Below are positions 1 to 64,000 of a stretch of 64,000 nucleotides of DNA, in pieces. Source of the DNA: Onthophagus taurus (lineage: Eukaryota; Arthropoda; Insecta; Coleoptera; Scarabaeidae); contig NC_091976.1 of NCBI RefSeq assembly GCF_036711975.1, positions 6,634,001-6,698,000 on the forward strand. Direction: 5' to 3'. Within the stretch, counting starts at the first letter, position 1, and each line of letters begins with the position of its first letter. A program made the translations under genes and the position numbers. The notes under the pieces are model-generated. The model saw only the letters and a list, made by a program, of their open reading frames with translations. It was not told where the DNA came from and made no database searches.

Positions 1-437
1 GGTGCACAATCGGAGATTGTGTAGAATTAATCTATCCAATCTGCGTTTGCTCAAAATTACCTGCTCAAATTCCGAAATTCAGTCCTATTTTGGCATTTGC
101 TCACATGCATTTGAACATTCCTCGAAATGCTCGATTATTTCGGCACTTGTCCGAAACCGACGATTGGGTCTAACATATACATACATATATATTCTTGAAA
201 ATTTGCCTATTTCACATTTCGTGAAATTGTGGTTGAAGAGAAAATAATAATGTCTCCAAAACTGTTAGAAATTAAGAAATGAAACTCTCTAGATGACAGG
301 TTGTACTAAATTTTAAGTTTTCAGGGTAAACGATTCACTCTACCTACAAGGTGTATCTGAATATGTCGTTGAAGTTAGCAACGGATTCAGAAACAAAATT
401 CACATTTTTACAGCGGACCAAGCAAATAGTGTACTCT
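1..437. other. Unassigned AT-rich flank
   Basis: I see no supportable gene here. The only open frame (2-247, +) has no recognisable motif and no codon bias. The segment is the left flank of the transposon that follows and ends in the target duplication ATTT at 438-441. It could belong to the intron upstream of the bestrophin exons, whose 5' exons are not visible. Confidence 0.5.
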
Positions 438-441
438 ATTT

Positions 442-473
442 GAGGCGTGTAGTAGCAAAACTCGCCTTATCCA
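442..473 (+). repeat. Left terminal inverted repeat
   Basis: This 32-bp repeat starts GAGGCGTGTAG and matches the reverse complement of 3131-3162 at every base. One further base pair (T441/A3163) also pairs but is better read as part of the ATTT duplication. Confidence 0.95.
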
Positions 474-907
474 GTTGAAGTAAATTTGAGAAAATCAAAA
501 TTTTAAGTTTTGAGCAATAAATTTTAGGAAAACAAATATAAAACCCAAATAAATATAGCTATTACGTTATGAAATGTTATCAACAATAGGTTCTCTATAA
601 TTGATTTTTATCCAGTTTGAAAAAGAAACAGTAATTTTATTTGAATAAGGCAAGTTTTGCTGTGTTATGAATGAATAGCAAGTTTTGTTATACCACAATA
701 TTCAATCAACAGACGGTTTTCTTAAAAAAATTTATTTATTATTTATTTTTTTGAACAATTTTGAATAATGAACACTAAATTGAAAATAATAATAATAAAA
801 TATTTTAAATTCTTAACAGGTTATCAACCTCTTGTGGTCTCCGTTCACAAAAACATGCTATGTCTTCTTCTTCTTCTTCTTGTTCTTTTAAAGATGATCT
901 ATCTAAA

Positions 908-2803
908 TCAACTACTAAAGGTATAAAAAAAACTCAAGTCTTGTCTTTCCATCCACCTATCACCAAAATGTTTTCTTAAAAGCTCCCTGACGTTACCGAC
1001 CTTTTTTTGATCCAAATCAACTCCCATTTCAATTTGATTTGGTGAGAAATAACTGAATGTTTTCCCTCTTTTTAATAATGACTTTGCAGTTCCAGTGTCA
1101 GAATTGTAATAAACCTCTCCACTAACAAGAATTAAATTTCTTTGACTTCTCGATAAAATAAATCTTTTTGCTTGCGAAAACTTAAAGTGCCACGCTTGAA
1201 CAGGTTTCAAAAATTCTTTAACGCTCAACTTCTCAATCTTTTACTTCACAATCCTTGCCCACCTGCACAACAATTCCATGCTCCTCAAAAATATTTCTAT
1301 AAATTTTAGGATCTATAATAGTTGATTCTTTCTTTAAAATTTTTTCAATGCGACCGAATATCCTATCAGATGGGAGATATGAATGTCCAGGCACCGGAAA
1401 AATCAATTCTATTGTTTTAACATTCAGAGGTGCCACATTTGCCAAAAAATAAGAACACATTCCTATCATTGTAGAATTCCGATTTTGTCCTCCACAACCA
1501 TCAGCGCATAGACGTATATTTGAATATGGTGAAAGATCGACTTGTGATAGGCAATGAAATACCGCTGATGATATCTCATTGGAACTTTTTTTATATTCAT
1601 GCTCCATCCACGTATAAATAAATACGTTTTCTGGGTTCATGTGACTTTTTGAAGAACCTCTTACAATGGTAAAATTATAGATGTATAGCTGCCGGCTGAA
1701 GTAGGCAATTTGATCTGGTATTTTTGGAATAACCAAATTTTTTTGGCAATCAAATGAAAATGTAATTAATTCATTTTTCTTTTCTTGTAGTTTTTTGAAA
1801 AACGCCGTTGCTTTTAATTTATGAACTCTTTTTTCTATAATTAATTTGTTTTTTTCATTAGGACGCATTTCCTGTTTTATTCTCTCCGACAGTTCGATGC
1901 ATTTGGAACATGCATCAGTTACCGGAGTTCCAAAGCCAATATTGTAATCATTAGTAAAAATTTTTTGAAAAAATGTTAGAATAGAATTAACATTGCTGTT
2001 ATAAGTGCGCCAAAGTTTTGAGATGCTTAATCCGCTAGGTAAATATTGTCTACTATCTGTTTTTGATCTACAATAGTGGCTTTCTACACATTTTAAATTT
2101 TCAATAAATCTTTTTACCGCAATTCGTTTCTCAACAAATTTTGTACTAATCCGGTCGCCCCCTCGGTTTTCTTTTGGCATTAGTCCTGTGTTTAAATGGT
2201 TTCTGCAAATTCTTTGTACACGATCTTTGGAAACGTGAAGAATCTGAAGAAATGTTTGTTGGCACACTTGAATTTTATATTTTTCATAGCGACATTTTTT
2301 CACAAAGTATTTTATTGCCACACTTTTTCGACTGCTTCCTTCTTTTAAATTTCGGTTTTGTCTTTTTGGTTTGTCGTGGCTACAGTATTTGAAAATAAAT
2401 GCATCCTGCTCAACTTTATTTTTATGCAAATAAAAATTCCGATGAAAATTGTAAATATCCAATCCTGTTAATTTTTTGCAGTGGAAGGTTTTGCCATTGT
2501 GCTTGCATATTGGGAAACATGGCAGATTAGGAGAGGAATATCTGAAGGAAATAAAGTTAAATTATTCTGCTGTGTATCATAGAATTTAATTTACTATTCG
2601 AAAAAATTAACTTCCCTTGTTAACATGTCGCCGAAAAATTATGAAACGGACAGATCGAGAACTTTTTGTACAAGCTTAGTAAATTCTTAAGAAAAAAGAG
2701 CTTACCTTTCACGCTTACTGATTTCTCTTTTCCATTTTGATTTATCGGCTATTTTTTTTCTTCCTTTCCCTTTTTTTGAGGGTAAAATAACATCTTGACT
2801 CAT
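908..2803 (-). pseudogene. Two-exon transposase-like gene (DDE/RNase H-like), frameshifted
   Basis: Exon 1 runs 2803-2706 (ATG; MSQDVILPSKKGKGRKK, a basic N-terminus) and ends at a consensus donor (GAAAG|GTAAGC). The intron is 2705-2542, and exon 2 begins at 2541 after TTTCCTTCAG; phases match and the frame continues into the long ORF. Exon 2 has a Cys/His-rich start (NLPCFPICKHNGKTFHCKK). Acidic positions that could form an RNase H-like catalytic set lie in TFSFDCQKN, LCADGCGGQNRN and GHSYLPSDRIFGRIEK. Near 1233 a stop is reached, and the frame continues one shift away at 1228-908 (WHFKFSQAKRFILSRSQRN), so a single frameshift breaks the 3' part. Multi-copy insect proteins with the CADGCGGQN motif are familiar to me, but I cannot assign a transposon superfamily. 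It lies wholly inside the TIRs, so it is the likely transposase. Confidence 0.78.
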
Positions 2804-3130
2804 ATTAGACATAATTTGTATGTACACAACACCAAAAACACGCTTAATAACTTATTAATAAAACAAACTATTAAAAAATTTAAATTAAAAATGGCCGCGT
2901 ATCAGAACCCTAGCTCACGTGATCGTGAATCGTTATTGCTATTGGACGCTTGGATAAGGCAACTTTTGCCGCGATACTCGCTATAAATATAGCGAGTTTT
3001 GATATGACAAGAAAATTTTAAAATGATTTTAAAAGGGTATATAGCATGTTTTTTAAAAAAATTATGATTGAATGTGTTGAAATTTATAAAAATAATGTAT
3101 TCCAATATCTAACTAAAATTTTGTAAAAAA

Positions 3131-3162
3131 TGGATAAGGCGAGTTTTGCTACTACACGCCTC
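3131..3162 (-). repeat. Right terminal inverted repeat
   Basis: This is the exact partner of 442-473 and ends in CTACACGCCTC. It is followed by ATTT, the same four bases that precede the left repeat. Confidence 0.95.
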
Positions 3163-3166
3163 ATTT

Positions 3167-3708
3167 ATAATTTCGTATTTGTTAGTGATAACAACCAAAA
3201 AACTATCAAAATTAGCATTAAAGAGAGTAAAATAGAATACCCCTCTAAAACTTTCAATTAAAATACATTATTATTAAATAAAAACGTGGGATCGAGATCA
3301 CCCTCTCATTATGTGAAAAAATCATATTTGTATTGAAAAAGCTTGAGGATCCATTAAGTTCACTCCAAATATCAAAATCACTATTTCGTATAACATATCT
3401 AAGAACCACCCGGAAATTCAGAGGACAAAGGGTCGAAATCACCCCCGAAATACGTAAAAAATTCATAACTTTCTTGAAAATGTTGTGAAACTTAGTCGAA
3501 AAATCAAAAATAACGTTTCGAATATCATATATTATCTATGAGACACACGGAAATTATGTTGATAAGGGTTGTATAATAATAATTGTATATATAAATAAAT
3601 GTAATTAAAACTGAATTTGGTCTAATGTGTAGTGATCTGAATAAACATGATCCCTTTCCGTAATATCATAAAGCGTTTTATATTACTCACACAAGCTTGC
3701 TTCGTCGT
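3167..3708. other. Unassigned AT-rich spacer with weak internal repetition
   Basis: No gene is supported. Two stretches resemble each other loosely (around 3293-3360 and 3430-3500: GATCACCCTC.., then GAAATCACCCCC.., each followed by a run such as GTGAAAAAATCAT or GTAAAAAATTCAT), suggesting a degraded repeat. Confidence 0.35.
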
Positions 3709-4465
3709 TCATTCCGTAATATTTACGTATAATTTTTTAATCCTAGAAGAACATATTTCACAATTGCCTTGTCTGCTATATTGGTTGTTTACATTATAGA
3801 CTGCTGCACTAAATGATATAAACGGAGTTAACATATCCCATTTCACATGGCACTCTGGTTTATCAACAGAACGGTACCGCTCACAAAAATCGTTTGTATT
3901 CCTTGTATTGTATATTTCTTGTAACTCATTTTTATAATGAATAACAAAATATTTTAGAGACATATTATTATCCAACGCAACATTTTTAATTGTACTTGAT
4001 GTGTTGAATAAACCTGCTTTATAGTGTTGACATGATGGGCAACTATAAACAAAGTTGCGAAGTTTAATTGTATCTATAGAAATTACATTACATATGTTCG
4101 AGCAACGATCTATATCAGTGGTTCTCAAACTATGGTACTCGTACCACTGATGGTACGCGAGAAGTTCTCAAGTGGTACGCAAAACAGTTTATATTTGCAT
4201 TATCATTATTGTTTTTTTTTGTTCAGTGGTACTTACCTGATTTTTAAAATAGCCTTAGTGGTACGCAAGGATATAAGTTTGAGAACCGCTGATCTATATG
4301 TAACCATCTGTTACATAAGTTGCAGCCTACATAATTTTCATGTGATCCTATACCACATTTAAAACATTTATCATACATAACGTGAGATGACAGTAATAAA
4401 ACATTTTGTAAAGAAATTCTAAAAAGGTCAGGATTAAAATTACTTTGTAATAATGATGTTGACAA
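3709..4465 (-). pseudogene. PHD-finger-like ORF split by a hAT MITE
   Basis: On the minus strand 4465-4300 encodes a zinc-finger start (CFKCGIGSHENYVGCNLC, then NRWLHID) and 4107-3709 continues it (RCSNICNVISIDTIKL, then VYSCPSCQ). The order of Cys and His pairs, with the W-L-H and C-P-S-C landmarks, fits a C4HC3 PHD finger. A second pair (CEICSSRIKK) sits near the C-terminus. Exactly between the two halves lies a 176-bp MITE with an 8-bp target duplication, and the frame is continuous if it is ignored. No clear start codon or further domain is seen. It may be a host-gene remnant or the ORF1 of a LINE; many LINE ORF1 proteins carry PHD-like fingers. Confidence 0.6.
4116..4291. mobile_element. 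hAT-type MITE, 176 bp
   Basis: The terminal inverted repeats are CAGTGGTTCTCAAACT (4116-4131) and its near reverse complement AGTTTGAGAACCGCTG (4276-4291). The 8-bp duplication ATCTATAT is at 4108-4115 and 4292-4299. An 8-bp TSD plus CAG-type ends is the hAT hallmark. Inside are several copies of GTGGTACGC or its variants. It has no coding capacity. Confidence 0.92.
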
Positions 4466-4836
4466 ATATTGCAGTGTCTCATTTTTTTTGCAAAACCATC
4501 ATGTACCATATAACATAGACTCCACAATTGATCGAATCCTCACTCTCTTGAGTAGGATATGCTATTGTTGTTAGTTTCCACTTCCTAGCATTTAGTTTGT
4601 CTTCGTGTAGGTGTAGACGGTCTCTAGTGGAAAATAGTCTTTTAACCTTTTTTTATAGGTTCCTCGTGTCATATACGATAATATTTACCAGGATTCAAAA
4701 TACAAATAGAGTTAGTAGTAAAATCTAATATAATTAATATCCAATGATTGTTGTTACAATTGTGGGGCAACAGAATAAAACGGACTTCTTTAAGTGGAAG
4801 AATCATAAAAAAAGACGATCATAGGGCAAATTAAAA
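4466..4836. other. Unassigned spacer
   Basis: No gene is seen. Frames around 4480-4560 on the minus strand could extend the PHD-like ORF upstream but contain stops. The rest has no recognisable motif. Confidence 0.3.
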
Positions 4837-5742
4837 TTGCTTTACCCCAATAGACATTTGTTGAATAAAGATGCCAAGTTGATTCTGTGTGATTCTTTGG
4901 TTCTTTCATCATTTAATAATTGTGATCTTGTTTATGGGCCTTGTTTGATAATGAATGATGTGCAGAAAATAGAGAGGGTCCAGAAGTCCTGTCTCAGGTA
5001 TATTTATGGTATACGCCGTCATGAAAGAATATCGTATAAGCTGGCTAGTGTAAATTGGTTGAATATGATGGACCGGCGTAAACTTCATATTGCTTGTCGA
5101 ATGGTGTCTATTATTTCGAATTGTAAGCCACCTCACCTCTATGAAAGGATTACGTATAGAACGGATGTTCATCATTTGAATTTAAGGCGCAAAAACTTAA
5201 TTTGTATTCCCAAACATCGAACTCAAACTTTTAAACATTGTTTTTCCTATATCATTGGATCGGTTATCAACAACCTTCCTATTTGCTATTCCGGTTACAG
5301 CATGCAAACATTTAAAAAAAATACAAATACTATCTTGCCTCATTAGGTGCGAGGGCTGGCGGTGGCACTGACCAATAAGATTATGTAATTGAGAGAGAAT
5401 GGAATGATAATGTATTTTGTCTTGCAGTTGTTGCATTGGTGATGAGAAAGAATATTTAAGTTTTATTTTGGAATTATAAATAATTATATAATACTATATT
5501 TTTTCTTTTTTCATTTTTAAGGGGCACCTATAAAACCAGCTTACTATGGCGTCCCTTTTGATATTCATTTACTTTTTTTTTCATTTTTTTGTACTACCTA
5601 TTAAGGTTCTTTTCTTTTTTATTGTTTTTTGAATGTTTTTGAGTGTGTTTACTTCTTGAAAATTAAGTTTGTTTCTTTGATTACGTTAATTTGATTTCGT
5701 TATTGAATATCAATAAATGGTTTATTATTATTATTATTGTTC
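4837..5742 (+). pseudogene. LINE ORF2 C-terminus plus 3' tail
   Basis: 4837-5346 encodes the end of a non-LTR retrotransposon ORF2 downstream of the reverse transcriptase palm (LLNKDAKLILCDSLVLSSF, then VQKIERVQKSCLRYIYGI). The same region in the LINE at 9831-10344 is clearly related (CLCESLVPSLF; KTQNSCIRLLFGL). The palm and endonuclease are absent, so this is a 5'-truncated copy. It ends in a TTATTATTATTATTATTG tail at about 5722-5741, the kind of short-repeat tail many LINEs carry. Confidence 0.72.
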
Positions 5743-5806
5743 TTGCCAGTACTGTGCCTATCGTTGAAGCACCATCTCGTCTGTCCATAATAACTTTCTT
5801 TTATTG

Positions 5807-6411
5807 CTAACATTCTAGGTTTGGTTGATTGTTACAGTATTTTTTAATTTCTTTGCACATATTTTTGATATAGTCCTTTCTGCCATCTCGGCATCTTCTC
5901 AGAATTTCCCGCCTCAATCTGCTGTCTTCATTTTTGCTTTCCTCGGTAGTTAAACCGTGTTGGTTGATGTTTCTTCTTTTCTGGATTACACCCAGTGTTT
6001 CACCAGTAACCCAATACTTTTTGGTATATTTTCTGTGTTCTTCTTCGGTCGCGTCAGCTGGTGGGGTGTATATCTGGATTAGATTTAGACTGCATGGTTT
6101 TGCTTGAAAATTGATTGTAATTATTCTATCACTTATGTGATTGTATCCAACCACGGAGGTGTTCATATGATTAGGGAATCTCACTGCTACCCCATTACTG
6201 CTTTTCGTAGAAAATGCGGTGTTTCTTGGTCTTGATATAAAATGTCACTTTTATATCTCCAGATAATTAGACTCAAAAATTGCCCTGGAATTCTCTTGGA
6301 AAAAGAAGTAATGAAAGTTGTTTCCCGTTTCCTTGTTTCATGGCAGAGATTGAGAGAAATTTGCGTGTTTCTGGTATTTATGGGCGTCATAAGCTCGCCC
6401 ATCAGTACCAT
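5807..6411 (-). pseudogene. RTE-like LINE endonuclease fragment
   Basis: Two adjacent minus-strand frames (6411-6187 and 6184-5807) together resemble the apurinic endonuclease region of an RTE-type LINE: SVVGYNHISDRIITINFQ and LNLIQIYTPPADATEEEHR match the segment that precedes the second half of the nuclease fold. A frame change at about 6185 and the absence of the reverse transcriptase show it is dead. It lies in the intron before the bestrophin exons. Confidence 0.6.
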
Positions 6412-6643
6412 GCATTACCAGCGGTCACGATTTGGACGTGGTAGTGGAATATGTCTATCCGTTTAGTTGGACTTTGGGCATATCTCTGCCCATTGCTAAG
6501 ATGTCGACTGTCTTTTCTGCCCCTAAGATCAGACATTTGACCATCTACTAAGTATTAAGACTTAATAAAATGAATATATTTATCAATTTTATACAGTATA
6601 CAAACAAATAAAATAATAATCATTTTTTTTACATTTTTTTTAG

Positions 6644-8050
6644 AACCTTTGAAAAAATAGTTGAATACTGTTCAAAATACGGCAGTTTAATTCCTCTCAG
6701 TTTTGTACTGGGTTTCTACGTAAACATCGTCATGACGAGATGGTGGAATCAATTCGAAACAATTCCATATCCGGATAATTTAGCAATGCTAATAAGCGCA
6801 AGTGTAAAAGGAAGAGTAAGTTTTAGAATAATCACATCTTTATTACACATTTATTTATTATCACTATTAAACTTTTCAGACTGAACATTGTCGAATAATT
6901 CGAAGAACATTAGCAAGATATGCTTGTTTAAGTTTCACAAGCACATTAACATTAATTTCACCAAAAGTTAAACGAAGATTTCCAACATTAAATCATATCA
7001 CAGAAGCCGGTTTAATGATGCCCGATGAAGAAAAAATAATGCGTGAACTTCAAGAAGAATATCCAAATTACCCTAGATTTTGGTTACCTTTAGCTTGGGC
7101 ATCAACTATAGCAGCTAAAGCTAGAGAAGAAGGATTAATTCAAACCGATCAATCATTGCAGGCAATTTTACACGAAATAAATACATTCAGAACAAAATGT
7201 GGGGGGTTATTAAGCTACGATTGGATCAGTATTCCTCTTGTTTATACCCAAGTCGTAACAATAGCAGTTTATAGTTATTTTGTAACATCAGTAATTGGCC
7301 AACAATATCTTTATACAAGCGATGAAATTGATATTTATTTCCCCGTTTTGGCTATTTTAGAATTTTTCTTTTATATGGGTTGGTTGAGAGTTGCAGAAAC
7401 TTTAATAAACCCATTCGGGGAAGACGATGATGATTGATTTCGACGTAGTTACAATGATCGATAGACATTTACAAGTTAGTTATTTAATCGTAGATAAAAT
7501 TCACGAAGAACATCCAAAATTAATGCAAGATCAATATTGGAATAGTTCAGTTCCGAGACATTTACCATACACAATTGGTTCGGAAAAATATATTGAAGAT
7601 ATTCCTAACCACTCAACTGATAAAATGACTGTTACTAAAGATGAAGCTGAAGTTTTACCACCTGGTGGTAAACGATCAAAATCTGATTCGTTTAAAAGAA
7701 ATCAACCATCTCTTATTAGAAGATTATTAAGAGGACAATCGCCATCAAATGACGATGATAAAGATAAAAGTATTATTGCATTGACTTCGATAGATGTTCC
7801 GGATAATAAACCTTCATCGCCAATTTCTTCATCGAATATTTCAACGTCAACGAAAACACAATTAGAAGAAGAGGATCGACCGGAAACGATTGATTTTGAA
7901 AAATTAAAAAATTTGAGACAACTGCTTTTAAAGCAAAAAGTCGTTAAATATATGGAATTGATGAAGGAACATACAAATGAAGAGGAAGGAAAGATTCTTG
8001 ATGAAATTTTACACATAAAGGAAGATGGGGATAATGAAATGCATTCATGA
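6644..8050 (+). CDS. Bestrophin (calcium-activated chloride channel), 3' exons, frameshift at the acidic clasp
   Basis: Bestrophins form pentameric chloride/bicarbonate channels of the plasma membrane gated by calcium. The exon 6644-6815 follows TTTTTTTTAG and ends at AGA|GTAAGT; it encodes PLSFVLGFYV and IVMTRWWNQFETIPYP, a family signature. The intron is 6816-6879. The exon from 6880 encodes SPKVKRRFPTLNH, EAGLMM, membrane segments near 7240-7310 and 7345-7420, and NPFGEDDDD. There a stop appears at 7435-7437, while the continuation DFDVVTMIDRHLQVSYLIVD is in the next frame (from about 7433) and runs to 8050 with HPKLMQDQYWNSSVP and a Ser/Asp-rich tail. The shift falls in a GAT run, and either a 1-base or a 4-base extra segment would explain it. 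All other splice and coding signals look maintained, so a sequencing error or a very young null allele is likely. The first exons (about 70 residues) are missing from the window. Confidence 0.9.
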
Positions 8051-8344
8051 CTTAAATGTTAATATAATTTCTTTATTAAATAACATACTATTAGTTAAAA
8101 TTAATTTTTCTTCTTATTTTCCTCTTCACTGTGACTTTTTGAATATTTCAACATTTTTTAAACCAAAAATTTGTGTGAAGATTTAAATGTTTAATATATA
8201 GTGTCCATCCGAAACTTTCGATCTAAAATACTTTCAACATGGTCGCCACATCCGGTCTATCGAAACTATACGCGATATATATTAAAAAGAAAATTTTATT
8301 TTATATTTTCAAAATACAAAAATTAAATAAATGTAAAACTAGAA
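8051..8344. other. Bestrophin 3' flank
   Basis: AT-rich sequence without a gene. It presumably holds the bestrophin 3' UTR; TTATTAAAT runs just after the stop could serve polyadenylation, but no perfect AATAAA is obvious next to the stop. Confidence 0.35.
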
Positions 8345-8780
8345 CAGCATATTTAGAAGTTTCCATTGCTAACAACAAAAACTCTTGGACAGCATTCAAA
8401 CAGTATATGTGAACAGACTTGTATACCTATGAAGATATCTAATATTGTTCCGTTCCATTTACGTAATCCGGATACACTCAACCGCTTCTTCATTGATTCG
8501 ATGACCTCCATAAATGACGATTTTGATCGCGAGCTTTACAACTTTTACAACAATACTAGAAGATCATCGCGTACATTCTCATTTCAGTTCGTCAATGATC
8601 TGGACATCGAATAAATAGTAAGTGGCATAAAAAGCAATGCAATGGGATGGGATAATTTGAATATAAAGGTAATAAAGTTAACAATTTCTCACGTGACGCC
8701 GTATCTGAGAAACATTGTTCATACTTGTATCGCTAAAGGTAAATTCCTTATCTTCCATCACCTTGGATAACACAGAATAT
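8345..8780 (+). pseudogene. LINE ORF2 fragment (linker before RT)
   Basis: Shifted frames encode AYLEVSIANNKNSWTAFK, then LRNPDTLNRFFIDSM and FSFQFVNDLDIE, followed by GWDNLNIKVIKL. The same order (NNSWKALRNAG, SPSAINNFFVNA, FGFHTVDEFEIEKAIS, GYDYLNIKV) recurs in the LINE copy that starts at 8788, so this is a diverged relative lying head to tail with it. Confidence 0.62.
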
Positions 8781-8787
8781 AAAATTT

Positions 8788-10344
8788 ATGCAAAGCTTAA
8801 GAGATAAAGCCCCTATAAATTATCAGTCAAATAAAACATCTGCTAAATGGGATTATTACAAGTTATTGCGTAATTTGGTTAATAAATCAATAACTCTAGA
8901 ACGTAAGGCATACTTTGAATTTCAATTGGGAATTACAAATAACAGCTGGAAGGCATTGAGAAATGCTGGAATGTTTAAAAGAAATATTATTTCAATACCT
9001 AAACACCTTGGTTCCCCAAGCGCTATTAACAACTTTTTTGTCAATGCAATACCCAGAAGTCATAGTTCTGATCTTGATTTACTAAACTTTTATAACAGCA
9101 ATAAACTAAATGATTTAACCTTCGGTTTTCACACTGTTGATGAGTTCGAAATTGAAAAGGCTATCAGCACTATCAAAAGCAAAGCTTCCGGATATGACTA
9201 TCTCAATATTAAAGTATTGATTTGTGTTCTCCACATATTACACCTTACCTTTGTAATCTCATTAATACTTGTATTCTTAGTGGCGTATTCCCTACCATCT
9301 GGAAAAAAGCTTTGATAAAGCCCTTGCCCAAATCGAACGCTCCAACTGCTTTAAGTGATCTGAGGCCAATAAGTGTGCTGCCGGTGTTGTCAAGGGTTAT
9401 GAAACGAATTTGAAACAAATAAATAGTTATGTGGAAGATAATAATATTCTATCCGTAAACCAGTCCGGTTTTAAACGTGGATTTAGTTCTACTACAGCAC
9501 TAATTCACATTATCGATGATATCCTGCGGGTAGGATGACGGTACTCTGTTTGCTGGATTATTCCAAAGCATTTGACACAGTTGATCATGAAACACTCACA
9601 GCAATACTAGGTTATATTGGTTTGGAATATAATGCAAAAAAGTTATTAAATGATTTTCTAACAGGTAGAGAACAGGCAGTATCAGTGGGGGTTGATTGCT
9701 CTGATTTTTTGGAAGTAGGATAGGGGATACCGCAGGGATCGACTATTTCCCCTATTTTGTATGCATTATACACATCAAACTTTATCAAAGCCATTTCACG
9801 AACAAATGCATACAAAGGGCGTATGGGAGTTTGAAGGTTATCTACTCGAACAGACATTATTTGAACCGTAACACAAGGAAATGTCTCTGTGAGAGTCTGG
9901 TCCCGTCACTTTTTAAGTATGCTTCTGTACTCTCCTTTTTTGTCCTATGTCTTAAAAGCAAAAATTCAAAAAACGCAAAATTCCTGTATACGTTTACTGT
10001 TTGGTCTTCACCGAAGTGATTATGTAAGTGATAAGTTGCCGGAATTAAAATGGTTAAACATGCAGGGAAGAAGGGCGCTGCACTCTGTATGTCTCTACCA
10101 CCAGATCCTCCATCTTTATAAGCCACCTTACCTTTATAACAAAATAAGCTTTCGCGGGGATGAACACACTGTAAATAGTAGATTTAAAGGGAGATCACCT
10201 ACTTTTCATACTGCTTTTTTCAAAAATTCATTTTCCTATGAGATCGCTAATACAATGAATGAACTTCCTCTTGAGTGGACAGTGTGTGCATCATCAATAA
10301 TTTTTAAAAGACACATGCTAAATTATTTGCATGGGCGGCAGTGA
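8788..10344 (+). pseudogene. Jockey-superfamily LINE ORF2, internally deleted
   Basis: Frames in order: 8788-9315 (linker), 9222-9413 (IWKKALIKPLPKSNAP, DLRPISVLPVLSRVMKRI, RT motifs 1-2), 9535-9723 (TVLCLLDYSKAFDTVDHE, first catalytic Asp region), then GIPQGSTISPILYALYTSNF to about 9790. The sequence then jumps to the thumb/C-terminal region (9835-10344). The YADD/FADD box is deleted. At least three frame changes and stops are present. It is same-family with 4837-5346 and 10539-10885. Confidence 0.8.
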
Positions 10345-10524
10345 TCTTCACGTTTGTAAAAATAGCTTTGCATCTGCATTAGGTTTTTTCTTTTTGTTGT
10401 ATGTTACAGTTAATGCGCATTCTATTAATGTTTAAATTCTCTATGGTATGGTGGAAGGACACCATGAGTTGAACCATGCCATAAGATTGTTCTCATGTAT
10501 GAATTTTTTTATTTTTCTTATTGG

Positions 10525-10885
10525 TAACGTAGAACGCTTTGATTCTACCGCTACCAAAGGTATATGAGCCTCTGGATGTTTCGGATTTTATAAGTATCCT
10601 GCCTGTGATGTCTAAGATTGTCGAAAAGGTTATGTTTAACCAACTTAATGATTTTGCATCACCAGACAATTTACTGCCCGCAATACAGTCTGGGTTTCGT
10701 GCGGGTTTTAGTTGTGTCACGGCGCTTTTGAATATTGTTGATAATATAGTTGCACAAACTGACAGAGGGAATCTCACAATTGTTTGCCTTTTAGACTTAT
10801 TCTAAGGCGTTCGATCGTATTAATCACACCATTATATCAGCAATTTTAAAATATTACGGTATGGATAACACAGCTCTACAACAAC
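10525..10885 (+). pseudogene. LINE reverse transcriptase fragment
   Basis: This encodes the RT fingers: ALILPLPKVYEPLDVSDFI, SILPVMSKIVEKVMFNQL, AIQSGFRAGFSCVTALL and NLTIVCLLD. A frameshift near 10800 leads into KAFDRINHTIISAILKYYG. It is cut off by 10885. This is a third copy of the LINE family seen at 8345 and 8788. Confidence 0.72.
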
Positions 10886-10889
10886 AAAA

Positions 10890-11851
10890 TTTTTTTTTGT
10901 TGCCCTGGATATCTTTGCAAATTTTTATGTTTTCAAGTGCCCAGATTACGAATATATTCATGAAAGTACTGCATGTGCTCTTGTTTTTTATGATTTTTAC
11001 ATATCTTATATTTTGAACAATTATCGGCTTGGTACTTAACAAGCCCATGACATAGAATAAATTCCAAAAAATTAAAAAAAAATTTCCTGCTTGTGGGCAC
11101 ATCGAGACAAAAAAAACCGTAAATTTCCGGTCACCAGTGATAAAGACAACGAAATAAATATTTTGTCATATTTTATTGCATTGATATTTTAAATTTATAT
11201 TTTTCATCCAAATAAAATTTTTGTTTTCATTGTTTCATTTATATCTTCTTCTGTTTGTTATTTTTGTTAAATAAAAGCTAGTAATCTAAAGGATTATCAA
11301 ACGTAGTAATTGTATCTTCTAATAAAAATATAACCGGTTTCCGGTATTTCCTGCATGTTTTGATAAATTTCCCAATACGAGGAAATCTACAGCAAATAGG
11401 TATAGAAAAGTTTATACATGATTTGTAGAGAATCCCTTTCTAGTAGGCTAATAAAATATGGGTCGTTGTGCAAAATCATTTAATGTTGACTATGTAATGT
11501 AAATTTAACTAATTATTTAAAATCGCAAAAATTTATATTAACTACTTCAACACATGTTTAATTATCTTTCATAATCTTTTACATTTTAAGATGTTTATGT
11601 TTTAATTCAAAAATTGTTAACGGTTTTTTCGAGATGAAATTAGTAAAGTCATTTTCGATACACCATCACCTTGGAAAACAAGGATTATCCAAACACAAAA
11701 AAAAATATATACTTTGTAAATTGTTAAACAATAGAACAAGAATAAAAAATAGATTTATTAGGTAACCAAACTATTATAAACTATTTTATCAAAACTTCAT
11801 GAAAACTAACCAAACAATAGAAGATAATAGAAAAATATTCAAAAACTAAAT
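10890..11851. other. Unassigned AT-rich spacer
   Basis: About 960 bp without a supportable gene. The frame 10854-11102 (-) overlaps the LINE end and has no motif. The part near 11852 may include the 3' untranslated end of the hAT element that follows. Confidence 0.35.
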
Positions 11852-13637
11852 TTATAATGTTGAATCAATTTTATATTTACATAATGAATTTAAAAATAGT
11901 AAATTGTTAACATTATTTGGCCCCAAACGATTTCTTTTCTCGGTAATTAAATTTCCCGCCATAGAAAATACTCGTTCAGAAGCAGCACTGCTCGCAGGAA
12001 TAGACAAAATTTGAATTGCAATTCTAAATAAATTGGGATATTCCGTTGCATGGTTATTCCATCATTTCAGTACATCAAAATTTACATCTACACTAATTTT
12101 TGATGTGCTATAACGTTGTACTTCGTCCTCTATTACTTCTCTATTGGACAGTTTACGCTTTTCAATTTCACTTGAGAAGAAAAAATTGAAATCCTCATCT
12201 TGTCTTTTAGTATTATTTTCAGAAATTGAAGAGTTTGTATGTATAATGTTGTCATTACATAAAATTGTGTCAATGCAAAAATCTTTCACACTGTTAATTA
12301 TATTTGGTTCTAAGAAAGAATTCGTTGGAGGATAAAGGAAGCAAGCTGCTTTGTGGTAGATGCTTAAATTTGGAAGCCACTTACTTTCAATCTGGTTCAA
12401 AATATTTTCTTTTAGTTTTCGTATAGGTGGGGTGTGTTCATTTACTTGTGTACATGTTTGTCTTAAACTATTCATTGAAAGGTATACATAATTAATGGTT
12501 ACATAATTTACTCCTTGCAGTTTCCTATTAATTATGTCAAATTTATCAAAAAGTTCAATCAAACTGTTTAACATTGGGAAATGTATATCTGTTAATCTAT
12601 ACATTTCATTGTTACCAGTAAGTATTTCATTTATTTTGAACCAATTTTTAAAATTTACTTGAATAAATTGTAGTAAGAATTCCAACGTGTAGAGCAATAG
12701 TTCTTTAATGATGTGTTTAACAGATGCTGCAAATTTGATTTTTTAAAATATTTGATCAATTTTTTACAGGTCTCAAATATTGGATGTAGCTCTTCTGTAT
12801 TTTGGAATGCAGCTTCCAATACATTGTTAAACAAATGATTAGCACAGTTTATGCGTTCGTGGTCCTTTAACGCTTTTATAATGTTGGAACTCCGATCACT
12901 TACAAATATCACATTTCTCATATCTTTAATTTCAAAATCCGATAAAAGTGATTTGATTTTTTTTGAAATATTTTCCGCGGTACATCTGTCCATATCCATT
13001 GTTTTGGTTCCTAGAACTAACTCTTTGAGGTGGCTATTTTCGTGAAAATGTAAAGTGGCGTATAAAAAGTTTCTTTTAACAAAATTGTCGGTCCATAGGT
13101 CACAAGTTATTGATACACCTTCGGCAATAATAGGGCGCAAATCACGAGTTATTTGTTTTTTTCTTTCCGTTGCCATGTCGTTTACATAACGTGATACTGT
13201 TGTTGAATTCGGAATCAGGTCATCAATGTTAATATTACTTCCATACTTTGCCCCAATATCGATCAATTTTTGAACTATTTTTTTGAAGCCCTTTCCATCT
13301 ACCGATGAAAAAGGCCGACAATCTTCAATCACCCACTGAGAACAGGCATGCAGTACACTCTCTGTGTTTTCAGTATTTACATGTGTTATTTCTCGTTCGC
13401 CAATATTATAACTTTCAATATAACATCTATGACGAACGAGGTTTGAGGTTTGCTTGCCATTATATTTTAAAATTTGTCGCACTTTCGGCAATAAACAATT
13501 CCATCTATTATACTGTCATCTTGTTTTTTAATAAGGCCAAATAAATTCCAAATTTTACTCACACTATTTGGTTTTGCTATTATATGATAATCACCAGTAT
13601 TGATTTTTATAATTATTTCAACTGTCGCCATATCCAT
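11852..13637 (-). pseudogene. hAT (Ac-like) transposase with BED finger, broken
   Basis: The minus-strand gene starts at ATG 13637. Residues 1-60 hold a BED-type finger (VSKIWNLFGLI, YCRKCDK, then NLVRHRCY) broken by a frameshift near 13470. 13491-12655 carries the catalytic core (GVSITCDLWTDNF, RNVIFVSDRSSNI, INCANHLFNNVL, STRWNSYYNL). A frameshift near 12690 leads to 12697-12062, which ends at an in-frame TGA (12062-12064). Reading on gives the hAT dimerisation domain (WNNHATEYPNLFRIAI, IPASSAASERVFSMAG, NRLGPNNVNNLLFL), ending at TAA 11854-11852. Thus a full-length transposase is disabled by two frameshifts and one nonsense codon. No TIRs were resolved for it. Confidence 0.85.
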
Positions 13638-13650
13638 ATTGATTCACAAC

Positions 13651-15017
13651 CAGTGATGGGCGCTGGGTAAATATCCGGCGGGTAGGTATTTCTAAAATGG
13701 GTATTTATCCGGGTATTTACCCCGGCCCAGGATAAATACTCAAACAGTGGGTATAAAAGTGATACCAGTAAAAATATATCAGATTCCAAAAAAAAATGAA
13801 GAGGAAGATGATGAGGACGTTGAAAACGAGGAATTCAACAATCAAAGACGTATTATCATTGGACGAATCTGTCGTAATTTAGATTAGATCAAGTTATTAT
13901 GATTATTATCATCAAGCAGCCCTCTGCGTCCATTGTTGGATATAGACCTCCCCTATTCTGTTCCATTCGATTCTATTCTGTGCTGTCTGAATCCAATTGT
14001 TGGTCATTCTTTTGACGTCTACTTCGTCTGTTCGCTCGCGGTCTCCATTCAAGCAATCGTTTTATCCACTGCTCATTCTTCATTCGCGCGACATGACCCG
14101 CCCAGTTTCACTTAAGCTTGGCCACAATGTTGACCAGATCATTTACGCTAGTTCTTCTTCATAGGTCTTCATTTCGTATGTAGTCCCTCAGAGTTAGACC
14201 CAGGATCGACCTAGGATCGAAATCTATCTTTGTGTTACTTGGACCCTCCTGGCAGTGGCTACCGTTAATTTTAAAGTTTCGGAGCCTTATGTCATGGCCG
14301 GAAACACGTATTAATTGAAAGCCTTTCTTGGCCTTTTCTCTTGAAGATGTCTCTAAGTTTCCCGTAGGCTGCGCATACGAGTGTGATCCTTCTGTTTAAT
14401 TCGTTTGTGTGATTATCTCTCGATACACGAACCTCATAGCCAAGATATACATAGCTGTCATCCTCTCAATCTCATTATCCCCAATGTTGATGTTAGAGCT
14501 GGGAACAAGACTTATCATAAATTTTAATTTCTCCTCGTTGATATTTAGCCCGACTTTTGCACACACCCCCTTTAAGTCGTTCAGCGTTAGTTTAATCTCT
14601 CTAAGGCTATCCAAAATAAGAACTATATCGGCCGCGTAGCGCAAATTACTTAAGCATTTGCAATTAATGTTTATGCCTTTTTGGGTCAAATCCAGTTGTT
14701 TAAATGCACTCTGAGGATTGTGATGAACAATTTGGGTTCAACAACGTATCGCCTTGTTTTACTCACAATCAGTGCTACTCTCTTCAGTACTTTTATGCAA
14801 TTTTACCGTCATTGTAGCATTCTTGTAGATGTTATAAATAAGTTTGGTATATCGATAATTGACTCTGAATTCTTGAAGTGCTTGCAAAACTGCCATCAAC
14901 TCAATTTAAATTAAATTTTATAAATACCTCTAAATACCCATCTTGGGTAAATACCCCCGGGTATATATCCAGGAAATTTTCCCTTGAAAATAAATACCCG
15001 GGTATTTAACAACACTG
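13651..15017. mobile_element. hAT non-autonomous element hosting a LINE fragment
   Basis: The ends are CAGTGATGGGCGCTGGGTA (left) and TATTTAACAACACTG (right). The 8-bp duplication TTCACAAC is at 13643-13650 and 15018-15025. Both ends carry GGGTATTTACCC-like motifs facing inward. It inserted just upstream of the ATG of the hAT transposase pseudogene. Its centre is occupied by an RTE LINE fragment, so it was hit later. Confidence 0.88.
13895..14790 (-). pseudogene. RTE-type LINE ORF2 C-terminus
   Basis: On the minus strand 14689-14396 reads through an RT palm remnant (LRYAADIVLILDSL, where YADD has become YAAD) into GLNINEEKLKFMI. Further on are AYGKLRDIFKRK and, in shifted frames, ERTDEVDVKRMTNNWIQ and NRIEWNRIGEVYIQQWTQ. 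That order is typical of the end of RTE ORF2 proteins. A short ATTATTATC-type repeat lies at its 3' end (about 13895-13915). Confidence 0.75.
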
Positions 15018-15299
15018 TTCACAACACACTCGTTTCTTGAAAAAAACTTCTTCGCTAATGACAATTTCTCGATGAGAATTTAAGGAACTTAGATAAAGTC
15101 ACTACTGGTCACTACCAATTGACATTTCACAGCGTACTGATTGACACTCTTTGATTTAAATTAATAAAATAAACTACACAAATTTGTAACAAAAGTAACT
15201 AGATTTGTTAATATCATAGCCTTCTAATAGTGTCATCTATTAGATATACATTTCTTTTAAGTTCCGATTTCTTGAAAACGAATTTTTAACACTTTTTTT

Positions 15300-15674
15300 T
15301 GGTTAACTTTGAATAATTTTAAACAATTTCAGATAATATTGCACGTGCTTAGACAAGTTTAAATAACTATAGATATTTTGCGCGGAATTTAGATAATTTT
15401 AGACACAATAATTTCAGACATTTTTGTGTATGTTTAGCCAAATTTAGATACAATTTAATTATTTCAGGCAATTTCATAAAATTTTTCAGTTTTGAACAAC
15501 TTTAGACAAATTTAAACAATTTTAGATAAATTTTGCGCTTTTAAATAATTTTGAACAAGTATACCTACATAATTTCAGTAATATTTTAAATATTTTTCAC
15601 TGGTATTTTGTAAAATTTTGATAATTTTAGATATAAATAATTTAGACAATTTTGTACAAGTTTGGCCAAGTTTT
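15300..15674. repeat. Degenerate tandem-like A/T repeat
   Basis: The stretch is built of variants of TTTAGACAATTTTAGATAA repeated many times with drift. The same type resumes at about 30330-30520, after the LINE and LTR stack. The two parts were therefore once contiguous and were separated by the insertions between them. 15026-15300 before it holds no gene. Confidence 0.7.
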
Positions 15675-17439
15675 GATAATAATAATAATAAATCCCTTTA
15701 TTTCTATAATGCTTACATGCATAGAAAACAGTCAAAAAAACAAAAAACCTTTACAATTAAGTAAATAACATTAATTAATTAATTATAATACCAATAAATT
15801 TACAAATTCAAATACAAAAAATCTAGTACAAAATAAAAATAAAAGATGTTAATAAACATATTTCTTAGTGGGTTGAAATATTTTCGAGAAAAAAATCATC
15901 TACCCTGTAAAAAGCTTTCGCGATTAAGAATTCTTTCAATCTTTTTTTAAATACATGTGATGGTAGAAATACATGCTTTCCAATCAAACGGTAAGTAATT
16001 GTGCAGTTTTATACAAAAATATAAAACACTTTTCTGTATTTTAGAATAATTAGTCTTCGGTGGTAGTAAAAATAATCGTTCAGTGCCTCTCGTTTGATGT
16101 TGATGAGATAATTCATATTTTGAGAAAAATTCATGGTAATTAGTTATAACAAAAAGTGCACATTCTAGAATAAACAAACATGGGAACGTGAGAATATTTT
16201 GTTCTGCGAAAAGAGCTCTACATGAGTCACGCGGACCCAGACCTAAAACCGTTCGTACACACTTCTTCTGAAGGATGAAAACACGTTCCGAGGTTACTGC
16301 ATTTCCCCAGAAAATAACTCCATATCTCAAACGCGATTCAACACACGCATAATAAACACTTAAAGCGACTCTCTCACCTACACATCGTGACACTGTTCGA
16401 AGCGCAAAACATGTTCTGGATAAACTAGTTGTCAACCCATCAATGTGTTGACTCCAGGAAAGGCGGCAGTCCATCTTTAAACCGAGGAACGTCACCTCCT
16501 GTTTATAGGTGAGTAGTTGTCCTCCAAACATTATTTCCATCTCAGGTGTTTTATTTGCAAAAATCATAAAAGTTGATTTTGCTATATTGAGCTGTAGATT
16601 ATTTCCTAACAACCATTCGTTTAGTTTTGTTACATTCTCTCTGACCATTCCTAAGACTGCTTCTTCACTTTTTCCAGATACAACAGAAGTTGAATCATCC
16701 GCAAATAATACCAGTAAACTATCAAGTACATCAGGCAAATCATTAATGTCCAGAAGAAACAAGAAAGGTCCCAAGACTGACCCCTGAGGTACTCCCTGAA
16801 ATACTTCTTTCCACTCAGACCTAACTTCTCCTCCCGAATCGCTGTATGACATAACACACTGGCTTCTGCCGTGTAAATAGGATTTTAACCAATCAAGGAC
16901 AACGCCGCGGAAACCCATTTTTTCCATTTTATTCAGAAGGATTTCATGATTCACACAGTCGAATGCTTTTGTTAGGTCCATAAAAATACAACCAGTGATA
17001 TCATTTTCATTGATAGCTGATGTATTTTTATCAAGTATCTGAAAAATTGCACGTGACATTGATCGTCCTTTTATATACCCATTTTGGGTATCATTTAGTA
17101 CTTTGTTTTTAATTACAAAATCCATTATTCTTCTCAATGCAATTTTTTCAAATATTTTTGCAATATTTGATATCAACGCAATAGGACGATAGTTTGAAAA
17201 AACCGATCGATCTCCTTTCTTATACAATGGTTTAATTACTGTTTTGTTAAGGCTTGCTGGAAAAACGCCCATAGAAAAGGACAAATTGATAACATTACTC
17301 AATGGTTCAGAGAGAGCATCAGAAGAGAACTTCAATAAGGCCACCGAAATCTCATCAAAGCTTACCGCTTTTGTATCATTTAAAGATTGTATTGTTTTTT
17401 GAACTTCTATTGCATCACTTAAATAAAATGCGAAAGTTT
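15675..17439 (-). pseudogene. Jockey/CR1-like LINE, reverse transcriptase and 3' end
   Basis: The open frame 17439-15947 spans most of the RT: KPLYKKGDRSVFSNYRPIAL, IFMDLTKAFDCVNHEILL, QGVPQGSVLGPFLFLLDIN, LVLFADDSTSVVSG (FADD catalytic box intact), NLQLNIAKSTFMIF, and the C-terminal YACVESRLRYGVIFWGN and RALFAEQNILTFPC. It is uninterrupted over about 490 codons, the best preserved RT in the window. Its 3' end is an (AATA)n-like tail at 15675-15692 on the minus strand. Upstream it is interrupted at 17440 by the foldback element and continues at 20580. Confidence 0.88.
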
Positions 17440-18748
17440 TAGATATTTGAGTGCGGGAAGCTAGCCCCCCATTTTTTGATTTTTAAATTTTTAATTGTTG
17501 TTCTAGATTGTTCTAGAGTTGTTCTACATTGTTCCAAAGCGGCAAACCGAAAAAATAAAAAGTCCGCGAGAAAACCGAAAAAACGGGTTTTTTGGCTAGC
17601 CCTCCATTTTTGGAAAAATCAAATTTTCTTTGTTGTTCTGAGTTGTTCTAGTTGTTCTAGTAATTGTTCTAGAAAATCAAAATTATGGGTTACAGCGTTA
17701 CGAAGTTATAACTAAAAATAGGTTTGGCCGCCGACATGTCTAGTTGATTGCTGTGACCATAGTTTTTCTATTATCAATTCCATATTACAAATATATACTT
17801 ATTATAGCTAACGCAATCTGGAACAGCTATTATTTTCACTAGAACAACTCTCTAAAGGGCACTTTACTCTTTGAAAATTAAAGTTTTTGGAAGTTTCAGT
17901 CAGTAATTCTTGTGTCAGCGGTTTTATATTACACAATAAGAATTAAAAAACCTAGACCAATCTAAAATAACTCAAATTTTGCCGATTCAAATTGTTCTAG
18001 ATGTGTTTTACGTTTAACAGGGACATTAATTTTGCAAAATCACATATTTTTTGTTGCTCTAAATTGTTCTTGTTCTTCTAGGTACTTAAAATGTTTATTT
18101 AATCACTGCGGCTTTAGTTCTTTTAAAGTTTCATATTAAAAATTAGTACTTATAACAATTAAAACAATTCAGAACAGCTGTTATTTTCACTAGAAAAACC
18201 TTAAATTTGAGTTGTTGTGATATCGGACAGGTTTTGTTGAATCAGCGAACCCAACCTTTAATATAATATAGTTTTAAATAATTAAAAAATATGGAATAAT
18301 CTGACCATCTAATTTTCTAAAAATCACGTTTCTCTGTAAACCTATAATAATAAAACATAAGTTGCGATTTAAAGTGTATTTTATTTTGTAAAACTAAGTA
18401 ATAAATAAACAAAACTAACAAACTAACAAAACAATAACTATTCTTTCACAAAAACTGTACAAAAACTTATTCTAATGTAAAGTATAACTAAATAAATTAA
18501 ATCATCTAAATAGACTAATATCACGGAACTCATTTACACACATATATGCACATTTGTGCATTTATTTTTGTTGCTTCTTCAACTTGTATGGATTTTTTTC
18601 TTAAATCATTAAATAATAACCAATTGGCATTATTGGGCACAAATGCCGTGTAGTGTCCTACATCACTCAAAGAGTGAGTAACTTCTTAGCTGATGATACT
18701 TGCGAAGATATAGACTTTGTTCTGGAGTTCTAAATTGTGGGGGTAATC

Positions 18749-19190
18749 GAGTGCGGGAAGTTAGTTCCCTATATTTTGATTTTTAAATTTTTCATTGTTG
18801 TTCTAGATTGTTCTAGAGTTGTTCTACATCGTTCTAAAGCGGCAAATAACAAAAATAAAAACCAAAAAAACAGGTTTTTTTACTAACCCCCCATTTTTTG
18901 AAAAATCAGATTTTCTTTGTTGTTCTGGGTTGTTCTAATTGTTCTAGTTACTGTTCTAGAAAATCAAAATTATGGGATCCAGTATTACGAAGTTATAACT
19001 AAAAATAGGTTTGGCCGCCGAAATGTCTAGTTGATTGCTCTGACCATAGTTTTTCTATTTTCAGTTCTATATCACAAATGTATACTTATTATACCTAAGC
19101 AATCTGAAACAGCTAATATTTTCACTAGAACAACTATAAAGAACACTTTACTCTTTGAAAATTAAAATTTTGGGAAGTTTCAGTTAGTAT
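18749..19190 (+). repeat. Third, direct copy of the foldback arm
   Basis: It starts GAGTGCGGGAAGTTAGTTCC and follows the left arm closely (TTGTTCTAG runs, then the segment with TTTGGCCGCCGAAATGTC matching about 17725). It has the same orientation as the left arm and no obvious own partner, so it may be a nested partial element or an arm gained by recombination. Confidence 0.75.
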
Positions 19191-19639
19191 TTCTTTCATA
19201 AGTTCATAAGTAAGTTTCATTAACATCTATTTCAATAAAAAATATATGCTTCAAAATACTTGTTATAGTAAACTATGTTTAGTTTACCTTAGAATAAGTT
19301 ATTGTACTGATATAGTAATACTGATCGAATAGTTATTGTTTTATGTGTTAGTTTAGTTTATTTATTAATTTATTACTTAGTTTATACAAAATAAAATACA
19401 CTTTAAATCGCAACTTATGTTTTACTATTATAAGCTTAAAGAGAAAGGTGAAACTTGTGATTTTTAGAAAATTAGGATGGTCAGATTATTCCATATTTTT
19501 TTAGTTTTTTAAAACTATTATTATATTAAAGGTGTCTGATATCACAACAACTCAAATTTAAGGTTTTTCTAATGAAAATAACAGCTGTTCTGATTTGTTT
19601 TAATTGTTGTAAGTACAAATTTTTAATATAATAATAATT

Positions 19640-19928
19640 ACTATAATATATATATTGCTAAACTTAATTAATCCTTGACCAATTGGAACCGCCATCAGGT
19701 TACAATTATATGCTCCCTGTTCTTCCTGGCGGTCCGGTAAAAATTATGAGCTAATCGAACAAAAAGCAAGAAAGAAAAAAAAAACCACAAAAACAAAATT
19801 CACTAAGCAGAAAATAAAAAAAATAAAAAGAGGAAAGAACGACAAACCATCTACTTTAGTACTTTTAATCAAATAAATCTAAAATATCAATAAAAAGTAA
19901 CAAAAACCCTGTACACATGTCCTTATCT
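19640..19928. repeat. Insertion within the right foldback arm
   Basis: The left arm is continuous across the equivalent point (about 18150), whereas the right arm has about 290 extra bases containing ACCGCCATCAGG and a homopurine A-rich run. It could be a short retroposon or MITE; no clear ends were resolved. Confidence 0.45.
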
Positions 19929-20579
19929 ATTATATGAAACTTTAAAAGAACTAAAGCCGCAGTGATTAAATAAACATTTTAAGTACCTAGAAAAACAAGA
20001 ACAATTTAGAGCAACAAAAAATATGTGATTTTGCAAAATTAATGTCCGTGTTAAACGTAAAATACATCTAGAACAATTTGAATCGGCAAAGTTTGAGTTA
20101 TTTTAGATTGTTCTATGTTTTGTAATTCTTATTGTGTAATATAATCTAAAGTGGCCTTTAGAGAGTTGTTCTAGTGAAAATAATAGCTATTCCAAATTGC
20201 GTTAGCTATAATAAGTATATATTTGTAATATGGAATTGATAATAGAAAAACTATGGTCACAGCAATCAACTAGACATTTCGGCGACCAAACCTATTTTTA
20301 GTTATAACTTCGTAATGCTGTATCCCATAATTTTGATTTTCTAGAACAATAACTAGAACAACTAGAACAACCCAGAACAACAAAGAAAATTTGATTTTTC
20401 CAAAAATGGGGGGCTAGCCAAAAAAACCGTTTTTTCGGTTTTCTCGCGGAGTTTTTATTTTTTCGATTTGCCGCTTTGTAACAAGGTAGAACAACTCTAA
20501 CAATAAAACAATCTAGAACAACAATAAAAAATTTAAAAATCAAAAAATGGGGGGCTAACTTCCCGCACTCTAGATATTT

Positions 20580-20860
20580 GTAAGTTTCTTATTCTTAAGG
20601 GAACCGTATTAGAAATTTGTACACTATTTATAAAATATGTATTAGCAGCATTAAGTATATCTATATCATTTTCATACACTGGCCGAAATACGTTTAGATC
20701 AAAATAATTATTTGATTTTTTGCATCCCCTGAGTGCATTAATGGTTGTCCACGTAGCTTCAGCTTTATTTGCCGCATTTTCAGTATAGTTAGTATACGAA
20801 GCCCTTTTTGATCTTTCAATTTCTGTCTTTAGGTACTGACAGAAATTTTTATAATATTAG
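20580..20860 (-). pseudogene. LINE ORF2 linker, upstream part of the 15675 element
   Basis: Minus-strand frame FCQYLKTEIERSKRASYTNY, ATWTTINALRGCKKSNNYF, YENDIDILNAANTYFINSV reads toward the foldback left boundary, and the frame resumes across it as TFAFYLSDAIEVQKTIQSL (17437 downward). It is the same LINE split by the foldback element. It ends at 20861, where an LTR starts. Confidence 0.78.
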
Positions 20861-20861
20861 C

Positions 20862-21099
20862 TGTAGTATTATGACGACATCTAGAGGCGAAATTGTAGAA
20901 CGCTCACGTGTTAACGAGTGCAACGACGATCAAGGACAGTCAACACACGACCACTAACTGAGAACCATCACCTAGCGCGATATAGTTTAAATGAAATCAA
21001 ACTGTTTAAGCATTTAAGTTGTTTTATGTTAATAAACAATATAACATAGTTTTGAACATTTTTAAATTGTGCTTTATTATAATAAATAATAATACCACA
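20862..21099 (+). repeat. 5' LTR
   Basis: 238 bp, starting TGTAGTATTATGACG and ending AATAATACCACA. It differs from the 3' LTR by only a few substitutions visible by eye (for example CTCACGTG against CTGACGTG), so insertion is not ancient. Confidence 0.93.
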
Positions 21100-21221
21100 T
21101 AAATTGGCAACTAGAGAAAGCAAACGGAAACAAGTTATAACAGGTGGCGTGACGTCATAAGGCACATGGAAGAATCGAGAACGAAGGTGACGTAATCAAG
21201 AAACGGATTTAACGGAACAAA

Positions 21222-22026
21222 ATGGAAACACAACAACAAGAAAAACATAAACATTTTAATTTTGAAGCTTTTAAAGAAGATCAAGAAGATTTTCATTATT
21301 ACATACAACGTTTTGAAGTGGAGTTAGCAATAAACGGAATAAAAACAACGGACGCAGACGCACGAAACCTACTACTTTCAAAGGTAGGATCACAAACTTT
21401 TAAATTATTAGTAGATCACTATAGACCAGATAACGTTATAACAAAATCGTACAATGAAATAAAAGATGTTTTAAACAAATATTACGGGAAGAAATCATAC
21501 GTTTTATCAGAACGAGTAACATTTGCGATGTGTATGAGAAAGGAAACGGAAACAGTAACTCAATTTATAACTAGACTTCGTGGTTTGGCAGGAAATTGCG
21601 AATTTGGTGCAAATTTAAACGAACGTCTGCGTGATCAATTCGTAATAGCAATTAATAACTCTGCGTGGCAACAAGAGATCATTCGGGAACATCCAAATAA
21701 TTCTGCAACTTTGTCAGAAATTGAAGCTACAGCCGTGAAGCTTGAACAAGCAAGTATTCATTCGCAAAAATTAACGTCACTTACTCAACAAAATCAATTA
21801 GAACATGCATACCGGGTAACAAAACAAAACTTCAACAAACACAAAAACGAACAAAGGTCGGAAAGAATACCTAAATCTTTTGACAGAAAACAAAAATGTT
21901 TGTTTTGCGGTAATAAACGACACGAAAACGTACAAACTTGTCCAGCTAAGGATAAATCCTGTTCTTCGTGCGGGAAGAAAGGACATTTTGCAAAGGTTTG
22001 CATTTCTTCAGGAAAAATAAAATTAA
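21222..22026 (+). pseudogene. Gag region of the LTR retrotransposon
   Basis: Starts METQQQEKHKHFNFEAF. The capsid-like helical region spans roughly residues 10-190. Two CCHC-type zinc knuckles close it: CLFCGNKRHENVQTC and CSSCGKKGHFAKVC. The frame is open through the knuckles and is cut by the TTAA-type transposon at 22027. The LTR element is dead because of insertions in this polyprotein, not because of gag itself. Confidence 0.88.
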
Positions 22027-23959
22027 GGGGGGAAATTCATTTAGAACCGTCAAAAAACTCAAAATTTTTTTTTCCATAAAAAGTTGCCTGAACATCTTAA
22101 GAATATGATAGCAAAATTTTAAAGCGAAATTCTAAGTACTTCCGTTAAAATAGCGTATTTTCCCGGTGCGCGTTCTTCGTGAAAATTATACATATAAACT
22201 ATGTGACTCACGCGTGATTCACGTGATCATGCGTGAGTCACGTGATCAAAAAAATCGATTAATTTTATAGCAATATCTTGTTTAAGCTCATGATTCTATG
22301 AAGTTTTAATTTCAAATGATTTAAATTGTAGAAGTTATAAACCTTTAACAAGTACGTTATAGATAACAATCTACAAGTCTTCCCGGTTTTTATAACTCCG
22401 TATCTTTACTTCTGTGGGAATAAAACAACATAAAGAAAATTGCATAAAAACTCACGAGGGTCTGCCGGTAAAATGGAAGTCGATGCAATTGTAGAGATGT
22501 TTTTGAGATCCGAAGAAAAGTTTGGTGTAAAAAGATTCCAAAACGTTCAAAGCAATTTTAGAACAAAATCCATATGGCGACGATATTCCAGTAATTAAAA
22601 ATGAATGTATTGGACATGTTGAAAAGAGGATGGGATCCCGACTACGAAACATAAAAAAAACATACAAACTTGGCGAAAAAGGAAAATTGACAGATACTCT
22701 AATCAGAAAACTTACGACATACTCCGGTCTTGCTATCCGTAGAAATATCATCAGTGCAGAGGACATGAAAAAAGCGATAATGGCTAGTTATTACCACATG
22801 TGCTCTACAGATGAACATCCAAATCACCAACATTGTCCGTCAGGATCCGAGAGCTAGTGCAAGTGGCAAAAAGCTAAATCAAATGGGTCGGATTCCTTGA
22901 TGAAGCATCCAGTGCCATTGCATCCAGATGTTCAGACACACATATATTCAATTTATGAAGATTTATCCAGAGAAAATTTATTAATAAGATGTTTGGGGGG
23001 CCACACTCAAAATGCCAATGAAAGTTTCAACTCTACTATTTGGCGATTGGCTCCAAAGCACCTGAATTCTGGCTTAAAAATAGTGGATATTAGTACATAT
23101 ATTGTGGCTAGTTTATTTAATGAAGGAGACAGTAGCATATTGGAAATAATGAGTAAATTAAATCTAATTATTGGGAGGCAAGCCAACATATACGCTGAAC
23201 AAATGGACGAACATCGAATTACTCGGCAGTAACGATGTAACGAATCTGTGTTTAAAGAAGCTCGAAAAGCACAAAAAGACCAGTTGGCGATCGAAAGTGA
23301 ATTTTATGAAGAAGCTGAAGGTCTGATATACGGTCCGGGTATTGCAGACTAGCCAACAAGTTATTCGTGATTGAAAAAAATTTGTTTTTACGACTTGAAA
23401 CTTTAACGCGCTTTTTCTCAAATCAATGTATTTACACCTTATAAGCACGATAACTAATAAACTACTTGACCGATTTTCATTAAATTTGTTACACATATAA
23501 ATAGTAATATCACCTTCTATTTGAACCTCTAAGTATACATAAGTTATGTTAAAAAATTACTTTTTTATTAATTTATATATCAATATTTTCTTAAAAAGTT
23601 ATAACATTATTTTAAAACACCTGTATTTTTTAAATGCTTAAATTTTTTAAACTTTTTTTTGGTTCACATAGAAGATATGAATGTTGGGAATAATTTAAAT
23701 GCATTCGCAAGTAATTCTAACCACTGTAGCGAATGCTAGAATGTTTGAAACGGAACCGCTCACTCCGTAACGTTCCCCTATCTGATCACTATTTGCCGTT
23801 CGCCTATAAAAGTTTTAGAATATGTGAATACATATTTTTATAGTACAAAGCATCACTAAATAGTAGTGGGTATCAAAAAGGTTTTAAACTAATTTCAACT
23901 TCACGAAAAAATAACTTGAAAATGCGCTTATTTTATCTCGTCTAAATGTATTTCCCCCC
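22027..23959 (+). mobile_element. Kolobok-like DNA transposon with TTAA duplication
   Basis: Inverted ends: GGGGGGAAATTCATTTAGA at 22027 and TCTAAATGTATTTCCCCCC ending at 23959 (one mismatch over 19). TTAA flanks both ends (22023-22026 and 23960-23963). The host gag-pol frame closes perfectly when the element plus one TTAA is ignored. It carries a Mutator-like transposase-domain pseudogene. TTAA targets are used by piggyBac and Kolobok; the protein is not piggyBac, so Kolobok is favoured. Confidence 0.85.
22455..23350 (+). pseudogene. Mutator-like/Kolobok transposase, broken
   Basis: Frames give MEVDAIVEMFLRSEEKFGV, then after a frameshift KTFKAILEQNPYGDD, ECIGHVEKRMGSRLRNIK, MASYYHMCSTDEHPNHQHC, and a TAG (22855) where a Trp before CKW is expected. 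The same frame resumes with LLIRCLGGHTQNANESFN, RLAPKHLNSGL and IVDISTYIVASLFNEGD, meets a stop at 23230-23232, and ends YEEAEGLIYGPGIAD. The His/Cys-Pro-x-Gly and GGHTQNANESFN segments are hallmarks of the insect Mutator-like transposase domain group. Confidence 0.78.
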
Positions 23960-23963
23960 TTAA

Positions 23964-24647
23964 ACAAAAATCAAACTACAAACACGCGAAACGTAACAAC
24001 AAAAACAAACGATGAGTCATCATCTGACAACGGAACAAGCTCAGATACTTTAACTATGTGTAACATACGAACATCAAAGAAAGTAATGTTAACAGTTAAG
24101 ATTGAAAACAAGGATTGTCAAATGCTTTATGACCCAGGAGCTGCACATTCAGTAATAGGGAAAAAAGTATGGAAAAACTTGGGAAAACCTAAGTTACAAC
24201 CCACGAACAATCTTGTAGCTTATACCGACATAGAAATCAAAACATTAGGAACAACCAAAGTACAAGTCACAGCATATGGAAGAACACTAACACTACCCAT
24301 TTACGTGGTTGAGCAAGACGACACACCTTTATTTGGTCTCGATTGGTGCATAGCATTCAAAACACCATTACCTGAAGGAGCACGAATTTGTAACATTCAA
24401 TATCAGAAAAACAACGACAAACAGATCGTATCAATTGAGAAAGTAGAAAAGCAATTAACGAAAATTTTAGAACAACATAAAGAACTATTTGATGGTAGCA
24501 TTGGAACCATAAGGGGACACACAGCCCGCATACACATTTCCAGCGATGTAACACCAAAGACTTTTAGGCCTCGACCAGTACCTTTAGCCTTACAGAAGAA
24601 TGTATCAAAAGAGATTGAAAGATTAGTTAAAGAAGATGTATTAGAAC
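23964..24647 (+). pseudogene. Protease and RT start of the LTR retrotransposon
   Basis: Aspartic protease region: CQMLYDPGAAHSVIGKKVW (active-site motif as D-P-G-A) and LFGLDWC near its end. This is followed by the entry to RT (FRPRPVPLALQKNVSKEIE, RLVKEDVLEP), where the hAT element interrupts the codon series at 24648. In frame with gag across the Kolobok-like insertion. Confidence 0.85.
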
Positions 24648-25335
24648 CAGGGACTAAAAACGAAAAGTATTTTGTTCGTTTCCGATCAGAACGAAAACGA
24701 AAAATTTCGTTTCCGTTCTTTTCGTTCACACCCAAAAAATATCGTTTTCGTTTTCGTGAACCGAAATGAAATAACGGTTAAAACCGGTTTTTTACTATTT
24801 TTCTAATAAAAGTATGCCAACATGCTTTTTTTTATTTTTTTTTGTATTTGACAAATAAGTCACTTGTCATAATTTTAATCATAGCTGGCAAAAATTACTA
24901 ACATAAAATTTATGCTTTTAAAAACTTAAATGTTAAAAATTTCAATCAACTGCATTTTAAGTGGTGATGGCATTTTTGCTTTTTATAAATATTAAAAATA
25001 AAATTTAGAATGAATTGTTTGGGACCGTTTCTGTATTAGAGAGGCACGAATCTGTTTTAGTTTCTTTCATTTATTCTCATTAAATTTAGTTACTTGAAAA
25101 CCATGCACAAACTGCTATGCAGTTTAGTGGTATGCCAGTGACAGATTTTTTTTGCTTCATATTTTAAATATTTGTTTCTTTTCTCTCTGATCTTGCTTTC
25201 TTTCAATTAACTTTTACTTATTTAAAAATTTTATGTCATGGTTAATTTTTGGTTATTTGTAAATAAAGTTATTATTATTATTAAAAATAAGAGAAAAAAA
25301 TTGTTAACATATTTATTTTATACTAAAAATATATA

Positions 25336-27219
25336 CAGGGTGATTTATAACATACGGAGGAGACTAAATGGGTAGGTACTTGAGGTCAAACTGAAGAGAT
25401 TTTCTTAATAATGTTTTGTTAAAATCTTAATAGTTACATAGATATCGCATGTTAATTTTTTAAATAAGTTAGCGTCAACTTTTGAGAACCGCTGATATTC
25501 ACTAAAGAACAATTAAAATACTTGTCAACGCCATCCTCATTTTTGAAGGAGCTGTCAAAGTAGACATTTTAATTGTTTAGTTTTAATACGTAATTTATGA
25601 AAAGAAATAATAGATGTTAATTTATGAAATGGATAAAAATAATGTTTTAAATGCAAAATTACAAAATCTCTAAAACAAGAAAATAACATAATAATAATAA
25701 TCTCTTTATAACATATGTTCAAAGTGCTGTCCTTGCATTTCGACGCACAACTGCGCACGACGAATCCAATTTAACGATAATCGTGGAAATCGTGGACGTA
25801 TGTCCTCTGTAGCGGCAGTGATGCGATGTCGTAGTTGGTCGATTGTATTAACCTCGGTGGCATATACTCTATCCTTCATGAATCCCCATAAAAAAAGTCC
25901 AATGGGTTAAGATCAGGACTACGTGGTGGCCATGGAATAGGTCCACCTCGACCAATCCATTTTTGCCGAAAAGCATTATCGAGGAAATCTCGTACATTAC
26001 GACTAAAATGTGCAGGACAATCGTCGTGCATAAACCACATCTCACGTCGCATAAGTAGCGGAATATCTTCCAGGAGTACTGGCAGATTTTCTTGTAAAAA
26101 CTGTAAATAGGAAGTTCCATTAAGAGTTCCTGGTAATTCGAAAGGTATTGTATTCCTATTAACGTATTATTCACAATTCCCGCCCATAGATTCACTCTGA
26201 ATCGTTGTTGAAAAGAGCCTTGACGAATAACGTGTGGATTTTCGTCCGACCACACATGGGAATTGTGAACATTTAGAACACCATTTCTGGTACAACAGCA
26301 TTCATCCGTTACCAGTATACTGTCCGCAAAATCTGCTTCTCTGTTGGTACGATTTAGTAGCCACTCGCAAAATTGCAACCGCAAAGGATAGTCAGCGGGA
26401 GTCAGTCCTTGCACTTTTTGAAAATGATAGGGGTGTAAACCGTTACTTTTCAACGTACGCCAAACAAAATTCTGGGATACCTCGAGTTGGTGAGAAATTT
26501 GACGAGTACTCGTGCTTCGATCCGCTTCCACAATTTCTAGAATTTCTTCTTCCACATTCACTCCATGTCTGTTTAGTCTACCGCCACCAAGACCTTTCTT
26601 AGGTTGCAAATTTCCTCTCTCTTGCCCGCTCGATTAACCGAAGAAAAGTATTTTCTGAAGGGATCTGTCGATTTGGATATCGTTCTAAATACAGACGTCT
26701 TGCGTGTGCAGCGTTTTCTCCAGCTGCTCCATAAATAATAAGCATATCTACGTATTCTTCGTTACTGTACATTACCATTGTATTTTTTGATTAGTAAAAA
26801 TTCTAATTTTGACGTTAAATGACATTGATTATTAAAATTAAATGACATGTCCGTTGCTAGGTAACCAAGTCAACTGGATTGACAGCAATAAAAACATGGT
26901 ATCAGCGGTTCTCAGAAAACAAACACCAGTTTTTGAGTGATTTAACAAATTTTTAAATAGCCGTAACTGCCATATTACAAAGATTTTATTATTGGTGCTA
27001 ATCAGGCATTGCTTAAGTAACCCCGAAATATTCGCAGTTTGAATTTAAACGTAGTGTAATACCGTATATCGTAAGAAATGCTGGGCAATTAATTCAACTT
27101 TAATGCTCTATATCTTTGTGATTATTACATTGTAATCACAACATTATTAAGAAAATATCTTCAGTTTGGCCCCTAATACTTGCTCTTTTAATCTGCTCCG
27201 TATGTTATAAATCACCCTG
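25336..27219 (-). mobile_element. mariner/IS630-type transposon
   Basis: TIRs are CAGGGTGATTTATAACATAC (25336) and its complement ending ATCACCCTG at 27219; similarity extends about 80 bp inward. TA dinucleotides flank both ends (25334-25335, 27220-27221). It carries a transposase pseudogene on minus. Confidence 0.92.
25706..26778 (-). pseudogene. mariner/IS630-like transposase, frameshifted
   Basis: ATG at 26778 (MVMYSNEEYVDMLIIYGAAG) opens an N-terminal helix-turn-helix. A frameshift near 26620 leads into QPKKGLGGGRLNRHGVNVEE and SQNFVWRTLKSNGLHPYHF. The catalytic region has ILVTDECC, then after a second frameshift WFMHDDCPAHFSRNVRDFL and PPRSPDLNPLDFF (three Asp-containing motifs in order). 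A third shift near 25885 restores the end, EMQGQHFEHML and TAA at 25708-25706. All catalytic motifs are present but the frame is broken at least three times. Confidence 0.88.
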
Positions 27220-27480
27220 TATACATATGTATAGAAGATATAGAATAGAAGACCCTTGCATCCCCGATATGTCTACTAGGAGTAGGTTACAAAAATATTG
27301 TGTCATTAAACCGGTTAAAACCGGTAACCGAAATTATTTATTTCGTTTTCAATCAAGAACGAAAAATAAAAATTTCGTTTTCGTTTCCGTTTTCGTTTCC
27401 GTTTTCGTTCTTATAAATTATTCGGTTAATTTCGTTCTTTCGTTCTCGTTTTCGTTCCGTTCTTAGTCCCTGATTAGAAC

Positions 27481-28790
27481 AAATAGATACAACTACCACA
27501 CCGATCGAATGGGCAACACCAGTGGTGATAGCAGTTAAATCAAATGGAAATGTTCGTCTTTGTGGAGATTACAGAGTCACAATAAATCCATTCGTTCAGG
27601 TAGACAATTATCCTCTACCGAGATGCGAGGATATGCTTAGTAAACTGAGTGGTGGAAAACATTTTTCACGAATAGACTTAAAAGACGCATATTTACAACT
27701 ACCCGTTCATTCCGATTCAAGAAAATATCTAGTTATTGCAACACACAAAGGTTACTATACCTACAAACGTTTACCCTTCGGAGCCTCATTTGCTCCATCA
27801 TTATTCCAACGAACGATGGACCAAATATTAAATGGATTGGAAGGTACCACATGTTATTTAGATGACATATTAATAACTGCACCAGACAAGGAAACTCATT
27901 TGAAACGAATTGAACGTGTGTTAGCACGGTTACGACAAGCTGGCATCAAAACGCAAGCATGTAAATGTGCCTGGTTACAGAGGGAAATTGTATTTCTGGG
28001 ACATAAAATAGATAGAAATGGGTTACACCCAACTGAAGAACACATCCATGCAATACAGCAAATGCCACGACCTCGAAATGTCACAGAATTGCGTTCTTTT
28101 CTGGGATTAATCACATATTATGCCAAATTTATCGAAAATCTACAGATCATTTGTGAACCCCTTCATCGACACCTTAAGAAGAATACGTCATTCAATTGGA
28201 CAAATCATGACTCAGAAATATTCAAATCACTGAAGAAAACTTTAACCTCAGAATCAACATTAGTACATTATAATGAAAATTTACCACTTTACGTCAGTAG
28301 TGATGCATCGGCAAGAGGAGCAGGAGCGGTGCTAGCTCACAAAATGCCCGACGATACCCTAAGACCTGTTGCATTCACATCCCGTACTTTTACAGACGTA
28401 GAAACCAGATATTCGACAATTGATAAAGAAGCATTAGCCATTGTCTATGCGGTAACAAAATTTCACCAATATCTGTACGGACGACATTTTTATCTTTTAA
28501 CCGACCATAAACCGCTAGAACGTATTTTTAGTCATAAACGCGAAACACCAAAAATAGCAAGCAATCGATTGTTAAGATGGGCTATGTTATTGAACAGTTA
28601 TAATTACACCATCAGATATACACCCGGAAAACAAAATCAAGCGGCGGACGCTTTGTCAAGATTACCTATCTGTGAAGATACACCAAGTAAAAATGAAGCG
28701 ATTGGTCTACCAAAGCGAGGACATCTGTTACACCTCCGAGTTAAACACCTGCCGATGTCAACAAAAAAAATTACAGAAAGAAGTTTTTAA
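27481..28790 (+). pseudogene. RT and RNase H of the LTR retrotransposon
   Basis: RT motifs in order: WATPVVIAVKSNGNVRLCGD, SRIDLKDAYLQLPV, KRLPFGASFAPSLFQ, CYLDDILITAPD (catalytic YLDD), FLGHKIDRNGLHP. RNase H: YVSSDASARGAGAVLAHK, STIDKEALAIVYAV, LLTDHKPLERIF, NQAADALSRL. The domain set is full and open for more than 400 codons. A frameshift near 28715 moves the rest of pol to the next frame. Confidence 0.92.
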
Positions 28791-29816
28791 GGATCACGTG
28801 TTGTGCAAAATAATACCATATATTAAAACATATTGGCTTGATAAAGATATACTTCCAAATGAACTGATACCATATTACGAAAAAAGGGATGAGCTATCGT
28901 ATGAGAAAGATATGATTCTTTGGAAGGGAAGGATATGTATTCCAGAAAAACTTCGCAAAACAATATTAAAGATGTTGCATGAGGGACACCCGGAAATCAC
29001 AGGAATGCAGAATATGGCGAAATTACACGTCTACTGGCCAAATATCAACAACGATATACAAAAGTTTATAGAACATTGCGAGTATTGTTAAAGTTCGAGA
29101 AAGAGTACCCAACATCTACCTCTATATTCGTGGGCAGCACCACCAGTTCCGTGGTCACGAATCCATCGGTTATCGACGCCTACACCAAATGGATTGAAAT
29201 TGAACCGATGAAATCAACGACAAGTGCCAAAACAATAAATATTTTAAGAAAAATGTTCGCGCGGTATGGACTGCCTAAAATAATAGTGACTGACAATGGA
29301 CCACAATTAACATCGGAAGAGTTTGAAAGTTTCTGTGCGTTGTTAGGTATAAAGCATGTACGTACCACTCCATATCACCCGCAGACAAACGGGATCGCGG
29401 AAAGACTTGTAAAAACTTTTAAGAATCGCATGAAGTGTAGTGAAAAAGATATAGATCTAAATACGCGAGTGCAATCATTTTTAACTTCATATCGAGCAAC
29501 CCCTGCTAGAACGACCGGACGAACACCGTACGAACTTATGTTTGGTCGGCTCATGAGAAATAAGTTTGATCAACTGAAACCGGATGTACACAGACGACTC
29601 GATGAGGAGAGTATAAGACAAAAGCAATGTTATGATCGACACCATGTAAAAGAGAAATCCTTCGAGATAGGAGAACCTGTTTGGGTCAACAACCCGTTAG
29701 CGGACGGATCAAAACCGGGCCAGATAGTTGAAAAAACAGCACCGTACTCTTATATAGTAGATCTGGGAAATTCTGTAAAACGAAAGCATGCAGATCAGAT
29801 GAGATCGAGTAGATGA
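28700..29816 (+). pseudogene. Integrase of the LTR retrotransposon, nonsense and deletion
   Basis: 28700-29088 carries the H2C2 zinc region (HEGHPEITGMQNMAKLH, IEHCEYC) and ends in TAA at 29089-29091. 29160-29816 carries the core: DAYTKWIEIEPMKS, KIIVTDNGPQLTSEEF (Asp), HPQTNGIAERLVKTFK (Glu). The segment that normally holds the first catalytic Asp is missing: WAAPPVPWSRIH is followed almost directly by the VIDAYTKW part, in another frame. So integrase is inactive for two independent reasons. Confidence 0.88.
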
Positions 29817-30071
29817 GATCGAGCAGATGAGAGATAAGACCGAGTAAAATCCCCTCTTAATGATGTACCAACTACCCCAGAAAAGCCAGAGGAAATATTT
29901 ACGGAAATTGACGAATCAACCAGTACGGAACACCCAAAATGTGACACTCCAAAGAAAAAGATACCCCAACCTGAGATTATAGCAGATCGGGAGTCCGAAA
30001 CGAAGCCTAGGCGGAATCCTACCCGGGATCGACGACTTCCGGCGCGTTATCAAGTTTAAGTGAGGGAGGGA

Positions 30072-30309
30072 TGTAGTATTATGACGACATCTAGAGGCGA
30101 AATTGTAGAACGCTGACGTGTTAACGAGTGCAACGACGATCAAGGACAGTCAACACACGACCACCAACTGAGAACCATCACATAGCGTGATATAGTTTAA
30201 GTGAAATCAAACTGTTTAAGCATTTAAGTTGTTTTATGTTAATAAACAATATAACATAGTTTTGAACATTTTTAAATTGTGCTTTATTATAATAAATAAT
30301 AATACCACA
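30072..30309 (+). repeat. 3' LTR
   Basis: Same length as the 5' LTR and preceded by a purine tract. The AATAAATAATAATACC stretch near its end could include the polyadenylation signal. Confidence 0.93.
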
Positions 30310-31120
30310 TTAACCACATTTTGATCGTATAAAATATACGGTTTTAAACAAGTTTAAACAATTTGAGACAAATTGAACGCTTTTAAATATTTTTGTACAA
30401 GCTTACATAATTTCAGTAACATTTTGAACTATTTTGTGAAATTTTGATACGTTTTGAATATTTTAGACAATTTTGTATAAGTTTAGCCAAATTTAGATAA
30501 CTTTGCATAAATTTAAATTGTGTCTTAAATTCAATTTAACATTAATTTATTTATGTTCGGTAGTAAAATAACAACGATTGTGTACAAAAGCACTATTGTG
30601 TAGGTGAGGCAATGAATTATTTGAAATGATTCGCGAATACTTTTGACGATCGCTGTTTTTCGTTACATATGAGAGAGACGCCTACTGCTTGATGTTGTAG
30701 AACGACACTACACCATATTGAGCGAATCGTGTGTTACATAGCAGCGCGCTCTTGATGTCGTCTTAGTGTTAATTCACCATTCGTTTTTTTGTGAAGGTTT
30801 CATTTGGGCGAATGAAACTATTCATGCGGGTCTCTGTTATGTATTTAGAGAAATGTGAATACAAAACTTAAACATTAATCAATTATTCAATAAAATCATG
30901 TGTAGGCGCAAGTGATACTGCTTCTATCTCCTCATAAAAACTGATTCAGCTTAATCTCTCTTAATACTAACACACATTTCCCAAAAACAAATGGATAATA
31001 AAAAACAATCCTCACCAAAAAGAAAATATTTATATAATTAGATAATAAAATACAAATAATTAAAAATAGCAACCCATTCTTTTAATTTTATATCAAATAA
31101 TCTCTTTTCTCTCATTTTCA
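30310..31120. other. Repeat remnant and unassigned spacer
   Basis: 30330-30520 is the degenerate TTTAGACAATTTT repeat also seen at 15300-15674. 30520-31120 holds no supportable gene; a moderately GC-richer block (30640-30780) has no recognised motif. Confidence 0.45.
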
Positions 31121-31734
31121 TTAGAATGATTTAATATATTCAGTTGATTTTCCAGTCTTTTTAATCACTTCGAGAATTTCCTGAGCAGAAAGTGATGTTT
31201 TCACCAATACTTTTTGCTCTGCCATGTCTATATCAACCTTTTCAATGCCTTTATCTAGAAATAAAGGTTAGTGTTGAACCAAAAATTGTGTGCATTGTGA
31301 TTTTAACCTTTTATTTTATTTAAAACTCTTTCCACAGCTCCGGAACAACCATCGCAAGTCATTTCCACACGATATTCGTGACTCACAACCTGAAAAAAGA
31401 GTATTAATCATTCAAAGTTACATATTTACATGCAAGTAACCTATATAAACTAGAACAGTATTTTATTTTATTATCTAATCTAAAAATGAATACATGGTGG
31501 GTTCCTGCTTTTAAAACAAAGGCTTTTATTGTTGTTAAGAAATAATTGGAGTTAGAATTTAGTCACGTTGTTTGTATAGTTAAAAAATTACCGTAAAATA
31601 TTTGAAATAATTAAGAAATAGCATAAATAATAGGTTAACTGAAAGTGTTATTAATTCGAAAATCTAACCTCAATTTTATTCTATTTTGAATTTTTTTAAA
31701 TAACATTGTATTTTAAGATACTTACTTTGGCCAT
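31121..31734 (-). CDS. Atox1: Copper chaperone, ATOX1 family, three exons
   Basis: ATOX1 proteins are small cytosolic copper(I) carriers that hand copper to the ATP7-type pump in the secretory pathway. Exon 1 (31734-31726) is only ATGGCCAAA, followed by GTAAGTATC. Exon 2 (31389-31308) follows CTTTTTTCAG and encodes VVSHEYRVEMTCDGCSGAV with the copper-binding M-T-C-x-G-C motif. Exon 3 (31254-31121) follows TTTATTTCTAG and ends KTGKSTEYIKSF then TAA. Phases match and give 74 aa, the usual family length (about 70), with the ferredoxin-like pattern and the conserved KTGK near the end. The donor after exon 2 (AAAAG|GTTAAA) is weak but needed. The minus-strand gene heads away from the large + gene, so the two are divergent. 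Confidence 0.93.
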
Positions 31735-32960
31735 TTTATATAATTTTTATTTTATGTAAAATAAGAAAAAAAATAAAAATATTTTAATAATTTGGGCAAG
31801 AACTGTATTCAAAAGGTGTTGGACGCGAACTGTCAAGCTGACAGTAGATTGACAGCTGTTTTATAGGAGTCCACCTCATTCATTTATTTCTTTTTAAATT
31901 AATTATTTTAAATTAAATATGATTTATATTACAACAAATAGGAGTAAATAATTGAAAATATATCATTTCATAATAAATAAAGTTTTTTTTAAATTTATTT
32001 TAATATTTTTAACGTTTAGTGTGCCTACCCGTTAGTAGATGGCATTGAATTGTTATGTCGACTCGAAAATGGCTAAAATGGCGGCTAAAGTTTGTTAATC
32101 CGAGAGACAGATTTGCAAAAACGATGGATTTTCGCGGTTTCCCGTTCGAAATACACGCGAAATAAGAATTGAATCGATTCTTGACGAGAAATATACTTTT
32201 ACTGTGTCGTTAAAACTTAAAACCTCACATTACTCAAACAGTTGCCATTGATAGGTTTTTTGTTCAAAGTTATTGTGTTATGAAGACATATTTGGCAAAT
32301 TTCAATTGGAAATGGACAAAATTTTCATGTTACCATCCTAGAAGATAAGGTGGACCGAAAACAACACTTAAAATAAACTGAAAAGTGACCAAAAAATGTA
32401 CTTTTTACTCAATGTGTTTGTTACTGGAGCTTTGTATTGAAACCAAGTTTTTAAGGATTTTTGGTAAAAATTGTAAGTATAAGCTCAAATGAAACAAATA
32501 ATTTTGATTGTTATGTTATATTGTTTAGTTTTTAGATATGAGTGATGAAAATATTTGTGAGGTTTAATACAAAATCAAGCAAAAATTCAGGGATGTAAAA
32601 CTGCTTAAAAAGTTTAAAAATTGTTTAATAAGGTGGGTTTTAACAAATATCAACTCATTAAGCGGGGTTCAATGTAAAATCATGTAAAGTAATACTAATT
32701 TTCAATGATTTTAAATAATTTTCTGCAATATTTCAATCAAATTTTTAAATTTATCTTGAATTTGTTTCTGTAAAATCTATAAACAGAAATGTTATTAACA
32801 TTTTTGAAAAGTATTATGATTTAAATGTTTTAAGAGGAAGGAAATTATTAAAAATCTTGAGAGAAATAAAGTACAAAAAAAGAAAAAGTTACATTGTGTA
32901 GCAAAAGTATAACAACAGTATACAGAGTGTATCAACCAATTGTTTTCATTTATTGTTGCA
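31735..32960. other. Divergent intergenic region, possible promoters
   Basis: No ORF is supported. It contains the ATOX1-like promoter (just above 31734). A non-AT block at about 32030-32200 (GGCTAAAATGGCGGCTAAAG, CGCGGTTTCCCGTTCGAAAT) could be the untranslated first exon or promoter of the + gene at 39070; that is inference only. Confidence 0.4.
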
Positions 32961-32963
32961 TAT

Positions 32964-33500
32964 AATACACAGGCATCCAAACTATGGCCCACAGGCTTAA
33001 TCCAGCCTGCAACAGGCTGGCTTATTTTTGTTATGACAAGTCAGATAAAAACACAGAATATAACAACTGGGTTTTATTTACTTGCTTGATAAACCAGGTA
33101 GGTTCACCATCATTACCATACAAATACCATACAGTTGAATTTTGAATAATAATTAATGAGATGGTTAATGTTGCTTCTTCCTAACAAGATTTTTTTGTTT
33201 GGTTTACTGTCTGATAAATCATCATAAGTCATGCTCTTCACTTAGCCAATTCCTAGATTTTATTTTGATAGAAACCAAAGTTGAAAAGCCACTCTCACAT
33301 TTATATGTATTCCCAAATGGAATTAGAATTCTTAAAACCCTGTCAGCTAAAATAAAATATTCACTCTACATCTTTGTCCAAAACATAGCTAGGATACAAT
33401 TGTGAAATTCCAACTTTACCTGCAACATCTTCATCTTTGAAGATTTTTTCATCTGTAGAAAAGAATCTCAGTATCCAGGATGAAGCTTGATGGCCTGGGA
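32964..33500 (-). pseudogene. hAT transposase C-terminal fragment
   Basis: The minus strand carries CESGFSTLVSIKIKSRNW and LSEEHDL, the hAT dimerisation signature of GTF2IRD2/ZBED5-like transposases, preceded by broken pieces. Near 32971 lies CAGGCATCCAAACTATGGCC, a plausible hAT terminal repeat. Many stops are present. Confidence 0.65.
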
Positions 33501-34175
33501 AATATTAGTTCAACAAATTAATCAAAGAACTATTAGGGTTCGCCCGATTTAAAACACGATATTAATCAATGATTTAAATCAAGTAATCTTTTTATATTTC
33601 TTTTGATTCTGCAGTAAAAGTTGATTCTGCCTAGGTAAAGTCGACTCTTACTGGTCTTTTCAGTAAAAGTTGATTAAAAGCGAAAAGTGTTGAATTTTGA
33701 TCAACATCTACTATACTTAGGGAAAATATACTCACACTGTCTTGAGTAAAAGTTGTCTTTTTACCAGGAAAGGGTCTATTATTTAGCTAATAAAAAACAC
33801 ATAAAAAGACAAAACCTTTATTAATACATAAAGAGATAGAAAAGTTGATCAAAAACTAATAAAAATGCAAAACCTTTATAATACATACAGATAGAAATGT
33901 TTATCATTTATTACAGCAAGGCAAAGATTTGTGACACTTTGAGTTGCAAAGCACATCTTTTTTCTTACACATGCACCTCATGGATTTGTATTTACTGTTG
34001 CAAAAGCATTTAAAAAATCCTTGTCCATTTCCAAGTGATTGTTAAGTTGCAACAATCCTCACATCTATTGTTTTATCCATAGGAACTTCATTTTCTGGGA
34101 TAATACTTGTAGGACATTTACTGAATTGAGAACTGAAAAAATATTATTGAACTCTGAACAATTTAATACTATGGG

Positions 34176-34714
34176 CACAGAATAACCAGAAGTGACAGTG
34201 GCAGTATCCCGCTAAATCTGACGCCATATTATAGCGAGTTACCAAGGTATTTTGCTATTGGTGGTAAAGATTTGGCGGGATACCGCTAGTGTCACTTCTG
34301 GTTCACGTCTCTTAAGACGGCTAAACTCAAATGATTCTAGTTCTACTAGCGCTTAATAACAATTAAACTATAATTAACACTAGACCTAGAACTAAAATCA
34401 TTTGGGTTTAGCTACACGTCTCTAAAAACGGCTAAACCTGAATGATTCTAGTTCTAGTTTTACATTAGTACTATCACTAAAAGTAACACTATACCTAGAA
34501 CTAGAATCGCACGTCTCTAAAGACGGATACGTTCATATCAACAGCGTTCATAGGAAGTTGGATAACCTTATACAGTATGTTTACTCAGCGGACCTTGATT
34601 CTGTGCTTTTGGTAACTCGTGATAAGATGGCGGATTTTAAAAATCGAGGTCACAAAACGAGGTGCCACCAACATCAAACGAATCGACGTCAGTGTCATTT
34701 CTGGTTATACTGTG
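34176..34714. mobile_element. MITE with 7-bp target duplication in the KRBA2-like element
   Basis: Ends: CACAGAATAACCAGAAGTGAC (left, from 34176) and GTCATTTCTGGTTATACTGTG (right, to 34714), with CTATGGG duplicated at 34169-34175 and 34715-34721. A second inverted pair sits inside (34187-about 34303: CCAGAAGTGACAGTGGC / CACTTCTGG). The interior has repeats of CACGTCTCTAAAGACGG and AGTTCTAG. A 7-bp TSD is unusual and recalls Galileo/P-type foldback elements. Confidence 0.72.
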
Positions 34715-34734
34715 CTATGGGCAGGGAGAGAGAG

Positions 34735-34762
34735 AAAGGAGGAGAGAGAGAGATCTTTTATT
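34735..34762. repeat. Purine-rich GA run
   Basis: Short (GA)n-rich tract (AAAGGAGGAGAGAGAGAGAT) downstream of the MITE. Confidence 0.6.
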
Positions 34763-35937
34763 TTAGTTTGGAAAAATTACATTGAGAAAAGCTGCTTTAC
34801 AATTCCATTTCTTGTTCCAATTCGATAAAATCCATCATTGACAACCTCCAGTACCACGCCAAGGATAGATCGAGCATCTCCTCTTCCGCGGTCAACATCA
34901 TAGACAGGAATTGGAACTGATGTTCCTTCTTCTACTAGTGGATGAATCTGATCTGAGGTTTATTTCATCGGTTTACCTTGCTGTTCTAGACAGTGGAAAG
35001 CTTCATTTCTCTGTCTTTTAATGTCACCAGTAGACTTGTCCAGTGAGGAGATAATCACTATCGTCCACGAGTTTTTCACAACTTGATAAATTTTGGTTTG
35101 TTTCATTTTCATCAGGATTTCCATTTCCGTTACATTCAATTTCGTTTTCTTGTTTTTGTTGAATTTAATCAATTGCGCATTGAAGATCCTCTTCTGTTTC
35201 TAAATTTGCCAATACCTGAGTAGGTAGTTTTGAACTAGATAAGCCATGTCTCGAGGGGCAACCGAACATTGCCTCACTCCATTTTGATGTTTTGTGGCCT
35301 CGCATCCAGGTGGTTATCATATTAGGTCCTGGTTGGCTCTTTCAACGCTACCTTGACTCTGACTATGTCGCGGTTTGCCGTGCACCATTTTGAAGTTCGG
35401 CCATATATTAATCAAGCTGGCAATAATGTTATTAACAAATTCTCTACCATTGTTTGACTGTAAAATACAAGCAGTGCCAAACAAAGTAAAAATATCAATG
35501 ATATTATTACACACTTCATTCGCAGTCTTTGATTTCAGTGGTATTAGCACAACAAACTTTGTTAAATGGTCCTGGTACATCATTATAAATTTGAAGTCTT
35601 CATCAGGTTGTGATTGAAAGTGAATCAAGTCCGCATGACATCGTGAATTCATTTCTTTATGAATTCATTATGCTGTCTTGGTCTGTGACAGGATGTATTA
35701 ATCTTGTGATACCGTTTACTTCAATAATGTCATATTGTCTTAAAAACCTGATATCGTTACTTTCTTTTTTAGTCGCTGTTTTTAGATTTTTCACTTTTTG
35801 AACGTAGCCATCATATTTCAATTTGGTCAATGTCAGTGAATTAACCTTGGAAGTCCACAATATATAAATAAAAACAAAAAGAAAACGTTACTCAGGAATT
35901 ATAAAGTTCATATAAAAATACCAATTTTCTGGCTTTT

Positions 35938-36960
35938 TCAACTCATTTGTGTACAACACATTGGAGCGGACGAGCCCAAATGTTGCGAACACAAACACAT
36001 TGAAGCTGAAGAACAAACAATACATAAAAATGGTTCATTCAGGAACGTTCTTTTGTGAAATCCACCATTGCGAAGCAGTAGCAATGGATATAACTTCCTT
36101 GCAGAAAATGGTTCCATTTTCGCCGCCTCTAGCTTAACTATTAGTGGTAGTAAGCCAGTATTACCGTACGTATCCCTAAAAGTGTTCATAGCTTCGTCTT
36201 GCTCTTCCATCGGCAATTTATATTTCGTTTTAGTTACATCTAAAATAAATACAATTAAATACCTGTTTGTAAAAATTCTGATAAACTTGTATTTGAGACA
36301 GTGATAATTCCAATTTTTCGTCAAATGAACTTCCTAATTTCTTCCACACTTCTACAGCATCATATAGAAAAGCACCTTTTTTGCAATTTATCAAGTCCCC
36401 GGGATATTAGCTTTAAGATATTTAAGTAATCTTCTGCAGATTGGTTAAAATCAATATTAGATACTTTTTGGTATATTGGTATATTAATTGGTATATTTTG
36501 TAGGATCAATTTCGTTTTTATTTTCTTCACATACTTTTGACAGTTTTTCCCATATTTCCAATTTGAATCACATGCTTTTTGACTATAGTTACTTCAAGAT
36601 CTTTGCAAAGCAAATTTAAAAAGTAAGCTGAGCATCTATAAGTAATAACAGAACCACTAAAGTTAAGCTTCTGATCTATGTCTTGTCATACTTGTCATAT
36701 TCGTAGTATATCCGTCACATATGACGTTACATTACAATTAAATTTCGCTTTACAAGATGAAATTAATCCATAAGCAATTTTTGTTAAGTAATCGCTTGTA
36801 TCGGGCTTACCAGATGTATCTATTGTTTCATACAAGAATGCGTTTCCACGTTCAGTAGTTATTGTGACACACAGTATGGAGTCATTACGTAAGTACATTA
36901 GACCAACCATCAACTGATATGTTTACGTTACATACAAAGACTTCCAAAACACTTTATTTT
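35938..36960 (-). pseudogene. hAT/DUF659-type transposase remnant
   Basis: 36913-36695 encodes the start of a DUF659-like hAT core (NDSILCVTITTERGNAFLY, SGKPDTSDYLTKIAYGLI, NVTSYVTD); preceding bases read as QLMVGL, probably from a V-D-G-W-S-like motif. Downstream pieces continue in broken frames (RCSAYFLNLLCKDLE; LQKITLNILKLISRGLDKLQ; NTGLLPLIVKLEAAKM) to 35938. Stops and frame changes are numerous. Confidence 0.6.
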
Positions 36961-37203
36961 TTCTTCCTTATTAAGTGACCCTGAATGATGCGTCCGTACT
37001 TACTTGAAAAGATCAAAACCAAGGTTAAAAAATAAAAGATACGTAAAATACTTTGATTTAAAAAAAAATCAATGATTTTTGATTAAAATAAAGTCATCGT
37101 AATTTTTTCCTACCCTCTGAACTATGGAATTAGTGAAATAGCATATTTATTCGTTGTATGCGGTTAATGTTTCAAGACAAGTGATATGTTATTAACTTGA
37201 ACG

Positions 37204-38462
37204 CTACGTTTGTAAAGTTCTAGTTTTCGCAAAAAAACAGCAATCTTGTCTTGCGCTCATCAGAATATTGCTCATATTTTCTTGTAATGAGAGATATAAT
37301 GTGTTAATTTCACTAAAAAAGTCAGTCAAATACGCCAACATAGAGATAAATGCCTTCTTTTCTGTTTTACGATTTTCAAAAAACAAAGCTATTTCTTCGC
37401 GCATCTTAAATACTCTGTTTAAAACATATCCCCTTGACAGCCAACGTACTTCGGTATCGAACACTAGTGCATCAAATTTCGTAACAAACTTCATGACATA
37501 ACACCGCTCGGAATATGATTGCAAATTTTCACTAAATCATTAAACACGGTCACGAAATTTGAAGGTAGCGTGTTAACAGCCAAGGCATATCGTTGTATCA
37601 TGCAGTGATAAGTTATGCGTTGTGGGGCAACTTGTTTCACGAATGCTTGAAAACCAGAACGAACACATGATGACCACTTCAGATCATTTTCCTCAATAAA
37701 TTGTTTTAGAGTGAGAATTACATCTTCACCGCGCGTAGTGGTTGGAAGCGATTTAGAAAACAAATATTCTTTAACACGAAGACACGTTAGTTGACTCGTC
37801 CAACTGCAAACATGGGACATGCTTTTAGTTCAGATTAGGCTAATTCATTTCTTCAATACGACTTTGAATTGTGCTGGTGGAGAGAAATATTTGATTAATT
37901 TTAGCAACATATTGTTCGCTCACAACAAACTTTACTGCATCCACTATGCAAGGTTTTATAAGATCTCCTATGGTGTTTTTTTATTAACAGCAATGCGATG
38001 TGCAATATGGTATGAAACTTTAATGTATAAGTCGCTTGTTTTTTGTAAATTTCTTGTAGAATCCAAACGTGATAATTTCAGCATTTTTATATGCTGCCTG
38101 TGAATTCTCTCAAAATGTTCCTTTAATTTGCTAGGTTTCAAACTTTCCGCTGTGAGAACTTTATTACATAAAACGCATTCAGGTTTTTGTAGATTTCCTT
38201 CAATAATAGTAGTGAAGCCACATTGCAACAAGGCGTCCTTGTATGAGCGTTTTTTCCCAAATGAAGACGCTAGTGTGAAGTTATCCCTAAATCCCAGCCA
38301 TAAACTTAAAGAATTAAATATTTTTAGTTTTGAAATCAATGTTAATAAGGAAAATTGTACAGTTTTCGATGTTCTATCACATGTAAGTACCTCATAAAAA
38401 GTTTGTGTTGAAGCGAAAGTTTCTTTTGAAGCGCCACTTTTATTTTTGTGCAATGAAAACAT
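37204..38462 (-). pseudogene. hAT transposase, SCAND3/ZBED-like, broken
   Basis: 38462-37968 carries a zinc-finger region (KPECVLCNKVLTAESLK, LKEHFERIHRQH). 37820-37491 continues (SSCVRSGFQAFVKQVAP, HCMIQRYALAVNTLP, LVKICNHI), and 37524-37204 gives KFDALVFDTEVRWLSRGYVL, FFENRKTEKKAFI, LAYLTDFFSEINTLY. The order matches SCAND3/FAM200-type hAT proteins. The dimerisation end is missing and at least two frameshifts are present. Confidence 0.75.
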
Positions 38463-39069
38463 ACTTGGCCTGGGAGTTTCACTTAAAACTCCCTGTATAT
38501 CCGACCTTGGTCCTTAAAGGGTTAAATATCCGAGGAGAAAATTTAGGTTAATTTTTTCAAAGTCTTCATTTAATTTTTGCTGTTTTAACGTTGATCACAT
38601 GGGGTGTTTTTATCACCTCAATAATGTGTGCAGAATGATCAGATGATAACTCACGTAAAGATTTAATTTTAACCGCGTTTTATCAAATTCATTAATTTAT
38701 TTGAAAAGATTATAGAATACATCTAGGACCAACATATTTGATGGTCTTTACAGAGCACATGTAATTTTCATTGTTTGTGCATTGCATTATAATTTTTGAT
38801 ATGCATTATAAAGGCATATCAATTCAGTAATTTGAAGTCACTGAATTGAGTTAATTAGAGATTTATTTAGGGAACCTTGATATTAATTAAGTTCGTTTTG
38901 ATACACTTTATATACATTTTGAAATAATGATTACAAAAAGAATTAATTAATCCTAAAAAATAAAAGTTTTTATTTTTTTACTTTATCTATATTAATTTGT
39001 AATATAATTTCACAGATGTCAAAGCTGCATGGCGTCTTGGTTGATGTTCCATAACACTATACCATAGAT
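38463..39069 (+). promoter_or_regulatory. Intron end, acceptor and short uORF before the large gene
   Basis: AT-rich sequence ends in TATAATTTCACAG (acceptor, last base 39015), so the start codon at 39070 lies in an exon whose upstream non-coding exon is elsewhere. Between acceptor and start lies a complete uORF, 39016-39054 (12 codons, then TAA), which could lower translation of the main frame. The acceptor and uORF are seen; the function is inference. Confidence 0.55.
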
Positions 39070-41539
39070 ATGGATCCAGTGGGACCATGGTCTACATACC
39101 CATACAACCGGTTGGCGGCGGTTCAAGCCCCGACCACAACTGGTGACCTTCATCATTTACCAGCGGGTTCAACCGCACCTACCTCTACAACATCAGCAAC
39201 TCAAATACTTCCCGCGGGTTTTCTTTCGCCTCCTCCGGTTGGCTACGAAGTCTTCAGCCCACTCTTTCACCCTGGTGGAGCTGCAAAACCTCCCTCACAC
39301 TACGTTAATCAACATCGACAAGCGTTAGCTCAATCGCAATCGACAGCTAACGTTGCGAATCCCAAGCAAAATTCTGATGGGGAGTATCATCAAGGATTTT
39401 TTGATCAAAATGCTGCAGCTTGGCAACAAAGCGGACCGTTTGGGATATTACCGCATGAAACGGGTGGTGCAAAAACGGGCGGAGGTTATGAGAATTTTAA
39501 CGCGCATTTTGTTCCGCAACATGTGAATAAGTGCGGACCGCGTCCGAGAAGCCCCAGTGCTGTGAATCTACCACAAACTTGTATTGTTACATCACCATCG
39601 GTAAGAAATACTACGGTAAATCGTGTAACGGTTGAGAAAAGTTCGGTCCAATCTCAAATTCAAACGAAAGCCCAAACGAAGATTTATCCCGAATTGGGAT
39701 CCGGCGATCGTAGTCGCAATGAGCCTCAAGAACAGAATCAATCTTCTCCTAATAATTGGGCTGGTAATAAAAGAAATTTTGGTACTTATCGCCATTATGG
39801 AAATGAAAATGGTGCGGATACGAATCGAAAACCGAGTCCGTTACATTCTCAACCATCTCCAATGAGTCATTCTCATTCACCTAGCTCTGGATATCCACTT
39901 TACAACAGTCCATTAAGTAGTATTTCATCACCTCAACAGTCAAATCAAGTTACACCACCTTTGGATGCTTCCGTTTCAAGAACTAATCATCAACAAACTG
40001 GTCCGTCTAGCTCACAAAGTGGAAATATTGTTTATTCTTCGGTTATTACGAAAAACAACGAACGATTTCAAGGGAACAATCAAAACTGTTGGGACGAAAG
40101 AAGAAAATTTCCGCCTCAAGCGAACTACGCAAATATGGAAATACCTAATTTGCAAAATAGAAATCTTTTGAATATGGATAGGCAACAATATTATGATTCA
40201 TCGAGTAATAATCAAGTTACGATGACTGATTTATCGAGTTGTCGAGGTGATCCAATGAGTATTGTTAAAAATCTTCAACAAAATTGTATCGCATCATCTG
40301 ATATCAAACAAGAAGATAAACATCACAACAATCGTAGAAGAAAAAGCGGCGATAATAAACCGGAATCAAGTTCATCGTCCATGGAAAATTATTATCCTAA
40401 CCCAATTCCACCTCCAGCTCACACGTCAGGGAGTAATCAACAACAAAACGGGACTTACTTCGAATTCGAACGATGGAACCAACCAAAATTATTTGCTTCT
40501 CAACCGATTCATCAACACCAACATCAAGGAATAATGGTTCATGGACCACCTCCTCCTATTCCTTATTTTCCCACTTTTCATTTACCACATCATCATACAA
40601 ATGAATATCCATCTTCCGTAGATTCTATAACAAACTATGGTGAACAATCTCATCTGAATACTAATTCTAATAATAATGGAAATGGTTCGTTTACACAGCA
40701 ACAGCAACAACAGCAAGAGGATCAATCGAAGGTTATTGTTCCTAATATCGAGGAAGAATTAAATTTTTTATCTGAAGTCGAACTGACTTCAGATAGAAAT
40801 AACTACGGAATGAAAGCTTCAGAACCAAAATCACATACTGCTGGTTTTATGAATAGTTATTTAAAATTTTTGCAAGGTGAAAAAGAAAGTTCACCTCCTC
40901 CAACATCAAGAAATAATCGAAAACAATCATCATGGCGAAAATTAACGAATATTAACGAACTCCCAAAAGATACTAACGGAATAATTACACCTATTCAAAG
41001 TAACCATAATATACAAAACATTCAAAATATACATTTATCTCAACATCAACAAATGCCCAACCAATATTATCCAAGACCAATATCCCAAGGTGATCCACAA
41101 GATGATCCTCGTTATTTTCCATTACCAAAAGAAAGAAATAAAAATACTTTTGACAGTTCTGATGATGGTTTTAGTTCTGAAGATGATTACTTTAATCGGA
41201 AATTAGCAACTTCATTCAAACAAGAACCGATTAAAGATCGACCGAGAAAAGGAAGACCGCCGAAAGTTGGTGGTCCGGCTGATAAAAAGAAAAATAAAGA
41301 GTATAAAGATAGAACGAAAATTAAAGAGAATAGAGAGTTGAAAATAAAACCTACAGTGACTCCGCGAAGAGAAACGTGTAAACGAGCTGCTAAAGATAAG
41401 TGTACAATTAAACAATTAATAGCGAGAGATGATGAGTTTGATGAGCCTGGAGACTTTGCCGATTCTGATTCTGATCCAGCTTGGACGCCGATGGCTAAAG
41501 AAGATGTTGACGATGATGTACCCGTTAAAAAGAAACGAG
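39070..41539 (+). CDS. Large nuclear protein, PRR12/QSER1-like, exon 1
   Basis: Coding starts at ATG 39070 (MDPVGPWSTYPYNRL) and the exon ends at CGAG|GTAAGA (41539). Residues 1-560 are low-complexity (Pro/Ser/Asn/Gln, a Q tract near residue 545). Conserved-looking islands follow: GFMNSYLKFLQGEKE near residue 590, an acidic stretch (FDSSDDGFSSEDDYF) near 690, an AT-hook-like RPRKGRPPKVGG near 724, and an acidic DSDSDPAWTP near 800. Joined to 47935 by a +1 phase. The layout (long disordered N-terminus, AT hooks, Cys-bearing C-terminus) fits PRR12/QSER1-type proteins, which are chromatin-associated in vertebrates; orthology is inferred and not proven. Confidence 0.85.
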
Positions 41540-41639
41540 GTAAGATACTTTTATCCTATGATTATGGTACTAGTACATTAAATGTTTGAGGTAAGGTTTG
41601 CTTTGATATGACAGAATTTTAGAAATTAAAATCTGATAA

Positions 41640-41990
41640 AGTTAAATAAGGTAATGTTTTATCCAAATTCTTCGTTCGAAATTCGAAATAAATGTTGTAG
41701 TACATATGTTTTGAGCAATAAAATTCGTTATTGCTAATCTCTCCAGGAAAGAACCCAGGGAACTTTTTCCCTTTCGATTCTTTTTTCCAATGTTTTTGCC
41801 GGACTTCAATTCGCGGGGATTTCTTTTGCGGTTCTTCCTCAAGGTGCCATTAGGTGTGTTTGTTTATCTAGCAACAAGTTTGCCAATGGTAGACTAATGT
41901 ACCAATTGCCTGTGACCACGGTTCTTCCGCAATACAGCAATGGCTCCAATGGAGCACCGACGCGGTCATTGTATTTGGTCTAGTTTGTAA
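41640..41990 (-). pseudogene. piggyBac transposase fragment
   Basis: Minus-strand pieces NWYISLPLANLLLDKQTHL and RKNRKRNPRELKSGKNI resemble the second catalytic region of piggyBac (D-x-W-Y-T-S-x-P-L-A, then V-G-T-x-R-x-N-R-K). A frame change lies between them. It sits in the large gene's first coding intron. Confidence 0.6.
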
Positions 41991-42135
41991 TTTAAACCAT
42001 GTAACCAGACTTTGTCGAAAGCTTGTGCAACATCCAAAAATACGGCGGAGCAGACTTCATTTTCTTCCATTGCTATTTCGATAGTATTCGTTATTCTATG
42101 CACTTGGTCTATGGTATTAGGGGTTCTTCTTCTAT
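41985..42135 (-). pseudogene. Jockey-type RT fragment
   Basis: The minus strand reads HRRRTPNTIDQVHRITNTI, then ENEVCSAVFLDVAQAFDKVW, the first catalytic Asp region of a jockey RT. It abuts the piggyBac fragment. Confidence 0.65.
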
Positions 42136-42199
42136 GACAGATTTTAGTCTTTTTAATAGTAATTTTTCAAGTAGTTTTGATAGTAACGGAAATTGCGCT

Positions 42200-42665
42200 A
42201 AGAGCAATCAAGAAAAAGTTAAGTTGTTTGCTCAACAACAACTATGCTAAATAGTGTTCCTAGAATAATTCAAAGTGACCAACAGAGTAATGTACCATGT
42301 GTAAGAATGAAAGAACTGTATTATGAAATACAAAAACTAAATATAAAGAAATCAGTAGGCTATGACCTGATTAATGGAGAAACATTGAAACATCTACCAA
42401 AACGGGCGATTACAAAACTATTACACATAAGTAATGCTGCTTTTACAGTCGATTCCGCATAATTGGGACACCGGTTAATCGGGACAGCCGCTTATTTGGG
42501 ACAAATTTCAAAGAACGAAATCGAAACATTAATTTATGCGTACTTCACTTTATAGGGACGTGTCCCAATTAAGTGGAATCGACTTTATATGGAAAGTTGC
42601 TGAAATAATAATGGTACCAAAACCTGGTAAACCTCTCACAGATCTTACACCATATAGAACCGTAA
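42200..42665 (+). pseudogene. LINE fragment interrupted by a pogo-like MITE
   Basis: LINE ORF2 linker: YEIQKLNIKKSVGYDLINGE, KRAITKLLHISNAAF, then after the MITE (42446-42585) KVAEIIMVPKPGKPLTDLTP. The frame joins as AAF-Y-M-E when the insert and one TA are ignored. Confidence 0.72.
42446..42585. mobile_element. pogo/Tigger-like MITE, 140 bp
   Basis: Ends CAGTCGATTCCGCATAATTG and CCAATTAAGTGGAATCGACT are inverted copies; TA flanks both sides (42444-42445 and 42586-42587). GGGACA / TGTCCC motifs extend the TIR. The ends match the pattern of pogo-type elements. Confidence 0.85.
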
Positions 42666-42819
42666 TTTAAAGTGTCAATATTAAGAAAAGAGGGAGCATT
42701 TCTAATAATAAAACCCAAAAGTCTTAAAGCTGATGCAGTTGTGACTTTAACGTGCTCATTAAATTAAATTCTTTCTTACAATGTTTTTCAATGTAACATT
42801 ATCAATATGATAATTAGGG

Positions 42820-43397
42820 ACTGCAATCCCGGGATTTAAATCCCGGGATTCCGTACATATTTAAATATCAAAGCTGACTGTAAAAGCCTTATGTTAGCGG
42901 TGTATTGCACTAGGAAAAGCAGATATAGCTTTACAATTTATGATAAATGAGATAGAAGAACAAAATATGTTTGAAAATGTCAAAACAAAGACAATCAAGC
43001 CACCTGTCCAGTTAACTAAGAATGCACTCTTCAATACGTTGATCCAGGAAATTGATATATTCACTAATGGCGGTAGTATGGATAAAAATCTTCAATTCGC
43101 TTTTGAATGTTTGAAAACTATTCCACCAACAAGTGTGGAATCGGAACGGTGCTTCTCTTCAACACAAAATTTAAATCTCGTTTAGGAGATAAAACAATTG
43201 GTTGTTTAAAACTTTAAAAATTGTGCTGTCTATGGTTGATTTTTTTTGGTTGAAATTTCTTTTATTATGGTTAGAATAAGCTGAAATTTTAGAAATACCT
43301 TGCACACCTTTTATTTATAATTACATATGTAGTCCAAAAATCCCGGGATTACCCGGAATAGAGAATTCTCATCCCGAAATCCCGGGATTGTTGACCC
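42820..43397 (+). pseudogene. hAT element remnant with dimerisation domain
   Basis: Bounded by ATCCCGGGATT-rich ends (AATCCCGGGATTTAAATCCC near 42828; AATCCCGGGATT near 43340 and 43379). The + frame 42940-43185 encodes NLQFAFECLKTIPPTSVESE and RCFSSTQNL, the hAT C-terminal dimerisation motif. Truncated upstream. It replaces part of the LINE on the other strand. Confidence 0.7.
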
Positions 43398-43713
43398 TTC
43401 TTGTCCTAGGTTACTTCCCTGTGGAACACCAGATTCTATTTTAAATCTCTGCGACTCATTATGCTTAAAAGTAACATAGAAGTGCCTCTTCCTTAAATAA
43501 GACACAAAAAAGTACAAAGTTGATTTAGCAAATCCGTGGGAATCCAACTTATTTAATAGCACATCATGGTTCTTCTTCGTTGAATGCCTTTGCAAAGTGT
43601 ATATACTACATCTATGACCTCTTCTATCTAATTCAGAATTTACATACTCATTTAAAATGGTTAAGTTAGTTTTTACAGATCGGTGAGGAATAAAACCATG
43701 TTGGTTAATGTGT

Positions 43714-43994
43714 GTTGAGTAATATAACGTATGTTATAGCGCTGGTTATCACTTCTTCGTAACGAATAACAATTTCTGTTTTTTGTTGTAACGAATTATT
43801 TATTGGTAAAGGTACGACACAACTGAAATAACGCTCTTACATAAAACTTATTGATAGTGACGCGCTTGTTGTCAGCAACAACGAAAACAAAACAAAAACC
43901 TCTGATTAATATGATTCTTGACAAATAGAAAAACTAATTTACATACAAATAAAAAAAAAGGAAAAATGTGCATAAAAAAGGTACAAATTACAAC
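43714..43994. mobile_element. 281-bp insertion with 7-bp duplication
   Basis: AATGTGT is present at 43707-43713 and 43995-44001, and the LINE frame (..KSL|HINQHG..) closes if the insert and one copy are ignored. Ends are short (GTTG/CAAC). No coding capacity. Family unknown. Confidence 0.65.
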
Positions 43995-44224
43995 AATGTG
44001 TAAAGATTTTTTGACACGATTGAATATTCTATTATAAACAATGTACTCAAAAACCTTTGCAAAGCAAGATATAACTGATATTGGTCTATAATTGGTTATC
44101 TCACTTATAGAACCTGATTTGTGAATGGGCGTCACCCTTGCCAACTTCCAGTGTGAAGGGAAGGTACTTGTTCTGATAGCCAAATTGAAAATTATGAAGA
44201 GGTAGAACAAAATATTCTTTACAC

Positions 44225-44497
44225 TGTAACGGTCGTTGAGGGGCTAACCAAAAACTCACGTCACAGTTTTTTTTTTAATCTTATATTAATTTAGGTTCAA
44301 CGTTAGATGTTTCGTATTATCGGTTACAGACAATATTTAAGGAAAACATAATAATTCGGTTTTCTTTTTAATGGAACGACTACGAAAGACTCGCACCACA
44401 CCGAGGTCATCTAGCGACTTGTTCTTACTCGCACCATTTACAAACTGGTTTTCTTCTAATTATTTATACACCTAACGCCATCTAGTATCACGCTACA
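44225..44497 (-). mobile_element. Solo LTR, 273 bp
   Basis: On the minus strand it begins TGTAGCGTGATACTAGATGG and ends CGACCGTTACA. The 4-bp duplication ACAC (GTGT on the minus strand) is at 44221-44224 and 44498-44501. TG..CA ends and a 4-bp TSD fit Ty3/gypsy. It differs in sequence from the LTRs at 20862 and 30072. Confidence 0.8.
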
Positions 44498-45815
44498 ACA
44501 CTTTTTTAACAAATATGGTGGGATATCATCTGGACCTTGCGCTTTCTTGTGCTTTAATTTCCCAATTGCCTCCAAAATTTCATTGTTTGAGATAGGATCA
44601 AGCATAAACAATTCAAGCGAGCTTTTCTCATGAATTTTATCATAATCACTAAGCATGTAGCTGGAAACATTATCAAAAACTGAGTTAAAATATTCAGCAA
44701 ATGCCAGACTTACGCTTTCACCCGAAGAAAGTCTTACACCATTCCGTTCAAAATATGTTGATTCATTTAGTTTCCTTTTTTTGTTTGAAATAAAGTTCCA
44801 GAAAGCATTTGGTTCGTATTTAATATTTTCCTCCACTTTTAGCGTGTAGTTCATCGATGTCAAGCTTTAGTTTCGCTCTTAATTCTTTAAACTTATTTAA
44901 ATACACAGATGTGCTTTTCAATTTGCTGTGAAAATGTTTAAGCTTAATATTGTTAATAATATCGTAACTAAACCAAATTGGATACTTTTTGAAACAGAGT
45001 CTTTTTGTCGGAGTATGGCTATCAGTTATGCCGTTCAAGATAGAATAAAAAACATTTAAAGCATCATTCATATCCAAACACAGATTCAAAATCGAAAAGT
45101 CAACAGCACCGAGAGCATGATAAATGTTTAAAAAATTTGCGTTTTGAAAATCGCGGACACATTTAGGTGTTAATAAATCCTCTTCTATAAGAGGGTGACT
45201 ACATTTATGTATACACAAATTTATATTAGTTATTACTAAGTCTAATGTCTTTCGGTTCACATTGGGAATATCATTCATTGATTTACAATTGCAAAAGTTA
45301 ATAAAATCGCCAAAGCTGTTGTATTTAACATTATTAACTGAATAAAAGTCAAAGTTAACGTTTGTAACTAATGGTAAATTAAAATCACCCAGAAATATAA
45401 AGTTTGCTTCGTACGTTATGAATAAGTTAGTCATTAAATTTATAAATTCCTAATACACTTCTACGTTACTAGATGGTTTGATATATGATACAACAATTAT
45501 TACCTCAATGCCACCAATCCTTGCCGTAATTGCTTGAATTTAAAGCTCAGTCCGCAAAGGGATAATAGCCGCCTGATATTTAGTTTTAATACCAATAAGA
45601 ACTCCACGTTCACGTACGTCCCCGCTTCACAACGATCCGCCCTGAAGATATTATATCTTTGATCCATAAATTCCACGTCGAAGACTCCCGCATTTAACCA
45701 CGAAAAATTGGGATTCAAAACATTTAGTAGAAATTTGTTTGTGTTAGTTCGCAATCCTCGCATATTCTGATAGCACAGCGTAATTTGCCTCGTCATATAC
45801 ACAGGACAGTTGTTG

Positions 45816-46440
45816 CTACCTCAAAATCCTAATACTACTATATAATACATACTTTGGAAAAGAGTTGTAGAGCTAAAGAAATAGAATCAAAAACGTAGAA
45901 GCAAAAATTTATAATTAATTAAATTATAGCCATATGCCATTAAAACGCGCATATATATCTGAACACAATATAACCAAACCGAACAAAATGGTAAAACAAG
46001 CACAATAACAACTACAATAGTAAACAAATAAATCAAATCAAAATCAATTTTTAGTGTGGCTACCACAAAATAATAGTTTGTAATTCTAAGTTATCTATAT
46101 AAAAATGTGCAATGACACTATCAAATGAATTAATAAATAGTGGCCACCAACACTTCTTTCCTAATACCCTCGTTTTGTAGTTGGCTGTTCCATTATCGTG
46201 TAAATCTACAACACCCATGAATTTATTGTATTCTGATATCGCATAAGGTTGATTTAACTAGTGTTTTCTTTTTTTCTTTCTCTTAACTAATCCTCTTAAC
46301 TGATTGTATTGGCTCTACATTCAAACGATTACTAATTACAGTGACAACGGAGTCCATCGTACTACAGAAATTTTTGAACTAGTAAGCTGTATATAAAAAT
46401 CCCCGTTCTTTCTTTGAAATACATTTTAGGTTTTCTAACG
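45816..46440. other. Intronic spacer
   Basis: No supportable gene in about 620 bp of AT-rich intron between the LINE and the piggyBac pseudogene. Confidence 0.4.
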
Positions 46441-47165
46441 GACAATTTTTCGTTCGGTTATCGCCTATACTACCGGTAGCAAAAAACCTTTATTTTTCAA
46501 TGCAGGAAACAAATCAAACGATAAAAGGGCATTGTCAAAAAATATCCGATTACCTTGAGGATTTTTTACTACAAAGAGTAATTGCATAACTACTCGACCA
46601 CCCAAGTCGAATTTTGATTTTCCAGTTTCCTTTTCGGCTCCAGCGTAAGGTTCAAAGTGAAATAAATATCCGTCGGATGAACACAAACACCAAACTTTGA
46701 AACCGAATCTTACCAGTTTCCCCCTTGATAAACATTTTACACGAATGGCGCCCAAAATATGGAACAATTTGTTCATCAATAGATAAATTATGACTAAAGA
46801 AGAAGAAGATGAAGAAATGGTCGTGTTTTTGCAAATTTATCAGATGGATCTAATAGACTGTTATCTGATAAAAGGTTTCGTTTTATGTTCTGAAATGTAT
46901 TACGACTCATGGTTTTTTTGACAATTTCGACCCCTTTGTCTTCTTTATTAGACCAATACATAGGACTGATTGGTAATGTGTGATATCCACAAAGTAAAAC
47001 AATACCTAAAAAATTTAATAATTGTTTTTTGTCTAAACGAAAGTTTAGTCGATTATTCTCGTGTGCGTGTTTTACACAAAAGTTAATAATTAAATTTAAC
47101 ATTTCATCATCGAAATATAAACAAAATAATTCCAAAGGCATCTTTTCCATAAGTTTTTCCCCAAG
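46440..47165 (-). pseudogene. piggyBac transposase pseudogene
   Basis: The minus strand 47150-46794 holds the N-terminal helical part (LDKKQLLNFLGIVLLCGYHT, PMYWSNKEDKGVEIVKKTMS). Then, after a frame change, SIDEQIVPYFGRHSCKMF, LVRFGFKVWCLCSSDGYLFH (first catalytic Asp region), and GGRVVMQLLF, NRIFFDNALLSFDLFPAL (second Asp). It is truncated before the third catalytic region. Confidence 0.78.
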
Positions 47166-47934
47166 AACATGATGATCTAAAGATTCGATTGATAATGCAG
47201 AGTGTGTGTAATCGATCTGACCTTTTTTTCATTTTATATCAAATTTATTTTCTTTTTCCTTCATTGGGTATTTGTATGTACCTCCTATGTACCTGTAAGT
47301 ACCGGCGATGTCGATCTCCACCTATTCCTTATGCTTATCCTCCTTATACTCCTTATCCAAAGATTTATAATGTCGTAAAATTATTTTATAGATCTCATTA
47401 GATACCAACCCATTTGCACATTTTTCTTTCTAATAACATATGATTTCGTTCTAAGCAATTCCTTTGCGATTTTTTAGTTTAGCGGTTCCTACTATCATGG
47501 CTAATCCATTGGCATAAAAATAGCAGTGCTTTGAAGACACCTGTAACTCTGCAGGAAGTGCAACAAGTTTTAATTCCTTCTTTATCTTATAATAAGTTAC
47601 CTAAACTAATGAATAAGGATGTTCTTATCTAGTGTTAAACGTTACAATAAAATGAACACTACAAATTTGAAAAACTGCATCTTCAAAAACGTTTAGTTCC
47701 AAGAGAAATCGGAACCGCATTGTTCCGCAATGTTTATAAAACTGCGTACCTGTCTTTTAACTGCATACTTAATCCGTCATTATTACCTTCTAAATCATGG
47801 TCTTAAGGCTACCTTAATTTCTTAATTTGAATGACCATAAATATCACTTAAACAAATTTTGATAGTACAGAATATTTTCTTAAAGAATATTGTATATTAT
47901 ATATTTTTGATAACATATATTTATTGGTTTTTAG
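47166..47934. other. End of the large gene's first coding intron
   Basis: No gene. It ends in TTATTGGTTTTTAG, the acceptor for the exon at 47935. Confidence 0.5.
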
Positions 47935-48675
47935 GTCGTAAAAAAGGTTTCAAATTAGTTGTTCCACAAGCTCAAAGTACGGAAGATGACTTGAACGCGC
48001 GGCGGAAACGGAAAGAACAAAGATCAGATCACATCCTATCAGGAACGAAATCGCCGAGCGAAGAAGATGGATTTTTTAAGGTAAATTTGTACGTAAATAG
48101 TTTAAAGAAAAAGTTTGATGGTTATTCGTGTTAAATTTATTGGTTATAGTTTAACAAATTGAAGGAAAAATGTCAGGTTAGTTTACAATTTGGGTAAATG
48201 TGTTCAATAAAATGAAGTGTACATCAATCTTCGAATTCAATTGAGAAATTTAATTCTTAACCTCGACCGTATATATCGTGTAATTTAGGTTCATCTTTAC
48301 CACCTCTTGACAAAAATTATCTGATAGATAAATCCATATTTTAACCAACGAGAGCGCTTAAAACAAATACTTCCTCATAGATAGTTTATTAGGAGAATGG
48401 TAAAAGTGAGCCCTAATAATTTTTTTTGTTTTATTGAATACTTGATGTATGTATCCGAATTGCTAGATTATAAGATATTTATATTTTTTAAATGATTTTG
48501 ATGATTTCATTAAAAGTTGCTTATTTTTCTCTGACAGATTGGTGAATTTGTGGTTATTCAAAATGAATTGATTCAAGAGTGGCCAGCTATTTGGAGAGTT
48601 GATGGAAAAACTTTGTTGCAAAAATATGAACCTTTTGAACAGAATGGATATACATTATATAGAAATATTTCAACT
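47935..48675 (+). CDS. PRR12/QSER1-like gene, exons 2 and 3
   Basis: Exon 2 (47935-48080) joins exon 1 across CGAG|GTCGT and encodes RKKGFKLVVPQAQST, creating K-K-R-G-R-K-K-G, an AT-hook-like basic patch. It ends AAG|GTAAAT. Exon 3 (48538-48675) follows CTCTGACAG and encodes IGEFVVIQNELIQEWPAIW and RVDGKTLLQKYEPFEQNG, ending ACT|GTAAGA. The phases are consistent. The intron 48081-48537 has no gene. Confidence 0.88.
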
Positions 48676-49887
48676 GTAAGATTTTTAAAAATTATTTTTG
48701 ACTTTTTAACGCACAAATTTTTGTAATTATTGTAAATTTCTGACCTGAAGAAATCGAATTTGGTTTTAAAACCAAGATAGGTATTTATCAAAGAGGAAAG
48801 GTTTTGTAACACTATTATCTATTATAATAACGAAAAACTTGAAATATTCAAATTGAAACCAAACCTCATAGGTAATGTTGTATGATAATTTTATGGGAGG
48901 TGTTAAGACATCACCATATAAAAAGAGAGGAAGATTGTATTAGTGTGAATTGTGTTCATTTTGTATTTTAAGAAGACGACCATTGAAAAGACGAATGATA
49001 GAAAAACGGATGATAAAAGAAACTGCTTTATTTTTAAGTATTTGGGTTGATTTTTCATAGAAAGAAGTTGGTGATTTGAAACCATTATAGATATTTTCAT
49101 CATGCAGAATAAAATTTTTAATATTTTTATTTTTAATTCTATTAATTTGGGTTAATTTTACTGGTCAAGTAGAAAAAAGTGTTGTGATTCCTCGCATGTG
49201 TTGATTCAAAATGTGTTTAGGTTGGTTGCCTCTTCTGCTTGTTATACTTGTCCTAGGTTATTAAAAGTCGATCCAAAGGGTAAAGTTACTGTTCAGTTGT
49301 AGATTAGAGGTGCTGCGATTTTGCGACCATCTTTAAAAATGTATCTCTAAATTTTAACTGTACTCTGAGACAACAACAACATAAACGAGTTTGCGTGGCG
49401 AACATTCTTTTTTTTTTACTAAGATAATTGTTGTGAAAAGTTCTTAAAATGTTTTTGAGCAATAGAAGAGAATACGTTGAAATATGTCGTTATAAATGGA
49501 GTGCTATTAGGGATATATATGTTGTTTTTCAAAAATCTGGGGCTCCTGCTATTTGCTTTTGAAAATCATAACATTTTGAGCATCACAAAGCAACAAAAAT
49601 TATAGTCCAGATCGAGCAGGTTTGCTCATTATGTAATAGTGTATTATCCTATTACATATGATTTTTGCATATTTTCCTGAAATCTTGAAAGAATTTTTTA
49701 GAGAGATGCCAATTTATCAATCTTTCTTCTTTTAGTCCGATCTCTCACATCATCAAAACTTAGACAAAGAAATCTCTTCCTGGATACACTTGAGATGAAT
49801 AGAATATGCGTATTTAGATGTTGCGGATTTATTTGTAGACATTGCGGTACGTTCTAGTGGAATCTGTGGACGTATTTTTTCTATATA
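48676..49887. other. Intron, no gene seen
   Basis: AT-rich intron of the large gene. Frames here are short and without motif. Confidence 0.4.
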
Positions 49888-50553
49888 CAGGGTCGCTTAT
49901 ATGTATGGAAAACGGTGGGTTATCCCCTAAAGTAAGATAGCTAGCGAAAAATGTTAAGAAATGTTAGTGTTTTTTAAAATCTATTACAATACATACAAAT
50001 TAAGTATACAGGGTCAGTCAAAAAGTTATGTTATTCCTGTATATTGCTCCATATGTCGGTTTATCTCGAAATTCTAAATAAAATTCATTTGCACATCATA
50101 AACCTAAACTTAACCGTTTCCCAGATACCGAGCTTTTAAAAATTTACGAATTTACCTAATTAGTTCCGTAATTTATTTTTGAGCACAAATTATTCAAACT
50201 ATTTTTGTATTCTTGACATGTGTTATGTCATTGCGTTGCTATGGAGATGAGAAACTTTCAAAGATAACTTGATGAACTGTGAACATAACTGTCTAAATTA
50301 TTTTTGTGTATTTTACAAGAGTGATTTTCAAAGTTCAACATCTCTAAAACGGTTAAATATGGAATAATATACAGGATGTTCTATTAAAGAAAACGTAACT
50401 ATGTTTCGTCATAACTTTTTGACTGACCCTGCCTACTTAATTTGTCTTTATTGTAATAGATTTTACAAAAACTCTATAACTTTTGTATCTTAACATTTTT
50501 TGTTTGCTATCTTAATTTAGAAGATAACCGACCGTTTCCATACATAAGGACCA
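49888..50553. mobile_element. Nested MITEs with concentric inverted repeats
   Basis: Outer repeat: CAGGGTCGCTTATATGTATGG at 49888 is mirrored by CCATACATAAGGACC at about 50539-50553, and the arms stay complementary inward to TTACAATACATACAAATTAAG / CTTAATTTGTCTTTATTGTAA. The centre holds an inner element, 50009-50431, with ends CAGGGTCAGTCAAAAAGTTAT and ATAACTTTTTGACTGACCCTG. TA dinucleotides lie beside the left ends. CAGGG-type ends suggest mariner MITEs. No coding capacity. Confidence 0.78.
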
Positions 50554-50649
50554 TTCAACTTGAGATAAGCGAATATCTCAAAAACGGTTCATTTAACATG
50601 AAAATATCCAAATAAATCTTGTCCTATACGAAGGAAAAAAGAATATGAC

Positions 50650-51420
50650 ATCAATATTTTTCACCTTGGCTTTATTTAGAAGGAATTAGAAGGTCACGAC
50701 CAGTTTTTTAAATGGCCCATTTTTGATTGCAAAATCTGAATCTATGGATAAAAGTAAACTCATTTCGAAGTTATTTTATCTTTGTTCCAAACTTGAATCT
50801 TCTAGTAACGTTGATAAGGCATTTACTTCTCTTTATTCAGTACATTTTCAATAAAGTATGGACCGATCAATGTATCACCGATTATGCTACACAAAACATT
50901 AACCGACCAACAGCGCTGCGCTGATGTTCTACTTTACGTAACCATATTGGATTTTCAACGCTCCATTAGTACATGTTATGTCTATTGATTAGTCCGTGGT
51001 TTGTAAAAGTAGACACATCCGAAAATAGCACGTTACCAAAGAAAAATCTGACGTGACAACGTTTCTGAAAGAGAAATTGACGTCCAACCGCACTCGTTCT
51101 TGTGTCTATTGTTTAATATTTTTAAAATGCTGGCCTTCGATATTCCCGGGTCAATTACAAGTTGTCGAGTGCTAACTTGAGGGTTTACCTGAACGCTAGC
51201 TAATAACGTAATTTCCTCCTTCCGTACTTACAGTTTCCCGCAAAGTTCTTTTTCTTGTTGTTTTCACAACTCTCTAAAAGGTACTTGTCGAAGACGTTCG
51301 ATCAGGAAAACTCCCTCGATACAAAGCTGTGCTATTAGCAGCTTTTCTGCCACTTTCTCAGTAAATAAAAATCATTTCTACTTTTTCTGGAACACCTAGA
51401 CTATCCATGGTTTAATGACT
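50650..51420 (-). pseudogene. mariner/IS630-like transposase remnant
   Basis: On minus, pieces in order: MDSLGVPEKVEMIFIYWESG (DUF4817-like N-terminal helix-turn-helix), VRVNPQVSTRQLVIDPGIS, then FTNHGLINRHNMY, WSVENPIWLRKVEHQR, VNVLCSIIGDTLIGPYFIE. The order fits a mariner-type transposase. Many stops and frame changes; catalytic Asp motifs beyond the second block are not recognised. Confidence 0.7.
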
Positions 51421-51429
51421 TAGTTTAAA

Positions 51430-52690
51430 TACTTTAGCTAGATGTAAAACAATGGAATGAATTCAAAATTTGTTGCCAACAAGCTTTTATGCTAATTTAG
51501 TTTTACCCAATGCATTTTAAAACAATTCAACCAACTTTACTCTTGACACCATAGAATGTGAAACTCTTTGTAAAGTCTAGCGATAGTCATATCACAGTTT
51601 AAACAGCTCCTCTCAAGATTGCCAATCTTACTGTAGTGACTTTGATATTATTCGAATATGATCTGTTCGAACTGATTGTTTTTGGTCTTCATTTAACTGA
51701 TTTAATCGAATGTGGTGCTTGCCTCTTTTGTCTTTACCTGCAGGTTGAGCTTCCTGAACTTTCTTGCTGACGAGTCTATTGATCCTGCCACGATAGGATT
51801 GAAGACTATGAACGTTCTCGGTTTTACAAAACCTGATGTGTTTCTCACCAACGCTCACGAAATATTTTGAATACATTGAAGTATCTGCTAGGTTCTTGTC
51901 TAGGTTGTTTTTTACGGTAGGAACGTTTCTTAGGTGATAACTGAATACACCCAAAGAGGTAACTATTCTGCAAGTCATAGGATTCTAGGTCCCTGAATTT
52001 ACTAAATATTTTTTCCGAAAACTGCTATTAAAAGTTGACTTTTGCGTAGTACTTAGCGACCATCAAAAGGATAGTTGTTTGTCAATAGGACGTAAAAGTC
52101 TTTTTGTAATTCGCGATGATAATGAAAGCTATTACAGTACTCAAATGGGTGCTGTAATGAGATTCCTTACAGCATCCGATGCTCGCTAAAGAGACAAAAC
52201 TTTCGTTCTAGAATATTAACTATTTCATGACATCCTTCCAAGAGAGTTCTACATTTTTTTTTGCATCTACAAGACTCTTGCCATAAATTGCACATATCTT
52301 TCTTTTCATTCTCACATACATATCAGTGTTTCTGTGCCTCCATCTACATTTTATATGGCTTCGATATACTTTGACTGGAATATTACTTACTATCGATGAA
52401 CTTGTAGCGGATTCTTCTTAAAGATGTAGCGTAACAATGTGACAAGTCTCCTTAACACGTTAAAAAAGAATCTAATGTTAGAATATGACATGCCATAACA
52501 TAAATTAAAAAAACACTTACCACAAAATGTGTTGAGTCTGCATCTAGATCAAGTGATGCGTAATCTTTGTTTACTACACTATCACCACATGATTCACTAA
52601 TATCACCGCTTAAATCACTATCTTTGTTACTTGTTTGCTTTTTCGCATTGCCTGTTGCAAGTATGCCGACCGTTTTAGTTGCCACGTTCT
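51430..52690 (-). pseudogene. Degenerate relative of the 442-3162 transposon protein
   Basis: 51978-51628 encodes RINRLVSKKVQEAQPAGKD and GKHHIRLNQLNEDQKQSV. The next broken frame gives MTIARLYKEFHILWCQE, matching the layout of the zinc/helix region of the 908-2803 protein (ENRGGDRISTKF..ESHYCRSKT..SISKLW). The frame 52685-52452 (MATKTVGILATGNAKKQTSN) may be its N-terminus. Family link by pattern only. Confidence 0.45.
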
Positions 52691-52829
52691 AACCTGCAGA
52701 TGTTAACGATGTTAAAGCAAGAACGAGAGTATAGGACTACTGGCGCCATCTGCACAAATAATTTTGTATATATTTTTATGCTTTTCATATGTTAGTGTAC
52801 ATCACAATCAAATCTAATATATTATCAGT

Positions 52830-53220
52830 GTTCATACCAAGCGTCTATTGGCGCCAAGGAATTTTTTTACGTCTTCTCTAGGACCAGGTGTATTGGATAC
52901 AAAATTATAATTCCTAGTCTTTATATTTTTGGGAGGAACATTTCTTTTCCATACTTCCTATGATAGTACCAACTAATATAAGACACCAATGGGATATCGT
53001 CATCTGATTAGTTGGTGTAGAAACTTTTATCTTGTTCACTGGCCATGTCATGATCCCTTTCAACAATACAATCATCTTTTAAATCAGAATCATTCTCTCT
53101 TTCTTCGTCGAACCAATAATCAATCACTTTCTCATTTGCCAACGCCGACGTCAAAGATCTGTTACGTACGATCGATCCTGAGCTCCCTGGTCTTGAATTC
53201 ACTATGTCACTAAATAATTC
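52830..53220 (-). pseudogene. piggyBac N-terminal fragment
   Basis: Minus frame 53202-53008 is acidic and Ser-rich (NEKVIDYWFDEERENDSDL), followed by pieces such as YGKEMFLPKI and NYNFVSNTPGPRE, which resemble the region where piggyBac proteins have the R-x-x-N-I-V-x-x-x-P-G-P motif. The catalytic part is absent. Confidence 0.5.
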
Positions 53221-53719
53221 ACTTTGGTTACAAAAATAGTTTATATAAAACGATTCAGAATTCTACCGAACGATCTATCTCGTGTACTCATCAACGCGAG
53301 AATTGGTAAAAAGTACACCGTTTAATAGCTTTAAAGCGATTCTTATAACTGCAAAGAATAAGAACGTCCTAAATATACAAAAAGGTAATAAAGCATGGGC
53401 CGAGGAAAGTACGAAGAAGCCCAACATCGTAGTTGCTGTCGATGACATAATAAACTATCTTCAAAAGTTATCTGGGCATATTACACTCACGCGCACGTTC
53501 TTCCGTGTTATATATAGAACACAATCCTTCAAATAATAGAGTAATTCTATATTTGTTGCACCCTAAGGAACAGTCCGCAACGAGAATGCAAGTTGAAAAT
53601 ACGAGAAAGGAATTGATTGAGTCTAAAAATTAGATTTTTGGTACACTTATAGTTGCTTATCAAAGACTTAGATGAAAGTGTTGTCAAAAACAGCATAAGC
53701 ACCAATACCTCTGACTTCT
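53221..53719. other. Unassigned intronic segment
   Basis: An 84-codon frame (53282-53536, +) has no motif I recognise and no splice support, so no gene is called. Confidence 0.35.
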
Positions 53720-54900
53720 TCTTATCGAAAGTCTTATGACTTGCTATGACGCTTCGTTATTGCTGGTTCTGCTTCTCCTGGGATACTATCGGTCTTTTTT
53801 TATGTTTTGCCATCTCTTGTGCATTTTGCCTGGCACGACTGATACCTTCTTGATACATTTTCATTACATTGTCGTCGTCTCTGCCGAACCCATCTGACGA
53901 TGTATCTCTTGATTCGGCCGCATACGTAAGGACGGTCTTTATGCATGCCTTCTATATTCTAACCTTGCTTGCCTCCCTATTATATTCCTCCATATTGGGT
54001 TGTAAAGTGGACCTGATATTCTTGTTGCCTTTACGACTTGTTTTGCGATGCTGCTTAATGATTTAATGCGAGATTTGAGATGACCATTCTTTTCGTTTTA
54101 TTGATTGCTATCGCCATGTTTACCTCGTCACAAGCTTTGTTGAATGCGTTTAAAAGCCGTTGTAGTTCATCCTCCGACACTGCGCTGATGATGGCATCGT
54201 CTGCATAGCACACAATCTTTATTGTTATTCATCCCAGTGTATATCCGTCATTTACTCCATCTAGATAGACCCTTGCATATACTGTCCATTAGCATGTTAA
54301 ACAGTTGTGGACTGAGGCTGTAACCCTGTAGGATTTCGGCTTTGGTGTTGATTTCTGGCCCTTCCCCGTTCAGGGTTTTTAGTTTTGTCTTGTTATCTGT
54401 GTTTAGTTGTTTGATTGCTCTTCTATGATATTGGGTAGAATAGCTTCACTCTGTCGAATGCTTTTTTGAGGTCCACGAAACAAAGATATGCTGTTTATTG
54501 AATTCCAGTACTTTTTCGACGATTTGACGAACGATGGGTTCCGGTTCTTCCAGAACCCTTCTTGTTCCTCTCGTATAGGCACTTGTTTGGTGTTATTGTT
54601 AGCTGAAAGCTTTGTGAAAATCTTGGTGGGATTCAATAAATCGGTAGTTGTTAGGGTCATCTAGTTTCCTCTTCTTGTGCAGGACAATACTTGTACCCTG
54701 CTTCCAATCCGTTGGCACTTACCTGGTGCTGAGCATATTGTTAAATAGTTTTCTCAGTTGATTAGCTAGCGGTCTCCCTCTATGTTTTACGAGTTCATTT
54801 CTGATGTTGTTTGGGTTCTGCGCTTTTCCGATTTAGATTTTCCTCGTCCTTTCTTCCACATCCTTTGTCGTTATGTGGTATTGGGTCTGGCTGTCTATAG
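53720..54900 (-). pseudogene. LINE ORF2 fragment, RT to C-terminus
   Basis: The minus strand from about 54700 gives LNPTKIFTKLSANN, EEQEGFWKNRN and FRGPQKSI in one frame. Other frames give NPTGLQPQSTTV, AMQTMPSSAQ (a YADDA-like palm remnant) and a C-terminal KACIKTVLTYAAES. The order fits an RTE-like or related RT, heavily broken. It lies in the intron before exon 4 of the large gene. Confidence 0.55.
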
Positions 54901-55542
54901 TGCGGGGTTGTCTATTATTAAAATATGCCCATTTTCTGCAGTTAGATGGTATTTAGCTGTGCTGTGTCAGTCACTTCCTTGCTGAGACTCCTTAATAGCT
55001 TCCATATAAATCAGACTACGCGGATGCGCGTGGTGACTCTATTTCTTGTTGCGATGATGTTCTTCTGTGAACCAGGGTTATGAGTTTCTCTTACAGTTAG
55101 GTGCCTTACTTTCCACCTCTCTCTTTCTGGTTGACAAATTGGAAGACAAAACGTTCTTGACTTTGCAAATAATTATCGCGCCTGCAATCTAAAGGTCTAT
55201 ATCTACATTGGTGTTTAATAATTAATTCCGAACTTCGCATTATTAGCCATTTTATGCTTTTGCACGAACAATCCTTACGCTTGGCGCTTGATTCGCATCG
55301 TGCCAACAAGAATTGCGCACTCACTAGTTACTACTTGTCGCTATCATAGGATTTGCACGTATCATTTTCTCTGTTTATTGAAGAATAGGGAGCGATTGTG
55401 AATGAGAGGATTTGAACTTTGATAATTCACACAGTGTAAGAATTCCTAGTTCAAAACACTACATAACATTGTGCGTTAAAGGGTTAAACAAATTTTGTTT
55501 TAATTTTATATTTTTCAAATATTTATTATTTTTTAATAATAG
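54901..55542. other. Intron end before exon 4
   Basis: No gene seen. A block near 55380-55470 has a B-box-like motif on minus but no tRNA fold. It ends in TTTTTTAATAATAG, the acceptor of exon 4. Confidence 0.4.
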
Positions 55543-56503
55543 TATACCTCTTGGACTCCGGAAAGTAAAAAACAATACATAACAGTACCAGTTCGTTATA
55601 AATCTCAAGGACAAATGGAAACAATTGTAGAATTTCTTCGAAGGGAAATGACCTTTGTTGACGAAAACTTTGTTTCGACGGTTCTGAAGGAAAATGAAGT
55701 TTATCAAGATAATTTTGAGGTTTACATCCAAACTTTAATTTCTCAGGCACTGGATAGTAACTTTTTGACAGAAATTTTCCAAGAAAAAGGTAATTTTAAA
55801 AATAAAATAATTTAAAACGCTAATTTTATTTTTTATAAAGACGATTACTTTTTGTCAAATGTGCAAACAATCGATGATATAACCAATAAAAAAACCGAAA
55901 AGTTAACTTCTCTACTAAATTGGTCCAAGCCAACAGAAGTTTCAGTTTGCACGTGGCCATGTTATAATGTGATAAAAGAGTTGGGAGTAGCGGATTCTCA
56001 ATCGAAAAATTGCGCAGGATGTGGTTTTTTGGGGGTTTCTGTGAGGGTTTTGTTGTATGGACAACCATACAACTCAACCACACTTGAAGGATGCCAACCA
56101 AATCCACAAGCTGTAAATGAAAAGGTATTATTTCATTTATTGATGTTTATAAAAGTATTATTTTGCTTTTTTTTTAGGATTTTTTAATGTGTAGAATATG
56201 CGCAAACAGGGTTCAACTTTTAAATAAGATAACTCATCAAAAGTATCTTATGTATATAGAATGTGCTAAAAGAGTTGCTGATAAACGTATTTCTGATCCA
56301 CAAAAAGATACTACTTGTATACTTAATGAATTGTTGGCTGATGAAGCATGGTTAAACCAAGTAAGAATTATTTTACCAACTCACCATAATGTCATTAATA
56401 TTTTTTTTTCTAGTTGTTTTTTGAAGTTAGAACTGCTTGGTGTGAAGTTGAAAGTTTGGAGCACAATCATCGAACGCGCATAAGTCCTAGAGTCACAGAA
56501 TGA
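55543..56503 (+). CDS. PRR12/QSER1-like gene, exons 4-7 (DUF4211-like C-terminus)
   Basis: Exons: 55543-55789, 55841-56124, 56178-56360, 56414-56503, all with GT/AG borders and matching phases. Content: YTSWTPESKKQYITVPVRY, ETIVEFLRREMTFVDENF, YIQTLISQALDSNFLTEIFQ, DDYFLSNVQTIDDITNK. Cysteine pairs follow in CAGCGFLG and MCRICANRV, then YIECAKRVADKRIS and FEVRTAWCEVESLEHNHRT, ending in TGA at 56501-56503. Paired CxxC suggests zinc binding. The helical segment plus Cys pairs is the feature that points to DUF4211; function in chromatin is inferred from vertebrate relatives. Whole protein is about 1185 aa. Confidence 0.88.
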
Positions 56504-56514
56504 TGGTTGCCATT

Positions 56515-56560
56515 TGAATAAAGAAAAATTTATTTATAAAAAAAAATAATAAGAATCAAA
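56515..56560 (+). terminator. Candidate polyadenylation site
   Basis: TTGAATAAAGAAAAATTTATT begins 12 bp after the stop and is followed by a long A run, so the 3' UTR of the large gene may be very short. Confidence 0.5.
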
Positions 56561-57224
56561 AATGACGCGTTTGATTTACGATTAAAATAACAAAGCTAAA
56601 ATAATATTTGTTGAAAATTGTATAGAAGTTTGAAATGTAAAAGAAAAAAAGATTGAAAGAATTTATACGGATGAAGAAGATGATTTTTGTGTTTTAAGAT
56701 CGATTTTATTGTATTGTTTTATTTTTATTATTATCTTCATCAAAAGCTAATAACAGAGTTGATGATGCTGTTGTACATAATGTATTTCTAAAAATTCGAG
56801 GCCATTTCGTACGCCACACAAAACCGCGTTTGTAAAACGAGCACGGGAGAAATTAATCCTCAGAGGTGACACAATAAATGTCATTCCAAATCGAATATGT
56901 GTTTAATATATTCCTTTTTTTTGTGAGATTTAACTGGTATTCTCGCCGTTTGTAAATTGTAGAGTGATTTTTGGGAAAAGAACATAATCGTATTGATCCA
57001 CAACAAAGGAGAAATCAGTATAGTTCAACAAAATTTTTGGGAAGTCTGTTTGGCGCTTAAACTTTATTCGAAATCTTATTATCTGCCTTTGGGTACCCTT
57101 TTCAACATGGCGGAATTAAAATCTGATTATTTTGTATCTTCATCTCGGCGTATCGCTGTCTTCTGTAGATTTTCTGCGTCTTCTTTAATTTTTTCATTTT
57201 TGTTTTGCATCACAGTATTCACTT
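56561..57224. other. Intergenic spacer
   Basis: No supportable gene; the 56993-57229 frame has no motif. Confidence 0.4.
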
Positions 57225-57530
57225 TTTAAAAACAAAATTGTGTTTTTAGCTAATACATATTTGCACAAAAATTTTAAAATTACATTCGTTACCGCCTATT
57301 TTTTGGTTGTTTTTGCCTTAGTTCTATTTTAGTATTGTTTCTAATTTCTATTGTTTATGTTTTTAATTAAAAAATGTGTAATATTTGTTGCGTTCCTGGT
57401 TGCAAGAGTAGTTTCTCGAAAATCCATTGAATACTTTACGAGGTTCTGTTTTCCAGTAAATTAAGACTTAAAAGGTTCATGTAATCTGCACCGGTTTTAC
57501 AAATTTTATATGCTCTAAAATAAAATGCGG
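57225..57530 (+). repeat. Direct repeat, copy 1 (THAP-bearing)
   Basis: It matches 63657-64000 with few differences over about 300 bp. Copy 1 lacks about 39 bases present in copy 2 between two ATG triplets (..TTCATG and ..CGAATG), a likely microhomology deletion. The copies start with AAAAACAAAATTRTG and contain a THAP start and a MITE left end. Confidence 0.85.
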
Positions 57531-57765
57531 ATTACAATCTGGTGTAGATTACATTTGCAAATCAATTCTTTTTACCACCATGCATTTTTAAAAGCGAGGT
57601 GCGGATAAGATTCGAGAAAATACGGTAATTGTAAGACGATGAACTGTTGTTTGTATAAAACATTTTGAAGGGAAATGTTATAACTTTGATAAATCTCACA
57701 GACGATGCATGTTCATGAGAAATGCAGTTTCTACAGATGATATACCTATATTACATGGATAAAAC
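57374..57765 (+). pseudogene. THAP-domain pseudogene split by a MITE
   Basis: ATG 57374 opens MCNICCVPGCKSSFSKIH then stop; the first Cys pair matches a THAP zinc finger start (C-x-x-x-C type). 57636-57765 gives VVCIKHFEGKCYNFDKS and RNAVSTDDIPILHG, the C-x-x-H and the closing part of THAP (C-x-x-H-F, A-V-P/S). A MITE lies between. It is frame-broken. THAP domains bind DNA and occur in P-element and Kolobok-type transposases and host regulators. Confidence 0.7.
57481..57625. mobile_element. MITE with CCGTATTTTCTCG ends inside the THAP sequence
   Basis: Right end ATTCGAGAAAATACGG (to 57625) followed by TA; left end truncated here but intact in copy 2 (TACCGTATTTTCTCGAATG, about 63934). The TIR is continued by GTAATCTGCACC / GGTGCGGATAAG. 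TA duplication suggests a mariner/pogo-type MITE. Confidence 0.7.
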
Positions 57766-57990
57766 AAGTTATTTCAAGTTACAATTCAAGTTTGTGAGTG
57801 AACACATGTTCTTAAACACTCTCTACTTATTGCATTGTTTTTGAGTTGTTTTTTGACATATGTATAGTGTAAGTCGACGGGAATCTGTTGGTGAAAATAT
57901 TAAGTTCATTCGACTTCTGTGAATACTTGATTTTCGTGGATTTTTGTCGATGGTCTTGTCGATATTCGAGCCGTAAACAAGTTTAACGAG

Positions 57991-58960
57991 ATGTCGACGT
58001 TTGCATCGTGTAACAAAAAAATTGTATCGGATTTTGCGGAATGTTTTGAGTGTAAACAAAAATATTACTTTGAATGTTCAATTGATTGTACAAATGAATT
58101 GTTCAAATGAAGTAGTATACCGCAAAAAATTAAATTCGAAACAACCGTGGAAATGTGGAAGCTGTGCATGTCGTCGTACTATTAAAGCTAGTGAAGCGGA
58201 CGACACCGAGGGGGCTACTACATTGTCCTCAATAAAGTCTGAATTATTGGCAGAAATTAAAAGGTTGGTGAAACCATTGTATGAATCTATATCGCAACTC
58301 AAAAAAGATGTAACTGAACTCAGAAATTTCGTTCAACATGTATCTGATAATTATGATAATATTTTAACTGAGTTGAAGAGCTTTAAAAGTGAATTATCTA
58401 CCGTTAAGCATAACTGCGAGGGGTTAAGTCGACAACTTGTTGAGAAAAATGGGGAAATATTAAATTTGTCTACCCACCTTAATCAGATGGAGCAATATGT
58501 TCGAAATAAAAATTTGATTATTAGTGGAATTCCATTAATGCAGAATGAAAATTGTAAAGACATTGTGATGCAGGTTGCTGCCCAACTAAATGTTGTTTTG
58601 GATCCGGACGAAGTTGATGTTGCACATCGTTTGAAAACAAACAAAAATACTACGCCCCTTATTATAGCCCAATTTACTAGAAGATCATCTAGGGATGCGT
58701 TACTTGCTAAAAAGAAACTAGTCGTGACTAATGCTTTCTACCCAGGCCTGAAAATTGGTGAGTCTATTTTTCTAAATGAACATCTTACACCACTAAACAA
58801 CAAACTGCTAATGCTGGCCAAGAAAACAGCGCGTGTCAATGGCTTCAAGTTTGTATGGTTCAGGAATAAAGTTATGGTCAGGAAGGATGAAAATTCTCCA
58901 GCGCTTTCAATTGATACTGAACAGGACCTCTTGAAAAAGGTCGGTCAGTCCTCAATTTGA
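57991..58960 (+). pseudogene. LINE ORF1 (zinc finger plus coiled coil)
   Basis: ATG 57991 (MSTFASCNKKIVSDFAECFE, then ECKQKYYFECSID) is a PHD-like finger that loses frame at about 58095. The following frame (to 58960) contains KQPWKCGSCACRR, a predicted coiled coil (SQLKKDVTELRNFVQHV, LSRQLVEKNGEILN), and a conserved ORF1 domain (EQYVRNKNLIISGIPL, DVAHRLKTNKNTTPLI). It is ORF1 of the LINE whose ORF2 follows. Confidence 0.75.
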
Positions 58961-59010
58961 TTGCTGATGTTTCTGTTAGATTTTCTTTGTAATAGGTTTT
59001 TTAGTTTTTA

Positions 59011-59884
59011 ATGGATACTGAACAAGACACTGTTTATGAGAATGTGAATTGTGACACGTTTGATCGTTTTGTAGGCCGAATAAGCGACTTTTCCACATGT
59101 GGAAAATGTCTTCGCATTTTGTCTTTAAATATTAGAAGTTTGAACGCACACCTCAATGAATTGGAGTTTTTGATAGGTTCCATTAACTTTCAATTAGATG
59201 TAGTTGTTCTGACCGAGACTTGGCAGCTGGCGCATGTGAGTGAGATAAGCTTTAATAATTATAAGACATATTATAACAATAGTAATTTCAATAAAAATGA
59301 TGGCGTGGTTATTCTCGTGAACGAATTTATTCAAGTTTCTGCGTATTGAGTTTAATTTGGGTTTGAGTCGGTTTGGTGTCACGGGAATTTATAAATCACC
59401 TTCATTTAACCCTAATACCTTTATTGACAATTTAAATTTATACATTAAATCCTTCTGCACTAGAGAGCATGAAGTTTTAACTGGAGATATCAATATTGAC
59501 ATCCATCCGGATATGCAGTTAAATCAAATACCTGCTCTTTATTTGGATGTAACGGCCGCTGCTGGCTTTGAGCCCTATATCCGTGATTATACTAGAATTT
59601 TTAATAATAGTAAAAGTTGTTTGGACCACATCTTCGTTAAAACTTCTCTCCCGCGGGAAAATTTTCTATCAATAATATCGCATTCAAAAATTACAGACCA
59701 CTGTCCTGTGTTTTTGCAGCTAAATTTCCCTGATAGTTGTGATAGTAATCTGAATATTGAAACTAATAGGTACAGGAACATAATTAATTATAACAAGTTT
59801 ATTGGCACTATGGGTTCACAAGATTTCACAAATCTTCCTTTGAATATTGATGATGTAATTAAATTTATATTATTAATATATTGA
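59011..59884 (+). pseudogene. LINE ORF2 endonuclease
   Basis: Begins with KCLRILSLNIRSLNAHLNEL, then VVVLTETWQLAH (catalytic Glu in TETW) and, after a frameshift near 59350, GITGIYKSPSFNPNTF-like residues, VLTGDINIDIHPD, SKSCLDHIFVKTSL, and HSKITDHCPVFLQLNF (catalytic Asp-His). The nuclease signature set is present but the frame is broken once, and the link to RT is deleted. Confidence 0.82.
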
Positions 59885-61166
59885 TAAATTTCTTTAATGA
59901 AAATAGTATTCTTTCTAAGAATCAATATGGCTTCACTGAGGGTAAATCAAAAGTGATGCCATTGTGGAACTTACAACAAAAGTTAAAAATAGTTTTGAGA
60001 AATCAAGGCCTTGCCTAGCTGTTTTTTTGGATCTAGCTAAAGCTTTTGACACGGTTGATCACAGTTTTTTGTTGCGTAAGCTTGATATTTATGGGGTGAG
60101 AGGTATAACTTTGAAATTAATGTGGGACTATCTGCACGAGAGATCTCAATATGTGAGGATTGGTCAAAGTCTCAGCTGTTCGGTATCGATGAATGTCGGA
60201 GTGCCACAGGGAACAGTTTTGGGTCCGCTTTTGTTTTTAATTTATATAAATGACTTGCTTTCATTAACACTCAATGGAGACTTAATCTCTTCTGCGGATG
60301 ATAACGTTCTGTTTGTGGAAGGCCGTTCTTGGGCGGATGTTGAAGATAAAGCTATAGCAGATTTGAGATTAATAAATAACTGGCTAAATAGCAGTAAACT
60401 TATTTTAAATGATAGCAAGTCATATTTTATGAGATTTACCATTAGAAAGGATACCACTAATAGCTTTTCTAGCCCTCCAATTCATGAAAATGATTGTTGT
60501 GTGGTAGATTGCAATTGTAAAAGGATTACATCTGTGCAAGTTGCTACTTATTTGGGTGTATTAATTGACAATCATTTGAGATGGAATGCTCATATTGCAA
60601 GGATGGTTGACAAGATTCGGCGTAGTACTTACATGTTCAAAAGATTACGTCATGTATGCGATTTCAAAACTATTAAGATATTTTATTTTGGAGTTATACA
60701 ATCAATCCTGCAATATGGCATTTTGGCATGGGGCTCTGCAGCTGATTCTTACCTTCAGAAATTAATTACGTCTCAAAAAGGTGTTATAAAAATAATGATG
60801 CATAGGCCCCGTACTTTCCCAACTGCGTTGTTGTTTGCTGAGTGTGACTTATTTACTATTAAACAGTTATACACCTTAGCAATTATGAATAACATTTTAA
60901 AATCACCGGACCGATTGGCGACTGTCTCACATGGTTACTCTACTCGGATTGCATCCCAGAATCGTGCTATTATACCGCCCGTAAATAAGACTGTAGGTCA
61001 AAGACATAACTCTTACCATTCCATTAAAATATATAATAAGTTTAGGGAATACCTAACAGCAGAGAACCTTACGTTGGTGAAATCTAGGTGGAAATACTTT
61101 TCAAAAAGATGGGTGAAATCACTTAATGATGGCGTGATAGATGGAATTTTTTCAATTATGGTTTAG
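59885..61166 (+). pseudogene. LINE ORF2 reverse transcriptase, N-part deleted
   Basis: Starts with SILSKNQYGFTEGKS (RT motif 2 region), then a frame change into CLAVFLDLAKAFDTVDHSFL, NVGVPQGTVLGPLLFLIYIN, LISSADDNVLFVEG (catalytic box Y/F-A-D-D has become S-A-D-D), KLILNDSKSYFMRFT, and LRWNAHIARMVDKIRRSTY. It ends QSLN..GIFSIMV at 61166. Everything between the nuclease and RT motif 2 is missing. The 3' flank ends in AAATAAATAATAATAACAATG (61415-61434). Confidence 0.86.
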
Positions 61167-61432
61167 TTCTTTCAATGTTGAATTGAGTGTTGTATAATTT
61201 GTTATCTTTGTTCACAGTAAGAATAATGTTTATGTTTGAATTTTGATTATTTTTTTTTTTTCGAAAACCGCGTGCAAACTGCTGCTTGGTACTGATCATA
61301 ATAGAAATTAGTTATATGGCGTGTTACGGGAGTTTTTGTTTTTGTTTACCTTATATACATAGTGTTTACTATTAATTTCTCTATAATTTCTTTCTGTAAA
61401 CTGGATACAAAGACAAATAAATAATAATAACA

Positions 61433-63000
61433 ATGAATATCGAAAATGAAACTGGGAGTAGTGGTGAATCGGAGGTTGATGAACAAGTTGATTTGGATAC
61501 GACAGAGGAATCTAAAGTTGAAGCTATTGATACAGCAGATGATCAATCCGATGAACCTAATGTTGATGTGGTTTATGACAATTGCTACTACCCCTCAATA
61601 AAAGACTTTACTGGACAAGCTTGCATTATTGAAAATATTTCAATAAAAGGCGATACTCCATTAAATTATTTTGATTTTTTTTTGATTCGTTTCTCCTAGA
61701 TACCATTAGAATACAAACCAATATTTATCAAGACCAGAATCCCGAAAAAAATCGTGTACATATGAAGCCGTGGAGCCCCGTGACCGAAAATGAATTACGT
61801 ATTTTTTTTGCATTATCAATTAATATGGGACACGTTCGAAAAAATGCATTGAAAGACTATTGGAGCAAAGATCCTCTTCTTCTAACTTCAATATTTGGGG
61901 ACTATATGTTGCGAAATAGATATCTACAAATTCTGCAATATCTTCATTTTGCTAATAATGAAGATGTAATAAATCATTCTTTGAAAAAAGTAAAACCAGT
62001 AATTGACTATCTAAAAAATAAGTTTTCTAATACCATCAATACAGGAAGAAATCTTTGTATAGATGAAAGCTTACTCTTGTGGAAAGGACGACTAAAGTTC
62101 AAGCAGTACTTACCTCTCAAAAGAAAACGTTTTGGTATCAAATTGTTTGAACTGGTGGACTGTGAAACCGGATTTTTACTTGATTTTATTGTGTATACTG
62201 GCTCAGGCACAGATTATGATAAATTTAACTTAGTAGTTTCGGGGGATATCGTGGCTCATTTCATGATACCATATCATAATAAGGGTCATATTTTATTTAT
62301 TGATAAGTGGTACTCATCACCACAGCATGCAGAATTTCTGCAAAGCCGAGATACAGGGGTTTGCGGAACTGTAAAAAAAAAATCGAAAACGAATGCCCGT
62401 TTTGAAATCCAAGCTAAACCGTGGTGAAGTAGAAGTTGCCCACACCGACGTCTGGATAGTACTGAAATGAATGGATAAAAAAGAAGTTTTTGTCATAACA
62501 ACAGTTCATGAAGTCGACTTTTGTGCAACTGGTAAAAAAAACTATAAAACTCAGCAAGACATTATAAAACCACGTTGTATTCATGACTACAATAAAAATC
62601 TTTGACGGAGACGGTGAGAAAATCAATGAAGTGGTACCGAAAACTATTTTTCCATCTGCTTGATTTGATATTGATGAATGCGCATGTACATTCATGATCA
62701 AAACTAAGCAAAAAGCGTCCTTTTCCAACTTTCGTTTATGTGTAGTAAAGGATTTATTGAAATTAGATTCTAATGAACCGTCGCCTTCATCATCTGGTGT
62801 CGATCTTCGACTACAGGGGCGCCATTTTCCCACAAAAATTGCAAATGAAACCTCACAACAAAAATCTTTGCAACGTAATTGTGTATTATGCGCAATGTCT
62901 AAACAAATGCGCTGAACTGCGTACCAATGTAATGTATGTCATAAAAGTTTATGTGTCGCACCATGTTTCGAAACATATCATACAAAAACTAAATTGCCAT
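61433..63000 (+). pseudogene. piggyBac transposase pseudogene
   Basis: Begins at ATG 61433 with an acidic N-terminus (SSGESEVDEQVDLDTTEES). 61762-62427 holds MKPWSPVTENELRIFFALS, NLCIDESLLLWKGRLKFKQ (first Asp), FGIKLFELVDCETGFLLDF, HILFIDKWYSSPQHAEFL (second Asp). A frameshift at about 62410 then gives EVEVAHTDVWIVLK, a TGA where Trp is expected, and MDKKEVFVITTVHEVDF (third Asp). The C-terminal Cys-rich segment (RNCVLCAMSKQMR, YQCNVCHKSLCVAPCF) closes the family layout, with a further stop. Strong family match but dead. The LINE ends exactly where this one starts. Confidence 0.88.
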
Positions 63001-63656
63001 AACACATTTATATACTATAATCAGGTAATCAAAAAAAAATTAAAATATACAAAAAATAAGTCTAATATTACGGCGTTTGCTCAGAATAACGCTAAAAAAG
63101 AGTATTATATTAGGAAACATTCTACATAATACTATATTATGTTATATACAAACTATGAGACAAAAAGGTTTATTACCTAAATCTTACATTTTACATGAAA
63201 ATGATATTGAAATGAAAGTCGTTCTGTACGAAGGTGGAAATAAAACGATGGTAACATTTTTTGACATTGACATTATTTTCGAAGTCATACGAAGGTCACG
63301 ACCATTTTTTTTATATAGGACACTATATTTTTTATTGAAAAATCTGAATTTATGATAAAAAAGTAAAGTATTCTGTAAAAAAAAATTTTTATTGCGTTGG
63401 TATTTTGCCAGTTAATTGGGTCACCCTGTATAAAATGTCATAATGAATAAAAAATGATAATTCCATCTTATTCAGGTGGAGGTCCCTTTAAAAACCTTTC
63501 TGTTCAAATTTGAAAACTTGAAAATTTATTCTTACCTTTACGGACCGGGACCACCACTTAATCAGTACTTTGTGTATGATAAATATATCATATTTATGAT
63601 ATATTTGTATCGATTTTCTTCAGACAATATGTTACCTAAAATCCCGGCTCTCTAAA
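63001..63656. other. Spacer with mariner-like fragments
   Basis: 63190-63450 resembles the 50600-50760 segment (CGAAGGTCACGACCATTTTT / AAATCTGAATTTATG) and ends near GGGTCACCCTGTATAAAATG, a mariner-type terminal motif. No intact gene. Confidence 0.45.
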
Positions 63657-64000
63657 GGTTAAAAACAAAATTATGTTTTTAGTTAATACATATTTCCTCA
63701 AAAATTTTAAGATTGCATTCGTTACCGCCTTTTTTTTGGTTGTTTTTCCCTTAGTTCTATTTTAGTATTGTTTCTAATTTCTATTGTTTATGTTTTTAAT
63801 TAAAAAATGTGTAATATTTGTTGCGTTCCTGGTTGCAAGAGTAATTTCTCGAAAATCCATTGAATACTTTACGAGGTTCTGTTTTCCAGTAAATTAAGGC
63901 TTAAAAGGTTCATGGGAAACAGCGTTTGGAAATACCGTATTTTCTCGAATGTAATCTGCACCGGTTTTACAAATTTTATATGCTCTAAAATAAAATGCGG
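63657..64000 (+). repeat. Direct repeat, copy 2 (THAP-bearing), cut by the window end
   Basis: Second copy of 57225-57530. ATG at 63807 opens MCNICCVPGCKSNFSKIH. It includes the intact MITE left end after RLKRFMGNSVWK-like residues, so it shows what copy 1 lost. The continuation lies outside the window. Confidence 0.8.

Follow-up and report, generated by a model that had tools for sequence, protein, structure and literature searches.

The 64,000-nt stretch of Onthophagus taurus DNA analysed here, referred to as the window, contains a 2,721 bp transposon at positions 442–3162 that carries a gene for a DUF7869 protein on the minus strand and is probably a member of Sola2 (Table 1). Its 32 bp terminal inverted repeats (TIRs) are exact reverse complements of each other over all 32 nucleotides, and ATTT is found directly outside both of them as a 4 bp target-site duplication (TSD). 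In addition to the two TIR copies, the TIR motif GATAAGGCGAGTTTTGC occurs at three interior sites when up to four mismatches are allowed, as compared with a mean of 0.04 and a maximum of one per sequence in 300 Markov sequences, and the subterminal copy nearest to the left end is a probable candidate for a transposase-binding site. A first-pass annotation of the same DNA had described a complete TIR transposon with perfect 32 bp ends, an ATTT duplication and subterminal motif copies; all of this was borne out, the completeness of the element by identical boundaries and perfect 4 bp TSDs in all six copies that could be read at both ends.

Table 1. Positions in the window of the DUF7869 element, its parts and the other features detected.
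Feature	Position	Strand	Basis or remark
TSD, left, ATTT	438–441	.	Sequence comparison
Whole element, complete, 2,721 bp	442–3162	−	TIRs and TSD
TIR, left, 32 bp, GAGG..., AAAA at position 16 from the edge	442–473	+	
Motif GATAAGGCGAGTTTTGC, subterminal, 2 mismatches	644–660	+	Putative transposase-binding site
Exon 2	908–2541	−	In frame to the stop ending at 1233, rest in another frame
Third conserved Asp codon (PSDRIFG; D432)	1365–1367	−	Alignment
Second conserved Asp codon (CADGCGGQN; D387)	1500–1502	−	Alignment
First conserved Asp codon (SFDCQ; D304 of P0001)	1749–1751	−	Alignment
Intron, 164 nt, GT...AG	2542–2705	−	Predicted splice
Exon 1, ATG at 2812	2706–2812	−	Predicted splice; N terminus of P0001 matched
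Motif GATAAGGCGAGTTTTGC, subterminal, 2 mismatches	2953–2969	+	Putative role
Motif GATAAGGCGAGTTTTGC, subterminal, weaker, 4 mismatches	2986–3002	+	Putative role
TIR, right, 32 bp	3131–3162	−	Reverse complement identical to left TIR
TSD, right, ATTT	3163–3166	.	
Bestrophin gene, part	6871–7437		Pfam (E 4e-75); probably belongs to the host
Hermes-type DNA-binding domain, in 12655–13515	12062–13515		Pfam; adjoining ORF 12062–12742 without match
Reverse-transcriptase ORF	15947–17482		Pfam
Tc3-type transposon remains	25869–26633		Pfam
Reverse-transcriptase ORF	59946–61166		Pfam
DDE_Tnp_1_7 (which we take to be the piggyBac model) transposon remains	61675–62427		Pfam

The element has a single gene, for which two exons were predicted from the sequence. 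The predicted splice yields the N terminus of the O. taurus database protein P0001 (580 aa), to which the window ORF is 98% identical, and the motifs singled out earlier (SFDCQ, CADGCGGQN and GHS..PSDRIFGRIE) are all present in this ORF. The two-exon gene of the first-pass annotation thus stood as regards its splice, but in the window copy the frame is broken after 471 aa by the stop at 1233 and the remaining coding part lies in a different frame. The window copy is therefore a complete but coding-defective element. Intact copies of the gene are present at other places in the beetle genome, and the window copy could move only with the enzyme supplied by one of these.

The element is hosted by a surrounding repeat of ∼200 bp (window ∼362–441 and 3163–3284), of which nine head-to-head pairs, 3.9–13.3 kb apart, occur in the genome; these paired repeats look like the terminal inverted repeats of some larger mobile element. 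A 152-aa open frame directly to the right of the element (window 3709–4167) gave no Pfam match.

A search with the window ORF alone returned 580 database proteins at E-values up to 0.001. Among the matches listed most had no name, and the others mainly bore the labels uncharacterised, unnamed, hypothetical or DUF7869, in agreement with the earlier view of a mostly unnamed insect protein family. A few DUF7869 proteins bear unrelated public names, such as ‘chaperonin’ for P0175 of Candidatus Magnetoglobus multicellularis and RNA polymerase subunit for P0031 and P0041 of the beetle Holotrichia oblita, which are probably misannotations. The NCBIfam models gave no match with DUF7869 proteins; against solved structures, profile searches gave only E-values of 0.38 or worse and a single-sequence search gave none. 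A literature search found no paper mentioning DUF7869, PF25273 or LOC111419015, and with the protein motif strings it returned no transposon paper, as judged by titles.

In order to define the family to which the window copy belongs, the genome (290.8 Mb, 33 contigs) was searched with the TIR, which yielded eight copies having a TIR end ≥94% identical to it; nine further places matching the TIR start with two to three mismatches were left uncounted. Both ends were recovered in six of the eight copies, three of which have other DNA inserted, and one end only was present in the DNA examined of copies C3 and C10. The boundaries of all six two-ended copies were identical and each was flanked by a perfect 4 bp TSD (ATTT, AAAT, ATTT, AATT, ATAT and ATAT), with a single-base difference in two of the 12 TIRs. 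For L053 and the weak TIR matches L032–L035, a second end with a TSD was not found in the DNA examined. The first-pass annotation had proposed an alignment of 10 or more copies and had regarded a different TSD or boundary in other copies as evidence against its reading; the family holds eight copies with strong TIRs, and all six that could be read at both ends agree. Pairwise divergence among the copies was 1.2–2.5%, and because these differences are small and alike throughout, the family is young.

Empty sites, which had been suggested as a further check, were found both for the window flanks and for other insertions. When the window flanks were joined with a single ATTT and matched against the genome, 27 of the 67 places reported crossed the junction, 16 of them with equal query and match length (as judged by lengths and not by letters), and many of the 27 are copies of one repeat. 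For three insertions of the sister families described below the letters of uninterrupted target copies were read, revealing one ACTT for L067, one ACAT against ATAT for L064 and one AATT for L049; a gapped match of L057 (74%, 41 gaps) was left out of this set. The empty sites agree with, and confirm, the 4 bp duplication.

A DUF7869 profile scan of the beetle genome, in which 150 of 535 candidates were scored, gave at least 150 matches above the cut-off, and four further DUF7869 families were defined whose TIRs differ from those of the window family and which likewise have 4 bp TSDs. Family C (GAGTGGTGTAGATGCAAAACTC...) had perfect TSDs in three of three cases. Family B (GAGTTGTTTGG...) comprises ∼34 copies by TIR ends, with elements of ∼1.7 kb that were 94–99% alike among the copies compared. 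From this family 16 loci (L055–L070) were sampled, and 13 of the 14 two-ended copies had perfect TSDs, the flanks of the remaining one, L065, being AAAT and AAAG; one end was found for L056 and none for L068. The family B ORF of ∼400 aa spans the region of the conserved aspartates and is devoid of the N-terminal part of its match. Family B is hence a shortened derivative with a copy number above that of the window family, and its elements are probably mobilised in trans. The other two families are represented by L073, a single 2,513 bp element with the TSD AATT, and by L071/L072, one insertion within a duplicated segment whose TSD ATAT was read by eye; as both of these TSDs are palindromic, they are indistinguishable from extended TIRs. 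Taken together, 24 of the 25 two-ended insertions of the five beetle families had a perfect 4 bp TSD, and these duplications indicate a clear target preference, 23 of the 24 conforming to ANNT and 18 to AWWT. Those outside AWWT were AAGT (twice), ACAT (twice) and ACTT, all of the ANNT type, and TTTT (once).

Relatives were also detected in bacteria. In a scan of prokaryote genomes, 101 pattern matches contained nine relatives. One of the nine loci lies on a 147.8 kb contig of the cultured Desulfocicer vacuolatum DSM 3385; the others, including Candidatus Thiomargarita nelsonii, Desulfobacterales and Legionellales, are mostly metagenome-derived or on short contigs, for which misbinning is possible. 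Seven of the nine loci proved to be elements with two TIRs of ∼40 bp or more, and in six of these seven one ORF of 635–668 aa fills most of the element, the open frame of L077 being 310 aa. Perfect TSDs flank three of the seven (AAAT in L074, ATTT in L077 and AATT in L081), and the left and right flanks of L075, L078, L079 and L080 differ at one or two bases; with the edge defined as the first G, all 14 bacterial flanks read ANNT. The Desulfocicer element (L079:4602–6717), with TIRs of ∼39 bp, is a probable insertion sequence; its flanks, AAAT on one side and ATTT on the other, do not agree as a direct TSD. Since each of the seven bacterial genomes searched gave a single match, the evidence for mobility in bacteria comes from the element ends alone. 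Within one phylum, one of 297 sampled genomes had a relative, and that one was the genome on which the search had been centred. Viral contigs yielded 15 and 80 pattern matches with no relatives among them, and nothing was matched in plasmids, for which the Desulfocicer protein served as the sole query. Homology between the insect and bacterial proteins is evident from a profile–profile alignment of the insect-query and bacterial-query sets that extended over 419 columns with a probability of 99.5% (E 8e-23).

Conservation was examined in a combined alignment of 82 sequences, 54 rows from a mainly insect-query set (A2) and 28 from a bacterial-query set (A3), the two sets being defined by query and not by the source organism of each row. 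The aspartates D304, D387 and D432 of P0001 are present in 53, 52 and 52 of the 54 A2 rows and in 28 of 28 A3 rows each, whereas at the position of the other candidate acid, E439, every one of the 28 A3 rows has K or R. The 419-column profile alignment agrees on D387 and D432 and leaves D304 unpaired with the bacterial D365, a pairing that derives from the 82-sequence alignment. On the strength of this conservation we infer that D304, D387 and D432 constitute a catalytic DDD triad. A set of cysteines and histidines (C48, C57, C129, C251, C254 and H280) is kept as well and may bind zinc.

The ends of the elements were compared as well. The termini usually given for Sola2 are GRG; those observed here are GAG in four of the five beetle families (L071 starts with CGA), and with the edge set at the first G, each of the seven bacterial elements has GGG at one end or at both. 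Taking one end from each of 12 lineages (five beetle families and seven bacterial loci), a run of A residues starts at position 16 from the edge as AAA in 12 of 12 and as AAAA in 11 of 12, a result reached in 0 of 20,000 rotation controls. When both ends are considered, the run is found at position 16 in 23 of 24, in 21 as AAAA, the right end of family B being the sole exception. The bacterial edge rule, i.e. the first G after the ANNT flank, was fixed after the pattern had been noticed, and moving three bacterial edges by one or three bases lowers the count to 17 of 24, so that the result depends on edge placement. Moreover, because related lineages are not independent, a cautious count treats beetles and bacteria as two events that share one offset out of ∼25, a coincidence of ∼1 in 25. 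The A-run thus gives a lead, though no proof, that bacteria and animals have retained a common site for end recognition. Tentatively, and with more doubt than conviction, we propose that the DUF7869 lineage of beetles and bacteria has one end plan, in which the edge is mostly GRG, the A-run begins exactly 16 nt inside it and the target is ANNT, that its bacterial members form an unannotated insertion-sequence family, and that the lineage either provides Sola2 with a bacterial root or is a superfamily of its own.

The DUF7869 protein is most probably the transposase of these elements. Its N-terminal part probably binds the TIRs and the subterminal repeats, and a DDD active site of D304, D387 and D432, presumably housed in an RNase H-like domain, would carry out excision. 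Insertion takes place through a 4 bp staggered cut at AWWT-like sites, as the TSDs and the empty sites show. That the protein is instead a passenger whose element is moved in trans by the transposase of others appears highly improbable: catalysis by the DUF7869 protein is deduced from sequence and family B, without the N-terminal part, is itself probably mobilised in trans, but the DUF7869 gene is the only sizeable one in the element, families whose TIRs differ carry it as well, it is the sole large ORF in six of the seven bacterial elements, and the three aspartates are kept throughout. With the DUF7869 protein as the transposase, movement would be by cut-and-paste. TSDs and TIRs would fit a DDD transposon moving by copy-out through a circle intermediate equally well; we nevertheless think this route improbable, as eukaryotic superfamilies with TIRs are usually taken to move by cut-and-paste.

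As to the superfamily, Sola is characterized in the available excerpts of the literature by a DDD transposase, a 4 bp TSD, TIRs of 11–1124 bp, a size of mostly 2–9 kb and a range from bacteria to metazoa (PMC10741241); it is counted among the RNase H-like proteins (PMC3985635) and among the widespread arthropod DNA transposons (PMC6327564), and the TSDs of Sola2 are AWWT, e.g. ATAT, AAAT and ATTT (PMC3627910). The DUF7869 elements have three aspartates of putative catalytic role common to A2 and A3, a 4 bp TSD in 24 of 25 beetle insertions (perfect in three of seven bacterial elements), 32 bp TIRs in an element of 2,721 bp, and a range that covers insects and nine bacterial loci, though they are rare in bacteria; AWWT-type TSDs occur in six of six cases in the window family and in 18 of 24 over all families. 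Because of the DDD triad, the AWWT-like 4 bp TSD and the bacteria-to-animal range, we file them as probably Sola2, a known though sparsely described group within the superfamily Sola, an assignment made by features and not by reference proteins, in which we have good though not full confidence. It is unlikely that they form a separate, unnamed superfamily, made up of a eukaryotic group and a bacterial insertion-sequence family and resembling Sola in TSD and DDD only. Such a reading would account for the lack of a match to any named family and for the silence on DUF7869 and PF25273 in the literature searched, and no such prokaryote–eukaryote pair is named in the available excerpts of PMC10045372 and PMC9587614; however, the published diagnostics of Sola and Sola2 that could be tested agree with the elements, and the range of Sola has already been said to take in bacteria (PMC10741241, in excerpt).

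Other named superfamilies were considered and rejected. In the Pfam scan of six proteins DUF7869 was the only model above the cut-off in all six, with no match to the models of hAT, PIF/Harbinger, Tc1/mariner, piggyBac or Mutator, and in neighbouring window ORFs the same library did detect the Hermes, Tc3 and DDE_Tnp_1_7 models; the clear alignment to hAT, PIF or Mutator that would have spoken against the first-pass annotation was accordingly absent. In hAT, P, MuDR, Kolobok and Dada, a C/DxxH motif lies between the second D and the last catalytic acid (PMC9587614, in excerpt), but the sole histidine between D387 and D432 of P0001, H426, has Val at −3. The earlier verdict of an unclear superfamily that is not well described is borne out only in part: the protein already has a Pfam grouping, DUF7869, albeit one with no function assigned, and the diagnostics tested point to Sola2.

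Although the element is ordinary in itself, it is useful for annotation, as naming DUF7869 proteins transposases would clean up gene sets. What is new here is the link of DUF7869 to elements with defined ends in a beetle and in bacteria, together with the shared end design. With the bacterial elements and the common ends at hand, one can test whether bacteria and animals have retained a single transposition machinery or passed it from one to the other.

Among known systems, piggyBac and Kolobok have a 4 bp TSD in common with the beetle elements, but their target is TTAA (PMC9587614, in excerpt), which was found in none of the 24 perfect TSDs, and no such model was matched. IS481EU resembles the present elements in the 4 bp TSDs of some families and in its eukaryote–prokaryote link, and differs in the TGT...ACA termini of the H. 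meleagridis families described and in its mixed TSD lengths (PMC10045372, in excerpt). The elements resemble Sola2 in the DDD triad and the AWWT-like 4 bp TSD, in having TIRs and a length of a few kb, and in their occurrence in bacteria and animals; for dictyostelids, one Sola2 transposase, 888 aa long, is reported together with TIRs of 12–21 bp (PMC3627910), as compared with 580 aa and 32 bp here. Pfam PF25273 (DUF7869), which is matched above the cut-off by the window protein, the sister families and the bacterial relatives, is a name without a function that is here tied to elements with defined ends.
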